Shown here: positions 1 to 64,000 of the stretch, piece after piece | How positions within the stretch are numbered: the first letter of the stretch is position 1 | How the letters are laid out: every line of letters starts with the position of its first letter | Source of the DNA: Paludisphaera borealis | Lineage (GTDB): Bacteria; Planctomycetota; Planctomycetia; Isosphaerales; Isosphaeraceae | Length of the DNA stretch: 64,000 nt | Assembly (NCBI RefSeq): GCF_001956985.1 | Contig: NZ_CP019082.1 | Coordinates: forward strand, 3,720,001 to 3,784,000 | Direction: 5' to 3' | Program-made: the position numbers and the translations under genes | Notes under the pieces: model-generated | What the model saw: only the letters and a program-made list of their open reading frames with translations | The model's database searches: none | What the model was told of the DNA's origin: nothing

Positions 1-511
1 GGATGCGACGCCCCGCCGACCCGCTCCGGTCGATCCCGTTGAAAACAATCTTGACAGGAGGGACGCCTTAACCCCTTGCGGAACTTGAGAAGGAACGTTA
101 CGATGATCCGATTCCCCTGAGACCCCCATGTAGTGCTGCGCCTGGACTCCCTCAAATAGTCCGGCGGCGGTCGGGTCGCCAGGCGATCGAGCATCCCCGA
201 GACTTCGGCCCCGGTTGCGAGACGGATTGCAACCGCCGAAGCCCTGTTGTTTCCTGCTTCACCCGGTTTACGCCCATCCGTCGCTCGGTGGGTCTCGCTT
301 GCGGTCCGGTCGCCGGATCGCTCGTCGGGGAGCCGAGCAATCGAATCGTCGTCCGACGGGAGTCGTGCGACGCGGATCGAGAGGGCGGGTGGAGCACGAC
401 GAGCCCTGTTAATCGAAGCGGCCCCGGACCACCGCGGTCCGTTCGTGTTCGCCGTGCCGCGGCGGGCTCGACGTCGCGGACCGAGATCGAGACACGAAAG
501 TTGCGACGGCC
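1..511. other. gene-free leader upstream of rpmJ
   Basis: All six frames hold only short or shadow reading frames with no recognisable domain. A TTGACA hexamer at 51-56 has no convincing -10 element 16-18 bases downstream. The genes that often precede rpmJ (secY, map, infA) are not in these 511 bases, so the operon start cannot be judged from the window. Confidence 0.5.
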
Positions 512-625
512 ATGAAAGTACGATCGAGCGTCAAGCGGATTTGCGAGAGTTGTAAGATCGTCCGCCGGGCGGGGAAGGTCTTCGTGATCTGCACCAACCC
601 CCGGCACAAGCAACGGCAGGGTTGA
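512..625 (+). CDS. rpmJ: 50S ribosomal protein L36 (bL36)
   Basis: This 37-residue reading frame encodes the small zinc-ribbon protein of the large ribosomal subunit. It starts [19 protein letters not shown] and carries the zinc ligands C11, C14, C27 and H32, so it is the zinc-binding (C+) form. Length and sequence match the family exactly, and the location just before rpsM is the classical one at the end of the spc operon. The start is the ATG at 512, the only one giving the conserved MKVRxSVK N-terminus. Confidence 0.95.
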
Positions 626-707
626 CCCGCCGGCGCGCCGCAGCCCTTGTCGGCGCGTCGCGACACCGAACACCAAGAACAGCCTTGGATCGACGGAGAC
701 TGAAGGA

Positions 708-1091
708 ATGCCTCGTATTCTGGGCGTCGACATACCCAACGACAAGCGAACGGTCATCTCGTTGCGCTATATTTACGGGATCGGTCCGTTCATGGCCGAC
801 CAGCTCTGCGAGCGAGCGGGCATCGACCCGGACAAGCGCGCCCGCGACCTGACCGAGGACGACCTCGCCAAGCTCGCCGCGCTGCTCGACAACGAGTACG
901 TCGTCGAGGGCCAGCTCCGCCGCCAGGTCCAGCAGAACATCGCCCGGCTCCGCGAAATCGGCAGCTACCGGGGCCTCCGGCACCGCAAGGGCCTGCCGGT
1001 GCGCGGTCAGCGCACCCGCACCAACGCCCGGACCCGCAAGGGGCCGCGGAAGACGGTCGCCGGCAAGAAGGGCGTCAAGGAAATGCGCTGA
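708..1091 (+). CDS. rpsM: 30S ribosomal protein S13 (uS13)
   Basis: This is a 127-residue small-subunit head protein that contacts the P-site tRNA and the intersubunit bridge. The N-terminus [14 protein letters not shown], the helix-hairpin region around YIYGIG, the [16 protein letters not shown] motif and the basic tail (about residues 105-127) are all typical of uS13. It lies 82 bases after rpmJ and is followed by an unusually long 191-base gap before rpsK that contains a strong hairpin. The start is ATG at 708 with purine-rich sequence (GGAG, then GAAGGA) directly upstream. Confidence 0.97.
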
Positions 1092-1139
1092 TCGCCGCCT
1101 TGCCGCCGGCGCGACGAAACGCGACCCGACGTGGACCGT

Positions 1140-1162
1140 GCGGCCTCGACTCGCGAGGCCGC
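1140..1162 (+). promoter_or_regulatory. perfect 9-bp hairpin in the rpsM-rpsK gap
   Basis: GCGGCCTCG (1140-1148) and CGAGGCCGC (1154-1162) pair perfectly around a 5-base loop in the RNA sense. No U-tract follows, so it is not a standard intrinsic terminator. It sits inside an otherwise compact ribosomal operon and could be a processing, attenuation or stability element. The role is inference. Confidence 0.45.
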
Positions 1163-1282
1163 CTAGGGGTCCGCGGACGGCGCCTCGGTGGTCGCGACCG
1201 CCGACGGACGACCGCCGGCGACAGGCATCGGTCCCGCATCCATCATTTTGATTGAATCTGGTTGATCAGGAGCACTCGACCC

Positions 1283-1663
1283 GTGGCCAAGGCCAAGAAG
1301 CGAAAGACGCGACGCAACGTCAGCCGTGCGGTGGTGCACATCAAGGCGACGTTCAACAACACGACGGTCACGATCACCGACCCCAACGGCGACGCCCTCT
1401 GCTGGGCCTCGTCAGGGACCGTCGGCTTCAAGGGCAGCCGCAAGAGCACGCCGTTCGCCGCCCAGCGCGCCGCCGAAACCGCGGCCGCCGCCGCGACCAA
1501 ATACGGCGTCAAGGAAGTCGAGGTCAAGGTCAAGGGACCCGGCTCCGGCCGCGAGAGCGCCATCACCGCCATCCAGGCCTCCGGGCTGTCGATCAAGGCC
1601 ATCGAAGACGTCACCCCGCTGCCCCACAACGGCTGCCGGCCGCCCAAGAAGCGGCGCGTCTGA
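1283..1663 (+). CDS. rpsK: 30S ribosomal protein S11 (uS11)
   Basis: This 126-residue protein of the small-subunit platform binds 16S rRNA near the E site. Typical uS11 segments are visible: [19 protein letters not shown] near the N-terminus, then [29 protein letters not shown] and the C-terminal [16 protein letters not shown] place the start at GTG 1283, giving [11 protein letters not shown]. It has AGGAG at 1268-1272 ten bases upstream. A TTG at 1262 would add seven residues foreign to the family. Confidence 0.95.
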
Positions 1664-1803
1664 CGACCGCCTCTCGCTCGCCCTGTCGGGCCGGCCCCCA
1701 TGCGGGCGGCGCGGCGACGCCCGAAACCGGCGCCGACCATCGACAAAGATACGATTAGTTCGAGAACTCAACACACAATCCGATCGAGGTTCGTGGATTC
1801 ATC

Positions 1804-2430
1804 ATGGGACGACATACTGGACCAGTCTGCCGGCTTTGCCGCCGCGAGGGGATGAAGCTCTTCCTGAAGGGCTCGCGGTGCGACACCCCCAAGTGCGCTG
1901 TGGATCGCCGCGACGGGGTCCCCGGCATGCACCAATTCCGCCGGGGGAAAGCCAGCGAATACGCCATCCGGCTGCGCGAGAAGCAGAAGGTCAAGCGGTA
2001 CTACGGCATCTATGAGAAGCAGTTCCGCAAGTACTTCGCCGAAGCCGCCCGCAAGGCCGGCAACACCGGCGACGCCCTGATGTCGCTGCTCGAGCGCCGG
2101 CTCGACAACGTGGTCACCCGCCTGGGATTCGCCCACAGCCGCCCCCAGGCTCGCCAGTTCATCCGCCACGGCCACATCCTGATCAACGGCCGCAAGCTCG
2201 ACATCCCGAGCTACATGGTCCGCCCCGGCGACGTGATCCAGGTCAAGAACCGGGAACACTCGCAGCGCCTCGCCGTCAGCAACCTCGGCACCAACGTCAT
2301 GCCGGTCCCCGAATGGCTCGATCGGATCAGCACCGACCCCCCCGAGGGTCGGGTCAGCCGCCTCCCCGCCGTTCAGGACGTCGCCCTGCCCGTGACGCCG
2401 CAGTTGATCGTCGAGTTGTTGAGCCGTTGA
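1804..2430 (+). CDS. rpsD: 30S ribosomal protein S4 (uS4)
   Basis: This 208-residue primary 16S rRNA-binding protein nucleates assembly of the small-subunit body and in many bacteria autoregulates its operon. C9, C12, C26 and C31 in the first 35 residues form the zinc-binding N-terminal knuckle seen in C+ S4 proteins. An S4 RNA-binding domain follows at about residues 98-160 ([20 protein letters not shown], then [22 protein letters not shown]). Length is normal. It lies between rpsK and rpoA, as in most bacteria. Confidence 0.96.
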
Positions 2431-2464
2431 TCGCGGCGCGTCGAGAGCACTTCTGGGGGACTTC

Positions 2465-3463
2465 ATGATGCGTATCCGTTGGCGCGGCCTCGAATTGCCC
2501 AGCCGGGTCATCTGCAACCGCGAGAACCTCTCCGACACGTTCGGCGAGTTTCATATCGAGCCGTTCGAACGCGGCTTCGGCCACACCGTCGGCAACAGCC
2601 TTCGCCGGATCTTGCTCTCCAGCCTGGAGGGCAGCTCGATCACCAAGATCAAGATCCAGGGGATTCAGCACGAGTTTTCGTCAATCCCCGGCATGGTCGA
2701 CGACATCACCGACCTGGTGCTCAATATCAAGCTCCTGGTCGTCAAGAACCACTCCGAACACCCCCGGACGATTCGCATCGACCGCGACCGCCGGGGCGTG
2801 GTCACCGCCGCCGACATCCTCCACGACGAGTCGATCGAGATCATCAATCCCGATCACATCCTTTGCACTCTGACCGACGACGTGCCGTTCCACCTGGAAA
2901 TGTCCGTCGAGAACGGCCGCGGCTACAAGACCGCCGCCGAGGGACACGTCGACGACCTCGAAATCGGCGTCATCCCCATCGACTCCAGCTTCAGCCCGGT
3001 CCACCGCGTCGAGTACAACGTCGAGAACACCCGCGTCGGCCAGCGGACCAACTACGACAAGCTCATCCTCCGGATCTGGACCACCGGCGTCCTCAATCCC
3101 GAGATGGCGCTCGTGGAGGCCGCCAAGATCCTCCGCAAGCACCTCAACCCGTTCGTCCAGTACAACGAGCCCGGCCCCGGACTCCCCAGCGAGGCCAGCC
3201 CGTACGACAGCCACCAGCACGCCCCGCTCGACGCCGAGCTGGAACGCAAGCTCGACATGAGCCTCGCCGAGCTCGAACTGTCGGTCCGGGCCACCAACTG
3301 CCTCGAAAGCGAAGGGATCACCACCGTCCGACACCTGGTGAGCCGCTCCGAGGACCAGCTCCTGAACGTCCGCAACTTCGGCGAGACCACCCTCAAGGAG
3401 GTCCGCGCCAAGCTCCTCGAGATCGGCCTCGACCTGGGGATGAACGTCCCGGTCAAGAGCTAG
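2465..3463 (+). CDS. rpoA: DNA-directed RNA polymerase alpha subunit
   Basis: The 332-residue alpha subunit nucleates RNA polymerase assembly and contacts UP elements and activators. The N-terminal dimerisation domain (about residues 1-235) contains [20 protein letters not shown], and the C-terminal domain (about 255-325) contains [10 protein letters not shown] and [15 protein letters not shown]. The start is a double ATG (2465/2468) preceded by GGGGGA. It is immediately downstream of rpsD and 116 bases before rplQ. All diagnostic segments are intact. Confidence 0.97.
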
Positions 3464-3579
3464 TCAGCCGACCTCGTCACCGTCCAATTCCAAGCGAATC
3501 CGATTTCCCAAGGCCCCGGGCGACGGCCTCCCCAAGAGCACCGACGCCCCCGGCCGCTTGAATCCAGACGAAATCCGCC

Positions 3580-4011
3580 ATGCGTCATAGAAAAGCCGGC
3601 CGCAAGTTCAAGCGAACTCCCGAACACCGCCGCATGCTCCTGCGCAATCTGGCCACCGCGCTGCTGGAACACGGCAAGATCACCACGACCCTGCCCAAAG
3701 CCAAGGAGCTTCAGCCGTACGCGGAGAAGCTGATCACCCTGGCCAAGGACGGGTTCGAGCTCAACAACTTCCGGCGCAGCCTGGCGGTCCTGACCAACAA
3801 GCAGGTCGCCTACAAGCTGTTCCACGAGGTCGGCCCCCGGTTCAAGAACCGCCCCGGCGGCTACACCCGGATCTACAAGCTCGCCAAGGTCCGTCAGGGC
3901 GACGCCGCCGCGATGGCCGTCATCTCCCTGCTGGGCGAGGACGAGCAGATCAAGGCCCCGACCCGGCCCGCCGTCGTCCCCTCGCTGGCCCCGGCTCCCG
4001 CCGCGCACTGA
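3580..4011 (+). CDS. rplQ: 50S ribosomal protein L17 (bL17)
   Basis: This large-subunit protein near the exit tunnel starts MRHRKAGRKFKRTPEHRRML and contains the family signatures LATALLEHGKITTTLPKAKEL and PGGYTRIYKL. At 143 residues it is longer than the usual 115-130. The extra part is a Pro/Ala-rich tail after about residue 120 (ending APAPAAH), which is probably disordered. It ends the alpha-operon block, and a hairpin follows at 4024-4047. Confidence 0.96.
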   Translation: MRHRKAGRKFKRTPEHRRMLLRNLATALLEHGKITTTLPKAKELQPYAEKLITLAKDGFELNNFRRSLAVLTNKQVAYKLFHEVGPRFKNRPGGYTRIYKLAKVRQGDAAAMAVISLLGEDEQIKAPTRPAVVPSLAPAPAAH

Positions 4012-4023
4012 TCTCGATCGATC

Positions 4024-4047
4024 GGGCCGGCCCATTGCGGCCGGCCC
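4024..4047 (+). terminator. candidate hairpin after rplQ
   Basis: GGGCCGGCC (4024-4032) and GGCCGGCCC (4039-4047) form a perfect 9-bp GC-only stem with a 6-base loop, starting 13 bases after the rplQ stop. There is no U-tract. It may end or attenuate the ribosomal transcript, or only stabilise its 3' end, before the HIT gene at 4096. Confidence 0.4.
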
Positions 4048-4095
4048 TCGGGCCTCGCCGGGTGCCCTCCGCGGGATAAGGAGCGCCGAACCACG

Positions 4096-4545
4096 ATGAG
4101 CCGAGAACATCGCGACCCCGACTGCATCTTCTGCAAGATCGTCCACGGCGAGATCCCCTCGGCGCGCGTGCTCGAAACCGAGCACGCCGTGGCCTTCCTC
4201 GACGTCAACCCCGTCAACAAGGGGCACGTCCTGATCGTGCCGCGCGCCCATCACCGCCAGGTCGCCGAGCTGCCCGACGCGCTCGCCGCCCACGCCGGCT
4301 CGCTGCTCCCCCGGTTGGTCCGCGCCGTCCACGCCGCCACCGGGTCGGACGGCTCCAACGTCATCGTCAACAGCGGCCGCGCCGCCGGTCAGACGATCGA
4401 CCACTGCCACTGGCACATCATCCCCCGGTTCTTCAACGACCCCGTCGACTGGCCCTGGCCCCACGCCGAGTACCTCGGCGACGAGATCGGCCAGATGGCC
4501 TTCCGGATCAGCCGGGAGCTGGTCGAGCCCCCTCTGGACGAATGA
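4096..4545 (+). CDS. HIT-family nucleotide hydrolase/transferase
   Basis: This is a 149-residue histidine-triad protein, a cytoplasmic enzyme family acting on nucleoside phosphoramidates or dinucleoside polyphosphates. The N-terminal CIFCKIVHGEIPSARV and the triad H103-x-H105-x-H107 followed by IIPRF are diagnostic, and the middle His is the family nucleophile. The C10 and C13 pair with upstream histidines could bind zinc as in Hint-like proteins. RBS GATAAGGAG lies upstream of ATG 4096. It follows rplQ by 84 bases and may be cotranscribed. Exact substrate cannot be told from sequence. Confidence 0.93.
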   Translation: MSREHRDPDCIFCKIVHGEIPSARVLETEHAVAFLDVNPVNKGHVLIVPRAHHRQVAELPDALAAHAGSLLPRLVRAVHAATGSDGSNVIVNSGRAAGQTIDHCHWHIIPRFFNDPVDWPWPHAEYLGDEIGQMAFRISRELVEPPLDE

Positions 4546-4637
4546 CGACTCCACCCAGGCCAAGGCCCCAGGGCGGGTCTCCCCGGTAGCCGGCGCCCGA
4601 CTCTGTCGGCGTGACTCCGCTTCCGGGAGACCTCACC

Positions 4638-6326
4638 ATGATTCCGCCGCGTCGCCCCCTCGCCGCACTGGCCTTCCTCCTCATTCCCACGGCGTTCGCC
4701 CTCGCCGACGAGCCCGTCAAGCTCGCCGGCTCGGCCCGGTTCGACCTGACCGCCGACGCCAAGACCGGCGCGATCGACGACGGCCGGATCACCGTCGGCG
4801 ACGGCTCGATCGACCGCCCTAACTGGCTGCCGGCCGACCGCCAGACCGGCTCGTACACGGTGAACTTCCCCGTCAGCCGGATCGGCTGGCGCGGGCTGTC
4901 GGTCCGGTTCACGCCCAGGGCGACGGGAACCGTCGCGGTCACGCTGATGGGCCCCTGGGAGCAGGCTTCGCCGGGCGTTTTGTACCGCCAGGAAGTCCTC
5001 TGGGACGACCTCAAAGCCGACGGGGCGAAGCTCGCCGACGGTGGGTTCGAGCAAGGCAAGGGCGCCGAGGTTCCGGGCTGGGAGAGCCGGGGCGGGACGG
5101 TCGTCGTCCAGACCGCCGAGGTCGCGGCCGCGTCGGGCGACCGCTACGCCAGAACGTGGCACAACGAGACGCTCTCAACGAAGCTCGAAGTCACGGCCGG
5201 TACTCCCGTGACGCTCCACTTCAAGGCCCGCGCTGCGCTGCCGAAGGGCTTCCGCGAGCCCAAGCGCATCCTCAGTCACGACACGCCGGCCCACCGCGCC
5301 GCGAAGCGGTTCCGCCACGGGGCGAACTTCGGCAACGACCTGGAAGTTCCTCCGGGCCAGACCTGGGCGGTGAACTACAACGCGGACGACATCCGCCACG
5401 TCCGGGCCGAGGGGTTCGACCACATCCGGCTCCCCGTCGGCTGGCACCACTACGCCGGCCCCGCCCCCGAATACAGGCTGTCGCCCGCGATCTTCCAGCG
5501 AGCCGACCGCCTGATCGACGCCGCCCTGGCCGAGAAGCTGGGCGTCATGGTCAACATCCACCACTTCGACGACTTCACGACCGATCCCGCCAAGAACACG
5601 GCCAAATTCCTCGCCATCTGGCGGCAGATCGCCGCGCACTACGCGAACCGGCCCGAGACCCTGGCCTTTGAGCTGCTCAACGAATCGAAGGACGCGGCGA
5701 CGACCGAGGTGATCAACCCGATCTTCGCCGAGGCGATCCGTGAGATTCGCCAGACCAATCCGGACCGGACGATCGTCGTCGGGCCGGGTCGTTGGAACGC
5801 GATCTCCGAGCTGCCGCAGCTCCGCGTGCCGGACGACGACCTGAACATCCTCGTCACGGTCCACTGCTACGACCCGTTCCTCTTCACTCACCAGGGGGCG
5901 AGCTGGACCGGCGACAGCGACGACCGCAAGCAGACCGGCTTCGTCTTCCCGGGCCCGCCGAAGTCGCCCTTGAAGCCCGCCCCGGGCCTCGCGCTCAGCC
6001 CCGGGTTCCTCGCCACGATCAAGGCGTACAACAGCCTCCCGACCGAGTCGAACCCGATCAGCCCGCGGGTGATGGACCAGGCGGTCGCCCGGATCAAGGA
6101 GTGGTCCGCCTACTACGGCCGCCCCGTCTACCTCGGCGAGTTCGGCGCCTACACCGCCGCCGACCCGACCTCACGCGCCAACTACTACCGCGACTTCCGC
6201 ACCCGCCTCGAAGCCGCCGACATCGGCTGGGCCCTCTGGGACTGGCGCGCCGGCTTCAACTACTGGAACCCCAAGACCAACCGCCCCGAGCCCGGCATGC
6301 ACGAAGCCCTCTTCGGCGGCCGGTGA
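4638..6326 (+). CDS. exported glycoside hydrolase family 5 (endoglucanase-like)
   Basis: This 562-residue secreted glycosidase begins with a signal peptide (MIPPRRPLAALAFLL, cleavage near FALA-DEP). Residues of about 25-215 form a beta-rich N-terminal region of carbohydrate-binding type. The GH5 TIM barrel occupies about 215-560. The acid/base is E349 in LLNESKD and the nucleophile is E501 in YLGEFGAY, with typical barrel segments HIRLPVGWHHY and WALWDWRAGF. I chose ATG 4638, preceded by GGGAGA, because the earlier start at 4611 would put ten residues before the signal peptide. The beta-glycan substrate is not determined. Confidence 0.88.
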   Translation: MIPPRRPLAALAFLLIPTAFALADEPVKLAGSARFDLTADAKTGAIDDGRITVGDGSIDRPNWLPADRQTGSYTVNFPVSRIGWRGLSVRFTPRATGTVAVTLMGPWEQASPGVLYRQEVLWDDLKADGAKLADGGFEQGKGAEVPGWESRGGTVVVQTAEVAAASGDRYARTWHNETLSTKLEVTAGTPVTLHFKARAALPKGFREPKRILSHDTPAHRAAKRFRHGANFGNDLEVPPGQTWAVNYNADDIRHVRAEGFDHIRLPVGWHHYAGPAPEYRLSPAIFQRADRLIDAALAEKLGVMVNIHHFDDFTTDPAKNTAKFLAIWRQIAAHYANRPETLAFELLNESKDAATTEVINPIFAEAIREIRQTNPDRTIVVGPGRWNAISELPQLRVPDDDLNILVTVHCYDPFLFTHQGASWTGDSDDRKQTGFVFPGPPKSPLKPAPGLALSPGFLATIKAYNSLPTESNPISPRVMDQAVARIKEWSAYYGRPVYLGEFGAYTAADPTSRANYYRDFRTRLEAADIGWALWDWRAGFNYWNPKTNRPEPGMHEALFGGR

Positions 6327-6377
6327 CGCAGATCGAGAACACCCAGCGAGGGAATTTTCGGTCGGCCGTTGGAAGCC

Positions 6378-6452
6378 ATTCACTCGCTGGCGCTTCGGGC
6401 TCGTATTCCGTGTCCGGGTCCGAATACAAGCCCGAAGCGCCAGCGAGTGAAT
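6378..6452. repeat. REP-like palindrome, copy 1
   Basis: Two near-perfect 31-base arms (6378-6408 and 6422-6452) are inverted around a 13-base loop. The arm core is CACTCGCTGGCGCTTCGGGC. The asymmetric spacer seen in copies 3 and 4 precedes the first arm here (about 6350-6375). It lies between two convergent genes and could act as a bidirectional 3' end structure. Confidence 0.85.
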
Positions 6453-6575
6453 CGAACGCCGATGGAACAGGGGATCGATGCCGGACATCGGATCGACCCG
6501 ACGATGGAATCGTTCCCCCTCCGTGCCCTCCGCGTCCTCCGTGGTGACTCGTCCCGACGGCCAAGCTGAAGCCGG

Positions 6576-7307
6576 TCATTTCCCCCCGGCCGGCTTTTCC
6601 GTCTCCAGCCGATCCAGCTCGGCCACGGCGAGAGGAACCTCCACATAGCCGGGGGTGCCGTGCTCCTTGACCCAGAGGAAATTCTCCCTCGCCTCGGCGG
6701 GCCGGCCCGATAGCATTTGGTCGATCCCGAGATAACACCGAGCTTCGGTCATCTTGTCATCATCGGTCGCCAGGGCCAGGAGGGCTTTTTCGTCGATCTC
6801 GCGGCGCAGATACTTCACCACCGGGTAGGGCCAATGGGACTTATCCGCCTTGCGATCCGCCTCGTCGAGCACCTCCTTCGCCACGTCGTCCTTCTTGACC
6901 CGCCTGGCCCCAAGGTGGCCGACGATCGTCGCGTAGATGGAGTTCTCGTCCTTCCAACCGGCCGCTTCGATCGCCAATCGGGCGTCAGCGACGGCCTCCT
7001 CGCGCCCCGTCGAAAGCCCCACAAGCGCCTTGCCGAGCCGGGGCCAGACGGAGCCCGGATCGAGGCGGATCGCCTCGTTGAAGTCGCCGTTCGCCTTCTC
7101 GTACTCCTTCTTCCCGAGCCAGACGTTACCGCGATTGTTGTAGGCGGCGGGGCTGTCTGGCTCGGGAGGGGTCGATGGACCGCCGCACGCGGCGAGCGTA
7201 ATGGCCAGGCCTGCCGTGAGGGGGATCGTCCAACGGGCGCGAACTTTGACGTTGATCGTGGGTTGGTTCGGCCGATCGATCCCCCGGCGCGCGGCTGTTC
7301 GTCGCAT
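6576..7307 (-). CDS. TPR-containing lipoprotein
   Basis: This 243-residue predicted lipoprotein has a hydrophobic stretch (IPLTAGLAITL) leading to the lipobox LAAC-GG near residue 39, after a long basic n-region. A tetratricopeptide unit follows (AAYNNRGNVWLGKKEYEKAN, then GDFNEAIRLDPGSVWPRLGKAL), and the C-terminal half also looks helical and TPR-like. Such proteins are usually scaffolds, so no enzymatic role is suggested. The start at 7307 has GGGGAG about nine bases upstream, while the longer frame to 7361 has no better signal. It is convergent with the GH5 gene. Confidence 0.7.
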   Translation of the reverse strand: MRRTAARRGIDRPNQPTINVKVRARWTIPLTAGLAITLAACGGPSTPPEPDSPAAYNNRGNVWLGKKEYEKANGDFNEAIRLDPGSVWPRLGKALVGLSTGREEAVADARLAIEAAGWKDENSIYATIVGHLGARRVKKDDVAKEVLDEADRKADKSHWPYPVVKYLRREIDEKALLALATDDDKMTEARCYLGIDQMLSGRPAEARENFLWVKEHGTPGYVEVPLAVAELDRLETEKPAGGK

Positions 7308-7521
7308 GACTATGTCTCCCCGTTCCGCCTGATGTCGTTCGCCTGCCGTTCGGCGAGCCAACCACGCTCGCCAGCAGTCGAGAGCGTCTCATGGCGGATA
7401 CGGCCGAACGATAGAATCAAATCGGAAATCATCACACAGCGTCCCGAATCGGCGATCGACGGCTCACAAGCCGCCTCGCCCCATGAGTAGAGACGACATC
7501 TCCAAGGAAAGAGCACGCCCA

Positions 7522-8067
7522 ATGAACACTCCTCAGTTCCCGGTCGGTGGATATGTCTTGGAGAGCGAGCCGAGCCGTGCGCGTCGGGCCGAATGGATCG
7601 ACGAGCTTGAGAAGACGCCGGAGGAGGTGCGGAATGCGGTGGCGGCGTTGTCGGCGGACCAGCTCGATACGAAGTATCGCAACTGGACGGTCCGGCAGAT
7701 CGTGCACCATATCGCCGACAGCCACATGCAGAGCTACGCCCGGTTCAAGTGGGCGCTGACCGAGGACCGGCCGACGATCAAGCCCTACGACGAGTCCCGA
7801 TGGGCGGCGCTGGCGGATTCGGTCGTCGGCGAGGTCGGGGCGTCGCTCGCGCTGATCGACGGCCTGCACGCCCGCTGGGTCCTGCTGCTGCGGAGCCTCT
7901 CGGACGGCGACTTTCAGCGCACGTTTCATCACCCCGAAACGGGCCTGTCCCCCCGCCTCGACGAGGTGCTCGGCTACTACGCCTGGCACGCGCGACACCA
8001 CACCGGCCAGATCGTCTGGCTGCGCCGGAATCGAGGACTCGGAGCCGTCGACAATCCCAACGGATGA
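7522..8067 (+). CDS. DinB/YfiT-fold metal-dependent protein (thiol transferase-like)
   Basis: This 181-residue four-helix-bundle protein belongs to the DinB superfamily and resembles the YfiT branch, whose members include bacillithiol transferases and putative metal hydrolases. Candidate metal ligands are in VHHIADSH (about residues 61-68) and YYAWHARHHTGQI (about 150-162), together making the expected three-histidine site. The N-terminus FPVGGYVLESEPS is typical of the group. I chose ATG 7522 with AAGGAAAG upstream. Thiol cofactor and substrate are unknown. Confidence 0.82.
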   Translation: MNTPQFPVGGYVLESEPSRARRAEWIDELEKTPEEVRNAVAALSADQLDTKYRNWTVRQIVHHIADSHMQSYARFKWALTEDRPTIKPYDESRWAALADSVVGEVGASLALIDGLHARWVLLLRSLSDGDFQRTFHHPETGLSPRLDEVLGYYAWHARHHTGQIVWLRRNRGLGAVDNPNG

Positions 8068-8881
8068 ATCGATCGAATCGACTTACGGAATATTGACGAT
8101 TTCCGATCGATCCCGACGACGAACTCGCGGGCGGGTTTTGTCGGCGAAGCGAAACCGGTCGTAAGTTCCAGATAGGAAACCCCGTTCCAACGGGATCGGG
8201 GTCCGCGCGCTCCTTGACAATCCGGCGACGGCGAAGATGGAAGGAGCGAAAACCGCGCGATCAAAGCCAATTTCCCGGGGCGGCCAGACGGGAAGAGTGG
8301 ATCGGCCTCCGGTCACGCATGAGAAAACCGCGCGATCAAAGCCAATTCCACGGAGCGGCCGGAGGGGCCGAGGGACTCGACACCCGACCTGTGGGTGTGG
8401 CGAAATCCGCGCGATCAAAGCCAATTTCCCGGGGCGCTCGGGGAAGGCGGCCGGGGGGTGGCCCTGGGTACCATGGGTTGTTTTAATCCGTTTTTGAGCC
8501 ATGGCTTGCGTCGCACGGGTCGAATACCACTCGTGGCACCCGGAGGGGATTTCCCTCGACCATCTCGAGGGGAGGAATCGCGCGATCAAAGCCAATTCCC
8601 CGGGGCGGCCGGAGAGGCCGAGGGACTCGACACCCGACCTGTGGGCGTGGCGAAATCCGCGCGATCAAAGCCAATCCCGCAGGGGGTTCAAGAACTGGCG
8701 CAGACAGGATCGCGGACGGCCGTAAGATGCCCGGCGAGATCTTGTCTTGAGGCATCCCGGCGCGGATCGTCCGCGTTTGGGAGCGAGATCGACCGCCCAG
8801 GGAGAGGCCGTTCGGATGGCGCGATGGGACCGACGCGAGGCTGATCGGGCGATCCGGAACCGGGGCGGCGGCTCATCAACG
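8068..8881. other. intergenic stretch carrying the GCGATCAAAGCCAAT repeats
   Basis: This stretch of about 810 bases has no supported gene. Its reading frames are artefacts of the repeat, since similar peptides appear in several frames. The five repeat copies occupy 8252-8682. Between copies 3 and 4 lies about 150 bases of unrelated sequence. The last 200 bases are the upstream region of the esterase gene. Confidence 0.6.
8252..8682. repeat. five-copy dispersed repeat with a 97-bp internal duplication
   Basis: The core CGCGCGATCAAAGCCAAT occurs at about 8254, 8329, 8408, 8579 and 8658, mostly followed by TTCCCCGGGGCGG-like sequence. The segment 8329-8425 (copies 2 and 3 with the DNA between) recurs almost unchanged at 8579-8675, exactly 250 bases downstream. 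Copy spacing is irregular (75-170 bases), so this is not a CRISPR array. Confidence 0.85.
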
Positions 8882-10810
8882 ATGGGGCGGCGGCTGGGGC
8901 TCATTCCGGTCGCGCTGGGGCTCTGGCTGAACGCCGGGTGCGCCTCGATCGTCGTCCACGAGAGGCCGATCCTCGATCGCGAAACCCACGAGGTCGTCGC
9001 GACGTCCGGTTCGGAAACCGCGCACGGCAAGGCCCATGGGCTGATCCAGGCGGGCATGGCGCTGGACCGGAAGCACCCGGACTGGGCGACCCTGTACTTC
9101 CGCGACGCGGCCCTGGCGGCGCTTCCCGCCGTGCTGGAGGAGGGGGTCTCGCCCAGCCGCGACATCGCGCAGTCGCTGGGGGCGCAAAGCACCTATCGGC
9201 GGGCGATCGAATACGCGTTGGTGTCGGTCGACCGCCAGGCGAAGACTCAGAAGGTCCCCTGGACCGAGATCCTGGCGCGGTCGGGGATCGGCGTCGAGGG
9301 CAAGGTCAGCCTGTACGAGGCGGCGCTCTGGCAAGAGGTGCTCCCCTCGCGGCAGTTCGAGGTCAAGGGGTTCCGGAAGGAGATGGGGCAGGGGGGATTG
9401 GGCGCGCCGGTGGTGATCCACATGGCGACGTCGGTCGAGCGGAAGCCCCTGACGCTGGAGGGGGGCGAGGCGCGGACCGACCCCTCGCAGCAGCACTTCC
9501 CGGCCGACCTGTACCGGGCGGCGTCGGTCGTGCTTCGGCCCGGCCGCGCGGGCGAGCCGCCGGCGATGCTCGAGCTGCACGACCCGGTCCGCGAGCCCGA
9601 CATGCAGTGGAAGCCCGCCCCGGACGCCCCCAGCCTGCCACTGGCCTACGACCTGACCATCGGGTTGGCCCGCCAGCTTCACGAGCGCAACCTCGACCTG
9701 ATCGGCCCGCTCGGCGTGTTCTTCCCCTCGGAATACAACGGCAAGACCGGGATCTTCATGCTCGACCCGTACCAGCGCGGCAAGATCCCGGTGGTCTTCG
9801 TCCACGGGCTGATGTCCAGCCCGCTCGCCTGGGCCAACGCAATGAACGAGCTGCGGGGCGACCCCGAGCTGCGCAAGCGGTATCAGTTCTGGATGTTCTT
9901 CTACTCGACGGGCAACCCCATCCTGGCCTCCGGCGCGCGGCTGCGGCTGGCCCTGAAGACGGTCCACGACGAGTTCAACCCCAACGACGAAGACCCGGCG
10001 TTCGACCACATGCTCGTGGTCGGGCACAGCATGGGGGGAGTGCTGTCGAGGCTGATGATGAGTTCGAGCGGGGCGACGCTCTGGGACGCCGCCGCGAAGG
10101 TTCCGCCCGAGTCGATCGACCTCGACCCCAAGCTCAAGAAGATGCTCACCGAATCGATGTTCTTCGAGCCCGTGCCATCGGTGAGCCGCGTCGTGTTCAT
10201 CTCGACGCCGCACCACGGCAGCCCGCTGGGCGACGAGCTGATCGGCCGGATCGCCTCGCGGTTGATCCGCGTTCCCAAGGAAATCATCGACATCCGCGCG
10301 GCCCTGGCCAAGCTCAACGGCTCGGAAGAGGTCTCCCAGGCGTTCCGGGGCAACCGCTACGCGACCAGCGTCGCCCAGCTCGGCCTCGAAAACCCGGTGC
10401 TCAAGTCGATCGACCGGCTGCCGCTCAAGCCGACGGTCCCCTACCACTCGATCATCGGCCACAGCGGCACGGAGCCCCTGCCGGGCGGCGGCGACGGCAT
10501 CGTCCCCTACACGAGCGCCCACCTCGAAGGCGCCCTCTCCGAGATCGTCGTCACGAGCGACCACTCGGCGCAACAGACCGAGGCCGCCATCACGGAAATG
10601 CGGCGGATCATGGCGATCCACTTCAACGAATACGCCGACGAGCGGAGGGCGATCGCCAAGGGAGTCCGTCCCGCCGAACGGATCGCCCGGCCCGACGGCG
10701 ACACCCCCGTCCGCTACGTCGCCACCCCCAACACCACGGTCGAGGAGGCCGAGCGGCAACGTCGCCTGGCGCGGATCGGCATCTACCCCGAAGACTCGGT
10801 CAAACGGTGA
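8882..10810 (+). CDS. alpha/beta-hydrolase lipoprotein (esterase/lipase-like)
   Basis: This 642-residue predicted lipoprotein has signal MGRRLGLIPVALGLWL and lipobox LNAGC-AS. The N-terminal 280 residues are unassigned and partly helical. An alpha/beta-hydrolase domain follows: oxyanion segment VVFVHGLMSSPLAW (about 300-313), nucleophile S383 in GHSMGG, acid in GGDGIVPYTSAHL and catalytic His in SDHSAQQ. The GHSMGG elbow and 'HGLMSS' resemble triacylglycerol lipase and PGAP1-like hydrolases. I start at ATG 8882 because it places the signal peptide at the N-terminus; ATG 8816 is an alternative. Substrate unknown. Confidence 0.82.
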   Translation: MGRRLGLIPVALGLWLNAGCASIVVHERPILDRETHEVVATSGSETAHGKAHGLIQAGMALDRKHPDWATLYFRDAALAALPAVLEEGVSPSRDIAQSLGAQSTYRRAIEYALVSVDRQAKTQKVPWTEILARSGIGVEGKVSLYEAALWQEVLPSRQFEVKGFRKEMGQGGLGAPVVIHMATSVERKPLTLEGGEARTDPSQQHFPADLYRAASVVLRPGRAGEPPAMLELHDPVREPDMQWKPAPDAPSLPLAYDLTIGLARQLHERNLDLIGPLGVFFPSEYNGKTGIFMLDPYQRGKIPVVFVHGLMSSPLAWANAMNELRGDPELRKRYQFWMFFYSTGNPILASGARLRLALKTVHDEFNPNDEDPAFDHMLVVGHSMGGVLSRLMMSSSGATLWDAAAKVPPESIDLDPKLKKMLTESMFFEPVPSVSRVVFISTPHHGSPLGDELIGRIASRLIRVPKEIIDIRAALAKLNGSEEVSQAFRGNRYATSVAQLGLENPVLKSIDRLPLKPTVPYHSIIGHSGTEPLPGGGDGIVPYTSAHLEGALSEIVVTSDHSAQQTEAAITEMRRIMAIHFNEYADERRAIAKGVRPAERIARPDGDTPVRYVATPNTTVEEAERQRRLARIGIYPEDSVKR

Positions 10811-10847
10811 CACGACGTCTCAACTCAACTGACGAGCCTACTTAAAC

Positions 10848-11882
10848 TCAGTATGAATCAGAACTGACGACTTCCCCCCCGGCGACGCTCCCCAGGGCTC
10901 GCCAAGCCTGCCACTGGATCGTCTCCTTGATGAACCGCACGCTGCCATCGGCGAACAGGGTGTTGACCCCACCCGGGTGATAGCTCCGCGAGGTGACCGA
11001 CGAGTAGGTCGGGCCGCCGTCGTCCTCGTCTTCGGAGCAGAGGTCGACGTCCACCGGGGGGGCGCCCGAAGGGGACTTGGTGTTCGGGGTCAAGGCCGTC
11101 GTGAAGGCGTCGAGGAACGTGTTGCCGTTGCACCACTTGGCATGGCCCACCGCCGGCGCTTTGCAGGCCGATGAGGCCGAAGCCACGATCGAGAGGACGG
11201 TGGTCGGGTCGGGAACAACCGTGGGAGAGGCCCAGTTCGCGGGGATCGCCCCGGGGCAGTCGTGGTAGGCGGGCTGATAGGTTTTGACCTCGGCCGTGAG
11301 CATCGTCTGGCTCAAGCCGTCCGTCAGCCCCGCGAACGTCTTGCTCCGGTTGACCCCGAACGCCCCCCGATTGGGCGTGCCGTTCTGCCCCCCGAAGACG
11401 TACCAATCCCCCACGCACCACCCGTAATTGGAGACCGCATACGTGCTGGTCACACCCGAGGAATTCGTGCTCGTATACGGCTGCGGCTGGATTTCGCTCG
11501 GGCAGATCAGCGTCTTGATCGACGTCGACACGACCGTCGAATTGGACGGGTCGCTCGTCTTCAGGATCATATTGAGCGAGTTGTAAAGCGGCCCCAACTC
11601 CAGGAACGGCGCCAGTCGCGAGGTCACCCCCCACTGCGACTTGAAGATGATCGTCGAACCCTTGTAGCCCAGGATCTGCTGAGGAGGCAACGTCCCGTTC
11701 GTCGACTCGTAATTGTGCACCGCCAGCCCAAGCTGCTTCAGGTTGTTGATGCACTGCATCCGTCGAGCCGCCTCACGGGCCGCTTGCACCGCGGGCAACA
11801 ACAGGGCGATCAGAACCGCGATGATCGCGATCACCACCAACAGCTCGATCAGCGTGAATCCGCGTCGATGAGTCGTTCCCAC
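10848..11882 (-). CDS. DUF1559 pseudopilin-like protein (H-X9-DG family)
   Basis: This 344-residue protein has a type IV prepilin-like N-terminus: [20 protein letters not shown], followed by [18 protein letters not shown] and [15 protein letters not shown]. The C-terminus has the H-X9-DG signature ([17 protein letters not shown]). The family is massively expanded in planctomycetes and its role is not established; assembly into pilus- or secretion-like structures is inferred from the prepilin leader. I chose GTG at 11882, with AGGTGG ten bases upstream, because the longer frame to 12014 adds 44 residues before the leader. It is convergent with the esterase gene. Confidence 0.88.
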
Positions 11883-12281
11883 GGCAGTCGCCCACCTCAA
11901 CTTGGTCTGAAGACCCAATCTCAACCAGCGAAACGTTCGCGACTGAGATTCAGTCTCAAATTCAACCGAAGGACCAATCGTGGGGAATCCCGGCCAGGAT
12001 GTCAAGACTTTCATTAAAATCCACTAACACAGATTCCGAAAGCGGCCCGGCGGTCGATCGCCTCCGCACAAGCCGCACAACAGGCCTTCGCCTCACCGCC
12101 GACCGACGTTCTCGCTGGTGTTCGCGGTTGGGAGGCTCCGATGTGAAGACGTACGGGAGGCTCGCCGCCGTCGGGGCGAGGGGGCTTCCGGAAGGGGATG
12201 GAGCCCGTTGCGCCGGCGGTTCACCTGGTCCGCGGAGGCCGATCCGCCGGCGTTCAAGAGTTCGTGCAGGAGCCCAGAGCG

Positions 12282-12626
12282 ATGCGTACTCGATACTCGA
12301 CGAGACCACGGCTGGAGCCGCTGGAAGACCGACTCGCCCTCAGCGGCTTGACGGTCGCGACCCCGAACCTCTCCCACCAGCTTCAGGCCCAAGCCCAGGT
12401 TCAAGCCCAGGCCCAGGCCAAGCTTCAGGCCAAGCAGCAGCACGCCGCCGAAGCGGCCGCGCAACGAGCCTCGGCCCGTCAACTGAAGCAACTGCAACAG
12501 CAGCAACTGAAGGAGCAGCAGCACACGAAAGCGACGGCCGGCAAAGCCGTCCACCCCGTCTCGAACTCCGGCGCCAACAGCGGATTCAACATTTCCAAGC
12601 TCTGGAAATCGATCTTCCCCTGGTGA
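12282..12626 (+). CDS. small Gln-rich secreted protein with LEPLEDR motif
   Basis: This 114-residue protein begins MRTRYSTRPRLEPLEDRLAL, which contains the LEPLEDR-x-L-S signature found at the N-terminus of many large planctomycete surface proteins. The middle (about residues 35-90) is almost all Gln, Ala and Lys (repeats such as QAQAQVQAQAQAK and QLQQQQLKEQQ) and probably forms a long helix or coiled coil. The C-terminus NISKLWKSIFPW is hydrophobic-aromatic. CAGGAG lies ten bases before ATG 12282. Function unknown. The motif on such a short protein is unusual. Confidence 0.65.
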   Translation: MRTRYSTRPRLEPLEDRLALSGLTVATPNLSHQLQAQAQVQAQAQAKLQAKQQHAAEAAAQRASARQLKQLQQQQLKEQQHTKATAGKAVHPVSNSGANSGFNISKLWKSIFPW

Positions 12627-12782
12627 GGACGGGACTGCGTCTCGACGACCGGATCGCCTGTCGGCAGGAGTCGAGCTCGACTTGACGAAAAATCGGCCCC
12701 CGAGTACAAGCCGCCGGATGAACACGCGTCCGCGCGGATCGTGGGCGACGGCCGGCTCGACACTCTGAAGGGGAGATCATTG

Positions 12783-13901
12783 ATGCGGACCTCTACTTGG
12801 CGACGGGCCGCCGCCTTTTGCGCCGTCCTTGGACTCGCCCCGCTCGGCACGGCCAGCGCCCAGAAGCCCCCGGACGTCAGCGTCTCGCGGTCGATCGACG
12901 TCCTCAGCGAGGTCACGCGCAACCCCAAGACGGGGATGCCGCGGCTGGTGATGCGGAACGCGCAGGGGATCGTCATCGTCCCGGATATGTTCAAGGCCAG
13001 CTTCGTCATCGGGGCCCGGTTCGGCCGCGGCGTGCTGCTGGTCAAGCAGCCCGACGGAACCTGGAGCAACCCGGTCTTCGTCCACCTGATGGGGGGCAGC
13101 TTCGGGTTCCAGGCCGGGGCGCAGTCGACCGACCTGGTGCTCGTCTTCCAGACCCAGCGCGGGCTCGACCGGTTCGTCAAGGGCAAGGGGAAGCTGACCC
13201 TGGGCGTGGACGTCGGCGCGGCGGCCGGGCCGGTCGGCAAGCGGTTCGAGGCCGGAACCGACGTGACGCTCAAGTCGGAGATCCTCTCCTATTCCAACAC
13301 TCAGGGCATCTTCGCCGGGGTCTCCGCCGAGGGGGGCACGCTCCAGATCGATTGGAAGGCGAACATGCGGTACTACGGCCGGCCCGTCTCCGCCGGCGAG
13401 ATCCTGGCGGTCAACAGCTCGCTGCCCGTCCCCGAGCCGGTGATCGCGCTTCAGCAGATGCTTGCCGAGAAGACCGCCCTGCCGGCCGGCGTCGTGGTCG
13501 GCGGCCGTCCCCCGCGAAGCCGAGGCGCCACGGTGATCGAGCCGGGCGGCACGGTGATCGAAGGCGAGGAGATCGAGATCGACGGAGCCATCCCCGCGCC
13601 CGTGATCTCCAGCAGCCGTCCCCGGTCCTCGACCCGCCGGCCCGCGACCGCCCAGCCGAAGACCCGCGTCGTCCGCCCCGACGACGACGACTTCTACGAC
13701 GACCTCGAACCGATCCCCGCCCCCGCCCCCCGGCGCTCGTCCGCTCCTCAAACCAAGCCGAGGACGACCAACGACGAAGACCTCCCGACCGCGATCCCCG
13801 ACCTCAAGCCGAAGGTCGAATCCAAGCCCCAAGCCAAGCCCGCCCCCGCGCTCCCGGCCGACGTGGACGACGCGATCCCCGACCTCGACGCCCCCCGCTG
13901 A
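12783..13901 (+). CDS. exported SYLF (Ysc84/DUF500) lipid-binding domain protein
   Basis: This 372-residue protein has a signal peptide ending GTASA-QKPP. Residues of about 40-235 form a SYLF domain: KTGMPRLVMRNAQGIVIVPD, GARFGRGVLLVK, VHLMGGSFGFQAGAQSTDLV and the Gly-rich LGVDVGAAAGPVG. Eukaryotic SYLF proteins bind phosphoinositides, while bacterial ones are periplasmic and poorly understood. The C-terminal 130 residues are Pro/Asp/Lys-rich, low-complexity and likely disordered. RBS AAGGGGAG lies before ATG 12783. Confidence 0.85.
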   Translation: MRTSTWRRAAAFCAVLGLAPLGTASAQKPPDVSVSRSIDVLSEVTRNPKTGMPRLVMRNAQGIVIVPDMFKASFVIGARFGRGVLLVKQPDGTWSNPVFVHLMGGSFGFQAGAQSTDLVLVFQTQRGLDRFVKGKGKLTLGVDVGAAAGPVGKRFEAGTDVTLKSEILSYSNTQGIFAGVSAEGGTLQIDWKANMRYYGRPVSAGEILAVNSSLPVPEPVIALQQMLAEKTALPAGVVVGGRPPRSRGATVIEPGGTVIEGEEIEIDGAIPAPVISSSRPRSSTRRPATAQPKTRVVRPDDDDFYDDLEPIPAPAPRRSSAPQTKPRTTNDEDLPTAIPDLKPKVESKPQAKPAPALPADVDDAIPDLDAPR

Positions 13902-14021
13902 GACGCCTGACGACGCCTCGCCGGCCCCATATGCCGGCCGCGACTGGCGACGCCGCCGATGCGCCGGTAAACTGCCGACTTCCGAAGGCCGGCAAACTCG
14001 ACGGGAGGCGCGTGAAGACCC

Positions 14022-16448
14022 ATGGAATCCAGGCGGAAGACCTTCGGCGCGGCTCTTTGGTTGATGGCGGTCTCGACGAGTTGGGTTGCGGCGGAGGAAG
14101 AAGTCAGGCCCCGAGACGGCCTCGCGCCGGTGACGACGAAGCTGGAGACGTTGATCCGCCAGGTGATGAAGGACCAGGACCTCCCGGCGATCTCGATCGC
14201 GCTGGTGGAGGGGCGGACCGTCACCTGGGCGAAGGGGTTTGGGCTGGCCAGGCCGAAGGAGGGGATCGCCGCGACGGCCGACACGGTCTATAGGGTCGGC
14301 TCGGTCTCCAAGCTGTTCACCGACCTGGCCCTGATGCAGCTCGTGGAGCAGGGGTTGGTCGACCTGGACGCCCCGGTCTCGCGGTATTTGCCCGACTTCA
14401 CGCCCGGGAATCGATTCGGGACGCCGATCACGCTGCGGCAGATGATGACGCACCGCTCGGGCCTGGTTCGCGAGCCGCCCGTGGGCCATTATTTCGACCT
14501 GACGAGCCCCTCGATCGTCGATACGGTCAAGAGCCTGAACGCGACCGAACTGGTCTACCCGCCGACGACGCGGACGAAGTATTCGAATGCGGCGATCACG
14601 GTCGTCGGCCGGGTGGTGGAAGTGGTCCGGGGTGAGCCGTTCGCCGAGTCCCTGAAGCGGACGGTGATCGAGCCGATGGGCCTGACGTCGACGAGCTTCG
14701 GGACGTCGCCGGCGATCGAAAAGGCGACGGCTCGGGGGGTGATGTGGACCTACGATGGCCGGGTGTTCGACGCGCCGACGTTCCCGCTCGGGACCGAGCC
14801 GGCCGGGAACCTGCGGTCGTCGGTGGTCGACCTCGGCCGGATGATGTCGGTCCTCTTCGACGGCGGAAAAGGGCCGGGCGGCGCGATCGTGAAGCCGGAA
14901 ACCCTCCAGACGATGTGGACCGAGCAATTTCCCGGTGCCGCCTCGACCCGAAGCTTCGGCCTGGGCTTCACCCTGGAGAGGTTCGAGGGGCACGAGCGAA
15001 TCGGGCACGGCGGGGCGATCTACGGCTTCGCGACCGACCTCTCGGCCCTGCCGGACGCACAGATCGGGGTCGCGGTCGTCGTGACCAAGGACTGCGCCAA
15101 CGCGACGGCCAAGCGGATCAGTGACGCCGCGCTCCGGCTGTTGCTGGCGCTCGGAAAAGGCGAGCCCTTGCCGGAGATCGACGCGGGCGAGCCGCTCGAA
15201 GCCGGGCTCGCCGGACGCGTTGCGGGACGTTACGGCGAGGGGGATTCGGCCGTCGAGCTGGTCGCCCGAGGCGATCGGCTGTTCCTGACGCAGGCGATCG
15301 GCGGCCTTCGGACCGAGATCCGCGTGGGGAAGGACGGGATGAGGGAAGACGGACCGCTCGACTTTGGGACGCGCTTGACCGTCCGGGACGACACGGTCAC
15401 GTTCGAGAAGATCACGGCGAAGAAGGTCGAGGACCGCAAGCCCGCGGCCCCGCCTTCGCGGTGGGACGGCCTGATCGGCGAGTACGGCTGGGACCACAAT
15501 ACGCTCTATATCCACGAACGGGACGGGCGACTCCAGGCGTTGATCGAGTGGTTCTATCTTGACCCGTTGATCGAAGAGTCGCCCGACGTCTTCCGGTTTC
15601 CGAAGCGAGGGCTTTACGACGGCGAGTCGATCGTGTTCACGCGCGACGCCGCGGGCCGGGCGACTCGGGCCGTGGCGGCCGGCGTGACGTTCGAGCGGCG
15701 GAGGATCGACGGCGACGACGGGTCGACCTTTCGGATCAACCCCGTGCGTCCGGTGGCGGCGCTTCGGACGGAAGCCCTGGCCGCGACGCCCCCGGTCGAA
15801 CGCGGTGAGTTCCTCGCGCCCGATCTGGTCGACCTGACGGGCCTAGACCCGGCGATCAAACTGGACGTCCGGTACGCAACGACGAACAACTTCCTCGGCA
15901 CCCCGGTCTACTCCTCGGCCCGAGCGTTCATGCAGCGGCCGGCCGCCGAAGCCCTGGCGAAGGCGCACAGGTCGCTCCGGGACCGGGGTTTCGGGCTCTT
16001 GATCCACGACGCCTATCGGCCGTGGTACGTGACGCGGATTTTCTGGGACGCCACGCCCGAGTCGAACCACGGCTTCGTCGCCGACCCGACGAAAGGCTCG
16101 AAGCACAACCGAGGCTGCGCCGTGGATCTGTCGCTCTACGAGCTGGAGAGCGGAAGGCCGGTCGAGATGGTCGGCGGCTACGACGAGTTCTCGACCCGCT
16201 CGAACCCCGACTACCCGGGCGGAACGTCGCTCCAGCGGTGGCATCGCGAAGTGCTCCGCAAGGCGATGGAGGACCAGGGGTTCGCCGTCAACGAGGTCGA
16301 ATGGTGGCACTTCGACTACCGCGACTGGCCGAAGTATCCCATCACGAACGTCCCCTTCGAGAAAGTCACGGCGGGGAAGCCGTCGGCCGCCCCGATTCCG
16401 GCTTCGGCAAGTTCGCATCGTTCTTCCGCTCAGACCGAAGTAGAATGA
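14022..16448 (+). CDS. fusion: serine beta-lactamase/DD-peptidase-like + VanX-type D-Ala-D-Ala dipeptidase
   Basis: This 808-residue exported protein (signal to about residue 24, WVAA-EEE) joins two peptidoglycan-related enzymes. Residues of about 35-370 are a class C-type serine hydrolase with S94-V-S-K97, Y187-S-N189 and GHGGAIYGF. A beta-rich linker spans about 390-590. Residues of about 600-790 are an M15D dipeptidase with zinc ligands H695 and D702 (SKHNRGCAVDLSL) and E760/H763 in EWWHF. VanX-type enzymes cleave D-Ala-D-Ala, and the N-terminal domain could cleave DD-peptides or esters. Both active sites look intact. It may remodel or recycle cell-wall peptides; resistance is not implied. 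Confidence 0.88.
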   Translation: MESRRKTFGAALWLMAVSTSWVAAEEEVRPRDGLAPVTTKLETLIRQVMKDQDLPAISIALVEGRTVTWAKGFGLARPKEGIAATADTVYRVGSVSKLFTDLALMQLVEQGLVDLDAPVSRYLPDFTPGNRFGTPITLRQMMTHRSGLVREPPVGHYFDLTSPSIVDTVKSLNATELVYPPTTRTKYSNAAITVVGRVVEVVRGEPFAESLKRTVIEPMGLTSTSFGTSPAIEKATARGVMWTYDGRVFDAPTFPLGTEPAGNLRSSVVDLGRMMSVLFDGGKGPGGAIVKPETLQTMWTEQFPGAASTRSFGLGFTLERFEGHERIGHGGAIYGFATDLSALPDAQIGVAVVVTKDCANATAKRISDAALRLLLALGKGEPLPEIDAGEPLEAGLAGRVAGRYGEGDSAVELVARGDRLFLTQAIGGLRTEIRVGKDGMREDGPLDFGTRLTVRDDTVTFEKITAKKVEDRKPAAPPSRWDGLIGEYGWDHNTLYIHERDGRLQALIEWFYLDPLIEESPDVFRFPKRGLYDGESIVFTRDAAGRATRAVAAGVTFERRRIDGDDGSTFRINPVRPVAALRTEALAATPPVERGEFLAPDLVDLTGLDPAIKLDVRYATTNNFLGTPVYSSARAFMQRPAAEALAKAHRSLRDRGFGLLIHDAYRPWYVTRIFWDATPESNHGFVADPTKGSKHNRGCAVDLSLYELESGRPVEMVGGYDEFSTRSNPDYPGGTSLQRWHREVLRKAMEDQGFAVNEVEWWHFDYRDWPKYPITNVPFEKVTAGKPSAAPIPASASSHRSSAQTEVE

Positions 16449-16497
16449 CTCATGTGGCAAAACGCTGTACATCGGCGGCCCGCTGAGAGGATGTGAC

Positions 16498-16776
16498 ATG
16501 GCGTCCGGGGTGAGGGATTCACGTCTGAACTTCCGCCTTCCTTCCGAGTTGAAGGAGGTCATCGAGGAGGCGGCGGCCTCGCTGGGCCAGTCCGTCAGCG
16601 ACTTCGCCGTCAGCACCTTGGTCCGACAGGCGCGCGCGGTCATGCACGAGCAAAGCGTGACCGTCCTCAGCGACAGGGACCGCGACCGCTTCGCCGCCCT
16701 CCTCGACGACGCCGAAGCCCGACCGAACTCCGCTCTCATCAAGGCAGCCCAGAGGTACAAGCAGCACCTTGGCTGA
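16498..16776 (+). CDS. DUF1778 antitoxin (TacA-like)
   Basis: This 92-residue protein has a ribbon-helix-helix N-terminus (RLNFRLPSELKEVIEEAAAS, then LGQSVSDFAVSTLV), which in this family binds the operator and represses the operon. A C-terminal arm (LSDRDRDRFAALLD) is the segment that wraps the toxin in known TacA/TacT pairs. The RBS GAGAGGA precedes ATG 16498. Its 3' end overlaps the GNAT toxin gene by 8 bases, consistent with translational coupling. Confidence 0.88.
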   Translation: MASGVRDSRLNFRLPSELKEVIEEAAASLGQSVSDFAVSTLVRQARAVMHEQSVTVLSDRDRDRFAALLDDAEARPNSALIKAAQRYKQHLG

Positions 16777-17299
16777 TTCATCCGACGCCTGGAGCATCGA
16801 GCGGCTGGGAGCGTCCCACGATCGCTCATCGTTCGACTGCGGCCAGCCGATGCTCTCCGACTGGCTGCGGCAGAAAGCCGGTCAGTTCCAGAAGCGGGAT
16901 CTCGCCCGCACCTACGTCGCCGTCAGGAAGGGCGAGGCCGTAGTGCTCGGCTACTACGCCCTCTCGAATCACGGGGTCGCCTTCGAGGCCCTGCCCGCCG
17001 ACCAGGCCAAGGGATTGCCTCGGCTGGACCTGCCGGTCGTCCTGCTGGGCCGGCTGGCGGTGGACCGCTCGGCCCAGGGCCGAGGCCTCGGCTCGCTCCT
17101 GCTGATCGATGCCCTGCGGCGAGCGCAGCACCTCGCCGAACATATCGGCATCCGGGCGGTGGAGGTCGATGCGATCGATGACGCCGCCCGGAACTTTTAC
17201 CTGAAGTTCGGGTTCATGCCGCTGCTCGACGACCCACGGCACCTCTTCCTTCCAATGCAGGTCATCCGCAAGCTCGGCCTGCCCTCCTTGACCAGCTGA
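16769..17299 (+). CDS. GNAT-family toxin (TacT-like aminoacyl-tRNA acetyltransferase)
   Basis: This 176-residue N-acetyltransferase is expected to inhibit translation by acetylating the amino group of charged tRNA, as characterised TacT toxins do. The acetyl-CoA loop is in RLAVDRSAQGRGLGSLLL, and the catalytic tyrosine is Y144 in FYLKFGF. The N-terminal FDCGQPMLSDWLRQKAGQ is typical of the toxin branch. The start is TTG at 16769, inside the antitoxin stop region, giving MADSSDAWSIERL. No better ATG or GTG exists nearby. tRNA specificity cannot be predicted. Confidence 0.88.
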   Translation: MADSSDAWSIERLGASHDRSSFDCGQPMLSDWLRQKAGQFQKRDLARTYVAVRKGEAVVLGYYALSNHGVAFEALPADQAKGLPRLDLPVVLLGRLAVDRSAQGRGLGSLLLIDALRRAQHLAEHIGIRAVEVDAIDDAARNFYLKFGFMPLLDDPRHLFLPMQVIRKLGLPSLTS

Positions 17300-17351
17300 T
17301 CGGCCCGGAAGTCCGAACCACCCCGGACCGCTGGACGCTCCCGACGACGAC

Positions 17352-18416
17352 TCATTCCTGGGCCGACGGTTTCGACTCCTCGGGGGTGATCGTGAAGGCG
17401 AGGATCTCGGGGCGTCGGAGGACGCGGAGCGGGATTTTCACGCCGACGCGGTCGTCGGTGAGCAGGCGGTGCAGGTCGTCGATGCCGCCGACGGCGTGGC
17501 CGTCGAGGCCGATGATGACGTCGCCTTCCTCCAATCCCGCTCGCTCGGCGGCGCCGCCGGGCTCGACGCTCATGATCAGCACGCCGCCGCGCTTCGACGC
17601 GCCGGCGCGGTCGCCGGGCGGCCTCGGCAAGGGCACTGTCTGGACGGCCACTCCGAGTCGTCCCCTACGCACCCGGCCGTCGCGGATCAGGCGGCCGGCG
17701 ACGAACTTGGCCGTGTTGACCGCGATCGCGAAGCAGAGCCCCTGCGCCGGGAGGATCACGGCCGTGTTGACGCCGATCACAAGCCCGCGCGAGTCGACGA
17801 GCGGGCCCCCGGAGTTGCCGGGATTGAGCGCCGCGTCGGTTTGCAGGACGTCGTCGATCAATCGCCCCGACGCCGCGCGAAGCGATCGCCCCAGGGCGCT
17901 GACGACTCCCGCGGTCACCGTGCTCTGGAAGCCGTAAGGGTGGCCGATGGCGATCGCGACCTGGCCCACCCGCACCTTGCTCGAATCGCCCAGAGCGGCG
18001 GGGGGGATCGGCTCGCCGAGGACCCGGATGACGGCGAGGTCGGTCTCCGGGTCGTCGCCGATCAGGTCGGCCCGAAGCCGGTTGCCGTCGGCCAATGTGA
18101 CGTCCAGGCGATCGGCCTCGTGGACGACGTGGCTGTTCGTGAGGATGTACCCGCTCGACGTGAACACGAACCCCGAGCCGGTCCCGCCACGAGGCCGCTC
18201 GCCCCGGCGACCGCCGCCGTACTTCGCCTCGATATGCACGACCGAACGCCCCACCCTGTCGACGGCGCCCGTCACGGCGTTGGAGTAGGCGTCGAGCAGA
18301 TGGTCGTCGTCGGTCGCGGTCGGCCGCGCGGCCTCGACCGACGTGGCAACGCCATCCGTCGGATCGCTCACGGGTTCGATAAAAGGTTCGTTCCAATCCA
18401 ACGTCGCCAAGCTCAT
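17352..18416 (-). CDS. HtrA-like S1C serine protease with PDZ domain
   Basis: This 354-residue trypsin-like protease has a complete triad: H96 (ILTNSHVV), D126 (ETDLAVI) and S202 (NPGNSGGPL). A single PDZ domain follows at about residues 265-345 (GGVLIMSVEPGGAAERAGLE, then EGDVIIGLDG). HtrA proteins normally act in the periplasm, but no signal peptide or membrane segment is visible here: the N-terminus MSLATLDWNEPFIEP is acidic. I chose ATG 18416, which has GGAGGCGGAG upstream, over 18431. Either it is cytoplasmic or exported by another route. Confidence 0.88.
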   Translation of the reverse strand: MSLATLDWNEPFIEPVSDPTDGVATSVEAARPTATDDDHLLDAYSNAVTGAVDRVGRSVVHIEAKYGGGRRGERPRGGTGSGFVFTSSGYILTNSHVVHEADRLDVTLADGNRLRADLIGDDPETDLAVIRVLGEPIPPAALGDSSKVRVGQVAIAIGHPYGFQSTVTAGVVSALGRSLRAASGRLIDDVLQTDAALNPGNSGGPLVDSRGLVIGVNTAVILPAQGLCFAIAVNTAKFVAGRLIRDGRVRRGRLGVAVQTVPLPRPPGDRAGASKRGGVLIMSVEPGGAAERAGLEEGDVIIGLDGHAVGGIDDLHRLLTDDRVGVKIPLRVLRRPEILAFTITPEESKPSAQE

Positions 18417-18610
18417 CGTCTCCGCCTCCACTCTCGAAGGGACCGAAGATCAGTCGTTCAACTCTACCGACCGAATCAAGACCTCTACCCGTGACGCGGC
18501 GAGACGCAAGACTCTTCCTCCGTCCCAGCACGGCTTTATAATGGCCGTCGCCTTCCGTGCGAGCCTTCGTCCGACCTCTCCCGACCTTGACATGAAGTGA
18601 AAGGGCCTCG

Positions 18611-20296
18611 ATGACTCACACCCTGTTCCGCCGCGCCCGATGCGTGGGTGCGGCGCTGGTCGTTCTGAGCTGGATCGGGATCAGCGCGAGGGCGGCCGAG
18701 CCCCAGCGCGTCGAAGCCGGGAAGGTGGCGGAAGTCGCGCTGACGTCGGCGAAGGAACGGCCGGACCCGTTCAACACGGTGACGCTCGACGTCGACTTCA
18801 CCGCGCCCGACGGGTCGACGCTCCGCGTGCCGGCGTTCTGGAGCGGCGGCAAGGCCTGGAAGGTCCGCTATTCGAGCCGCCAGCAGGGGACGCATCGTTA
18901 CAAGTCGATTTGCAGCGATCCCGACGACGCCGGGTTGCATGGGATCGAGGGGGTCGTCGAGACGACGCCGTACACGGGCTCGAACCCGCTCTTGATCCAC
19001 GGGCCGATCCGCGTGGCCGACGACCATCGGCACTTCGCCCACGCCGACGGGACGCCCTTCTTCTGGCTCGGCGATACATGGTGGATGGGCCTTACCAAGC
19101 GGCTGGGCTGGCCGGACGACTTCCAGACGCTCGCGGCCGACCGCCGTGAGAAAGGGTTCAACGTCGTCCAGATCGTCGCGGGCCTCTATCCCGACATGCC
19201 GGCCTTCGACCCGCGCGGCGAGAACGAGGCGGGCTTCCCCTGGGAGAAGGATTATTCGCGGATTCGTCCCGAGTACTTCGACGCGGCCGACCGTCGCATC
19301 GCCTACCTCGCCGATCAGGGCTTCGTGCCGTGCATCGTCGGCGCGTGGGGCTATCATCTTCCGTATCTCGGCGAGGCGAAGATGAAGCAGCACTGGCGCA
19401 ACCTCGTCGCCCGGTGGGGGGCGCAGCCGGTGGTCTGGTGCGCGGCGGGCGAGACCACGATGCCGTTCTACCTGTCGAAGTCCAAGGAGGCCGACGCCGA
19501 CCGCCAGAAGCGCGAATGGACCGAGGTCATGGCCTACATCCGGGAAATCGACCCGTTCCACCGCCTCCTGACCTGCCACCCGTCGCGGACCGCGCGGACC
19601 TCTGTAACGGACCCGAAGGTCCTCGACTTCGACATGCACCAGAGCGGCCACGGCACGCCGGCGCAAGGGCAGGCCGACCAGGCGTTCGAGGGCTGGCGGA
19701 CCGAGCCGACGATGCCGGTGATCAGCGGCGAATCGCGGTATGAGGCGCTCGAGATCCGCCCCACGCTCACCGCGGCCGACGCCCGCCAGGCGTTCTGGGC
19801 GCACGCGGTCGCCAGCGGCCTGGCGGGCCACACCTACGGCGTCAACGGCGTCTGGCAGGTCAACGGCCGCGAAACGCCCTACGGCGCGTCACCGGGCGGC
19901 AACAACTGGGGCACGACCCCTTGGGACGTCGCCATGAAGCTCCCCGGCTCGGGTCAGATCGCCGCCGCCCGCCGCCTGATCGAATCGATCCCCGGCTGGA
20001 ACCACTTCGAGCCGCGCCCGGACCTCGTCGCCTGGACCGCCGCGCCCCCGGCGAAAACCCCCGCCCCCCTCTGCGTCGCGAACTCCGAAGGCTCCCGCCT
20101 CGTCTACCTCGCCGCCCCCCGCGACGTAGCCCTTCGCGGCCTCCCCGCCGGAGCCTCGCTGCAAGTCTTCTGGTTCGACCCCGTCGAAGGCAAGAAAGCT
20201 CCCGCGTTCGACCTCAAGGCCGACGCCCAGGGCCAGGCCGTCGCCTCCCCGCCGAACGCCGAGCACGATTGGGTGTTGGTGTTCAGCGGGAAGTAA
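18611..20296 (+). CDS. exported DUF5060/DUF4038 glycoside hydrolase (apiosidase-like)
   Basis: This 561-residue protein has a signal peptide ending ARA-AEP. Residues of about 30-120 resemble the DUF5060 beta-sandwich. The DUF4038 TIM barrel spans about 130-430 (DGTPFFWLGDTWWMGLTKRL, GFNVVQIVAG and the E-containing strands AGETTMPFY and VISGESRYE). A C-terminal beta domain resembles the 'putative collagen-binding' module (about 470-560). Relatives include GH140 apiosidases acting on pectic side chains, but substrate is not certain. It lies 110 bases before a CE15-like esterase on the same strand, consistent with joint plant-glycan attack. Confidence 0.83.
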   Translation: MTHTLFRRARCVGAALVVLSWIGISARAAEPQRVEAGKVAEVALTSAKERPDPFNTVTLDVDFTAPDGSTLRVPAFWSGGKAWKVRYSSRQQGTHRYKSICSDPDDAGLHGIEGVVETTPYTGSNPLLIHGPIRVADDHRHFAHADGTPFFWLGDTWWMGLTKRLGWPDDFQTLAADRREKGFNVVQIVAGLYPDMPAFDPRGENEAGFPWEKDYSRIRPEYFDAADRRIAYLADQGFVPCIVGAWGYHLPYLGEAKMKQHWRNLVARWGAQPVVWCAAGETTMPFYLSKSKEADADRQKREWTEVMAYIREIDPFHRLLTCHPSRTARTSVTDPKVLDFDMHQSGHGTPAQGQADQAFEGWRTEPTMPVISGESRYEALEIRPTLTAADARQAFWAHAVASGLAGHTYGVNGVWQVNGRETPYGASPGGNNWGTTPWDVAMKLPGSGQIAAARRLIESIPGWNHFEPRPDLVAWTAAPPAKTPAPLCVANSEGSRLVYLAAPRDVALRGLPAGASLQVFWFDPVEGKKAPAFDLKADAQGQAVASPPNAEHDWVLVFSGK

Positions 20297-20406
20297 GCCG
20301 ATCCGACTCGCTCGCCCTGGCGACGGGTTGCACGTCGGCCCGGGGCGAGCGATCATCGTCGACGGGGTCCTGGTTCGGTTTCGGTTTCGCCCCGGGGAGT
20401 GGTCTG

Positions 20407-21714
20407 ATGATCGCAGCGCGCTTATGTGTTCCGATGGTGGTTGGAGTCCTCGTCATGTCGTCGTCCCATGAAGCCGAGGCGCAGAACGCCAAGGTCAACA
20501 CCAACGAGAGCGACGTCAAGCCGTACAGCCTGCCCGACGCGCTCGTGACCGAGAAGGGGCGGAGCGTCACGTCGGCCGAGTTGTGGACGACCGTGCGGCG
20601 CCCCGAGTTGCTCAAGTTGTTCGCCAGCCAGGTCTACGGCAAGACGCCGACGAAGTCGATCCTGCCGACCTACGAGGTCATATCGGAGGACCGCGAGGCG
20701 CTCGGAGGGAAGGCGGTGCGCCGGGAGGTCTCGATCCGGTTCACCGACAAGGCCGACGGCCCGCACCTGGACCTGTTGATCTATCTGCCCAAGAGCGCGG
20801 AGAGGGACAAGCCGGCCCCGGCGTTCTTGGGCCTGAATTTCGAGGGGAACCAGGCGGTCACGCACGACCCGGGCGTCCGTCTCTCGACGGCCTGGATGCG
20901 GGCCGAACACGGAACGGGAGTCGTGGACCACCGGGTGACCGAGGCTTCGCGCGGGTCGGTCGCCACGCGCTGGATGGTCGAGCGCGTCGTGGAGCGCGGC
21001 TACGCCCTTGCGACCGTCTGCTACGGAGATCTCGACCCCGATTTCGACGACGGTTTTCAGAACGGCGTCCATCCGCTCTTCTACCGACCCGGCCAGACCA
21101 AGCCCGACCCCGACGAGTGGGGCGCCATCGGCGCGTGGGCCTGGGGCCTGAGCCGGGCGCTCGACTACCTGGAGACGACGCCCGAAGTCGACGCCAAGAA
21201 GGTCGCCGTGCTGGGCCATTCGCGGCTCGGCAAGGCGGCGCTCTGGGCCGGCGCCCAGGACCAGCGGTTCGCCCTGGTGATCTCGAACAACTCCGGCGCG
21301 GGAGGCGCGGCCCTCTCGAAGCGGATCTTCGGCGAGGACGTGGCCCACCTCAACGGCAGCTTCCCGCACTGGTTCTGCACGAACTTCCACCAGTACAGCG
21401 GCCACGAGGAGAAACTCCCCGTCGACCAGCACGAGCTGATCGCGCTCATCGCCCCGCGCCCGGTCCTCGTCAGCAGCGCCGAGGAAGACAAATGGGCCGA
21501 CCCCAAGGGCGAATTCCTCGCCGCCAAGGCCGCCGAGCCCGTCTACCGCCTGCTCGGCAAGGACGGCCTCGCCCTCGACGCATGGCCCAAGCCGGCCGAG
21601 AACTCGCTCGTCAAGAGCACCATCGGCTACCGCTACCGCCCCGGCCCCCACGACGTGCTCCCGTCCGACTGGGAAGCGTACCTCAATTTCGCCGACGCGC
21701 ATCTGGGGAAGTGA
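20407..21714 (+). CDS. CE15 glucuronoyl-esterase-like exported protein
   Basis: This 435-residue alpha/beta hydrolase has a short signal peptide (MIAARLCVPMVVGVLVMSSS). The nucleophile elbow GHSRLGKAALWAGAQD with S272 is characteristic of CE15 glucuronoyl esterases, which cut lignin-glucuronoxylan ester links. The His is probably in GPHDV near the C-terminus. The acid is not at the classical E-S-G-x-G site, which here reads NNSGAGG; E359/E360 in SSAEEDKW may supply it, as proposed for some bacterial members. ATG 20407 has GGGGAG eight bases upstream, and the longer frame back to 19921 overlaps the previous gene and is rejected. Confidence 0.85.
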   Translation: MIAARLCVPMVVGVLVMSSSHEAEAQNAKVNTNESDVKPYSLPDALVTEKGRSVTSAELWTTVRRPELLKLFASQVYGKTPTKSILPTYEVISEDREALGGKAVRREVSIRFTDKADGPHLDLLIYLPKSAERDKPAPAFLGLNFEGNQAVTHDPGVRLSTAWMRAEHGTGVVDHRVTEASRGSVATRWMVERVVERGYALATVCYGDLDPDFDDGFQNGVHPLFYRPGQTKPDPDEWGAIGAWAWGLSRALDYLETTPEVDAKKVAVLGHSRLGKAALWAGAQDQRFALVISNNSGAGGAALSKRIFGEDVAHLNGSFPHWFCTNFHQYSGHEEKLPVDQHELIALIAPRPVLVSSAEEDKWADPKGEFLAAKAAEPVYRLLGKDGLALDAWPKPAENSLVKSTIGYRYRPGPHDVLPSDWEAYLNFADAHLGK

Positions 21715-21793
21715 GTGACTCTCCCAGTGGGTTGACGCCCCGACACTTGTGCCGAGCCCGCGAGGCCGGGCGTCCCCACGGCGTCATGATGGT

Positions 21794-21842
21794 TCGAATG
21801 GCCGACCGGAAATGCACTCGCTGGCGCTTCGGGCTTGTATTC
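21794..21842. repeat. REP-like element, copy 2 (single-arm)
   Basis: Only one arm is present (21813-21842, TGCACTCGCTGGCGCTTCGG onwards). The asymmetric spacer lies immediately before it at 21794-21812, in the orientation opposite to copies 3 and 4 when read on the plus strand. The second arm is missing. It lies between the convergent esterase and histidine kinase genes. Confidence 0.75.
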
Positions 21843-21897
21843 GGCCCCTCTGGCCGACCGCGAGCCTCTTCTCATGAGGCCGGGTGTCCCCTGGAGT

Positions 21898-24800
21898 TCA
21901 GTCCAGCGGCCCGGCGACGGCTTCGGCCTCTTTCTCGCTCCATTCGAGCGAGGCGATGAAGGCGAGAATGGCGTCGGGGTCGACGGGTTTGACGAAATGT
22001 TCGTCGAAGCCGGCATCGCGTGAGCGATGGCGGGCTTCGTCTTCGGCATAGCCGGTGACGGCGACGAGCGGCAGGTCGGCCAGCTCGGGGCGGGCGCGGA
22101 GCTTCTGGGCGACCTCGTAGCCGTCCATGTCGGGCAGGCCGATGTCCATGAACACGACGTCGAAGCAGTCGGCGCAGATCGTCCGCAAGGCCGACGGACC
22201 GTCGTGGACGACCTGGACGTCGTGCCCCTCGAACGTGAGGATCATGGCCAGGCTCTCGGCCGACGTCACGTTGTCGTCGACCACCAGGATCCGCCGCCCG
22301 CGCGCGGGGCTCGCCAGGTCGGCCGACGGCGGCGCGACGGCGGGCTCGGGCTCGGCGAGGGCAGGGGCGCAGCGGGCGAGGCGGACGGTGAACTCACTGC
22401 CAAAGCCGAGGCCTTCGCTCTGGGCGTCGACCGTGCCGCCGTGCATCTCGACGAGGGTGCGGACCAGGGTCAGGCCGAGGCCGAGGCCCCCTTGCGAGCG
22501 GTCGAGGGTGCGGTCGGCCTGAGTGAACAGCTCGAAGACGCTCGATAGCATCGACGGCTGGATTCCGATGCCGTCGTCTCGGACGCGGAAGACGACCTGA
22601 TCGCCCTCGACGGCCGCCGAGATCTCGATGCGGCCCCCTTCCTCGGTGTACTTGGCGGCGTTGTGCAGCAGGTTGGAGAGGACTTGCGCCATGCGCATCG
22701 GATCGGCCATGACGAAGGCCGGCTCGTCGGCGACCGCGATCGAGAGCCGGTGACGGTGAGCCTCGATGATCGGCCGGCTGGTCTCCACCGCGTGGTCGAT
22801 GATGACGCCGGCGTCGACCGCCTCAAGCTGAAGCCGGATCTTACCGCGCTTGACGCGGGCGATCTCCAGCAGGTCGTCGACGAGGTGCGCGAGCTGGTTG
22901 ACCTGGTGGTCGATCACGTCGCGCGACCAGGTGAGGGCGGGGTCGTTCGACCCGCGCTGCTTCATGATCTTGACGGCGTTGCGGATCGGCGCGAGCGGGT
23001 TGCGCAGCTCGTGGCCGAGCATCGCCAGGAACTGGTTCTTGCGGTGGTCGGCCTCGGCGAGATCACTGGCGTGCTGCCGCAGCTCGTCGTCGAGCCGCTT
23101 CCGCTCGGTGAGGTCGAGGCAGAACGCCACGACCGGCGCACCGGCGTCGAGCCGCCCCTCTTCGAGCAGGGCGAGGCCCAGGAGGATCGGCAGGATGCGG
23201 CCGTCCTTGCGGCGGATCTCCAGCTCGAATGGCGCGCAGATCCCGTGCTTGCCGAGCTGGACGCGGCAACGGTGGATCTGGCGGATCGATGAAGGCGAGA
23301 TCACGTGCTCCCAGAGCAGGACGCCCCGGGCGAGTTCGGCGCGGGAGTAGCCGGCCATTTCGAGGAACGCGTCGTTGGCGTCGTGAAGCTTGCCGCTGAG
23401 GTCGCCGAAGATCACGCCGAAGATGTTGGCTTCGACCAGACGGCGGAGCCGGGCCTCGCTCTCGCGGACCTGCCGCTCCGCCCGCTGCAACGCGCTGACG
23501 TCGGCGGCGATGCCGAGGAAGCCGTTGATCCGACCCTCCGGATCACGGACGGCGGTCACGGCCAGGAGGACCGAAAGCCGGGTGCCGTCCTTGCGGACGT
23601 AGGTCCATTCGCGGGAGTCGTAGCTGTCGCGGCGGGCGCGGGCGACGACGGCCTCGAAGCCCTGGATCGACGTGCCCAGCTCGGCCGAGAGCTTGGCGGC
23701 GTAGTCGGCGACCTCGGCGGGGTCGTGCCAGGCCTCGGGCGTGGTCTTGCCGATCACCTCGTCGGCCGAGTAGCCGAGCATCCGCTGGGCGCCTGTGTTG
23801 AAGACGGTGATCACGCCGCGCGGGTCGGTGGCGATGATCGACGACTGGGTCGAGGCGTCGAGCACGGCGTTGAGCTGGGCGTTGACGTCGATCAGCTCGC
23901 GGACGGCCTTCTTCCGCTCGGCGAAGAGGCCGATCTGGCGTCCCAGCGTCGTCATCGCCTGCAATAGCGGCTCGTCGCGCGGCAGGGTCTCGCGGCTCAG
24001 GAACATCATCACGCCGACGGCCGGACACTCCTCGCCGACGGCCACCGGAATGCACACGGCGCTTCGCAGCCCGCAGCGAGCCGCGAGCCCCACGCGGCCG
24101 ATCGTGCCGAATTCGGCCAGCGCAAGGTCGGGCTCCCAGACAGGCTTCCCGGTCGCCCACACCCGCTTGAGCGCCCGGCCGGACCGCAGGTTCGCCCGCC
24201 CACGCTCGGTCTCGTCGGTCCAGATCGAGCCGACGCGGCTGGACGTCCAGGGCTTGCCCGCCAGCCAGAGCGCCCCCTCGGCGTGGTCCCAGAGCCAGAA
24301 CTCGGCCACGTCGAAATCGAGGGTCAGCCCGACGGTCGCCAGCAGATGGGGGATCGCTTCTTCCAGTCGCGAGCAGCCGGCCAGAATCTGCATCGCCGCG
24401 TGCTGCACCTCCATCCGCCGCTCGGCCCGTTTCCGCTCGGTGACGTCGCTCTGCACCGAGAGGAAATTGACGATCTCGCCGTCCTCGCCGAAGATCGGCT
24501 GTATCTCGATCGCCACCCAGTATTTCCGGCCCGACTTGGCGTAGTTGAGGATCTCGGTCTGGACCCCCTCGCCGGCCCGGAGCCGCTGGCGAATGAAGGC
24601 CAGGGTGCTGGGGTTGGTCTCCGGCCCCTGGAGGAACGAGCCGGCGACGCGGCGGTGGACCTCGTCGGGCTGGTAGCCGGTGATCCGCGTGAACCCCTCG
24701 TTCACCCACTCGATCCGCCATCGGGCGTCGGTGACGATCATCGCGTTGTCTGTACGGCTGGCGAACAGTTTCAGCCGCCTCGAATCGCGCTCGCTGCGGC

Positions 24801-25164
24801 GCAAGGCCTCCTCAAGATCGCGGAAGGCCGACGGCCGGTGCTCGCCGGCTTCGGTCGCTCTCGACCGCCGGGCGAAGAGGACGAGGCTGGCGACGATCGC
24901 CCACGAATCGGCCCCCAGGGCCAGGCCCAGCGCGACCCGGGTCGGATGCTCGGCCGGGAGCCCCGCGCCGGTGGCGAAGAACGACGCGGCGACCAGCGCC
25001 AGCAAGACCGCCAGCGCCCCGACGATCGGCCGGGGATACGCCTCGCGCCGTCTGCTCGACCGCGCCGCCTCGAAGCCAAGCACCGCCGCGGCCGCCGCGC
25101 AGGCCAGGCCAATGGAGACGTCCGACAACAGGAGAGACGTCAAGATGGGGACCTTCCGTGTCAT
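21898..25164 (-). CDS. hybrid sensor histidine kinase (3 TM, PAS-GAF-PAS-PAS-HisKA-HATPase-REC)
   Basis: This large hybrid sensor kinase has about 1088 residues from ATG 25164. Three membrane segments occupy about the first 90 residues. A PAS domain with PAC ([20 protein letters not shown]), a GAF domain and two further PAS domains follow. The dimerisation domain carries phospho-acceptor H718 in [11 protein letters not shown]. The ATPase has [19 protein letters not shown], and the C-terminal receiver has D1007 in [11 protein letters not shown] and a late VKPVD. Signals and output partners are unknown, and no response regulator gene is adjacent. The frame extends to 25335, so the start is uncertain; the extra 57 residues look non-coding. 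Confidence 0.88.
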
Positions 25165-25503
25165 CTCTGAGAAAAACTCGAAGACGCCCGCCAAGGTTTG
25201 CGACGTCGGGGTTCCCAACACCGACGTCGCCGACATGCCAGGTATACCGATTGCTCGCCCCAATCTCAAGCGCCGGATTGGGAGTGACAGCCGGACGGCA
25301 AGGCCCTGTCTCGCCCGCAAATCCCCCGCGCTCACCCGTTCTCGAAACGTGCCAAATCCTGATCGATACTTAATGTGTTTTTGTGTTTGACAATATCCGG
25401 CCTCTATGATCGAATCGCCTCGTCGACAAGGACACTTGTCCGTTAGATGCCGCCAGGGTCGTCTCGATCACGAAAAACGCTTCGGGTTACGGGGGTTCGT
25501 CGC

Positions 25504-26556
25504 ATGATCGCCTTCCCCGGCCGACGCACCATCCAATTTGGCGCGATCGTACTGTTCGCGGCCTCGGGCTGCCGCGAGGAAAGCTCGGCCGCGAGGCGGC
25601 CGACTCCGAACGCGGGGTCGAAGCCCGCGCTGATCGCCGAGGCGGACCGCAGCCATGACTTCGGCGTGGTGGCCAGCCGGCCGGGGCGAAGGTCTCCCCA
25701 TTCGTATCGACTCGTGAACACGACGGCGAACGTCGTCAATCTGCTAAACGTGATCAACTACAAGACGTGCTGCGGCAGCGTGCACGCCGAGAAGTTGAGG
25801 CTCGCTCCCGGCGAATCCGCCGACGTCGAAGTCACGCTTCATCTGGACGACAAGTTCGGCGACGTCGTCAACGAGACGGAGGTCGTGACCGACCTGCCGT
25901 CGAATGAGAGCATCATGCTGCGGACCTCCGCGACCGCCGTCCCGTCCCTGCGCGTCGAATCCGTGACGCTCCCGGACGGGCCCGTCCTCCCCGTGGCGAA
26001 GCAAGCCCCACGGGCCGCCTTCCGGGTCTTCGCCGCCGGTGATGCGAGCGAACCTCCGATCGACCTGGATCTCGTCGAGCTGCATTCGACGATCCGCGTC
26101 GAATGGGACGGCCCGAAGCAGGAGAGCCCCTCGGAAGACGGCGTCGAGGTCCAATCCCGCCTCTTCCATGCGGCCCTCGACACGGCCGGCAAACCGGGAG
26201 ATCGACGCGCCGAGGTTCTGATGCGGAAGGGGTCGAACGTCCTCCTTCGGCAAGTCGTCGACTGGAAAGTCGTTCCTCCCATCACGGTCGCGCCGGAGAT
26301 GATCATCCTGAAATCCGGCGCCCACGACTATCGCGTGGTGCTGAAGTCGCAGGATCAGCAGGCGTTCCGGGTGACGCGGGTCGACTGCGAGACGCTCGGC
26401 GTCCGTGGCCTGGCGTCGGGGGACGAATCCGCGCTCACGCAGGTCCTCGAAGTGAAGGGCGACCCGAAGCCGGGGGCGAAACGAGGCGTCGTGTCGATCT
26501 TCACCGACCATCCCACGATGAGCAAGATCGAGATCCCGTTCGTGGCGCTCGACTGA
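25504..26556 (+). CDS. DUF1573 lipoprotein, head of cassette A
   Basis: This 350-residue predicted lipoprotein (lipobox AASGC, C23) has an immunoglobulin-like DUF1573 domain at about residues 40-145 (HDFGVVASRPGRRSPHSYRL, then NYKTCCGSVHAEKLRLAPGE) and a second beta-rich region toward the C-terminus. DUF1573 proteins are exported and of unknown function. It ends 39 bases before the cassette A DUF1559 gene on the same strand, so the two are probably cotranscribed. Cassette B has no equivalent. The start at ATG 25504 fits the signal; the longer frame to 25447 does not. Confidence 0.75.
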   Translation: MIAFPGRRTIQFGAIVLFAASGCREESSAARRPTPNAGSKPALIAEADRSHDFGVVASRPGRRSPHSYRLVNTTANVVNLLNVINYKTCCGSVHAEKLRLAPGESADVEVTLHLDDKFGDVVNETEVVTDLPSNESIMLRTSATAVPSLRVESVTLPDGPVLPVAKQAPRAAFRVFAAGDASEPPIDLDLVELHSTIRVEWDGPKQESPSEDGVEVQSRLFHAALDTAGKPGDRRAEVLMRKGSNVLLRQVVDWKVVPPITVAPEMIILKSGAHDYRVVLKSQDQQAFRVTRVDCETLGVRGLASGDESALTQVLEVKGDPKPGAKRGVVSIFTDHPTMSKIEIPFVALD

Positions 26557-26595
26557 CGAGGGATTCGATAGGGAACCAATCGGAGGCGTACAAAG

Positions 26596-27657
26596 ATGTT
26601 TCACGCGACTCGACGACGCCCTGTTCCTTCCGCGCGGCCCGGCTTCACCTTGATCGAGGTCCTCGTCGTCGTCTCCATCATCGGCCTTCTCATCGCCCTG
26701 CTCCTGCCCGCCGTCCAGACGGCCCGCGAGGCGGCGCGGCGGGCGCAGTGCGTCAACAACCTGAAACAAATCGGCCTGGCCCTGCACAACTACGAGACCG
26801 CCCACGGATCGTTCCCGCTCAACTGGGGCTCAGGCCGGATAGACCCGGAGAGGGGATACCCTTGGGGCATCGGCGGTCGGCCGTTCTCCGCGCTGGCGCG
26901 GATGCTGCCGTACATCGAGCAGCAGCCCCTCTACGCCGCGATCAACTTCGACGTCGAGACCTTCCCCGACAAGGAGGCCCATCACTTCCCCTCCCCGCAG
27001 AATCTGACGGCGTTCTCGACGCCGGTCGCCGGCTACCTCTGCCCGTCCGACGCGGGCCCGATGCCGACGCCTTACGGCACGAGCTATCGGGGCAACTACG
27101 GCCTCGGCCCGGTGCCCTTCACGACCGCCGAGACCTTCGACAGCGGCGTCGGCTTCTACTCCGGTGTCGGCTCCGTACTCAGCCCGCGCGACTTCGTCGA
27201 CGGCCTGTCGCACACCGCCGCGTACGGCGAGCGCCTGCGGGGCACGGGCGAGGGGGGCGGCCTGTCGCCCGCCCGCGACTTCGGCAACCTCCTCGTCATG
27301 GACTTCTGCGACATCCGGAGCGCCGATTACGCCCTTAAGTGCAGCCAACTGGCCTCGGCGCAGCCGAAGTTCCCGCTCTCGCGACTGGCGGGGATCTACT
27401 GGTTCATCGGCGACTTCCAGTGCGGCGCGTACAACCACGCCCAGGAGCCGAACGGGCGGATCCCCGACGCCGTCACCCCCGACGTCGCCTCTCTCGCCGG
27501 GGGCGTCGTCTCGGGGATCGTGACCGCCCGGAGCCTCCACCCGGGGGGCGTGAACAGCCTGATGGGGGACGGCTCGGTCCGATTCACCAAGGATTCCATC
27601 GCTCGGCAGGTCTGGCGCGGGCTCGGCACACGGAACGGCGGCGAGCTCGTCGAGTGA
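26596..27657 (+). CDS. DUF1559 pseudopilin-like protein (cassette A)
   Basis: This 353-residue protein has a prepilin leader and first helix (RPGFTLIEVLVVVSIIGLLI, then [20 protein letters not shown]) and the C-terminal H-X9-DG signature (HPGGVNSLMGDGSVRF). It is much closer to the cassette B protein at 49339-50376 than to the one at 10848-11882. Shared segments include the SPARDFGN motif, CGAYNHAQEPNGRIPDAV (CTAYNHAQEPNGRIPDAV in B) and a C-terminal LGTRNGGELVE (LGTRNGDELVE in B). RBS GGAGG precedes ATG 26596. A role in a cell-surface or secretion structure is inferred from the prepilin leader. Confidence 0.9.
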   Translation: MFHATRRRPVPSARPGFTLIEVLVVVSIIGLLIALLLPAVQTAREAARRAQCVNNLKQIGLALHNYETAHGSFPLNWGSGRIDPERGYPWGIGGRPFSALARMLPYIEQQPLYAAINFDVETFPDKEAHHFPSPQNLTAFSTPVAGYLCPSDAGPMPTPYGTSYRGNYGLGPVPFTTAETFDSGVGFYSGVGSVLSPRDFVDGLSHTAAYGERLRGTGEGGGLSPARDFGNLLVMDFCDIRSADYALKCSQLASAQPKFPLSRLAGIYWFIGDFQCGAYNHAQEPNGRIPDAVTPDVASLAGGVVSGIVTARSLHPGGVNSLMGDGSVRFTKDSIARQVWRGLGTRNGGELVE

Positions 27658-27690
27658 CGTTGCCACACGCGAGGCAAGCATTCCAAGACA

Positions 27691-27709
27691 TCCCGGCGAC
27701 GTGCCGGGA
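27691..27709 (+). promoter_or_regulatory. conserved hairpin before the cassette A Cys-rich gene
   Basis: TCCCGG (27691-27696), loop CGACGTG and CCGGGA (27704-27709) form a 6-bp stem 34 bases after the DUF1559 stop and 37 bases before the next start codon. The same geometry and loop occur in cassette B at 50409-50427 with compensatory stem changes. No U-tract follows, so regulation or RNA processing is more likely than termination. Confidence 0.6.
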
Positions 27710-27745
27710 TTCACCAGGTGTCGGCACGAAAAGGAGAACGAATTG

Positions 27746-28162
27746 ATGTTTTCCCGATCCACATCCCTTCGCTTAGGATCACTGGTTTTCGCGGTTTTCT
27801 GCGTTGTTTCTGTTGCTGCCGCTTTCGACGCAGGCGGCCGCGTCGGACTGAACGCATCAACGCTTGCGCGCTCGCGGGGAAGCAGTCCGCATTTAATCCT
27901 TGAACAAGACTCATGTAGCCAGGCCGCACTAACTTGCGTCGCGCCCGGAGCCCAATGCACCACCTGCTCTCAAGCGAAATACACGGGTAATTACAGCGGC
28001 ACCACAACCGCGCCCGGAAGCGGCTATTCCAAAGGCGGTACGTCCGCTCCTGGTTGCGGTGCCAAGAGGAAAGGGCTCTGCACCGGTGCATTGGTCTGCG
28101 ATACAGTAGTAGATCAGGGGAACTGTACGCTTCCGTTTATTATGAGCCCCCAGGCTCCCTAG
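27746..28162 (+). CDS. small secreted Cys-rich protein (cassette A)
   Basis: This 138-residue protein has a clear signal peptide (MFSRSTSLRLGSLVFAVFCV, then VSVAAA-FDAGG). The mature part contains eight cysteines in about 80 residues (spacings such as SC-x5-TC, QC-TTC, GC, LC, VC, NC) with Gly/Ser/Thr-rich spacers, suggesting a disulfide-stabilised exported domain. No known family is recognised. AAAAGGAGA precedes ATG 27746. GC content is visibly lower than in neighbouring genes. A shortened counterpart lies at 50463-50615 in cassette B. Confidence 0.75.
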   Translation: MFSRSTSLRLGSLVFAVFCVVSVAAAFDAGGRVGLNASTLARSRGSSPHLILEQDSCSQAALTCVAPGAQCTTCSQAKYTGNYSGTTTAPGSGYSKGGTSAPGCGAKRKGLCTGALVCDTVVDQGNCTLPFIMSPQAP

Positions 28163-28192
28163 TGGAGAGCCCTGGTCCGGGTGACTCAAGAG

Positions 28193-28247
28193 GGGAGGAT
28201 CCATGAACATAGCGAGCGACGACTCTCCAGGTTCCTTGGATCCTCCC
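28193..28247 (+). promoter_or_regulatory. inverted repeat enclosing a ribosome binding site and start codon
   Basis: GGGAGGATCCA (28193-28203) and TGGATCCTCCC (28237-28247) are a perfect 11-bp inverted repeat. The left arm contains the strong Shine-Dalgarno sequence and reaches the A of the ATG at 28203, so folding would hide the start of the 52-codon frame. The loop is 33 bases. Whether it regulates translation is inference. Confidence 0.5.
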
Positions 28248-28361
28248 GCGGCTTGGAGACGACCTCCTCATAAGTTATATAGGCTTCTTTCTCTTCGAAG
28301 GCACAATCGACGATCGCGATCATACCACCCACGGGAGCAGCTACAGTGTCTTCCTTCCTGA
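28203..28361 (+). CDS. possible 52-residue leader peptide
   Basis: The frame starts at ATG 28203 behind a strong GAGGGGAGGATCC site and runs 52 codons (MNIASDDSPGSLDPPAAWRR...), ending 16 bases inside the next gene, whose GTG start is at 28346. The peptide is Arg-rich with no recognised domain. It may be a translational coupler for the large downstream gene, or chance. Its start lies within the 28193-28247 inverted repeat. Confidence 0.3.
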   Translation: MNIASDDSPGSLDPPAAWRRPPHKLYRLLSLRRHNRRSRSYHPREQLQCLPS

Positions 28362-29473
28362 TTCCAATCCTCGCCGCCCTTGTCTCCGCGCCCCCGGACG
28401 ACGGCATCCACGACATCCGCTCGCTCGTCGCCGCGATCGAGGCCCTCCAGCGCCCTATCGAGGACTTCCGCTGCGAGTTCGAGGGCGCCGTCGTTTACAA
28501 GGGGGCCCTCGCCGAGGAATGGAAGGCCAACCTCGATGCGAACGGCGTTTTCGAGACGTTCGGAGGCGTCTTCGTCTGGAAGCGGGAGGGGGAGATGTTC
28601 GCCGACATCCTCCACAACGTCGGCGGGGACGCCAACGCCGCGAGCGAGAAGATCATGATCCGTCCCCAGGAGCGGGTGTTCGAGCATCACAACCACCCCG
28701 GCGGCCGGTCGATCGGCAACGTGGACATCCGCAATCTCGATGGAATCCGCATCTCGGGCTACAAGACCCCGGCGAGCTTTTTCCTTATCGACGACCTCAA
28801 AGGCATCCGGGACAAGGACGATCGCGCCACGACCGTCACGGACGAGGAGGTCGACGGCCGCCCGCTGAAGGTCCTCACCGTCTTCATGGTCTTCAAGGGC
28901 ACGGACCTCCCCGATCGGCTCTTCGAGCGCTACTGGATCGACCTCCACAGGAACGGGCACGCCGTGCGACATGAGACGTATCTGGTCGACCCGCTTTCGA
29001 GCCGATCCGACATCACGCTGAAGTCCTTCAAGATCGGCAAGGAGGACGTCTGGATGCCCGTCGCCTCCGTCTCCAAGACCCACATCGAGGACGACGCCAA
29101 GGGGTTGTCGGTCTATACCAGGGAGCCGACCATCCTGCAGACCATGAGCATCATCGATCGGACAATGGAGTTCAACAAGCATCCGGGGCCCGACGTGTTC
29201 ACGAGCAAATACAAACCGGGGACGCCGATCTCGGATCATCTCAAAAAACTTCAGTACAAATACGGCCAGGATAAGCTCAAGCCGCAACCGACGCGGTCCG
29301 AGGTCGAGGCGATGCTCGACAGCCAGCTCGCCAAGGCCGAGACGCAGAAGAACGAGCTCGGTGCGGCACCGTTCTCCGAGGGCGTCAACTGGTGGGCCTG
29401 GTCGGTCTCGGGCCTGGGCGCGGCGGTCGTCGCGTCGCTCGCCGCTTTATGGATGCAGCGACGCGCCGGTTGA
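28346..29473 (+). CDS. exported C-terminally anchored protein, cassette A large member
   Basis: This 375-residue protein has no recognised enzymatic domain. The short hydrophobic N-terminus (MSSFLIPILAALVSA-PPDD) looks like a signal peptide. The body begins DDGIHDIRSLVAAIEALQRP and continues as a beta-rich domain loosely like LolA/outer-membrane lipoprotein-sorting folds, which is an inference only. The C-terminus is a membrane segment (SGLGAAVVASLAALW) ending MQRRAG. The cassette B paralogue at 51049-52185 is collinear throughout and shares DFRCEFEG, KYKPGTPISDH, SQLAKAE-QKNEL and the tail. The start is GTG 28346 with GGGAGCAG upstream. Confidence 0.72.
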   Translation: MSSFLIPILAALVSAPPDDGIHDIRSLVAAIEALQRPIEDFRCEFEGAVVYKGALAEEWKANLDANGVFETFGGVFVWKREGEMFADILHNVGGDANAASEKIMIRPQERVFEHHNHPGGRSIGNVDIRNLDGIRISGYKTPASFFLIDDLKGIRDKDDRATTVTDEEVDGRPLKVLTVFMVFKGTDLPDRLFERYWIDLHRNGHAVRHETYLVDPLSSRSDITLKSFKIGKEDVWMPVASVSKTHIEDDAKGLSVYTREPTILQTMSIIDRTMEFNKHPGPDVFTSKYKPGTPISDHLKKLQYKYGQDKLKPQPTRSEVEAMLDSQLAKAETQKNELGAAPFSEGVNWWAWSVSGLGAAVVASLAALWMQRRAG

Positions 29474-29519
29474 GGTCGATAGGCTGTACTTGCACCGAAC
29501 CAACAGGAATCCCACCGCG

Positions 29520-29906
29520 ATGTCCTTCCGAATGAGTTTGACGGCCGTCGTCTTGCTCGCGGGAGGTGTCAACGTTCAGGCCGATCCCGACGAGGAACAA
29601 GCCAAGCTCGATTGCGGCGTCAATGCACTCTTCCTGCTGCATCGCCTGGAAGCCCGTCACGTCACGGTCCTCCGACCGGTTGGAACCAGAGGAACGATGG
29701 TCCAGGTGATCGACCCGCCGGCCCCGCCCTGGATCACGGATTACGACCGCCTGTTCATCAACAACGTCTGGACCGATCGCATCCTCATCCCGCGTCCTCC
29801 GTGGTATTCCCCCGCCGGCGCGACCGGCAGGATGGCGATGGCTGGCATGGCGTCGGTCGTCGCGGCGTCGCTGGCCACCCTGTGGATGCAAAGGCGAGCC
29901 GGCTGA
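29520..29906 (+). CDS. small exported protein with the same C-terminal tag, cassette A
   Basis: This 128-residue protein has signal peptide MSFRMSLTAVVLLAGGVNVQ-AD, then a conserved block AKLDCGVNALFLLHRLEAR, a Pro/aromatic-rich middle and a C-terminal membrane segment ASVVAASLATLWMQRRAG. The tag is almost identical to that of the large protein encoded 46 bases upstream. The cassette B homologue at 52217 shares the signal region and the NALFLLHRLEGR block, but its tag is out of frame. No known family is recognised. Confidence 0.7.
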   Translation: MSFRMSLTAVVLLAGGVNVQADPDEEQAKLDCGVNALFLLHRLEARHVTVLRPVGTRGTMVQVIDPPAPPWITDYDRLFINNVWTDRILIPRPPWYSPAGATGRMAMAGMASVVAASLATLWMQRRAG

Positions 29907-30109
29907 CACGGTGCCGCGGTTGCGGTTGACGAGGTTCGCCGATCGCCCTAAACTCTCGCCTCGGCGACGTCGGCGGCTGGGCCGCGCTGGCGCGGGTTTG
30001 CGTCGGGAGTTCGTCCTGGCATTGATGTTGGGTATTCACGCCGGCCGTTCGATCGGACTTGATCGGGTGGGTCGTCGGCGACGAAACGAAGCGGAAAGGA
30101 TTCCGCCCC

Positions 30110-31045
30110 ATGTGCTCGGGAAACCGGTTCTCGGCGATCGCCCCGCGTCTCACATTTCTCGGCCTGATCCTGGTCGCGGGCTGCAATCCGCACAAGGATC
30201 AGCTCCGGCCCGAGGGCCTGTTCGGGCGGATCGGCAACAAGGGCGGCGAGGTCATCGAGGCCAAGAGGTGCGTGCTTCGGGTGGTGATCCTCAACCGTCC
30301 GTTCCGCGATCCGGTCATCAACGAGGTCGTCTGGAAGGCCGCCGACGAGCAGGCGATCGCCCCGGAAGAACGGCTGGCGCTGCAAGCCAACGGCCTGCGG
30401 ATCGGCCGGATCACCGGCGACCTGCCGTCCGAGCTGGAGGCGGTCATCCACGCCCCGCCCCCCAACAAGGTCGATCCCGCGATCTTCCAGATCGACGAGG
30501 AACAGCCGGCCAACATCATCGTCTGCGACACCGTCGACCAGGTCAGCCTGCTCCTGAACCGCGACCACCACGCCTTCGGCAAGGACTACAAGACCGCCAG
30601 CGGCTACTTCCGCGTGACGCCTCGACACCACGAGAGTAACTCGGTCGCGATGCGGATCACCCCCGAGATCCACCACGGGCCGATCCAGCAGACGTTCCAG
30701 CCGCTTCAGGCCACGCCGTACTCGCCCCAGGACTTCAAGATCGCCAACGGCCAGCAGGAGGAGACGCTCCGCGACCTGGCGGCCAACCTCGTCCTCGAAG
30801 CCGGCCAGGTCGCCGTGCTCGGCTGCATCCCCGAGCAAGAGCGGAGCCTGGGCTCGTTCCTGTTCACGCTGTCCGACCCGCACAACGACGAGCGCAGGCA
30901 GCGGCTGGTGCTCGTCTGGGCCCTGCGCAACCAGGTCGGCGTCGTCGACGAGAAGAAGTCGCCGCTCGCCTGGGCCTTCGACCGCAAGTCGGAAACCGCC
31001 GCCAAGGCCGCGATCACCCCCGCCAACGACGAAGTGAAAAAATAA
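30110..31045 (+). CDS. lipoprotein of unknown function
   Basis: This 311-residue predicted lipoprotein (signal SAIAPRLTFLGLILVAGC, lipidated Cys near residue 25) has a soluble domain with no recognised family. Visible segments include VVILNRPFRDPVINEVVWKA, QANGLRIGRITGD and AGQVAVLGCIPEQERSLGSF. I see no repeats or catalytic motif. ATG 30110 has GGAAAGGA upstream. It lies 200 bases after cassette A and shows no sign of belonging to it. Confidence 0.65.
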   Translation: MCSGNRFSAIAPRLTFLGLILVAGCNPHKDQLRPEGLFGRIGNKGGEVIEAKRCVLRVVILNRPFRDPVINEVVWKAADEQAIAPEERLALQANGLRIGRITGDLPSELEAVIHAPPPNKVDPAIFQIDEEQPANIIVCDTVDQVSLLLNRDHHAFGKDYKTASGYFRVTPRHHESNSVAMRITPEIHHGPIQQTFQPLQATPYSPQDFKIANGQQEETLRDLAANLVLEAGQVAVLGCIPEQERSLGSFLFTLSDPHNDERRQRLVLVWALRNQVGVVDEKKSPLAWAFDRKSETAAKAAITPANDEVKK

Positions 31046-31278
31046 CGTCCGCGAGGATCGCGGCGTCCCCGTTGATTTCGGACCCAAGGAGCGCGACCAT
31101 GGAAGGCGACCACACATCGGGGGAGCGGCGGGACGAACGTTGGCAGGGGATCGAACCCGCGCCGTCCCGCGCGTGTCGAAAGCGCTGGACGAGCCACGCC
31201 GCGCACGAGCGAATCTCCACGCCCGTGCGACCGGCCCCGACCTCGACGCGTCCTCGAATCTCGACGGAATCGCACGCC

Positions 31279-32349
31279 GTGTCTTCCTCGAAGCCATCCG
31301 CTGAAAAACTGATCGTCCTGGACGGCTCGCGCGGCGAAGGGGGAGGCCAGATCCTCCGCTCGGCCCTCACGCTGTCGCTCTTGACCGGGCGGCCGTTCCG
31401 GATCACCAAGATCCGGGCCAACCGCGACAAGCCCGGCCTCCGCCCCCAGCACCTCAAGGCCGTCGAGGCCGCCGCGCTGCTGGGGGGCGCCGACGTCGCC
31501 GGCGCCGAGGTCGGCTCGCGCGATCTCGTGTTCCGGCCGGGCCAGGTCGACCCGCGCGACCTGACGATCGACATCGGCACCGCCGGCTCGACCAGTTTGA
31601 TCCTCCAGACCTTGCACCTGCCGATCGCTCTGAAGGCCGACACCGCCGTCCGGATCATCCTGACCGGCGGCACGTTCAACCCCAAGGCGCCCCCTTATCC
31701 GTTCCTCGACCAAACCTGGCGCGGGCACCTGGCGAACCTGGGGATGCCGATCGCGCTGGCCATGCCCGCCGCCGGCTTCTATCCCCGAGGGGGCGGACGC
31801 CTCGAAGCCTGGATCGAGCCGGCCCGGCCGCGCCCGTGGGTCCGCACCACGCGCGGCGACCTGCTGCGGATTCGAGGCGTCGCCGGCACGGCCAACCTCC
31901 GCGACGACGTCGCCCGGCGGCTCCGCGACCGCGCGCTCGAGCGCATTCGCGACCAAGGCTGGAACGTCGACGTCGAGATCGAGACGGCCTCGTGGACCAG
32001 CCCCGGCCAGGGCGCCGCGATCAGCCTCACCGCCGAGCACGCCGGCTCGACCGCCGCCACCTTCGTGGGGATCGGCGAGCGCGGCAAGCCCGCCGAGCTC
32101 GTCGCCGACGAGGCCGTCGCCGAGCTGTTCGCCTTCCTGAACGTCCCCGACGGAGCCGTCGATCCCCATTCCGCCGACCAGATTTTATTGCCCCTGGCCC
32201 TCGCCGAAGGCCGGTCGGTCTACACCGTCTCGGAAGTGACCGAACACCTCCGCACCAACGCCGCCACCATCCGCTCGTTCCTCGACCGCAGCATCGTCGT
32301 CGAGGAAGCCGCCGTCCCCGGCCAGCCCGGCCGCGTGATCGTGGAATAA
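31279..32349 (+). CDS. rtcA: RNA 3'-terminal phosphate cyclase
   Basis: This 356-residue cytoplasmic enzyme converts RNA 3'-phosphates to 2',3'-cyclic phosphates using ATP through a covalent histidine-AMP intermediate. The family signatures are LDGSRGEGGGQILRSALTLS near the N-terminus, GTAGSTSLILQTL, FYPRGGG and the adenylation site H297 in DPHSADQILLPLALA. I chose GTG 31279 because homology begins at KLIVLDGSRG; the frame extends upstream to 31072 with unrelated Arg-rich residues. No rtcB or rtcR is seen next to it. The downstream gene, on the other strand, is rbfA. Confidence 0.9.
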   Translation: MSSSKPSAEKLIVLDGSRGEGGGQILRSALTLSLLTGRPFRITKIRANRDKPGLRPQHLKAVEAAALLGGADVAGAEVGSRDLVFRPGQVDPRDLTIDIGTAGSTSLILQTLHLPIALKADTAVRIILTGGTFNPKAPPYPFLDQTWRGHLANLGMPIALAMPAAGFYPRGGGRLEAWIEPARPRPWVRTTRGDLLRIRGVAGTANLRDDVARRLRDRALERIRDQGWNVDVEIETASWTSPGQGAAISLTAEHAGSTAATFVGIGERGKPAELVADEAVAELFAFLNVPDGAVDPHSADQILLPLALAEGRSVYTVSEVTEHLRTNAATIRSFLDRSIVVEEAAVPGQPGRVIVE

Positions 32350-32372
32350 GTGGGACGAGGGAAAAAGAAGGA

Positions 32373-32393
32373 CGGGCGCCTCCTGGTCGCCCG
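32373..32393. terminator. weak hairpin between convergent rtcA and rbfA
   Basis: CGGGCG (32373-32378) and CGCCCG (32388-32393) can pair around a 9-base loop. No U-tract is present on either strand. It is placed where a bidirectional terminator would be expected, but the sequence support is weak. Confidence 0.3.
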
Positions 32394-32422
32394 CCCGCGG
32401 GGTCTTCGATTGGCTGCTTGTT

Positions 32423-32848
32423 TCAGGCCCCGGTTTCGCCGAGGGCCAGGTGATAGACCAGGGCCGGCGCCCGTTTACGGGTGATCGCCTGGGCGATCTC
32501 GCCGCGGAGGTGGCCCGAGGCGCGCGAGAGATGGGCTTCGACGCGATGCAGCGCGTCGGGGCCGTCGACGGGTTCGCCGTCGTCGGGGGCCAGGATCACG
32601 AGCAGCCGCGAGACGTCGGGCGACGGCTCGACGTCCACGACGTGCAGGCCGTGCAAGAGCGGGTCGCCGCACTCGGCGAGCACCTCGTCGAGCGTGACCG
32701 CCACTTGATGACAGAGCTGCATCGTCTTGCGATCAACCGTCGCGCCGGGGCCGCCGCCCCGCCGGTCGGCCCGGCCCCGCCGCGCGCCGAGGTCCGGCGC
32801 CTCGCGGCCATCGTCCGCGATCCGGCGCAGGGAGAAATGACGCCTCAT
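32423..32848 (-). CDS. rbfA: ribosome-binding factor A
   Basis: This 141-residue protein resembles RbfA, the KH-fold factor that helps mature the 5' end of 16S rRNA in 30S subunits. The supporting segments are VAVTLDEVLAE, a beta strand SRLLVILAPDD and the typical C-terminal helix plus strand, SGHLRGEIAQAITRKRAPAL then VYHL. The N-terminus (MRRHFSLRRIADDGREAPDL) is longer and more basic than usual. I chose ATG 32848 with GAGG six bases upstream. rbfA normally sits beside infB, truB or rpsO, so this isolated position is unusual. Confidence 0.7.
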   Translation of the reverse strand: MRRHFSLRRIADDGREAPDLGARRGRADRRGGGPGATVDRKTMQLCHQVAVTLDEVLAECGDPLLHGLHVVDVEPSPDVSRLLVILAPDDGEPVDGPDALHRVEAHLSRASGHLRGEIAQAITRKRAPALVYHLALGETGA

Positions 32849-33254
32849 AATCGGCCTCGTCATTCATTTATGTGAGAAAAATCGAATCCAGGAGAACTCA
32901 AGGCGCTCGACGAGCGCGAACCGCCGACGCGACGTTCGGCGGACGAACAGGGGCCTCGGCCCGATCTCGGGTGGACGCTGCTTCTGGATCAGGAAGGGTC
33001 GACTGAAGGCGCGACGACGCGGCTCAGCGACAACTCGAAGCGCGAAAGGAAACCGGGCTCGACGATCCAATGGGGTGGGATGTAAAGATCATCGTCGGCC
33101 TCCATCGATGCACGGAAAGGAGGAAAGGGACGTGCGCGATTCACGAGAACCATGATCGTGCAAGTCAATTCTAGCTCCGTTTCGAACTCCGATCAACTCC
33201 CAATCGGCCCGCATCATCATCGCCGTCGCCCAGGCCTTCTCTGAGCCTCGGGTC
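32849..33254. other. intergenic stretch
   Basis: These roughly 400 bases between the divergent-side rbfA start and the end of the cytochrome/dehydrogenase gene contain no supported gene, repeat or clear terminator. The only reading frames are short and Arg-rich. Confidence 0.5.
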
Positions 33255-36200
33255 TTACTTCGCATCCGCTCGCTTGCGGAACTCGTCCCGCGCTCTCCGA
33301 AACAGCGCCTCGACCTGCCGCCGATCCTCGACGCTGGCGAAGCGGTTGCGGGCGGCGACGACCCCCAGCATCTTCTCGGTCCAGTCGACGAAGTACTCGG
33401 CGTCCTGACGGCTCACAATTCGCTGGCCGGCCACGTCGACGTAGACGGGACTCGTGTGGGCCCAGGCGGCCCCGTCGAAGACGTCGTGATGGTTGGGGCC
33501 GCGCACGCGCAGGGCGACCCAACTGCTACGCTCGATCGGCAGCTCGAAGTCGAGGCGTCTGACTCGCAATCCCGCCTCGTCGCCCGCCGGAGTTTCATCG
33601 TGGGCCGACACCTTGCCGTTCACGATCACTTCGATCGTGCTGAAGGGCGCATAGCTCTCCACCGTCACGGAGGCGCGGACGTTGCCCGCCGCGGCGAGTT
33701 CGCACGTCTCGCCTGGCCCCTTGCCGTTGACTTCAAGCGTTGGGATGGGGCCGTTCGTGACGAAACTCCGGCCGCCTTTCAACCCGTCGAGCCAGCTCTG
33801 CATCGTCAGCGGGCCAGCGGTCTTCACATAAACCCGATCACCGCCGAGCGGCTCGGTCGAGCGATCGAGCAGCGCATCGGTGCCGACGCACGCCGAGAGC
33901 CTCAGTCCGCAATTCAGCAGCCGATACCACAGTTCGACCGATTGGCTTTCATCGCTGTTATACGACATCAGATCGACCGCATGGACCACGCCGAGCACGG
34001 CGTCGATGGGCAGTTCCCGCGCGGCACCGCTGGGTTGCGCAAGGTCCTTCTCGAACGGGAACGGCTGGTTGGCGAACAACGGATGGCCGTACGTCACGAC
34101 GCCCCCCTGGCGGACAGCCTCCTCGGCCATCACGTGGTTCGCGGGAAAGTCGTTCCGGTGCGGCGTGTCGTCGAAACCTGTGTACTGCGGCTCCACCAGT
34201 TTCTTGATCCCAAAGAACTGCATGTGACCATAGATCGTGCTCCGCATCTCCTCGCCGAATACGAGGAGATGCCGATCCGTCGATGTGGCGTGCGGCTTGC
34301 CGGTGATCAACTCCGCATCTCGGATATCGTCGCCGACGTTGTTCGACACGCAGAGGTTGACGTAGTTGACGCCCTCCGCCCGGGCCGCGACCAGCGCGTC
34401 CGCAACCTTCACGTCGATCGGGCCGCCCGTATGGAGGTGAACGTGCGAATCGCCCGAGTACCAGCCGCGCGACGCCATGTCGATCCACGGTTGCATCCGC
34501 ACCGTCAACTCGGTGGTCGTCTCGGCGTCCAACATCACCGTCTGTGGGATGGACTCAATGCCGCCGCTGAATTTCAACCGCGCGCGTCCCGGCGGCAATT
34601 TCACGTCGAAGGAGTCGTCCGCGTAGAAATACGACTCGTCGCGATTCGTCTTGCGGGCCGCGGCGCCGACCGGCCCGTACGGCTTGCCGTCATTTCCAAT
34701 GATGCTGACGCGAGCAGCCGCCGGCGCGTTGTCGCGAAGCATCCTCACATGAGCCTTCGGCCCTGCGTCGGAATCGAAGTCGGAATCATCGAGCACAAGC
34801 CGGAAGATCGTCCCCTCGTAACCGACCAGCAGCAGTTCGCCGTCGGAGTCGACGCCGAACGAAGCGATCTTCTGCGGCGACTCGCCGATCTGCCGAACCT
34901 TGGTCAGCTTGCGGTCGGCTTGCGTCAACGCCCAGACCCGCTTCGACTCGAAGTCGCCGAAGATGTAGGCCCCGTAATACGACGGATTGCGCTTCCCCCG
35001 ATAAACATAGCCCCCCGTGACGGATGGGCCGAGCATGTGTTTGTAGGCCAACACCGGCGGCGTGTATTTTTCGCCTTCCCGGCGGTAGCGATCCGAGAAC
35101 TTCATGAAGCCTTCGTAGACGTTCCAGCCGTGATTCTCGCCGGCCCGGGCGATCGAGACTTCTTCGAACAGATCCTGACCGACGTCGCCGACCCACAGGT
35201 CGCCCGCGACCGGATCGAAGCTGAAGCGCCACGGCATGCGAAAACCCGACGCCCAGATCTCCGGGCGGACGGGCGGGGCGGCGTTTCGATAGGGATTCGA
35301 CTCGGGAATCGCGTACGGCTCGCCCCCCTCCTGGCGGTCGACGTCGATCCGCAGGATGGCTCCGGTCAACCGGCTCAAGTCCTGGCTGTGGCCTTCGGGG
35401 TCTTCCTGCGGACCGGCGTCCCCCGCGCCGATATACAGGAACCCGTCCGGGCCGAACGCCAGCATGCCTCCCCAGTGCAGGTCGGTGTCCTGATGGATCT
35501 GCAAGAGCCGCCGGGAAGGGACGCCCGCGTCGCGCCGCAGGTCGGCGGTCGCCTGCCGCTCGACGATCACCGGAGAGAAGAAGCTGCCTTGGTTGCGGAC
35601 GTGGTAGTTCACGTAATACTTGCGGTTTTCGAGAAACAGCGGATGAAAGGCGACGCACACCACGCCCTCGAAGTCGCCGGTCGAAGCCTCGTCGCTGAAG
35701 TCGGCGAACAGCTCCCTTTGATGCTCGCCTCCGTCCACTTCGAAGCGCCAGATCCTCCGCGCCTTCTGCTCGACGACGAGAAACGCGCTCTTGCTGCCCG
35801 GTATCGCGACGATCCAGACCGGATGGTCGAACCGCAGTTCGTCTTTATACAGCGGCACGAGCCGGATTGGTTTTTCGACTGCTGGAATCTCACTCGGCAT
35901 GCCCGCGAGCCGCGACTCGCCTTCCGGTTGCTTCAGCGTCTCAAGATAAGCGATCAGGTCCGCGAACTGCTCGGCCTTCATCGTCTTGTTCAGTCCGGCA
36001 GGCATCAGCGACGTGCCGGTCCGTTTCTCCTGCTCGACCTCGGCGCGCGGCAGTCGCAGCAGTTTGCCCTCCGCATCGAGCAGTTGAAGCTCGTCGTCGG
36101 TTCGCTTATGCAGTACGCCCGTATGCACCTTGCCGTCCGTCGTGGTCGCGACGATCGTGCCGTAATCGGGGTGGATCCAAGCGTTCGGCTCCAGCACCGA

Positions 36201-36470
36201 TCGGATCAGTTGCTCGCGCCCGTATTTATCGCCGACGGCCCCCAGGTCCGGCCCCGCGCCCCGCTCGTCGCCCTTGAAAACATGGCATTTCTTGCAGCCC
36301 GCGGCGTCCGACTCGAACAGGACTTTTCCCCGAGCCGGATCGCCGCCATTGAGCCCGGCTTGTCGATACGCGGCGAGTTCGTCCTTCTCGATCTGCTGGC
36401 CGCTGAGCCGATCCGTCAAGCCGCCGAACAGCAATCCGCAAAGGCCGAACGCGAGATAAATTCGAGGCAT
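33255..36470 (-). CDS. three-part exported fusion: cytochrome c, glucose/sorbosone dehydrogenase-like propeller, CehA/McbA-like metallohydrolase
   Basis: This 1071-residue protein has a signal peptide (MPRIYLAFGLCGLLFGGL, cleavage near LSGQQ). Residues of about 40-180 form a PVC-type cytochrome c domain with haem motif C59-K-K-C62-H63 and a distal Met candidate in SLMPAGLNK. Residues of about 200-560 are a six-bladed PQQ-dependent sugar-dehydrogenase-like propeller (LAFGPDGFLYIGAGD, GFRMPWRFSFDP, GENHGWNVYEGF). From about 660 onward is a PHP/CehA-like part with SGDSHVHLHTGG and TYGHPLFAN. The first two parts suggest periplasmic sugar oxidation feeding electrons to haem. The third may hydrolyse an ester or phosphoester. 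ATG 36470 fits the signal better than the frame start at 36527. Confidence 0.83.
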   Translation of the reverse strand: MPRIYLAFGLCGLLFGGLTDRLSGQQIEKDELAAYRQAGLNGGDPARGKVLFESDAAGCKKCHVFKGDERGAGPDLGAVGDKYGREQLIRSVLEPNAWIHPDYGTIVATTTDGKVHTGVLHKRTDDELQLLDAEGKLLRLPRAEVEQEKRTGTSLMPAGLNKTMKAEQFADLIAYLETLKQPEGESRLAGMPSEIPAVEKPIRLVPLYKDELRFDHPVWIVAIPGSKSAFLVVEQKARRIWRFEVDGGEHQRELFADFSDEASTGDFEGVVCVAFHPLFLENRKYYVNYHVRNQGSFFSPVIVERQATADLRRDAGVPSRRLLQIHQDTDLHWGGMLAFGPDGFLYIGAGDAGPQEDPEGHSQDLSRLTGAILRIDVDRQEGGEPYAIPESNPYRNAAPPVRPEIWASGFRMPWRFSFDPVAGDLWVGDVGQDLFEEVSIARAGENHGWNVYEGFMKFSDRYRREGEKYTPPVLAYKHMLGPSVTGGYVYRGKRNPSYYGAYIFGDFESKRVWALTQADRKLTKVRQIGESPQKIASFGVDSDGELLLVGYEGTIFRLVLDDSDFDSDAGPKAHVRMLRDNAPAAARVSIIGNDGKPYGPVGAAARKTNRDESYFYADDSFDVKLPPGRARLKFSGGIESIPQTVMLDAETTTELTVRMQPWIDMASRGWYSGDSHVHLHTGGPIDVKVADALVAARAEGVNYVNLCVSNNVGDDIRDAELITGKPHATSTDRHLLVFGEEMRSTIYGHMQFFGIKKLVEPQYTGFDDTPHRNDFPANHVMAEEAVRQGGVVTYGHPLFANQPFPFEKDLAQPSGAARELPIDAVLGVVHAVDLMSYNSDESQSVELWYRLLNCGLRLSACVGTDALLDRSTEPLGGDRVYVKTAGPLTMQSWLDGLKGGRSFVTNGPIPTLEVNGKGPGETCELAAAGNVRASVTVESYAPFSTIEVIVNGKVSAHDETPAGDEAGLRVRRLDFELPIERSSWVALRVRGPNHHDVFDGAAWAHTSPVYVDVAGQRIVSRQDAEYFVDWTEKMLGVVAARNRFASVEDRRQVEALFRRARDEFRKRADAK

Positions 36471-36683
36471 GAATCGATTCCCAAGGTGCAAAGACCCGCC
36501 CATGATTTGGAGGGGCGCAGCGAGCAAGTTGGATTCCCGTAGAGCGATAACCGGAGGTCGAGGCCCTCGCCGCCCTCCTCGGTCCTGACGATGGGGTCCA
36601 CTTCAACCAGGCGCGCATCAGCGCGTGGGCGTGGGAGGAAGGCGCGGCTGCAACTCGTCCGAGCGGAGGAGGCCGTCCCGTCC

Positions 36684-37115
36684 TCAGGGTGAAACCCCGC
36701 TCGTCCCTTCGGTCGAGGCCGGATGCTTCTTCCGCCGCCTCGTGAGTTTGGACAGGGCCTCGTTGTTCCTGGACGCCCAGGCGTAGAGCATCTCAAGCGG
36801 CTCGATGAAAAGCTTGCCCATGGGCGTCAGCGAATACTCGACCATCGGCGGGACGACCGGGTAGATCTTCCGATCGATCAGCCCGTCCCTTTCCATCTCC
36901 CGCAGGGTCTGCGTGAGCATCTTCTTCGAGCACCCCGGAAGGCTCCGGGCCAGAACGCCCGTCCGACAGACGCCGCCGTGAAAATGCAACGAGTGGAGCA
37001 CCATCGTGGTCCACTTGACGCTGAACAGTTCCAGCACGCGGCGGGGGGCGCAATCTTCGTCGAGGATGATCGGCTTCGTCGTGATCATGGGCACCTTCTG
37101 GTGACTACGTTCCAT
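36684..37115 (-). CDS. HxlR-family transcriptional regulator
   Basis: This 143-residue winged-helix regulator matches HxlR proteins: an N-terminal Cys (DEDCAPRRVLELFSVKWTTM), a recognition region (GVLARSLPGCSKKMLTQTLR, then EMERDGLIDRKIY) and the wing VVPPMVEYSLTPMGK. Members sense redox or electrophile stress through the conserved Cys and often control a divergent reductase, as here with the gene at 37237. ATG 37115 (GAAGG upstream) and ATG 37088 (AGAAGG upstream) are both plausible starts. Confidence 0.87.
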   Translation of the reverse strand: MERSHQKVPMITTKPIILDEDCAPRRVLELFSVKWTTMVLHSLHFHGGVCRTGVLARSLPGCSKKMLTQTLREMERDGLIDRKIYPVVPPMVEYSLTPMGKLFIEPLEMLYAWASRNNEALSKLTRRRKKHPASTEGTSGVSP

Positions 37116-37236
37116 GATAGTGCCTTCTTGTCCCAAGGACGACAAGGGCCTAGATTTCGAGTACGGCCGGAAACGGCGCCGAATTCCGCGATTCGGATTT
37201 TCAAGACATGTCGACTCTTTCAGAAGAAGGGACATC

Positions 37237-38358
37237 ATGGCGCTTCGCGCAGTCATCGCCGGAGTGAGTGGGATCGTCGGCGGCAATCTCGCCGCGCTTC
37301 TCGTCTCCAAGGGTTGGGAAGTCCACGGCCTTGCACGCAGGCCGGAGACCGGCATACTCGGCGTTCGCCCGATCGCGGCCGACTTGCTCAAGCCTGAATC
37401 GCTGCGGGCCGCGCTCGCCGGGATCGATCCCACCCACGTGTTCTTCGCGACGTGGCTCCGACAGGCGACCGAGACCGAGAACTGCGCGGTGAATGGAGCC
37501 ATGGTGCGGAATCTGCTCTCCGCGTTCGATTCGTCCGACAGCCTCCGGCACGTCGCCCTGGTCACCGGCCTGAAGCACTATCTGGGACCGTTCGAAAGCT
37601 ACGCGAGCCAAAGGCCGGAGACGCCGTTTCGCGAGGAAATGCCACGCACGCCGGTCGAGAACTTCTACTACACTCAGGAAGACGAGGTCTTCGAAGCCGC
37701 CAGGCGTCGGGGCTTTACATGGAGCGTGCACCGGCCCCACACGATCATCGGCTACGCCCTGGGCAACGCCATGAACATGGGCGTGACTCTCGCCGTGTAC
37801 GCCGCCATTTGCCGCGAGACGGGGCGGCCTTTCGTGTTTCCGGGTTCCGTCCAGCAATGGGAGGGTCTCACGGACGTGACCGACGCGCGCATCCTCGCCC
37901 GACACCTGGAATGGGCCGCGACGTCCGACGCCGGCCGGAATCAGGCGTTCAATATCGTCAATGGGGATGTCTTTCGCTGGAAATGGCTCTGGCCGAAGCT
38001 CGCGACCGATTTTGGAATCGACGCCGCTCCCTACCCAGGTCGACCGACTCCGCTCGATCCGCAACTGGCGGGCGCGGGTCCGGTTTGGGCGGAGATCGCG
38101 GCGAAGTACGGCCTCGCTCAACCCGACCTCGACAAGCTCGCGTCGGCGTGGCATACCGACCTGGACCTTGGACGCGAGATGGAGGTCGTGACCGACATGA
38201 CGCAGAGCCGTGTGGCCGGCTTCACCGATTACCAGCCCACCCTCGGTTCGTTCCTGGACTTGTTCGCCAGGCTGCGGGAGGACCGGATCATCCCCACTTT
38301 CGGACTGCCGAGAGCGAACGGCCGCTCCTCAGATCTCCACAGCGTCGATCACGCCTGA
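37237..38358 (+). CDS. PRISE-type SDR reductase (progesterone 5-beta-reductase/iridoid synthase-like)
   Basis: This 373-residue NAD(P)H-dependent extended SDR has an atypical Rossmann motif (AVIAGVSGIVGGNLAALL). The PRISE hallmarks VTGLKHYLGPFESYA (the active-site Lys region) and ENFYYTQEDEVFE (the catalytic Tyr region) reduce activated C=C bonds of enones in characterised members. PHTIIGYALGNAMNM is also typical. RBS AGAAGGG precedes ATG 37237. It diverges from the HxlR gene over 121 bases, and a small enone or aldehyde inducer is a reasonable inference. Confidence 0.85.
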   Translation: MALRAVIAGVSGIVGGNLAALLVSKGWEVHGLARRPETGILGVRPIAADLLKPESLRAALAGIDPTHVFFATWLRQATETENCAVNGAMVRNLLSAFDSSDSLRHVALVTGLKHYLGPFESYASQRPETPFREEMPRTPVENFYYTQEDEVFEAARRRGFTWSVHRPHTIIGYALGNAMNMGVTLAVYAAICRETGRPFVFPGSVQQWEGLTDVTDARILARHLEWAATSDAGRNQAFNIVNGDVFRWKWLWPKLATDFGIDAAPYPGRPTPLDPQLAGAGPVWAEIAAKYGLAQPDLDKLASAWHTDLDLGREMEVVTDMTQSRVAGFTDYQPTLGSFLDLFARLREDRIIPTFGLPRANGRSSDLHSVDHA

Positions 38359-38520
38359 ACTCGGGCGTCATCCGGGAATCCTAAGTTCACGAGGGGGACA
38401 TCCACAAGGAGGAGAACCCGCCGGTCTACTGTCCGCTGCCACGCCGGGTTCGGCGCCACACGGGTTACCTCCGGCCAAGCCGAACGCGCCGCGTCCGCTT
38501 TTCCTTTCGGCCCGAGGCGG

Positions 38521-39330
38521 TCACTCGCCCGGCTTGCGGCCCAGGTAGGCGAACCGCGACAGCCGCCGCTCGCTAGTCAGGCGGTGGACGGTGGCGAGGA
38601 ACTGCTGGAGCCCGGCGAACGTCTCCTCGCCTTCCAGCCGGATCAGCTCGGCGGCACGCTGCTGCCGCGCCGCGTGCCAGCGGCGCGAAACCTCGACCTC
38701 ATTCTCCGTGACGTCCTCTGCCCGCACCAACTCGAACCCCGCCTGGCCGATCGACCGCTCGTTGACGCCAGGCGGGCAGAATTCGAAGTAGCCCGTCGAG
38801 CTACGCGTGGCCAGCTCCTCGTTGGAAACCAGGCCGGTCACCACGACCGGGTCCGTGTAGAGCAGGCGGCCGCCGGGCCGCAGGACGCGGCGCCACTCCC
38901 CGAGCAGGCGGCCCCGGTCGGGAAGGTGGCACATCGCGTCCATGCAGACGATGGCGTCGAACGCCCCGTCGGGGAACGGCAGCGGCTCGCGGACGTCGGC
39001 CCGGCGGAAGTGGGCCCTGTCGTCCAGGCCGGCCTTGCGGGCGAGGGTCGGGCCGGCCTCAATGCCCGCCTCGCTGACGTCCACCCCCGTGACCCGGCAG
39101 CCGGCTTCGCGCGCCAGGAACAGGGCCGGGCCGCCCGAGCCGCAGCCGACATCCAGGACGTGGTCGGCGGCGGCCAGTTCCAGGAGCTGGAAGAACCGTC
39201 GGTACTCGGGACCGGTCACCCAGCTGCTCTGGCCGAAGTCTTCGCCGTAGGTGTCGCGGCGGACCTGCGCCAGAACCTCCGCGGCGAAGTTACCGTAGGC
39301 CGTGCCATACAGGTCTACAGACCGGGACAT
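38521..39330 (-). CDS. SAM-dependent methyltransferase
   Basis: This 269-residue class I methyltransferase has motif I VLDVGCGSGGPALFLA, a following acidic strand GVDVSEAG, motif IV FDAIVCMDAMCHL and LRPGGRLLYTDPVVVTG, which together resemble small-molecule methyltransferases of the UbiE/sarcosine type. The start at 39330 has an ideal GGAGGAAACC spacing, and the longer frame to 39750 is a shadow of the upstream gene. It lies 44 bases downstream of the phosphodiesterase gene on the same strand, so cotranscription is likely. Substrate unknown. Confidence 0.88.
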   Translation of the reverse strand: MSRSVDLYGTAYGNFAAEVLAQVRRDTYGEDFGQSSWVTGPEYRRFFQLLELAAADHVLDVGCGSGGPALFLAREAGCRVTGVDVSEAGIEAGPTLARKAGLDDRAHFRRADVREPLPFPDGAFDAIVCMDAMCHLPDRGRLLGEWRRVLRPGGRLLYTDPVVVTGLVSNEELATRSSTGYFEFCPPGVNERSIGQAGFELVRAEDVTENEVEVSRRWHAARQQRAAELIRLEGEETFAGLQQFLATVHRLTSERRLSRFAYLGRKPGE

Positions 39331-39374
39331 GGTTTCCTCCGTACGGTAAAGTTCGGGTGCGTGAACGGCTACGT

Positions 39375-41054
39375 TCAGAGATACCCCAGGTCGGCCAGCC
39401 GGTCCTGGATGGCGGCGTCGTCCTGGGCGGAGTAGGCCGAGCCGACGGGCTGGGCGGAATCGTCGTGCTCGACTTCGGCCCGGGCGTTGGCGTGGGCGGC
39501 GAGGTCGGCGGTGAGCAGCTCGGAGAGGACGCGGCCGTCCATGTCGGCGGGGACGGGGACGCCGAGCAGGTGGAGGACCGTGGGCGCGATGTCGAGCAGG
39601 TTCGCGCCGCGTGGGGCGGTGTGGGGCTGGACGCCGGCGCCCGAGGCGACCAGAACGCCCTGCATGCGGTGGTCGCCGGTCGGGCCGAAGGCCGGCGAGA
39701 TCAGCTTGTGGGTCGTGAAGTCGTGAAGGCCGATCGTCCGGTACGTCCAATCCTTGAGAACGATGGTCAGGTCGGGCGCCTTGTCGGCGTACGGGCCGTG
39801 GTACAGTTCGTCGCGTTCATAGACGTGCTCGACGAGCGGCTCGCCGGTCTCGGGATGCGGGATCTGCAAGAGGCCCGCCTTGATCTCGTCCAGAACCGCC
39901 CGGGCGTCGGCCGCGGCGACGCTCCCCTTGGGCTGCCGGCCTTCGAGGTTCAGAAAGATCTGGCCGAAGTTGCCCTGGGCGTAGGCCCTCGTGCGCGACC
40001 AGTCGATGTGCTCGCGCGACAGGAACACCTTCTCGCCCAGGCGGTCGAGCTTACTCTCCTGCTTGCCCCGGAACCGCGCCACCCGGTGGCCGGCCAAACC
40101 CAAACGGCTCATCAGGCCATAGATCCACTGGGGCGTCACCCCGTGACGGTAGAACCAGTGCTTCTGCTTGACGTAAAAGCTGTCCTGAAGCTGGATGTAT
40201 CCCTGTTCGAGCAGCCAGACGTTGAAGTTGACGTAGTGCTCGATCGGCCCGAACCCGTGATCGCTCATCAGCAAGACCGCGGTGTCGGCCGGCGCCTTGG
40301 CGACGATCGCGCCGATGCCCCGGTCGAGGGTCTGCCAGAACTCGATCAACCTCGGCCGCAGCGCCTTCAGCTCGGCCTCGCGTCCCCGGGCCGCCGCGTG
40401 GGTGAGGTCCCAGGCGTGCCACAGCTCGTGGCCGAAACGGTCGGTGGCCATCAGGTCGAACATCAGCAGGTCCCAGTCGCATCGACCCATCAAGAATTCG
40501 ATGGTCTTCAAATGCTGATCCAGGAATGCGATCAGGTCTTCGAGGACCGCCGCCTCGTTGCCGCCGTCGTGGATGGTCGTCGACCAGGCGCGGTACGGGC
40601 CGACGGCGCGTTCCAGCTCGGCGAAGAGCGCCGGGTCGCTGGAGAAGTCGGCCGCGTTCTCGGGGCTAAGGAAGTCGCCGAGGTAGAAGCCCGGGAAGTC
40701 GCGCGTGGGGCGGGGGGGGTAGCTCATCGGCACCCCGCCGGCGATCGTCTTCTTGCCGTGCCGGCCGGCGATCTCCCAGAGCAAGTCGGAGCGGATCGCC
40801 CGCGACGAGTTGACCCGGCCCGACAGCGGGTTGTGATCGTGCTCAAGGAACTCGAAGACGCCGTGCTTGCCCGAGTTCTTGCCCGTCATCACGCCGGTCC
40901 AGGCGACCGGGCTGAGCGGCGGGAACACCGAAGCCAGCTCGCCCGACGCGCCAGCCTTGCGGAGACGTTCCAGATTGGGCAACAGCCCCTCGGCGGCGAG
41001 CGGTTCAAGGATGTCCCAGGTCGCCCCGTCGAGGCCCAGCACCATTACCTTCAT
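39375..41054 (-). CDS. alkaline-phosphatase superfamily phosphodiesterase
   Basis: This 559-residue member of the type I phosphodiesterase/nucleotide pyrophosphatase family has first metal ligand D9 in LGLDGATWD, probable nucleophile T53 in PVAWTGVMTGKNSGKHGVFE and later metal ligands in LMSDHGFGPIEHY and GDHRMQGVLVASG. No signal peptide is visible, so it is probably cytoplasmic. Such proteins hydrolyse phosphodiesters or act on cyclic nucleotides or sugar phosphates; the actual substrate is unknown. AAAGGATC precedes ATG 41054. Confidence 0.87.
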   Translation of the reverse strand: MKVMVLGLDGATWDILEPLAAEGLLPNLERLRKAGASGELASVFPPLSPVAWTGVMTGKNSGKHGVFEFLEHDHNPLSGRVNSSRAIRSDLLWEIAGRHGKKTIAGGVPMSYPPRPTRDFPGFYLGDFLSPENAADFSSDPALFAELERAVGPYRAWSTTIHDGGNEAAVLEDLIAFLDQHLKTIEFLMGRCDWDLLMFDLMATDRFGHELWHAWDLTHAAARGREAELKALRPRLIEFWQTLDRGIGAIVAKAPADTAVLLMSDHGFGPIEHYVNFNVWLLEQGYIQLQDSFYVKQKHWFYRHGVTPQWIYGLMSRLGLAGHRVARFRGKQESKLDRLGEKVFLSREHIDWSRTRAYAQGNFGQIFLNLEGRQPKGSVAAADARAVLDEIKAGLLQIPHPETGEPLVEHVYERDELYHGPYADKAPDLTIVLKDWTYRTIGLHDFTTHKLISPAFGPTGDHRMQGVLVASGAGVQPHTAPRGANLLDIAPTVLHLLGVPVPADMDGRVLSELLTADLAAHANARAEVEHDDSAQPVGSAYSAQDDAAIQDRLADLGYL

Positions 41055-41763
41055 CGAGCGTTGATCCTTTCGAGTACGTCCGCCGCGCGACCGTCCTCCC
41101 TGAGTTGCCTATCGAGTTGCTTCCCTTCAGCTTGCGGAATCCGCAAGGCCGTCGTCAACGCGGATTTCCCCCGCCAGCCCCACGACCCCGGCCGGCGCGT
41201 TCCGGCCTCGCAATCTCCCACAAGGTTCAGGCTCTCTATTATCCCACACGATCGCCCCGAATGACGACGACGGTCACAACCTCGTAAGCGTCTCCAAACC
41301 CCGCCACACAACATCCGCCTATTCTTCCGGCAAGCCGTGCATAATTCCCAGGCACCGAGAGAATCGATCGACGTGCGAACCGGCCTCGTTCCGATCGTGA
41401 AGCGATGAGAGCGACGAACCACTGATTGCGCAACCCTTGAACACCGCAAGCATTACGGCGACATCAAGAAAATTTCCTGCCCCCCGACCGGCGACTGGCA
41501 CGCGGCGTGCTTTTCTCTTATCCCATCGAGAACAGCCCGGCCCGTTCCGAACAAGCGATTCGAGCTGCTCCCGCAAAACACCCGTCGAGCCGTGCTCCAA
41601 CGGCCCGCGAATCGTCCAAGAGCAAGCGTCGTTCTCCCTGGCTGTGCCCGGCTCCCTCGTGGGGAGCCGGGCTTTTTTATTGGCGTCTGATGCCACGTCC
41701 CCGCGTTTATGGCATTCCGCCACAGCCACCCATAGTTGTGAGCCATCCCAGGAAAAGGCCTCG
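41055..41763. other. 709-base intergenic stretch with an orphan terminator
   Basis: No protein gene is supported between the phosphodiesterase start (41054) and the transporter stop (41764). The reading frames are shadows or lack start signals and homology. The one clear element is the plus-strand intrinsic terminator at 41647-41678, which has no plus-strand gene upstream. A plus-strand small RNA between about 41440 and 41678 would explain it. Confidence 0.5.
41647..41678 (+). terminator. intrinsic terminator without an upstream gene
   Basis: CCCGGCTCCC (41647-41656) and GGGAGCCGGG (41662-41671) form a perfect 10-bp stem with loop TCGTG, followed at once by C and six T (41673-41678). This is the only textbook terminator in the window. 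On the minus strand there is no T-run, so it works only for plus-strand transcripts. Confidence 0.8.
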
Positions 41764-43551
41764 CTAGAACGGCCAGATCATCGGAATGAGGATCACGGCG
41801 GCGACCATCATGAGCAGGTTCAGCGGGACGCCGACGCGGACGAAGTCGGCGAACCGATAGCCGCCGGGGCCGAAGACCATCATGTGCGTCTGGTAGCCGA
41901 TCGGCGACGCGAAGGCGTAGGAGGCGGCCAGGGTCACGGCCATGACGAAGGGGCGCTCGTTGACGTCCATCAGCCGGGCGGATTCCAGGCAGAAGGGGAA
42001 GGCCAGGGCGGCGGCGGCGTTGTTGCTGATCAGTTCGTTTAGCACCATGGTGCAAAAGTAGATGCCGGCCAGCGTGGCCGTCGGGCCGAGGGGCTGGGTG
42101 AGCAGGACGAGTTGATGGGCGAAGAGCTTCGCCACCCCGGAGACCTCAAGGGCCCTCCCCACGCCGAAGGACGCCCCGATGGCCAGGAGCACGGGCCAGT
42201 CGATCGACTTCCGGGCGTCGGCGGGGGAGATGCAACGGCAGGCCAGCATCGCCCCGGCCGCGAGGAAGGCGGTCAACATGATGTCCGCCTTGCCGCTCAC
42301 GAATGCCGAGATCATGGCGACGAAGACGATCGCGGCGGGCCAGGCCCGGTCGTAGCGGACCGGCCGCGAATCCTCGACGTCGCTGACCAGGTAGAAGTCC
42401 GGGCTGTTGCGGTACGCTCTTGCGAAATCGGCTCCGACCTGAAGCAAGAGCGTGTCCCCGGCGTGCAGCTCGATGTCGCCCACCTTGTTGGTGAGCCGGG
42501 CCCCGTTCCGGTGGACGGCTACCACGGCCGCGTCGTAGAGGGCGCGGAAATCCGCCTCGCGGACGGTCTGCCCCACGAGAGGCGACGAGGGGCTGATCAC
42601 CGTCTCGCACAGCATCCGCCCGCGCTGCTTCACGGGAGAGACCTCGTATCGGGCGTCGGCGGCGGGCACCAAGCCGGGGATCTTTTCGAGATCGATGATC
42701 GTCCCCACGATCCCGGTGAAGACCAGCCGGTCGTTCGCTCGAATCGTCATCTCGGGCTCCACCGGCCCGATCACCTCGCCGTCGCGGTCGATCTCGATGA
42801 GGAACAGCCCGGGGAGATGCCGGAGGCCGGCGGCGCCGATGGACTTGTCCACCAGTCGACACCCCGGCTGGACGAGCATCTCCACCAGGTATTCCCTACG
42901 CGATTCCTCAAGCTGTTCGATCAGGTCCTTACGGTCCGGCAACAACCGCCTACCGATCGTCAGAAGATAGACGGCCCCCAGCACCGCGCACGGCAAGCCC
43001 ACCCATGCGATCTCGAACATGCTCATCGGCCGGAGGCCGGACTTGATCAACAGCCCCTGGACCACGAGGTTCGTGCTGGTGCCGATCAGCGAGCACGTGC
43101 CTCCCAGGATCGAGAGGAACGACAGCGGCATGAGAAGCCGCGAGGGGGAGATCCGGCGCTTGCGGCACCAGGCGATCAACACCGGGACGAGCAGCGCGAC
43201 CTTGGGCGTGTTGTTGAGCACCATGGCCGACGGGATCAGGACCACCGCCATGGTGAGGAGGGCCTTGCTTTCCGTCTCCACGTGCCCGAGGAATCGATCC
43301 CCCAAGAACTCCATGACCCCCGTCTCTCGGAGGGCGGCGGCGACGACGAACATCGCCGCGACCGTCAACATCCCCGCGTTGCCAAAGCCCCCGAAAGCCT
43401 CTTCCGGATTGATGACCCCGAACGAGGCCAGCAGGACGACGGCACTGATGAACATCACGTCCGTCGGCAGGTCGCGCATCAGGCCGTACAGGAGCGCCGC
43501 CAGGACGGCGAGGGTCACGAGCATCTCGTAGGTAAGTCCAGCAACCATCAA
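41764..43551 (-). CDS. SLC13/DASS-family anion transporter with two RCK_C domains
   Basis: This 595-residue inner-membrane permease has multiple hydrophobic segments in two halves, each with a hairpin and the family SNT-like signature (NNTPKVALLVPVLIAW and GTSTNLVVQG in the first half; NELISNNAAAALAFP in the second). Two TrkA-C/RCK_C domains lie in the cytoplasmic loop at about residues 215-300 and 305-395. Homologues take up dicarboxylates or sulfate, often with sodium; the ion is not predictable here. Only the neighbouring phosphodiesterase and GH172-like genes give context, and neither indicates a substrate. Confidence 0.88.
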   Translation of the reverse strand: MMVAGLTYEMLVTLAVLAALLYGLMRDLPTDVMFISAVVLLASFGVINPEEAFGGFGNAGMLTVAAMFVVAAALRETGVMEFLGDRFLGHVETESKALLTMAVVLIPSAMVLNNTPKVALLVPVLIAWCRKRRISPSRLLMPLSFLSILGGTCSLIGTSTNLVVQGLLIKSGLRPMSMFEIAWVGLPCAVLGAVYLLTIGRRLLPDRKDLIEQLEESRREYLVEMLVQPGCRLVDKSIGAAGLRHLPGLFLIEIDRDGEVIGPVEPEMTIRANDRLVFTGIVGTIIDLEKIPGLVPAADARYEVSPVKQRGRMLCETVISPSSPLVGQTVREADFRALYDAAVVAVHRNGARLTNKVGDIELHAGDTLLLQVGADFARAYRNSPDFYLVSDVEDSRPVRYDRAWPAAIVFVAMISAFVSGKADIMLTAFLAAGAMLACRCISPADARKSIDWPVLLAIGASFGVGRALEVSGVAKLFAHQLVLLTQPLGPTATLAGIYFCTMVLNELISNNAAAALAFPFCLESARLMDVNERPFVMAVTLAASYAFASPIGYQTHMMVFGPGGYRFADFVRVGVPLNLLMMVAAVILIPMIWPF

Positions 43552-43888
43552 ACGACTCTCCGGAGCGGGCGAACGGCCGGCTCACGTCGGCGCGGTTCGT
43601 CGCGGCTTCGCGAAAGCACAGCCGCACCCTTGCATCGCGCCGTGATCCTGGACGCCTCGGCCAAGGACTCGACGTGGGGCGGTATTTGCAAAGGAGTTAA
43701 GGATACTCGGCTTCTTCAACACCGGTAAGACCTACCCGGAAGGACCTGGACATCGAGACCAGCATGGACGAGGCGTCCGAAGACCGATCCGCGTCGTGGC
43801 CGTCGTCGTCGGCCCGGGTTACGATGGCACGCGTCATCGTTGCCGTCGGCGAGGGTCGACGGGCCAACCACGACGGGAGAGCCGAGCC
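43552..43888. other. divergent promoter region
   Basis: These 337 bases separate the transporter (minus) from the GH172-like gene (plus) and must contain both promoters. I see no convincing -35/-10 pair, repeat or small gene. The frame extending back from the downstream gene to 43796 is Arg-rich and lacks a signal peptide. Confidence 0.5.
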
Positions 43889-46126
43889 ATGTCGTTGCGC
43901 CGTCATACCCGCCCCGGGGCTTTGATCGCCCTGCTTCTTTTTTCGACCAGCGCGACGGCCGACGAGCCGCCGACGATCCCGGTCGGGCTCGACTCCTATC
44001 TCCAGTGGGAGAAATGGCCGTACCAGCGGATCGGGGCCCGGGCGTACATGCGGAGCACTTACGACCGACGCGGCGGGAACGAGGGAGCCGACGCGTCCCA
44101 CTTCCTGTACCAGGAGCGGGACGACTTCAACGTCAGCCTCGACGTGGAAGGGCCCGGGGTGCTGTACTTCGCCCGGTACAACCACTGGCACGGCAGCCCC
44201 TGGCACTACGAGGTCGACGGGACCGATCATATCGTCAAGGAATCGAGCACGGCCGACCCGAACAAGCCGGCGGCGGATTCCGTGTTCCTACCCGCGTCGC
44301 TGTTCCCCAACCCGCTCGCCTGGACGTGGTCGGCGACCAAGGGGGCCGACATGTCGTGGGTTCCGATCCCGTTCGAGCGGTCGTTCCGGATGGCCTATTC
44401 CCGCACCCATTACGGGACCGGGTATTACATCTACCACCAGTTCGTCCGGGGCGCGAAGCTGTCGCGGCCGATCCGGGCGTGGGACGCCAAGACCCCGCCC
44501 GACCCCGAGGCGCTCAAGCTGATCGCCCGGTCCGGGACCGACATCGCTCCGCGACCGGGCACGCCGGACGGCGACAAGGTCGGCGTCCGCGAGCAGCACG
44601 GGACGGTCGACTTGAAGCAGGGCGAGACGGTTGCGCTGGTGAAGCTCGACAACGCGCCCGCCATGATCCGGGCGCTCGAGTTTTCCGCCCCGAGGGATTC
44701 GGCCCTCGCCCTCGGCCGGGCTCGACTGCGGGTGACCTGGGACGGCCGCCCGTCGGCCTCGATCGACGCCCCGGTCGCACTGTTTTACGGGTCCGGCGCC
44801 CTGTACAACCGCGACGGCCGCGAATACCTGGTCAAGGGGTTCCCGATCCACGTCCGGTACGACGACTCGCGCGTCCACCTGGCCTGCTACTTCCCGATGC
44901 CGTTCTTCCGGTCAGCCAAAGTCGAACTGATCGCCGCCAGCGAGCCCGTCCCGGACGTCCGATGGTCGGTGCGAACGGCCCCGTACCGCGACCCGGCGAA
45001 CCACGTGGCTTACTTCCACGCGACCTACGCCGACCACGGCGCCACTCCGGAGCCCGGCAAGGACCTGGTCCTGCTCGACACCCGAAACGCCGAGGGCGGG
45101 GGTGATTGGGCCGGGCACCTGGTCGGAACGTCGTTCATCTTTTCGCATGACGCCAGGCTCGACACCCTGGAGGGAGACCCGAGGTTCTTCTTCGACGATA
45201 GCCAGACCCCGCAAGCGCAAGGCACAGGCACCGAGGAGTGGGGAGGCGGCGGCGACTACTGGGGAGGACGGAACATGACCCTGCCGTTCGCCGGTCACCC
45301 GATCGGCGCGAAGGACGCCAAGTCGGCCGTGAGCGACCTCGACAAGATCGAGTCGGCCTATCGATTCCTGCTCGCCGACCTGATGCCGTTCGCCAAGAAC
45401 GCCAGGATTCAACTGGAGCACGGCGGGACGAACGAGTCGACCGAGCACTACGAGACCGTCGCGTACTGGTACGGGACGCCCGGCCATGCGCTGATCCAGA
45501 CCGACGCGTTCCAGGTCGGCGACGAGGCGAGCGAGCACGCCCACCGATACGTTTCGCCCAACGCCTCCGCGCCGACGGAGATCACGTCCCGGTACGAGTG
45601 GGGGCCGGACCATGTGAAGGGCAAGGAAGTCTACCCCGCGCACACCGACAAGGGACGGACCACGACCGGTGCGTCGGAGTTCACCCTGAAGATCGACCCA
45701 AAGAACCTCGGCGTGTTGCTCCGGAGGAAGCTCGACTACGCGTACCCGAACCAGCGGGCCGAGGTCGAAGTGGCCGACGCCCGCGATGACCACGAAGGCA
45801 CCGCGCTCAAGTGGAGCCCGGCCGGCGCATGGTACACGGCCGGATCAAACACATGCGTCTACTCTAATCCGAAGGACGAGCTGGGCGAAACCCAGCACGT
45901 CGCCCAGACTTCGAACCGACGGTTCCGCGACGATGAGTTCCTGATCCCCCGCGACCTGACCGCCGGCCGGTCGGCGATCCGCGTCCGGGTCCGGTTCACG
46001 CCGGTCGACCGTCCGCTGTTCCCAGGGCGTCCCGTCGCCCCCTTGGCCTGGAGCGAGATCCGCTACACCGCTTACAGCTACGTCATGCCGGATTCGCCCG
46101 TGAGCCAGGGCGACGCGCCTCGATAG
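43889..46126 (+). CDS. exported DUF2961 (GH172-like) glycosidase
   Basis: This 745-residue protein has a signal peptide (MSLRRHTRPGALIALLLFST, cleavage near TA-DEP). A DUF2961 beta-jelly-roll domain spans about residues 330-700, with hallmark GTGTEEWGGGGDYWGG and the later AYWYGTPGH. Characterised GH172 enzymes act on fructans or arabinofuranosides, with catalytic acids in the TE(D/E) motif region. The first 300 residues are an additional beta-rich part. GGGAGAG lies before ATG 43889. It is unlinked to other glycan genes here, apart from a convergent ceramidase-like gene. Confidence 0.8.
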   Translation: MSLRRHTRPGALIALLLFSTSATADEPPTIPVGLDSYLQWEKWPYQRIGARAYMRSTYDRRGGNEGADASHFLYQERDDFNVSLDVEGPGVLYFARYNHWHGSPWHYEVDGTDHIVKESSTADPNKPAADSVFLPASLFPNPLAWTWSATKGADMSWVPIPFERSFRMAYSRTHYGTGYYIYHQFVRGAKLSRPIRAWDAKTPPDPEALKLIARSGTDIAPRPGTPDGDKVGVREQHGTVDLKQGETVALVKLDNAPAMIRALEFSAPRDSALALGRARLRVTWDGRPSASIDAPVALFYGSGALYNRDGREYLVKGFPIHVRYDDSRVHLACYFPMPFFRSAKVELIAASEPVPDVRWSVRTAPYRDPANHVAYFHATYADHGATPEPGKDLVLLDTRNAEGGGDWAGHLVGTSFIFSHDARLDTLEGDPRFFFDDSQTPQAQGTGTEEWGGGGDYWGGRNMTLPFAGHPIGAKDAKSAVSDLDKIESAYRFLLADLMPFAKNARIQLEHGGTNESTEHYETVAYWYGTPGHALIQTDAFQVGDEASEHAHRYVSPNASAPTEITSRYEWGPDHVKGKEVYPAHTDKGRTTTGASEFTLKIDPKNLGVLLRRKLDYAYPNQRAEVEVADARDDHEGTALKWSPAGAWYTAGSNTCVYSNPKDELGETQHVAQTSNRRFRDDEFLIPRDLTAGRSAIRVRVRFTPVDRPLFPGRPVAPLAWSEIRYTAYSYVMPDSPVSQGDAPR

Positions 46127-46165
46127 CGTGACGGCCCGTCCGCACCCCTCAGTCGGACGGGTCTG

Positions 46166-46246
46166 AAGACAAGCCCGAAGCGCCAGTAAGTGCATTTCCG
46201 GTCGGTCGTTCAAACCACGCACTCGCTGGCGCTTCGGGCTTGTATT
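46166..46246. repeat. REP-like palindrome, copy 3
   Basis: Inverted arms at 46166-46193 and 46219-46246 flank an asymmetric spacer (TTTCCGGTCGGTCGTTCAAA). The left arm has one mismatch (CCAGTAAG for CCAGCGAG). It lies between the convergent GH172-like and ceramidase-like genes. Confidence 0.85.
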
Positions 46247-46333
46247 TCGATGACTCGGAATAAGCGTCGGGTCGTTAGCCTACTACATGCTCGCGACAGC
46301 TTATTCTGATGACGTTCCACGGCCCGCATTCGT

Positions 46334-47893
46334 TCAATCGAGCTGCGGCGGCAGGCTGCCGTAACCCCAGGCTTGGCCTTTGAACGGGGGCAGGGCGGGG
46401 GGCTTGGGGACCGTGCCAGGGGTGAGGGTCGCGGCGAGGCCGAGCAGGGCGTCGGTGATCTGGCGGCCGGCGGTCGGTTCCATGTTGCTGTAGCTGGTCA
46501 GGCGGGTTTCGTAGCCGCCGCCGGTCGGACTGAGGGCGTCTTCGTGCGGCACGTAGCCGATGACGTCATTGGCCAGCGAGACTGGGAACGTGAACGGAAA
46601 CTTGCTGCCCGCCTTGAGATCCAGGCCGTACTGGCAGAAGTATTCGGCGGGCGACGTCAGGAAGACGGCCGGGCCGACCTGCACGGCCTGAACCTCGACG
46701 TCGACGACCGGCTCCTTGGCGATTCGCGCGTCCAGGACGACCGTCTCCTTGGCGAAGATCCACTTGACGTGGTCGACCTTCTTCGGGTCCTGCTTGACGA
46801 GTTCGAGCGCCTCGGCGACGTGCGCGGGGGAGGGCGCGCGGCGCTTGATCTTGAGCACCCGGCTGACCGACTTCACGGGCCCCAGCGGCCCCGCGTGCTG
46901 CTCCATCGCCAGCAGCGCCTTGAGCGCCTCGGCCCCGACCCGACCGCCGACGAACCGTGCGGAGACCTCGCCGAACTGCGCGATCTTGTACGGGCTGCGG
47001 TTGTCGACCTGGGTGACGTCGCCCGCCATGCCCGGAAGGAACACGACGACCGCGTCGTCCCCCATCAGGCCGCGGATCGTCTTCTCGACGTAGTTGATGT
47101 AGTCGGCCGAGATCCCCCCAGGACCGGTCGTCGCGTGGCAGGCGAAGTTGACGATGCAGCCGAGGAACTTGCCGTCGGCCGCCCATGCGCCGAGCACGCC
47201 GACTTGCGGGTCGGTCGGACCTGCCGGCTTGACGATGTCGGGGTTGCCCTGGCCGGGATGCGTCATCGCGTGGCCCTGCTTCATGAGGAAGCGGCGGTTG
47301 AACGCGGTGTTCTCCGCGAGGCCGAACCCCGCGTCGCAGCGCGCCTCGACGCGGCGAGCGTCGGCCTCGCAAACGGCGTCGATGATCCCCTGCTTGACCT
47401 TCTCAAGATACGCCGGATCGGCGACCACGGTCTGGTCGTAGACCAGGGCCCGGACCTCGGGCGAGGCGTGGTCGAACTCGCCGGGCAGGAACAGGCCGGT
47501 CGGCCCCGCCGCGTGCGAGTGCGACGCGCTGATGAGGATCGACGCAGCCGGGATGCCGCACTTCTTTTCGATCGCCTCGCGGACTTCACGAACGGTCTTG
47601 GCCCGGATGAACAGGGCGTCTAGCCCGACGATCGCCACGCGGTTCGCGCCGTCGTCGAAGACCGAGGCGCGGGCCTTGCAGGCGTCGTGAAAGCTCTTGT
47701 GGTACGCCTTGCCGTAATCGCCCGGCTGCTCGGCCCCGATGGCCGGCGAGACGTCGCGCTCGGCGAACCCCGCCTTGAACACCGCCGGGGCCGCCGCGCC
47801 CGCATCCACCGCCAGCAAGCCCAGAACCGCCCCCGCGCTCAACACGCAAGAAGCCGCCCATCCCGATCGTCGATGTTGGTTTTGAAGCTGCAT
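46334..47893 (-). CDS. exported neutral-ceramidase-like protein
   Basis: This 519-residue protein has a signal peptide (SCVLSAGAVLGLLAVDAGA-AAP) and matches the N-terminal domain of neutral/non-lysosomal ceramidases. The metal-binding strands include VGLDALFI, SASHSHAAGP and NFACHATT, and the active-site region reads FLPGMAGDVTQVDNR. In true ceramidases this region is N-x-GD-(V/I)-S-P, so the nucleophilic Ser is replaced by Thr and the C-terminal Ig-like domain is absent. It may therefore hydrolyse other amides, or not be a ceramidase. RBS GAGAGGA precedes ATG 47893. Confidence 0.8.
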   Translation of the reverse strand: MQLQNQHRRSGWAASCVLSAGAVLGLLAVDAGAAAPAVFKAGFAERDVSPAIGAEQPGDYGKAYHKSFHDACKARASVFDDGANRVAIVGLDALFIRAKTVREVREAIEKKCGIPAASILISASHSHAAGPTGLFLPGEFDHASPEVRALVYDQTVVADPAYLEKVKQGIIDAVCEADARRVEARCDAGFGLAENTAFNRRFLMKQGHAMTHPGQGNPDIVKPAGPTDPQVGVLGAWAADGKFLGCIVNFACHATTGPGGISADYINYVEKTIRGLMGDDAVVVFLPGMAGDVTQVDNRSPYKIAQFGEVSARFVGGRVGAEALKALLAMEQHAGPLGPVKSVSRVLKIKRRAPSPAHVAEALELVKQDPKKVDHVKWIFAKETVVLDARIAKEPVVDVEVQAVQVGPAVFLTSPAEYFCQYGLDLKAGSKFPFTFPVSLANDVIGYVPHEDALSPTGGGYETRLTSYSNMEPTAGRQITDALLGLAATLTPGTVPKPPALPPFKGQAWGYGSLPPQLD

Positions 47894-48036
47894 CGCGTTC
47901 CTCTCGTCTCCAGGTGTGAACCGAAACCGTTCTCCTCGAAGATGCCCCAACCGTCTTGTGCGAGCAAGGACGAGCCGACACAATCCGGCAAGTCGAACCA
48001 ATGCCGAACCTCGCGCCGGAGGATTATCAAACGTCC

Positions 48037-49137
48037 ATGCGTTACACCTTGTCCGCCGCACCGTTGCTGCTCTTCCTGCTGGCGACCAGCGTTCCCGCCG
48101 ACGAACCCAAGCCCCCCGGGCTGATCGCGTTCGCGGCCCGGCGGTGGGAAGGCGAATACCGCAGCCGCGACATTCCGGGAGGCGTCGAGACGACGCCGGT
48201 CGTCGGGTCGATCTACACCGTGCGGGCCGATGGAACGGGGCTCTGCAAGGTCGTCGAGCCCGGCCGCGACGCCAACGCCCCGGCGTTCTCGCCCGACGGC
48301 CGCTGGCTCTATTTCCAGTCCAACGCCGACGGATCGTACCAAATCCAGCGCTGCCGCCCCGACGGCTCCAAGCCGGCGACGGTCGTCGCGCCCCCCAGGT
48401 TCGGCCCGTCGTGCAAGAGCGTCTACGGCCTGAATATGGCCTCGAACGGCCGGATGGTCATGACGGCCTACGACGGTCGAACCGGCCGGGTCGCACTCGC
48501 CGACGCCGACGGCGCCAACCCGCGCCTCATCGCGCCCGACGCCGGCTATCTGTACATGGCCTGCCTCAGCCCCGACGGCCGCACGATCGTCTGTTCGGGC
48601 CCGGCCGCCGGCTACCGCCTGCAACGGATCGAGTTGGACGACCCGAAGCCGGTCGTCCTCACCCCCGACCACCCGGAATCGTTCGTCCCCCAGTTCACCC
48701 CGGACGGCCGGACGATCGTCTTCTTCCGCCGCGACGGCGAAATTTACCGCGTCGAGCGCGACGGCCGCAACCTCCAACGCCTCACGACCGGCGCGAAGCA
48801 CGTCGAGTTCCGGCTCTCGCCCCAGGACCACCACGGATCGAGCGACGCTCCCCACGTCTCGCCCGACGGCCGCCGAATCGCATACGTCGCCGAAGCCGAC
48901 GGCGCGCCCGAAGTCCACGTCATGAACCTCGACGGCTCCCAGCAACGCCGCCTGACCCTCCGGAAGTCCCCCTGCGCCCGCGTCCGATGGAGCCCCGACG
49001 GCGCCTGGATCGCCTTCGTCTCATTCGTCGGCAAATATCCCCAACTCTTCATACTCCCCGCCGAAGGAGGCGAGCCCCGACAGCTCACCAACCTTGACGA
49101 GGCCGTCTACTTCCTCGCCTGGCAGCCGAAACCTTGA
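48037..49137 (+). CDS. exported TolB-like beta-propeller protein
   Basis: This 366-residue protein has signal MRYTLSAAPLLLFLLATSVP-ADEP. At least five WD40-like PD40 repeats follow, each with a SPDGR-type turn: FSPDGRWLYFQS, LSPDGRTIVCSG, FTPDGRTIVFFR, VSPDGRRIAYVA and WSPDGAWIAFVS. Such propellers are usually periplasmic scaffolds, and no catalytic site is seen. I chose ATG 48037 on the signal peptide; ATG 48001 is an alternative. It diverges from the ceramidase-like gene and precedes cassette B by 200 bases. Confidence 0.82.
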   Translation: MRYTLSAAPLLLFLLATSVPADEPKPPGLIAFAARRWEGEYRSRDIPGGVETTPVVGSIYTVRADGTGLCKVVEPGRDANAPAFSPDGRWLYFQSNADGSYQIQRCRPDGSKPATVVAPPRFGPSCKSVYGLNMASNGRMVMTAYDGRTGRVALADADGANPRLIAPDAGYLYMACLSPDGRTIVCSGPAAGYRLQRIELDDPKPVVLTPDHPESFVPQFTPDGRTIVFFRRDGEIYRVERDGRNLQRLTTGAKHVEFRLSPQDHHGSSDAPHVSPDGRRIAYVAEADGAPEVHVMNLDGSQQRRLTLRKSPCARVRWSPDGAWIAFVSFVGKYPQLFILPAEGGEPRQLTNLDEAVYFLAWQPKP

Positions 49138-49338
49138 AGGCGGATGCCGCATGTCCCGGTTTCGACTCCGCGACACAGAATGGCGACGACTCACCGACTA
49201 TTGAATTTCGTTAACCTTGATCGATTCTGGCGCTTTTCGCTGGTTCCGCAGGATTCCATTGACAAAACCATGACAGTTGTCGTCCTAATTCACGCCGTTC
49301 ATTCCTCCTCGGTCCTTCGCGATGGGAGGCATACGAGC

Positions 49339-50376
49339 ATGTTTCGTCAGATATTTCGACGAAGCCCGGTCTTGTCCGCACGGCCCGGATTCACTCTGAT
49401 CGAGATTCTCGTCGTCGTGTCGATCGTCGGGCTGTTGACGACCTTGCTCCTGCCCGCCGTGCAATCGGCCCGCGAAGCGGCGCGGAGGGCTCAGTGCGCC
49501 AACAACCTGAAGCAGATCGGCCTGGCCTTGCACAACTACCAGTCGGCCCACAGCTCGTTCCCGCTCAACTGGAGGGACCCGCGCGTGGATCCGGAGCGAA
49601 GCCGCCCCTGGTACGTAGCCGGTCGGCCCTATTCCGCGCTGACTCGGCTGCTGCCCTATATCGAGCAACAGCCGGTCTACGCCTCGATCAACTTCGGCGA
49701 GGAGACTTTTCCCAGCGACCTGACGTCGGCGTTCCCGTTCCCGCAGAACCAGACGGCGTACTCGACGAGGATCGCAACCTACCTTTGCCCGTCCGATTCG
49801 GGACCAAGCCCGACGCCTTACGGCTGCAACTACCGGGGCAATTACGGCCTGGGCCCCATGCCTAGCACCAACGGAGAAAGCTTCGACAGCGGCAACGGCT
49901 TTTATTCATTCCCCGGCGTGCTCGGCCCGTACTCGTTCCCCGACGGATTGTCGCACACCGTGGCTTACAGTGAGCGTCTTCGGGGCTCGGGCGACCACGG
50001 CGGCCTGGCGCCCGCCCGCGACTTCGGCAACATCCTGGTCATGGACGCCTGCAGCAGCCGGAATGCAGACTACGCGCTCGCTTGCTGCAGGCTGGCCGCG
50101 ACCCGGGATTTCCCGGTATCCCGGCAGGCGGGCTTTACCTGGTTCTACGGAGACTTCGGATGCACCGCCTACAACCATGCCCAGGAGCCGAACGGGCGGA
50201 TTCCCGATGCAGTCCAAGTCGATGCATGGATCGGAATCGTCACCGCTCGCGGCGCGCATGCGGGAGGGGTCAACAGCCTGATGGCGGACGGTTCGGTGCG
50301 GTTTGCGAGGGACTCCATCAACCGCAAGGTCTGGCGCGCTCTGGGTACCAGAAACGGCGATGAACTCGTCGAATGA
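49339..50376 (+). CDS. DUF1559 pseudopilin-like protein (cassette B)
   Basis: This 345-residue paralogue of the cassette A protein has prepilin leader RPGFTLIEILVVVSIVGLLT, then LLLPAVQSAREAARRAQCAN, and the C-terminal H-X9-DG-type block AHAGGVNSLMADGSVRF. ATG 49339 has GGGAGG about ten bases upstream; the frame extends to 49144 but without signal features. In both cassettes this gene is followed after about 33 bases by the conserved hairpin and after about 86 bases by a small Cys-containing gene. Confidence 0.9.
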   Translation: MFRQIFRRSPVLSARPGFTLIEILVVVSIVGLLTTLLLPAVQSAREAARRAQCANNLKQIGLALHNYQSAHSSFPLNWRDPRVDPERSRPWYVAGRPYSALTRLLPYIEQQPVYASINFGEETFPSDLTSAFPFPQNQTAYSTRIATYLCPSDSGPSPTPYGCNYRGNYGLGPMPSTNGESFDSGNGFYSFPGVLGPYSFPDGLSHTVAYSERLRGSGDHGGLAPARDFGNILVMDACSSRNADYALACCRLAATRDFPVSRQAGFTWFYGDFGCTAYNHAQEPNGRIPDAVQVDAWIGIVTARGAHAGGVNSLMADGSVRFARDSINRKVWRALGTRNGDELVE

Positions 50377-50408
50377 CGTCGGCTCCCCAAGCGCGAGCAG
50401 ATCGAAAA

Positions 50409-50427
50409 TCCTGACGACGTGTCGGGA
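50409..50427 (+). promoter_or_regulatory. conserved hairpin before the cassette B Cys-peptide gene
   Basis: TCCTGA (50409-50414), loop CGACGTG and TCGGGA (50422-50427) form the same 6-bp stem and identical loop as at 27691-27709. The G-C pair at the loop end is replaced by A-T, and one pair becomes T-G, so pairing is kept while sequence changes. It lies 33 bases after the DUF1559 stop and 36 bases before the next ATG. Confidence 0.6.
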
Positions 50428-50462
50428 TTCACTACGAAAAGGTAAGAAAGGAGATCGATTCC

Positions 50463-50615
50463 ATGTTCTCACGATTCCTGCCCTCATGGTCGACAGCGTC
50501 GCAGACGTGCGGGCATACTGTGCCTGGAAAATGCATTACAGATTCCATCTGTCTTCCGACGGGATTCCAGCAGCCGGGATTCTGCCAGATCCCGGGAACG
50601 GTCGTCATCCAATAG
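50463..50615 (+). CDS. short Cys-containing peptide (cassette B)
   Basis: This 50-codon frame begins MFSRFLPSWSTASQTCGHTV behind a good site (AAGAAAGGAG). It contains four cysteines (C16, C24, C30 and C41). It occupies the position of the 138-residue Cys-rich gene of cassette A and starts with the same MFSR, but lacks the hydrophobic signal core. Either it is a degenerate remnant that lost its leader, or it is a functional short peptide. Confidence 0.5.
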   Translation: MFSRFLPSWSTASQTCGHTVPGKCITDSICLPTGFQQPGFCQIPGTVVIQ

Positions 50616-51048
50616 TGGGCAGCTTGAATTCCGACGTGCCCCATACCAACGCAGCCGACGCCCATCTGACTCAACGCGCCTTGCAGGACCATCGCACACT
50701 TAACTGTTGATGGACAAGGGGTTCTGGCGATCCTCCCCTGAAATCCCAGGGATTCAGAGGCTGTTGGAGGCGATCAAGAGGCGTCTAGCGAATCGCCGAA
50801 TTTCACGGCTCCGCAGGCTCCTTTCATGCGGACGTCGTGGAGAAGAATCCGTTTCCTCGGGATTCAACCTATTCGCCGTAGCTTCCAACCCATCAACAAC
50901 AAAGTGTGCGCCGGCCCTGGCGTACTTTGGTCTTGCGACTCACAAGTCTACATCGCCGGCGGACAGGCGAACTCACCGGGGGCGTGAACGCTCCTGGGTG
51001 AATCGCCCCCTTGCTCCACGCCTCCACCAATCGATACAGGACGACGCA
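50616..51048. other. degenerate stretch between cassette B genes
   Basis: This stretch of about 430 bases corresponds to 184 bases in cassette A. It holds no supported gene. One 53-codon frame starting near 50836 ends with a two-Cys segment (KVCAGPGVLWSCDSQVY) that faintly resembles the end of the cassette A Cys-rich protein and may be a remnant. An imperfect inverted repeat (CTGAAATCCC / GGGATTCAG) lies at about 50738-50757. Confidence 0.4.
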
Positions 51049-52185
51049 ATGTCGACATGCCCATTCATCATGGCATTGACCATCGTTTCCGCTGCCGCCG
51101 ATGACGGAATCCACGACGTTCGCGCGCTCGTCGCCGCGATGGAGGCGCTCCAACGCCCCGTCGCGGATTTCCGGTGCGAGTTCGAGGGCACTAAGGTTGC
51201 CAAGGGGGAGGGGGCCGACGCCGACGAAGATTTCAAGCTGAAGACGGAGGCAAACGGCTTATACGACACGTTCGGCGGCGTTTTCGTATGGAAGCAAGGA
51301 GGCGAGATGAACATCGACGCGCTCCATCGAAGGGCCGTTGACAACATAGTCTCGCGCGAACTGGTCCTCGTCCGTCCGCGCGAGCGTGAAGTGGAGTCTC
51401 ATACCCGCTCGAATACAACCACCATCGGCCATACGGAAATCAGGAAACTCGACCATGTTCCTGTTTGCATGTACGACAGTCCGGCGATGTACTTCCTGAT
51501 CGACGAAATCAAGCGGTGCATCGATCTCGATTTCTATAAGACCTCCATCGCGAACGACCAAATCGAGGGACGTCCCGTCAAAGCGCTCACCGTGTTTTTG
51601 ACCTTCAAAGGCCCCAAGGAAATCCCCGATCAACTCCTTATGCGTTACTGGATCGATCTTCATAAGAGCGGCCAGGTCGTGCGAAAGGAATACTACCAGG
51701 ATGACGTCTTGGGATCGCGATGCGAGATCACCCTGCGATCCTTCAAGGTCGGAAGCGAGGACGTCTGGATGCCCGTCTCGGCGGACATCAAGTCGTATGT
51801 CAAGAACGTCAATGGGAAGCCAGCCGTCTTCAAGGATCCGGTCTTACTCCAGTCCATCTACGCAATCGACGGGATCATGCAGTTCAACAAACATCCAGGC
51901 CCCGACGTGTTTACAGCCAAATACAAGCCGGGCACACCGATTTCAGACCATGTCCGCAAGCTGAAATACCAATTCGACGAGGAGAAGATCAGCCCGCGGC
52001 CCACCATGGCCGAGACCGAGGCGATGCTCCACAGCCAACTCGCCAAGGCGGAGGCGCAGAAGAACGAACTGGTCGCCGCGCCGCTTTCCGAGGGCTTCAA
52101 CTGGTGGTCCTTGTCGGTTGCGGGCATGGGAGCCGCCGTCCTGGCGTCCTTGGCCGCGCTGTGGATGCAGCGGCGAGCCGGTTGA
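51049..52185 (+). CDS. exported C-terminally anchored protein, cassette B large member
   Basis: This 378-residue paralogue of the protein at 28346-29473 has signal-like N-terminus MSTCPFIMALTIVSA-AADD, followed by DDGIHDVRALVAAMEALQRP. Collinear similarity runs through DFRCEFEGTKV, DTFGGVFVWK, RYWIDLHKSG, SEDVWMPV and FNKHPGPDVF. The C-terminal segment GMGAAVLASLAALWMQRRAG is nearly identical to that of A. I chose ATG 51049 (AGGA upstream) because homology begins there; the frame runs back to 50707 without similarity. Function unknown. Confidence 0.72.
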   Translation: MSTCPFIMALTIVSAAADDGIHDVRALVAAMEALQRPVADFRCEFEGTKVAKGEGADADEDFKLKTEANGLYDTFGGVFVWKQGGEMNIDALHRRAVDNIVSRELVLVRPREREVESHTRSNTTTIGHTEIRKLDHVPVCMYDSPAMYFLIDEIKRCIDLDFYKTSIANDQIEGRPVKALTVFLTFKGPKEIPDQLLMRYWIDLHKSGQVVRKEYYQDDVLGSRCEITLRSFKVGSEDVWMPVSADIKSYVKNVNGKPAVFKDPVLLQSIYAIDGIMQFNKHPGPDVFTAKYKPGTPISDHVRKLKYQFDEEKISPRPTMAETEAMLHSQLAKAEAQKNELVAAPLSEGFNWWSLSVAGMGAAVLASLAALWMQRRAG

Positions 52186-52216
52186 GGTCGATACGCTGTT
52201 CTTGCACGGAGCCGAC

Positions 52217-52547
52217 ATGAATACCACCGCAACGTACTTCCGGATCGGTTTGACGGCCGTCGTCTACCTCGCGGCAGGCCTCCACGTCCAGGCTGACGAC
52301 GAGCGCACCAAGCTCGATTCCGGCGTCAATGCGCTCTTCCTGTTGCATCGCCTGGAAGGCCGACCTGGGGCGGTAGAACAACTCCTTTCAAAGCTCCCGG
52401 CACACAATCCGGAAGGCTACTCAATGGCCGAGCTCGCCTCCTCCTCGGCGTCGCGGCGTCGTCCGCATGGGGGTGGATCCGTTCATCCCAGGCACGGCGG
52501 TCGTGGCGTCGCTGACCGCCCACTGGATGCAAAGACGCGCCGGGTGA
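52217..52547 (+). pseudogene. frameshifted small exported protein (cassette B)
   Basis: The frame from ATG 52217 starts MNTTATYFRIGLTAVVYLAA and has the conserved KLDSGVNALFLLHRLEGR block of the cassette A small protein, but downstream it reads Arg/Ser-rich sequence without a membrane segment. The expected tail (AVVASLTAHWMQRRAG, then TGA at 52545-52547) is present in another frame. One or more indels between about 52390 and 52470 therefore separate the two halves. The unshifted frame would run to 52570. A sequencing error would give the same picture. Confidence 0.6.
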
Positions 52548-52709
52548 ATTCGACATGCCCTCGGGTCTGAATCAAGCGAATCGCAGCCTCGCCAGATTTC
52601 CGTTTACTTCCCGCCACGAATGTATTACTTTTGTTAAACACCATAAAGGGTGAGTGGTTGGGAGAAGTCGTTCCGCCGCGAGGTCGACGAGTCGAGAGGA
52701 GCCGACGCC

Positions 52710-54167
52710 ATGTTGCAGATCGACGGCAAGCCGCACGCAGCCTGCGATGGGGTTTCGCGACGGCGCATCCTTGAGGCGGCCGGCGTGGGGTTGTTCGGGC
52801 TGAGCCTGCCGAGGTTGCTCGCGGCCGAGGAGGCGTCGGGCCGGGGACAGGGGCCGAGGCCTCGGGCGCGGGCGGTGATCTTTTTGACTCTGTTCGGCGG
52901 GCCCAGCCAGCTTGAGACGTTCGACCTCAAGCCCGACGCGCCCGACACGATCCGGGGGCCGTTCAAGCCGATCGCCTCGCGAACGCCCGGGCTGCTGATC
53001 AGCGAGCACCTGCCCAGGCTGGCCCAGATCTCCGACAAATTCTGCGTCGTGCGGTCGATGAGTCATCCGTTCAACGACCACAGCGGCGCGGCCCACTACA
53101 TCCAGACCGGCAAGATCTGGCACATCCCGATCGGCGCCGGCTTCAGCCCCACGCCCAAGGACTGGCCGTCGATGGGCTCGGTCGTCGAGTACCTCGACCA
53201 GCACCGCCAGCGCGAAGGCTCGGCCGGAACGGCGGCCTTGCCCAGCTACGCGGTCGTGCCGAACACCCTGGGCCGGTTGCAAGAGACCGGGCTCTACCTC
53301 CGGCCGGGCGAGCACGCCGGCTGGCTCGGCCGCCGCTACAATCCACTGACCACGGTGGTCGACAAGAAGAACCTCCAGGACAACCCGTACTGGCGCGACT
53401 GCTCCGACGAGGAGCTGACGTTCCAGATCGAGGGCCTCGCGCCGGGCGAGGGAGTGCGGCTCGACCGGGTGAACCATCGGGTCTCGATGCTCGAAGAGTT
53501 CGACGGCCGGCGGCGGCTGCTCGACGGCGCGCGCCGGGTCGTCGAGTTCGACCGGTTCCGCGAACGGGCGCTCGGCCTGGTGACGTCGGCGGCGACCCGC
53601 GACGCACTCGACGTCCGTAACGAGCCGGCGACGGTCCGCGACCGCTACGGCCGCCACCTGTTCGGCCAGTCGACCCTGATCGCCCGCCGCTTGGTTGAAG
53701 CCGGAGTCCGGTTCGTGACCGTCCATTACGACGCCTGCGACGGCTTCGGCTGGGACTCGCACGTCCACAGCGACGACGTCAAGAACCACCTCATGCCCAC
53801 CTTCGACCAGGCCCTCTCCGCCCTCTTGCTCGACCTCGACCAGCGCGGGCTGCTGGACGAGACGCTGGTCGTCGCCCTCGGCGAGATGGGCCGGACGCCG
53901 GTGCCGACCCCGCGATGGGGACGCGGCCATTGGAGCAAGCTGTTTCCCGCCGTCCTCGCCGGCGCGGGGATTCGCGGGGGGACGACCTACGGCGCCTCCG
54001 ACAAGGACGCCGCGAACGTCGTCGACCATCTCGTGAACCCCGAGAGCCTCGCGGCCACGATCTACGAGGCGCTCGGCGTCTCGTACGAGCTGCGGCTGCC
54101 CGATCCCCAGGGCCGGCCGACCGCGATCGTCGAAGGGGGCGAACCGGTCCGCGACCTCTTCGGCTGA
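52710..54167 (+). CDS. DUF1501 Tat-exported protein
   Basis: This 485-residue planctomycete-type DUF1501 protein belongs to the alkaline-phosphatase-like fold. A twin-arginine signal is present (SRRRILEAAGVGLFGLSLPR), so it is exported folded. Family segments include ARAVIFLTLFGGPSQLETFD, VRSMSHPFNDHSGAAHYIQT, TVHYDACDGFGWDSHVH and VALGEMGRTP. These genes usually pair with a DUF1549/DUF1553 cytochrome-like partner, which is absent here. RBS GAGGAG precedes ATG 52710. Biochemical role unknown. Confidence 0.9.
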   Translation: MLQIDGKPHAACDGVSRRRILEAAGVGLFGLSLPRLLAAEEASGRGQGPRPRARAVIFLTLFGGPSQLETFDLKPDAPDTIRGPFKPIASRTPGLLISEHLPRLAQISDKFCVVRSMSHPFNDHSGAAHYIQTGKIWHIPIGAGFSPTPKDWPSMGSVVEYLDQHRQREGSAGTAALPSYAVVPNTLGRLQETGLYLRPGEHAGWLGRRYNPLTTVVDKKNLQDNPYWRDCSDEELTFQIEGLAPGEGVRLDRVNHRVSMLEEFDGRRRLLDGARRVVEFDRFRERALGLVTSAATRDALDVRNEPATVRDRYGRHLFGQSTLIARRLVEAGVRFVTVHYDACDGFGWDSHVHSDDVKNHLMPTFDQALSALLLDLDQRGLLDETLVVALGEMGRTPVPTPRWGRGHWSKLFPAVLAGAGIRGGTTYGASDKDAANVVDHLVNPESLAATIYEALGVSYELRLPDPQGRPTAIVEGGEPVRDLFG

Positions 54168-54171
54168 GCCC

Positions 54172-54205
54172 GCCTGCCGACTTCCCGGGGAGGTCGCCGG
54201 CAGGC
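54172..54205. terminator. bidirectional hairpin between convergent genes
   Basis: GCCTGCCG (from 54172) pairs with CGGCAGGC (ending 54205), extended by GACTTCC/GGAGGTC with a small bulge, and surrounds a CCCGG loop. It lies exactly between the stops of the DUF1501 gene (54167) and the sulfatase gene (54218). T-runs are poor on both sides. Confidence 0.5.
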
Positions 54206-54217
54206 CGCGGCTTCTTC

Positions 54218-55915
54218 TCAGTTGGCCGCGCGCGCCTGGGAGGCCTTGATGATCTGTTCCTTCACGGCTTCCAGGTTGAAGCTCGCGCCTTTCTGCATCG
54301 GCGGGAACTCGATGAACGTCGCGCCGACTTTCGCGACCTCTTGCTGCACGAAGGTGAACCGCCAGAATTCGTGGGAGAAGAAGTTGTAGTAGTTCAGCGA
54401 CCCGGAAAGCCCGGTGCGCTCGAACGGATCGAGGCGGATGTTCGTGAGGATCGGCCAGTCGGGCTTGACCGTTCCGCCGATCCAGCCGTTCGGTTGATCA
54501 ATGAATCGGTACTTGTAGTCGTCGACCCGGACCGCGCCGAGCGTTCCCTCAGCGAAGTACAGCACCTCGCGGCGCCGCGACGGCCCCTTGCCGGTGATCA
54601 GGTCCATCTGGTCGTAGCCGTCGAGGTGGACCTTGTACGTCCTGTCGCCGAGGGTCTTGCCTTGCTTCAGTTCCTCGGCGATTCCGGGGCCGCCGGCCGC
54701 GTCGACCAACGTCGGGAACCAGTCGAGCCCGGAGATGATCCCGTTCTCGACCTTCCCAGCGGGCACCTTGCCCGGCCATCGCACGATGCAGGGGACGCGC
54801 ATGCCTCCTTCGAGCACGGTCCCTTTTCCGCCGGCGAACGGCGTTTGACCGCCGTCGGGCCAGGTGAAGTTCTCGGCGCCGTTGTCGGTCGTGAAGACCA
54901 GGATCGTATCGTCCGCGACGCCCAGATCGTCGAGCTTCTTCATGACCGAGCCGACGATGTCGTCGAGCTGAGCCATCCCGGCCTCGTAGGTGTACCAGCC
55001 GTTCTCCGACGTCTGCAACTTGGCGTACTTGTCCGACAAGTGAGTAATGACGTGCATACGGGTCGGGTTCAGCCACACGAAGAAGGGCTTGGCGTCCGCC
55101 TTGGCCTTGTCGATGAACTTGAAGGTGAGGTCGAGGATCTCATCGTCCACCGTCTTCATGCGGTCGGGGTAGAGGGGACCCGCGTCCTCGATCTTCTGCT
55201 TGCCGACCTTGCCCCATCGAGCCTCTTCGGTCGGGTCGTCCGTCTCGGTCGCCCAGCTATGGATCATGTTCCGCGGCCCGATCTTGGCCTTCAGCTCGGG
55301 CGGGTAGGAATGGAAGGCCGGATCCTCCATCGCGTCGAGGTGATAGAGGTAGCCGAAGAACTCGTCGAACCCGTGGGCCGTGGGGAGGTACTCGTTGAGG
55401 TCGCCCAGGTGGTTCTTGCCGAACTGTCCCGTCGCGTAGCCGTGCGACTTGAGCGCCGTGGCGATGGTGGGCGCCGCCGCGACCATCCCGACCTTGGCGC
55501 CGGCCTGGCCCACGGTGGTAAGACCGGTGCGGATCGGCAACTGCCCGGTGATGAAGTTCGCCCGGCCCGCCGTGCAGCTCGGCTCGGCGTAGTAGTCGGT
55601 GAAGAGCATCCCCTGAGCGGCCATCTTGTCGAGGTTCGGCGTCTTGCCCGCCATCATTCCCCGGTGATACGCGCCGATGTTGAACCAGCCGACGTCATCG
55701 CCCATGATGAACACGATGTTCGGCTTCTTCCCGGACGAGGCCTGCGTGGTCGTAGCTGTGGCCGTGGCCGTGATCGCGCCGGCGTCGGCGGTGGACGGCC
55801 GCGTCGCCCCGTCGTCGGCCCTCGACGCGGGGCTGACGTCTCTTGTAGCGGCGAGGACGCCGAGCATCGCGCCCAGCGCCCCGCAGGCCAACGCTTGAAT
55901 CGTGCCAATCTTCAT
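54218..55915 (-). CDS. exported arylsulfatase
   Basis: This 565-residue sulfatase has signal peptide QALACGALGAMLGVLAATRD, a Thr/Ala-rich linker and then metal ligands D73-D74 (NIVFIMGDDVGWF). The formylglycine motif is C114-T-A-G-R118 (EPSCTAGRANFITG), the C-x-A-x-R variant rather than C-x-P-x-R. Further active-site segments are FGKNHLGD and FTTDNGAENFTWPDGG. It needs a formylglycine-generating enzyme or anaerobic maturase, neither of which is in the window. Planctomycetes use such enzymes on sulfated glycans, but this substrate is unknown. I chose ATG 55915 over the TTG at 55933. Confidence 0.9.
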   Translation of the reverse strand: MKIGTIQALACGALGAMLGVLAATRDVSPASRADDGATRPSTADAGAITATATATTTQASSGKKPNIVFIMGDDVGWFNIGAYHRGMMAGKTPNLDKMAAQGMLFTDYYAEPSCTAGRANFITGQLPIRTGLTTVGQAGAKVGMVAAAPTIATALKSHGYATGQFGKNHLGDLNEYLPTAHGFDEFFGYLYHLDAMEDPAFHSYPPELKAKIGPRNMIHSWATETDDPTEEARWGKVGKQKIEDAGPLYPDRMKTVDDEILDLTFKFIDKAKADAKPFFVWLNPTRMHVITHLSDKYAKLQTSENGWYTYEAGMAQLDDIVGSVMKKLDDLGVADDTILVFTTDNGAENFTWPDGGQTPFAGGKGTVLEGGMRVPCIVRWPGKVPAGKVENGIISGLDWFPTLVDAAGGPGIAEELKQGKTLGDRTYKVHLDGYDQMDLITGKGPSRRREVLYFAEGTLGAVRVDDYKYRFIDQPNGWIGGTVKPDWPILTNIRLDPFERTGLSGSLNYYNFFSHEFWRFTFVQQEVAKVGATFIEFPPMQKGASFNLEAVKEQIIKASQARAAN

Positions 55916-56003
55916 CTTCTGAAAGCTCCGCAAGAGGTGTGGGGAGAAACCCGGTCAGGGACGAGGTCCACGCGGGCAACTACGGGATCGGCCGGTGCTT
56001 CGG

Positions 56004-56300
56004 TCACTCGCCGGATCCGTCTTGCTTCGTTTGATCGGTCTTCCCGCGCCGTTCCAGGTATCGTGAACTCGCCGCCAGGCCTTCGATCAAGTGAGGAACT
56101 GCGCCGAGGATTCCAAAGGCGCCGAGGATGACCATCCCGTGACCGACGCGGACCTGCCCGTGGGAAACGTCTTCTCGAAACGTATGGGAGGCGTCGCTCA
56201 GGCCGATGAAGAGCAGCGCGATCCCTTTCACCAGGTTGGTGAGGGGATTCTCCACGAACGAATTGATCGCCCGCGCAATCCGATCCCGTCGATCGCTCAT
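56004..56300 (-). CDS. small membrane protein with two TM segments
   Basis: This 98-residue protein has two hydrophobic segments (LVKGIALLFIGLSDA at about 23-37 and VGHGMVILGAFGILGAVPHL at about 52-71) and a charged C-terminus. It resembles short conserved hypothetical membrane proteins but no named family is certain. Its ATG (56300-56298) overlaps the TGA of the upstream gene as ATGA, so the two are probably translationally coupled. Confidence 0.68.
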   Translation of the reverse strand: MSDRRDRIARAINSFVENPLTNLVKGIALLFIGLSDASHTFREDVSHGQVRVGHGMVILGAFGILGAVPHLIEGLAASSRYLERRGKTDQTKQDGSGE

Positions 56301-56734
56301 GATCCGTCTCGCCGAGTTTTCTGTGGGACTACGATTCGGATCGGTCCGCCGCCCGCATTCCGGCTTGCGGCGCGAAGAGACGCCACACACCAGACGGCCA
56401 GCGCCGAGTGCAAGACGACCGCCGGTCGCAGGCCGACGCCCGACATCCCCAGGCCGACGCTAGCGTAGCTCAGCAACGCAACGGCCGCGACGTTGTAGAG
56501 CAATAAGGCCGCAACCAGGCCCGAGGCCGTCCACCCCAGAGCGTCGTCGCCAGCGAACCAGCAAGCCGCCGCGATTGAACAGAGGGCCGAGCCGAGCAGC
56601 CGCCCCATGATCAAACCGGCGGGCGAATCGATCGGAGAACCCAGCAGCATCGAGGCCGCCGCGGACGGTGCGATCAAGAGCGCGACGCCGGTCCCAGCTT
56701 CGAGAACGGCGGTGGTGGTGAGCAACGATTTCAT
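56297..56734 (-). CDS. small integral membrane protein, four TM segments
   Basis: This 145-residue hydrophobic protein starts MKSLLTTTAVLEAGTGVALL. Four membrane segments are visible: GVALLIAPSAAASMLL, GRLLGSALCSIAAACWF, SGLVAALLLYNVAAVALL and VLHSALAVWCVASL. No catalytic or transport motif is recognised. It overlaps the next gene by four bases (ATGA) and lies 80 bases downstream of the repeat-protein gene on the same strand. The two small proteins may form a complex. Confidence 0.7.
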   Translation of the reverse strand: MKSLLTTTAVLEAGTGVALLIAPSAAASMLLGSPIDSPAGLIMGRLLGSALCSIAAACWFAGDDALGWTASGLVAALLLYNVAAVALLSYASVGLGMSGVGLRPAVVLHSALAVWCVASLRAASRNAGGGPIRIVVPQKTRRDGS

Positions 56735-56814
56735 GAGTTGTTTCTGACTTGGGAAACGGTCGCACCATCGCGGCGACGGTGCGGCCGTTCCGACCTCACG
56801 CGGACGCCGTGGAC

Positions 56815-58623
56815 TCAGCGCGCGAACGCCAGGCCCGGGTCGTTTGCGGGGGCGCCGGTCGCCCGGAAGTTGAAGTGCGTGTCGTCCAATCGGGCGACCT
56901 GACCGGTCAGCGCCCCCATCTGGGACTTCTGGTCCGCCGAGAGAGTGAGCGTGCCGTCCGCCAGGGTGGACTTGCCCGAGATCGACGTGGGGGGCTTGCC
57001 GGGGGCTGCGATCGTCCAGGTGAAGCCGCCGTCGTCTTTGATCGAGAGCGTGACCTTGGCATTCTGCGGAGCCGAGGCGTTCCAGTCGCCCGTCAGCTTG
57101 CCCACGTCGACCGGCTGGGCTTGGGAGGGCGCCGCACTCCCGGCGCTGGCCGGCTGGAGCTTGCTGAGAAGCTGGGCCGAGAGCGTGTCGTTGGGCTGGA
57201 GCGCGACCACTTCCTTCAACTGGACGGCCGCGGAGTCGCTGTGCCCTTGCGTGATGTAGTGGTACGCCAGCAGGAAGCGGGCTGGGGCCGACGTGCGGTC
57301 CGCCTTCACGAAGGCTTCCAGATTGCGAACTTGCTCGGTGTAGAGATTCGCATCGGAGTAATTCCCGATCAGCGTGGTCCAGTCCCAGCCCGGGCCGACG
57401 GAGAGGACCGCGTAGAGAGGTCCCGCGGCCTGGTCGTACTTGCCCTGGGCGAAGAAGACGAGCGCGAGGAATTCGTGCATCGTGGAGTCGTTCGGCATCT
57501 GCCCGATCGCCTGCTGATCGCGCTGAAGCGCGGTGGCGTAGTCGTTCGACTTGAACGCCTCGCGGGCCTGATCGAAGAGTGCGGTCGCCTGGTCGGTCAC
57601 GGTCGGTTGGGGCGCCGCCGCGGCGGTGTTGAGCGGCTGGGTGTAGTCGGGAGCGGGAGCGGAGGCGGCACCATCCGCCGGCTGAGGTTGACCGACGGGC
57701 TGCCCAGCGACGGGCGCCGCCATACCGGTCGCATAAGGATTGCTGTAGCCGGAGTAGCCGTAACCGTACATCGGCGAACCCACTCCCCAAGCACCGACGC
57801 CAGCCGAGCTGCCCATGCCCATCGCGCCGTAGTTGCCGTTCCAGTAGCCATTGGTCATACCGGGGTGGTACTGGTCGTACTGATTGCGATTCGCGTACCC
57901 CGCTCCGACGGCGGCGGCGCCCGCGTTGGAATAGGGGCTCTGGTTGCGATTCGCGTACCCCGCTCCGACGGCGGCGGCGCCCGCGTTGGAATAGGGGCTC
58001 TGGTTGCGATTCGCGTACCCCGCTCCGGCTGCGGCGGCTCCTGCGTTGGAGTAGGGGTTCTGGTTACGATTGCTGTAATCCGCGCCGGCGGCTGCGGCGC
58101 CGGCGTTCGAGTGGGCGCCCGACTGGTTGCGATTGCTGTAATCCGCGCCGGCGGCTGCGGCGCCGGCGTTCGAGTGGGCGCCCGACTGGTTGCGATTGCT
58201 GTAATCCGCGCCGGCGGCTGCGGCGCCGGCGTTCGAGTGGGCGCCCGACTGGTTGCGATTGCTGTAACCCGCTCCGGCGGCTGCGGCACCCGCATTGGAG
58301 GGGCCCTGGTTGCGATTGTTGTAGCCCGCGCCAGCGGCGGCGGCCCCGGCATTGGAGGGGTTGCCCGACTGGTTGCGATTGCCGGACGCTCCGGCGCCTT
58401 GAGGTCGGGATTCGTTCGTGGAGGGGCGTGGCTGGCTGAACGAGGGCGAGTGGCCCATGGAACCGCCGCCACCCCCGCCGCTATATCCGCCCCCGCGAGC
58501 GCCGCCACCCCCGCCGCCATACCCGCCCCCACGGCCGCCGCCGCGACCGGCGAAGACGTCCGACGGACTGGCGAGCATCGCCAGAGAGGCGCCCAGAGCC
58601 AGATTCACGAGTGTGCGCGTCAT
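56815..58623 (-). CDS. exported tandem-repeat protein with C-terminal TPR domain
   Basis: This 602-residue protein has signal MTRTLVNLALGASLAMLASP (cleavage near VFAG). A Gly-rich segment (GGGRGGGYGGGGGG) follows, then eight tandem units of 19-21 residues with consensus SNAGAAAAGADYSNRNQ (DNA 57884-58385). A Pro/Tyr linker, TPR-like helices (about 310-460, including AREAFKSNDYATALQRDQQA and YDQAAGPLYAVLSVGPG) and a C-terminal lipocalin-like beta domain (TGDWNASAPQNAKVTLSIKD) complete it. The middle repeats may be a flexible or self-associating surface region. Start ATG 58623 has AAGG upstream. Confidence 0.78.
   Translation of the reverse strand: MTRTLVNLALGASLAMLASPSDVFAGRGGGRGGGYGGGGGGARGGGYSGGGGGGSMGHSPSFSQPRPSTNESRPQGAGASGNRNQSGNPSNAGAAAAGAGYNNRNQGPSNAGAAAAGAGYSNRNQSGAHSNAGAAAAGADYSNRNQSGAHSNAGAAAAGADYSNRNQSGAHSNAGAAAAGADYSNRNQNPYSNAGAAAAGAGYANRNQSPYSNAGAAAVGAGYANRNQSPYSNAGAAAVGAGYANRNQYDQYHPGMTNGYWNGNYGAMGMGSSAGVGAWGVGSPMYGYGYSGYSNPYATGMAAPVAGQPVGQPQPADGAASAPAPDYTQPLNTAAAAPQPTVTDQATALFDQAREAFKSNDYATALQRDQQAIGQMPNDSTMHEFLALVFFAQGKYDQAAGPLYAVLSVGPGWDWTTLIGNYSDANLYTEQVRNLEAFVKADRTSAPARFLLAYHYITQGHSDSAAVQLKEVVALQPNDTLSAQLLSKLQPASAGSAAPSQAQPVDVGKLTGDWNASAPQNAKVTLSIKDDGGFTWTIAAPGKPPTSISGKSTLADGTLTLSADQKSQMGALTGQVARLDDTHFNFRATGAPANDPGLAFAR
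57884..58385. repeat. tandem 60/63-bp coding repeats
   Basis: Blocks 57901-57960 and 57961-58020 are identical 60-mers. Blocks 58081-58143 and 58144-58206 are identical 63-mers, and 58207-58269 differs only at its end. More divergent units flank them. DNA identity is higher than amino acid selection alone would require, so recent unit duplication or conversion is likely. Confidence 0.9.
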
Positions 58624-58674
58624 GATGATGAGCCTTGGTGAAAAGGATGTGAATCTCGAATGCATCGGCGGATC

Positions 58675-59637
58675 TCACTTACCGACCTGGGGAGGCTTGC
58701 GAACGATGACGAATTCGTCGACCCCGGGGATCGCCGTGCCTCCCAGAGTCCGTTGCACCGATTGCCAACTGATCCGGTCCTTCCCCAGGCGCCGGACGAC
58801 GTTCGTGGACGATGCCGGTTGACCGTCCTGGCGAACCCCTTCGACCTTGATCACCCACTCGTCGCCGATGCGTGTGAAGTACCCTTCGCCGTGGCCCCCC
58901 TCGGAGTCGAAGATCCAGGTCTTGAACTGCTGCTTCAGGGGGTCCCAGCCGATCCGCTGGGTGCCGGAGAGGACGGGTCGGCCCTCGGTCTTCATGGTGA
59001 ATTCGCGATCAAGAAAGTTGCCGCCGACGGCCCAAGCGCAGGTGGTGGAGACGACCGCGTCCTGACTCTCGTTGACCCAGTCGCCCACGAGCCACTCCAG
59101 CTCCTTGAGGTGGTCGTGGGGGGTAAGGTCGCGGGCGATCTCGTCGCGCACGACGGCCTGCCGCCACTGGCCGCCCTGTTTGACGTACACCGCGACGAAC
59201 CGGCTGACGTCGGGCGCGCCGGCTCCCGCCGCGGGCTTGATGGTCGTTCGGCCCTCCTCGATCGCCGTCTCCGGCCCGAGAAGGCGGAGTGAGTCGACCT
59301 TGATAGTGATCGTACTGCCGGGGTTGTCGGCGAACGACCGGGCGTACTGATCGCGGATGGCGGCGCGGCCTTCGGTCCGCTCACCTTGCTCGTCGACGAC
59401 GATCCCGTTCTCCGAGTACGTGGCCGCGGCGGCCGCGGCGTCGCCAGCGTCGAACGCCTTGGTGAACGCGTCGAGAAGCACCCGGATCGCCTTCTCGTCG
59501 TCGCTCCGTGCGGCCGGATCGGTTGCGGCGGTGGCTTGCGGCGCGGACGGACGCGACTTGGTCACCGCCTGAGCGTAGAGTGAGACCCCAGTCGCGTCGA
59601 ACGCGACGATGAGCATCAGAACGACCTTCTTCATCAT
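58675..59637 (-). CDS. exported SnoaL/DUF4440-type protein
   Basis: This 320-residue protein has signal MMKKVVLMLIVAFDATGVSL, cleavage near YAQA. Residues of about 45-175 form an NTF2-like/SgcJ domain (AIRVLLDAFTKAFDAGDAAA, YSENGIVVDEQGERTEGRAA). Residues of about 180-310 form a second beta-rich domain (ELEWLVGDWVNES, RIGWDPLKQQFKTWIFDS). NTF2-like folds bind small ligands or serve as scaffolds, and no catalytic residues are evident. It lies 51 bases upstream of the tandem-repeat gene on the same strand. Confidence 0.78.
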   Translation of the reverse strand: MMKKVVLMLIVAFDATGVSLYAQAVTKSRPSAPQATAATDPAARSDDEKAIRVLLDAFTKAFDAGDAAAAAATYSENGIVVDEQGERTEGRAAIRDQYARSFADNPGSTITIKVDSLRLLGPETAIEEGRTTIKPAAGAGAPDVSRFVAVYVKQGGQWRQAVVRDEIARDLTPHDHLKELEWLVGDWVNESQDAVVSTTCAWAVGGNFLDREFTMKTEGRPVLSGTQRIGWDPLKQQFKTWIFDSEGGHGEGYFTRIGDEWVIKVEGVRQDGQPASSTNVVRRLGKDRISWQSVQRTLGGTAIPGVDEFVIVRKPPQVGK

Positions 59638-59941
59638 CGTTTACCCTCATGCAAAGACGGATTTTCAGCCTTTGGGACCGAGTCGCCGGGGGCGGAGGAC
59701 GGGCTTTGCCGCGGATCGGAGCGACCGGCCTCGTCGAACGCGAAGCCGACCGGAAGCGCTCGCAAAACCGAGGCAGATCGATCGGAAGTGAATCAAGGCT
59801 TGGGACGTTTCCCACGTGAAGGAAGCGACGCGAGCGACACGTCGCTCCGATGAGCTTTCCGACCTCGCCTCACCTTCTTCAAGGAGAGGGCGAGACGAGG
59901 TCGCGGCCCAGCTCTGCCCCGAGACGACTTGGCGCCAGGCC
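59638..59941. other. 304-base intergenic stretch
   Basis: This stretch lies between two minus-strand genes. No gene is supported. An imperfect inverted repeat (GGAAGCGACG / CGTCGCTCC) at about 59820-59848 could be a 3' hairpin of the 59942-61078 transcript. Confidence 0.4.
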
Positions 59942-61078
59942 TCAGGGTTGGCCGGGAGGGGGCGGCGGAGGGGCGACGCCCGTGTGCGGATCGGGCTGCG
60001 GCCCGAAGTGGTCAAACCCCATGCCGGAGAAGTACGCGGTCACCTTCTTGGGATCCGGCTGGACGGCTTGAGAGCTGTACGGGTTCGAGGCCGGCGCCTG
60101 CACCTGGTTGCGAAGCTGAACCAGCATCGGGAAGAGGTGGTCGTACGCCGCTTCCTGCGTGGGCGTCTTGGCCGCGCCGAAGGTCAGGTTGAAGCTGTGC
60201 ATGAAATTGATCACGCTCCCCAGCGTCGTCGTGGGGTACTTGTCGAGGCCCTTGAGGAACGGCCCGACGGAGGGCGTCTGGAGCATCTTGGTAAGGCCGT
60301 AAAGCGCCTTCAGGAAATTGTCGGCCTCGCCTCGGTTCTTCGTCCCCTGGGGGAGGACGCTATCAACCTTCGCCTTGAGCGCCTTGATCGCCGTCCGAGC
60401 CTTCGCGAGCGTCTCGGGCGAGACCTGGCCCTGACTCGAGGCTTCCTTCCGGGCTGTCGCGACCACCGCGCGAACCGCCTCGCGCTCAGACTTGAAGTCC
60501 GGCGACGTCAGCAGGACGTCGGGCACGCCGTTGGCACTCAGGTCTTCCAGGCTGATCGCGATCATGTTGGCGGCGTACTCGAACTCGATGTTCTTGACGA
60601 GCTGGCTGTCGACCTGCTGGGTCGCCGCCTTGATCGCCGGGCCCAGGACCATGGGGTTCGTCAAGTCGTTGAGCACCGCGTTCAGCGCATCCCCGTCGTG
60701 AACGTCGAGCGTGGAGGGGTTGTCGTGAATCCGGTTGTAGATCTCCACGCCGGTAGCGCTCTGCTCCTTCTGATTGGCCCTCGAACGCCCGTAAAACTCC
60801 TTCGCGTTCCTCTGGTTCACCTGATACATGTACTCGTTCACCTGCATGGCGGTGTTGGCGTTCATCGAGCGGGCCTCGGCCGTCTGCTCGTTGTACGCCC
60901 CGGCGCCGGCGGCGTAGACCCCCATGCCACGGCCGATACCCTCTTGAAGGGTCGATGCACCGCCCCAGCCGCCCCAACCGCCGTACCCGCCCGGATACCG
61001 ATACTGGGCGTGAGCCGGTCCCGCCATGAAGGCGAACACCGCGCTCAAAAGAGTCGCCCGCGCAAGGGAACGAAGCAT
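59942..61078 (-). CDS. exported protein of unknown function
   Basis: This 378-residue protein has a clear signal peptide (MLRSLARATLLSAVFAFMAG, cleavage PAHA-QYR), then a Tyr/Gly/Trp-rich segment (RYPGGYGGWGGWGG). A mostly helical region follows (QTAEARSMNANTAMQVNEYM, then YQVNQRNAKEFYGR), with a predicted coiled-coil feel, and a Pro-rich C-terminus (VAPPPPPPGQP). No family is recognised. It is the first gene of the minus-strand cluster, and a TTGACA-type promoter lies about 250 bases upstream. Confidence 0.7.
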   Translation of the reverse strand: MLRSLARATLLSAVFAFMAGPAHAQYRYPGGYGGWGGWGGASTLQEGIGRGMGVYAAGAGAYNEQTAEARSMNANTAMQVNEYMYQVNQRNAKEFYGRSRANQKEQSATGVEIYNRIHDNPSTLDVHDGDALNAVLNDLTNPMVLGPAIKAATQQVDSQLVKNIEFEYAANMIAISLEDLSANGVPDVLLTSPDFKSEREAVRAVVATARKEASSQGQVSPETLAKARTAIKALKAKVDSVLPQGTKNRGEADNFLKALYGLTKMLQTPSVGPFLKGLDKYPTTTLGSVINFMHSFNLTFGAAKTPTQEAAYDHLFPMLVQLRNQVQAPASNPYSSQAVQPDPKKVTAYFSGMGFDHFGPQPDPHTGVAPPPPPPGQP

Positions 61079-61323
61079 GCTGAAGCTCCCGGATAGGATC
61101 TGCGTGATCGGTGACTGGATGCAAAACCAAAGATGGGGCAGAGCCCGAGTCGAGGCCGGTTTTCAGCGACATGAACCGGCGACGAGCGTCCTCGCCCAGC
61201 GCCTCGCGGGGACGAGTTCACTCCTATGAATATCGCTCAATCGAAGCCGACGAACCAGCGCCGCCTCGAACAGACGGAACTTTCGATTCCAAATCTACTC
61301 GTTTATCGAGACTCTTTGCATAT

Positions 61324-61352
61324 TCAATATCTATGTTTTTTCACTTTGTCAA
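61324..61352 (-). promoter_or_regulatory. candidate promoter for the 61078-56004 cluster
   Basis: On the minus strand a perfect TTGACA (61352-61347) is followed after 17 bases by TATTGA (61329-61324), within the most AT-rich stretch nearby. The -10 match is only partial. It would give a 5' leader of about 240 bases before ATG 61078. Confidence 0.35.
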
Positions 61353-61682
61353 CTCCGTAGCAATTTGAACGTGATCGGTTTTTCATCATGCGTGGAACCT
61401 CGAAGCGCGCCCCCGCGACCCGGGACGATCGACCGACGCAACCAGGCGCGAGAACGCCCAATTCCATCGGCGCGGGCCGGGAGGTCGTCGCTTGTTCGAG
61501 GCGCAACGGGGCACCATGCGAGGGCCCCCTTGATCGTGGCGGCCGGGACGCTCCGGCGAAAGCGAGACGAGTCTAGACTAGTGCGCGGATGGGTGACGTG
61601 AGCTTACGACTCGGATTCTTTCGCGGTTTTCTCTTTGGAAACCATCATGACGTCGTCGGGACGCATCGCGTCGGCCGGGTGC

Positions 61683-61765
61683 GAATTCGAGCCCGAAGCG
61701 CCAGCGAGTGAATTTTCAGTCGGCCGTTCGAATCAATTCACTCGCTGGCGCTTCGGGCTCGTAAT
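61683..61765. repeat. REP-like palindrome, copy 4
   Basis: Arms 61683-61714 and 61735-61765 are near-perfect inverted copies of the CACTCGCTGGCGCTTCGGGC family, flanking the asymmetric spacer (TTTCAGTCGGCCGTTCGAAT). It lies about 80 bases beyond the stop of the oxidoreductase gene at 61843. Confidence 0.88.
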
Positions 61766-61842
61766 GGCGCGCGCCAGCTCGCCGACGCCGAGGTTTCTGG
61801 TGCACTCTCAGCGCAAGCGAGGTGAGGACGTCCTGTGTTTGG

Positions 61843-62850
61843 TCAGAGCGAGACCCGGCGGCCTTCGCGGGCGGACTGCTTCTCGGCGAGGACGAGGCGG
61901 ATGGTCTCGCGCGAATCGCGGGCGGTGACGACCGGCTCGACGGGCTCGCCGTTGACGGCGCGGACGAAGTGGGCGATCTCGCGGGTGTAGCCGTCGCCGG
62001 GGGGGATCTCGGGGGTGAACGCCGGGCCGTCGGACGGGCAGACGCGGAAGCTCGGCGTCCGGGTGACGTCGAAGATGATCGCCGCCCGTTCGAGCACGAT
62101 GTTGAAGCTCATCTCGAAACCGAAGCTCGGCGTCATCCGCCAGGTGCTCTCGGCCACCACGGCCGGGCCGGCGGGGTAGTGGTACTGGGTCGAGATGTAC
62201 GACAGCGGCACGTCGGCCGTGCTTGACACCGATTCCGGCATGCCGAACAGGTAGTGCACGTAATCGCTGTCATGAATGTGGAGGTCGAGCGGCTGGCCGC
62301 CGCTGCGGTCCTCGTCGGCGAACCAGTTGTCGGGGCTCCAGTTGGGCTGGCTCGAAAACCGTCGGAACGTCGCCGCGATCGGCTTGCCGTACGCGCCCGA
62401 CTGGATCAGGTCGCGCGCGACGACGTACTCGGGCCAGAACCGGATGCAGTGGCCGATCTGAAGGATCTTGCCCGACTCGTCGGCCGCGGCGACCATCCGG
62501 TCGCACTCGGCCGTGTTCAGGGCCATCGGCTTCTCGCAGAGGACGTGCACGCCCGCCTTGAGCGCATGGACGGTGGTGTCCGGGTGCAAGAACGTCGGCA
62601 GGGTGATCGAGAGGGCGTCGACCGTTCCCGACGCCAGCAGCTCGTTCAGGTCGCTGTACACCGCGATGCCGGTCAGGTCGATGTGGTCCGCCGCGCCCCC
62701 GACGTTCCCCTTGGGCGCCTGCGTGGCCGCTTCGAGCGCCTTGTGGTTCGCCTCGCAAATCGCCGTGATGGTCGCGTCCGGAGACGCCTTCCAGCAGCGA
62801 TAATGCATCCGACCCATGAACCCCAGACCGACGATCCCAACCCGAACCAT
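61843..62850 (-). CDS. Gfo/Idh/MocA-family oxidoreductase
   Basis: This 335-residue NAD(P)-dependent dehydrogenase has an N-terminal Rossmann fold VGIVGLGFMGRMHY, the family motif C-E106-K107-P108 and a C-terminal alpha/beta domain with DLHIHDSDYVHYLFG, supplying the conserved Asp/His near the substrate. Family members oxidise or reduce sugars, inositols and related polyols. No signal peptide is present, so it is cytoplasmic. It is followed on the same strand by nothing for 764 bases. Specific substrate unknown. Confidence 0.9.
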   Translation of the reverse strand: MVRVGIVGLGFMGRMHYRCWKASPDATITAICEANHKALEAATQAPKGNVGGAADHIDLTGIAVYSDLNELLASGTVDALSITLPTFLHPDTTVHALKAGVHVLCEKPMALNTAECDRMVAAADESGKILQIGHCIRFWPEYVVARDLIQSGAYGKPIAATFRRFSSQPNWSPDNWFADEDRSGGQPLDLHIHDSDYVHYLFGMPESVSSTADVPLSYISTQYHYPAGPAVVAESTWRMTPSFGFEMSFNIVLERAAIIFDVTRTPSFRVCPSDGPAFTPEIPPGDGYTREIAHFVRAVNGEPVEPVVTARDSRETIRLVLAEKQSAREGRRVSL

Positions 62851-62990
62851 GAGGACGCCCTCTCTTCTTCAACGAGCGGCAAGACCCCCGAGTCGTCCCC
62901 GAGGTCCCTCGCCGCGCCTCTCGCGCCGTCTCCGCCACTACGATACCACCGCCGCGGGCGCGATCCAAGAGAGCGCGGCAGAGCGGGGCG

Positions 62991-63710
62991 TCACTTCAGC
63001 ATCGACTTGAGCTTGCGGAGCTTGGGCGTGATGTAGGTTTCGACGTAGTCGTAGCCGCGATGATTGCGGGCGTAGTCCTGGTGATATTCCTCGGCGGGGT
63101 AGAAGGCCTCGAACGGGACGACCTGGGTCGCGATCGACGAGCGATTCTTTCGCTTGGCGTTCAAGTCGTGGATCGCCTTCTTGGCGGCGTCTTTCTGGGC
63201 TTCGCTGTGATAGAGGATGATCGATCGGTACTGCGGGCCGAAGTCAGGCCCCTGGGAGTCGACGGTGGTCGGGTCGTGGGCGTGCCAGAACAGCTCCAGC
63301 AGCTTGTCGAACGAGACGACGTTGGCGTCGTACTCGATCTGGATCACCTCGGCGTGACCGGTCAGGCCGGTGCTGACCATCTCATACGTCGGGTTGGCGA
63401 CGTTTCCCCCCGAGTACCCTGAGACGACCGACTTGACCCCCGGCAACCGCTCGAACACCGCCTCGGTGCACCAGAAGCAGCCGCCCCCGAACGTCGCCGT
63501 CTCGATCTTCGGCTTGGCCGGCTTGGCCTTGTCCTGCTCGTCGGTCTTGTCTTTGTCCGTGTCCTTCGCCTTGGCCTCGCTCTTCGCCTTGGTGTCGGCT
63601 TTCGGAGCCGGGGCCTCGTCGGACGGCTTCGCGTCTTGGGCAAAGGCCAAGGTCGAGCCCAGCACGACGAGCAGAACGTGGAAGTGGAACGCCCGACGCA
63701 GTGTGCTCAT
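62991..63710 (-). CDS. msrA: exported peptide-methionine (S)-S-oxide reductase
   Basis: This 239-residue enzyme repairs S-sulfoxides of methionine in proteins. An N-terminal signal peptide (HFHVLLVVLGSTLAFA-QDAK) is followed by a roughly 40-residue linker almost entirely of Lys, Asp, Ala and Glu (residues 26-68). The MsrA domain begins at about 70 with GGGCFWC (C78 nucleophile, C81) and continues with GVKSVVSGYSGG, GHAEVIQIEYD and FYPAEEYHQDY. AAGGAG lies before ATG 63710. The export and the charged linker suggest an envelope location, perhaps tethered electrostatically. Confidence 0.92.
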   Translation of the reverse strand: MSTLRRAFHFHVLLVVLGSTLAFAQDAKPSDEAPAPKADTKAKSEAKAKDTDKDKTDEQDKAKPAKPKIETATFGGGCFWCTEAVFERLPGVKSVVSGYSGGNVANPTYEMVSTGLTGHAEVIQIEYDANVVSFDKLLELFWHAHDPTTVDSQGPDFGPQYRSIILYHSEAQKDAAKKAIHDLNAKRKNRSSIATQVVPFEAFYPAEEYHQDYARNHRGYDYVETYITPKLRKLKSMLK

Positions 63711-64000
63711 CGCGAAAGCTCCTTAGAAGTTCGGCTGGCGTTGCCACGGACCTGCGACCAACCTTCCTTCCTCCATTGTCGCCAAGCGCCGGCGGTTTTC
63801 CACCCCCTTGCACCCCTGGACCCAATCGGTCGTCGGCAATTGAGACGGCGATCTTGAGTAAAAAGCTCCGCGGCCGCTTGTAAATTCTGGAAAACACCCA
63901 AGCTCTCACGAACCTCGCATTCGAGAATCACAACGCAATCCACTCATATTCACCATTCTCGCAAAGCTTCTCCCCCGGCTCAAATCCCACAGTCTTTCCA
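63711..64000. other. upstream region of msrA, end of window
   Basis: These 290 bases contain no supported gene. The AT-richer last 130 bases probably hold promoter sequence, but no reliable -35/-10 pair can be named. A minus-strand frame at 63707-63943 lacks a start signal and homology. Confidence 0.4.

Follow-up and report, generated by a model that had tools for sequence, protein, structure and literature searches.

A planctomycete protein joining a haem c domain, a GSDH-type propeller and a CehA/McbA-like metallohydrolase in one chain

A single reading frame of Paludisphaera borealis was found to encode a haem c domain (TIGR02603), a sugar-dehydrogenase-like propeller (Pfam GSDH, PF07995) and a PHP-type metallohydrolase of the CehA/McbA family. 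The families themselves are known; their combination in this triple fusion is new. The frame lies in the window, by which the whole analysed stretch of 64,000 nucleotides is meant (contig NZ_CP019082.1, positions 3,720,001 to 3,784,000). Its product has, in our judgement, about an even chance of being an exported enzyme of several domains in which oxidation and metal-dependent hydrolysis are coupled. In such an enzyme the propeller would run the redox half-reaction with His332 as base and with Arg411, and electrons would pass from the propeller to the haem c domain of the same chain (C59xxC62H63, Met156). The PHP domain would cleave an ester-like bond at a predicted metal site composed of H676, H678, E741, H749, H796 and D865. 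The substrate would probably be a carbohydrate derivative. Plausibly, an aldose would first be oxidised to a lactone, and the PHP domain would then open this cyclic ester to give an aldonic acid.

The coupled-enzyme reading draws on domain matches above cut-off, a PHP fold, conserved sites, fused and adjacent loci and halves that diverge in step. It draws further on a second fusion in reverse order, a lactose-hydrolysing TIGR02604-HEAT-cytochrome c protein and MR_MLE genes near some loci. If the coupling is true, both half-reactions could be tested directly in one purified protein.

Reading frame and domain architecture

The frame runs on the minus strand from an ATG at 36470 to a stop at 33255 and is uninterrupted over 1071 codons (33255..36470; 1071 aa, stop included). 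All features below lie on the same strand and are numbered by position in the window. A single chain of three parts had been proposed in the preliminary description, which was made from the sequence alone, and this was borne out: TIGR02603, Pfam GSDH and the CehA/McbA PHP family were each matched above a curated cut-off. Besides the window protein, five full-length fused orthologues were identified with 61–72% identity end to end, and NF038032 and TIGR02603 were both matched in 5/5 of these. GC content at the third codon position was 0.76–0.85 across all five segments of the gene. Since five further full-length fusions exist and GC3 is similar throughout, an assembly artefact or read-through was rejected. 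In a search of literature other than subscription journals, no fusion of this kind was named in the titles and abstract openings listed, and the phrase 'McbA family metallohydrolase' did not occur.

The N-terminus looks like that of a protein exported by a Sec-type route. Residues about 1–25 (36396..36470) form a probable Sec signal peptide, recognised by eye from a hydrophobic stretch and from low model confidence there. Split hydrolase genes carry a hydrophobic N-terminus of their own (by eye).

CehA/McbA-like hydrolase domain

NF038032 (CehA_McbA_metalo) was matched at residues 669–1012 with 209.1 bits (cut-off 80), which places this part of the chain in the family. By this match and by structural comparison, the PHP metallohydrolase barrel spans residues about 668–908 (33747..34469). 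The model of the hydrolase (pLDDT 91) was searched with Foldseek, and VIA-align was applied as a second look at Foldseek's list. Glycosidase-type chains stood at the top of the Foldseek matches (best 3cmg, TM 0.18), with no PHP entry among the best 50 listed. VIA-align ranked PHP entries first: 3e38 (Z 16.2, 3.8 Å, 244 aligned), 2anu (Z 15.4, 3.0 Å, 197 aligned) and 7rty (Z 14.5). No solved relative was returned at E ≤ 1 by a profile search with the sequence.

The motif GDSHVHLHTGG lies at residues 673–683. The hydrolase alignment comprised 23 sequences, the window protein among them, and residues of the metal-binding type were present in 23/23, which supports the hydrolase part of the preliminary description. 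These residues are the HVH pair His676 and His678 (34437..34445), the candidate metal ligands Glu741 (34248..34250) and Asp865 (33876..33878), His749 (34224..34226) and His796 (34083..34085). His749 aligned with McbA His467 and CehA His453, and His796 with McbA His504 and CehA His495, all four of which are reported as important in excerpts of PMC8292978. McbA His477, reported as crucial in the same excerpts, corresponds to Val759 in the window protein, and this position is not conserved. CehA H313 and H315, as numbered in a review, were E and L in the sequence record used, where the HxH motif lies at 351/353.

The carbaryl and carbofuran hydrolases McbA (26% identity, E 6e-21) and CehA (27%, E 2e-20; tblastn) are matched by the same HMM and share the HxH, Glu, two reported His and Asp with the window hydrolase. 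They differ in giving no haem or GSDH match. Identity to them is too low for the substrate of the window hydrolase to be deduced from theirs. The CehA/McbA family is described for pesticide degradation in the cited papers; the fusion offers a natural setting for it and suggests that its role in nature lies in the carbohydrate chemistry of planctomycetes.

Haem c domain

TIGR02603 was matched at residues 43–178 (35937..36344) with 95 bits (NCBIfam, cut-off 68.15), and the domain model matched Kustd1711 (7zs0, E 5.6e-8, Foldseek). The CKKCH haem attachment motif occupies residues 59–63 (36282..36296), with C59, C62 and H63 present in 13/13 alignment rows. Met156 (36003..36005), likewise present in 13/13 rows, is a candidate distal haem ligand on the basis of the alignment. 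The domain was assigned to TIGR02603 by the score, the CxxCH motif and the invariance of the predicted ligands.

Arrangement of the parts in related genomes

Six of the 18 loci carried the oxidase and hydrolase halves as one fusion, and five carried them as adjacent genes on the same strand. A hydrolase without an adjacent intact oxidase was found in four of the 18, and an oxidase without an adjacent hydrolase in two. Between fused pairs, identity was 60–72% for the N-terminal half and 59–72% for the C-terminal half, the halves thus diverging in step. In the trees of the two halves only 2 branches of 10 and 2 of 13 were starred, and with backbones this poorly resolved either a split or a fused ancestor is compatible with them.

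Another triple fusion, in the order CehA, TIGR02604, TIGR02603 haem, was present in 5/5 of the long proteins examined, all from the taxonomic family to which the window belongs. Its middle domain is TIGR02604, which we take to be a propeller, and not GSDH. The reverse-order fusion apparently arose independently. In 24 of the 35 genomes that carry this hydrolase, it lies within a reading frame at least 1577 aa long, and HEAT repeats were present in L057, the sole reverse-order protein scanned for them. PVC-type haem-binding CxxCH proteins (TIGR02604, HEAT and TIGR02603), including Lac161_ORF7, resemble the window protein in joining TIGR02603 to a putative dehydrogenase domain and, in the five long proteins, in carrying a CehA/McbA hydrolase as well; they differ in having TIGR02604 in place of GSDH, the reverse domain order and HEAT repeats. 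A metagenome-cloned, purified TIGR02604-HEAT-cytochrome c protein hydrolysed lactose (PMC5342196, in excerpt). The fungal quinohaemoprotein CcPDH (AA12-AA8) is similar in that a six-bladed propeller dehydrogenase and an electron-accepting haem domain share one chain, but its haem b domain has another fold, its PQQ is held by partly different residues and no hydrolase belongs to it, as far as excerpts of PMC6881789 describe the enzyme.

Relatives either encode the parts side by side or join similar parts in the opposite order, which suggests that the haem, propeller and hydrolase parts work together. The functional linkage of hydrolysis and oxidation that had been put forward from the window sequence gained support from the fused, adjacent and reverse-order arrangements. 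A bolder version, which we consider rather doubtful, is that planctomycetes evolved a single-chain 'oxidise and hydrolyse' enzyme at least twice, with opposite domain orders. The propeller, having lost the known mode of PQQ binding, would oxidise a sugar with a different cofactor and feed the fused haem, and the fused PHP metallo-esterase would then open the lactone or cleave an activated bond. Were this version true, carbohydrate-active systems outside the cytoplasm would gain a new kind.

Propeller fold and cofactor-site residues

The propeller at residues 215–549 (34824..35828) was assigned to Pfam GSDH by its score (114.8 bits, gathering cut-off 25) and by the propeller fold of the model. 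The six families returned for the window protein at E ≤ 1 did not include TIGR02604, and the PQQ-specific model TIGR03606 gave 39.6 bits, below its cut-off of 434.55. The solved structure of lowest E was HHIP (7pgm, E 2.3e-22, Foldseek), which was also the lowest-E match among solved structures in the sequence comparison. HHIP is an animal signalling protein whose propeller is not known to be enzymatic; the match to it was confined to the propeller.

His332 (35475..35477), which corresponds to His144, the catalytic base of sGDH (role described in excerpts of PMC6881789 and PMC6881810), was present in 13/13 rows. Arg411-Met412 (35235..35240) aligned with the Arg228-Asn229 dyad of sGDH, with R in 13/13 rows at the first position and the Asn replaced at the second (M in 11/13 rows, N in 1, E in 1). 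Glu508 (34947..34949) stands at the position of Lys377 and is E in 13/13 rows, so that this PQQ anchor is lost. Neither Lys377 nor Arg408 of sGDH was kept in any row (0/13 each), and a basic residue is kept at the Arg406 position. In the calcium-site region, Gly247 is Gly in 13/13 rows, Pro248 is replaced by Gln in 13/13 and Asp252 by Glu in 12/13; the calcium Asp is often Glu in AA12 enzymes (PMC6881789, in excerpt).

The window propeller, 24% identical to YliI, shares fold, Pfam family and catalytic His and Arg with sGDH and Asd/YliI and differs from them in the equivalents of Asn229, Lys377 and Arg408 and in the TIGR03606 score. The PQQ-dependent propeller of the preliminary description stood in its catalytic His and Arg; it did not stand in its PQQ ligands, most of which the relatives lack (Asn229 is changed in 12 of the 13 rows, Lys377 and Arg408 in all 13). 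A search for pqqC gave no match in any of nine carrier genomes, and the control genome G366 gave a positive. A pqqE model returned below-cut-off matches in 14/14 control genomes and five in the own genome, and this search was uninformative because all 14 controls gave such matches. A canonical PQQ enzyme was downgraded on the TIGR03606 score, the lost anchors and the pqqC result. Some planctomycete proteins annotated as PQQ sugar dehydrogenases may, these results suggest, not use PQQ.

Since the canonical PQQ anchors are gone across the family and HHIP is the lowest-E solved structure, it may be that the propeller is no dehydrogenase. In that case the hydrolase would be the only enzyme, the propeller would serve, like that of HHIP, to bind a glycan or a protein, and the haem domain would be an accessory or a partner kept by inheritance, an account that is possible if doubtful. 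It agrees with the retention of the hydrolase at two loci where the oxidase half has decayed (L007 and L011) and with the substitution of a TolB/PD40-like propeller for the GSDH type in L046 and L047. However, aldose sugar dehydrogenases fit the propeller better than HHIP does (TM by target length 0.83 for Asd 3a9g and 0.85 for 7cgz_A, against 0.67), His332 and Arg411 occur in 13/13 rows with His at the Arg position in HHIP, the predicted haem ligands are invariant, and a TIGR02604 domain was joined to haem again in the reverse-order fusion.

It is unlikely that, as first proposed, the protein is a conventional quinohaemoprotein sugar dehydrogenase that depends on PQQ and calcium and has a hydrolase attached. 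The GSDH family and fold, the catalytic His and Arg and the basic residue at the Arg406 position would suit it, and CcPDH binds PQQ without Lys377 and with a different Arg for Arg408 (PMC6881789, in excerpt). PQQ may also be scavenged, since E. coli carries YliI despite being one of the 14 control genomes, in none of which pqqC was matched. These points are opposed by the retention of N229 in 1/13 rows and of K377 and R408 in none, by Gln throughout at the P248 position, by a TIGR03606 score far under cut-off and by the absence of pqqC matches in the nine carriers with a positive control.

Flanking genes

That the halves act on different substrates and were joined merely for co-expression and co-export is quite unlikely: stand-alone copies of either half exist and no shared genomic context was seen around the window copy, but the association recurs in three arrangements, one an apparently independent reverse-order fusion, and the halves diverge in step.

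Speaking against the coupled enzyme of oxidation and hydrolysis are the lost PQQ anchors, the proximity to HHIP, the stand-alone halves and the McbA His477 mismatch, together with the context of the window copy, where no sugar-acid gene was found among the 12 neighbour ORFs scanned and none of the MR_MLE matches of the own genome fell within the window. No gene common to all loci was seen among the neighbours listed. DUF1501 and sulfatase genes are very abundant in planctomycetes, and such neighbours were therefore not counted as evidence.

Genes of MR_MLE, which we take to be a superfamily including sugar-acid dehydratases, were located near L005/L012, L013 and L016, and an HpcH/HpaI aldolase near L013 and L016. 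MR_MLE density was taken from nine carrier genomes (about 73.8 Mb by rounded sizes), which gave 111 matches at E ≤ 1e-10, and was applied to 162 kb of flanks in 17 loci. About 0.24 loci were expected against 4 observed (3 if L005 and L012 count once), the density being borrowed for L005, L012 and L016, which lie outside the nine genomes, and L005 being counted by similarity to L012 and not by its own scan. The Poisson chance of 3 or more loci was ~0.002 (worked by hand, post hoc, uncorrected), and the association was for this reason taken as a hint only.

Accessory domains

Two domains absent from the preliminary description flank the PHP barrel. A CnaB-like beta-sandwich at residues about 571–663 (34482..34760; VIA-align, best 8bdw, Z 8.5, a weak match) precedes it, and an Ig-like domain at residues about 905–1015 (33426..33758; VIA-align, best 2ox5, Z 10.8) comes after. 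The secondary structure of the model ends in a C-terminal helical hairpin at residues 1021–1069 (33264..33410).

Domain composition and structure models

The open reading frame at window positions 33255-36470 (minus strand; genome 7.65 Mb) encodes a 1071-residue protein whose nearest named relatives by sequence comparison are from Isosphaeraceae (Planctomycetota). A TIGR02603 haem domain (residues 43-178), a glucose/sorbosone dehydrogenase (GSDH) propeller (residues 215-549) and a CehA/McbA metallohydrolase (residues 669-1012) each scored above the cut-off of a curated model, confirming the three-domain fusion proposed in the preliminary description. What is new is the combination; the families themselves are known. 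An antisense open frame of 1028 aa lies opposite the fusion gene (window 33456-36542, plus strand) and is likely a high-GC by-product.

The full-length structure model was moderate (pLDDT 78, pTM 0.54). In this model, the propeller matched hedgehog-interacting protein with the best E-value (7pgm; 2.3e-22, TM 0.67 of target) and aldose sugar dehydrogenases with the top TM-scores (3a9g, 0.83; 7cgz_A, 0.85), and the haem domain matched Kustd1711 (7zs0; E 5.6e-8). The hydrolase modelled separately was good (pLDDT 91, pTM 0.92). PHP proteins ranked first by VIA-align of this model (3e38, Z 16.2, 3.8 Å over 244; 2anu, Z 15.4, 3.0 Å over 197; 7rty, Z 14.5, 3.3 Å over 208) and were absent from its best 50 plain Foldseek matches.

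Hydrolase site

Two studied enzymes, McbA (26% identity, E 6e-21) and CehA (27%, E 2e-20), are homologues of the hydrolase domain. H676, H678, E699, E741, R743, H749, H796, D865 and H1005 were present in all 23 aligned hydrolase sequences (the window protein included), some just 28-30% identical to the window protein; by analogy with the PHP family, these residues may act as metal ligands. When aligned with McbA and CehA, H749 paired with McbA His467 and CehA His453, and H796 with McbA His504 and CehA His495, positions given as activity-relevant in passages of a review (PMC8292978). The match is incomplete: McbA His477, named in the same passages, is Val759 in the window hydrolase. For CehA, these passages name His313/His315, but the CFD-1 record has other residues there and its HxH at 351/353. 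In this alignment the Croceicoccus protein has Arg for the first HxH histidine, and CehA has Pro opposite R743.

Propeller and haem domain

Propeller residues were compared with E. coli YliI and with the sGDH and AA12 residues listed in sections of PMC6881789 and PMC6881810; sGDH numbering was placed on YliI columns by motif, a mapping of our own. The haem-propeller alignment comprised 13 rows (the window protein, 11 close relatives and the paralogue L021). The catalytic His (H332) and R411, the Arg of the Arg/Asx dyad, were kept in 13/13, and the Arg406 position held Lys or Arg throughout. Three PQQ anchors are lost: the Asn229 position was Met in 11 rows, Asn in one and Glu in one, and the Lys377 position was Glu, and the Arg408 position Ala, Ser or Val, in every row. 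The PQQ-specific model TIGR03606 placed the window protein far under its cut-off. pqqC was not found in any of the nine carrier genomes searched (control genome positive) and was present in only 4 of 397 class genomes. The PQQ dependence put forward for the propeller in the preliminary description largely fails the test which that description set for it. Use of PQQ by the window propeller is unlikely rather than impossible, because the cofactor could be scavenged or held in another way, as in AA12 enzymes, for which differing PQQ binding is described in parts of PMC6881789. The loss of PQQ anchors while the catalytic pair is kept is a point of interest beyond that description. At the Asn229 position, Asn occurs in the fused relative L004 and Glu in L021; Met may mark this subfamily.

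C59, C62, H63 and Met156 were present in all 13 rows, and Met156 is a candidate distal haem ligand.

Distribution and locus arrangement

Of 397 class genomes, nine (the own genome counted) contained hydrolase relatives at E <= 1e-100; the five other genomes of the genus had none at this threshold. A phylum sample searched at E <= 1e-50 returned 3 of 392, namely the own genome and those of L046 and L047 (36-37% identical). These two proteins (L046:1489-3924; L047:505-2937, make-up read from similarity to L046) carry an N-terminal TolB/PD40-like propeller, not GSDH, fused to a CehA-type hydrolase.

Arrangements were counted in 18 loci, the window's own plus 17 others, of which an exact-peptide search supplied 15 and a second search L049 and L050. 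Duplicate copies of the same contig under other names, recognised by equal lengths of ORF and contig, were dropped; because the main search used exact peptides, the shares hold for close relatives alone. The halves were fused in 6/18 loci (window, L002, L003, L004, L013, L050) and formed adjacent same-strand hydrolase/oxidase pairs in 5/18 (L005, L006, L008, L049, and L012, where the contig end cuts the oxidase), with gaps of ~31-122 bp in the four complete pairs, given the chosen starts. L006 and L012 are not independent, since their hydrolase sides are nearly identical. A hydrolase lacked an adjoining intact oxidase in 4/18 (L007, L011, L014, L016), an oxidase lacked an adjoining hydrolase in 2/18 (L009, L010), and L015 (1/18), at a contig end, was not assignable. 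Upstream of the intact hydrolase, the oxidase was reduced to remnants with stops in L011 (4706-5030) and mostly deleted in L007 (remnant 6001-6159), both metagenome assemblies.

Pairwise identity among fused proteins was 60-72% for the N half and 59-72% for the C half. Where both are present, the halves diverge in step, differing by at most 10 points over all 45 pairs (L008-L049); their trees were for the most part poorly resolved.

The hydrolase-side frames of L006 and L012, from two metagenome assemblies, are ~99% identical and the oxidase-side frames only ~75%, a mismatch that may reflect recombination or chimaeric assembly. L021:1402-3591, from the same genus, shares ~46% identity in the haem-propeller half and, where the window protein has its hydrolase, carries a C-terminal extension that looks different.

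Reverse-order fusion

Five proteins of ~1600 aa (L057, L074-L077) from the same taxonomic family as the window were checked for domains. NF038032, TIGR02604 (which we take to be a propeller) and a C-terminal TIGR02603 followed in that order, each over cut-off in 5/5; the scan for HEAT repeats covered L057. This fusion, a second point of interest beyond the preliminary description, apparently arose independently of the window type, since its hydrolases are ~28% identical to the window hydrolase, the domains run in the opposite order and the middle one comes from another family. This hydrolase group (E <= 1e-50) occurred in 35 of 397 class genomes, with a frame of at least 1577 aa in 24 and of 509-1289 aa in the other 11; the window's genome had no member at that threshold. 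Some frames approach 2000 aa.

Coupling and gene neighbourhood

That hydrolase, redox domain and haem have been joined repeatedly suggests that their activities serve one process outside the cytoplasm. The earlier proposal that hydrolysis and oxidation are coupled is reasonably supported by repeated fusion and in-step divergence, and is weakened by hydrolases that persist without the oxidase. A carbohydrate substrate is favoured because of the GSDH kinship, the MR_MLE and HpcH/HpaI genes adjoining some relatives' loci, and Lac161_ORF7, a TIGR02604-HEAT-cytochrome protein with lactose hydrolysis according to portions of PMC5342196. Oxidation may come first and lactone opening second, an order that would fit an esterase-type partner. 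Hydrolase survival without the oxidase counts against this reading. So do the absence of sugar-acid-type genes (MR_MLE, HpcH/HpaI kind) from the 12 neighbouring window ORFs scanned and the location of all of the own genome's MR_MLE matches outside the window.

The scan identified an RNA 3'-terminal phosphate cyclase (RtcA; window 31072-32346, plus strand), a DUF2961 protein (window 43796-46123, plus strand), an HxlR regulator, a PRISE-like reductase, a methyltransferase, a type I phosphodiesterase and a CitMHS transporter; an RbfA-like ORF, Ceramidase_alk and DUF1573 fell below cut-off, and two of the 12 had no match. DUF1501 genes lie near several hydrolases (L005:9437-11002, L008:52-1482, L012:2484-3989, L049:5119-6501 and others), assigned by Pfam in L012, L049 and L007 and elsewhere from similarity; this proximity possibly reflects mere abundance.
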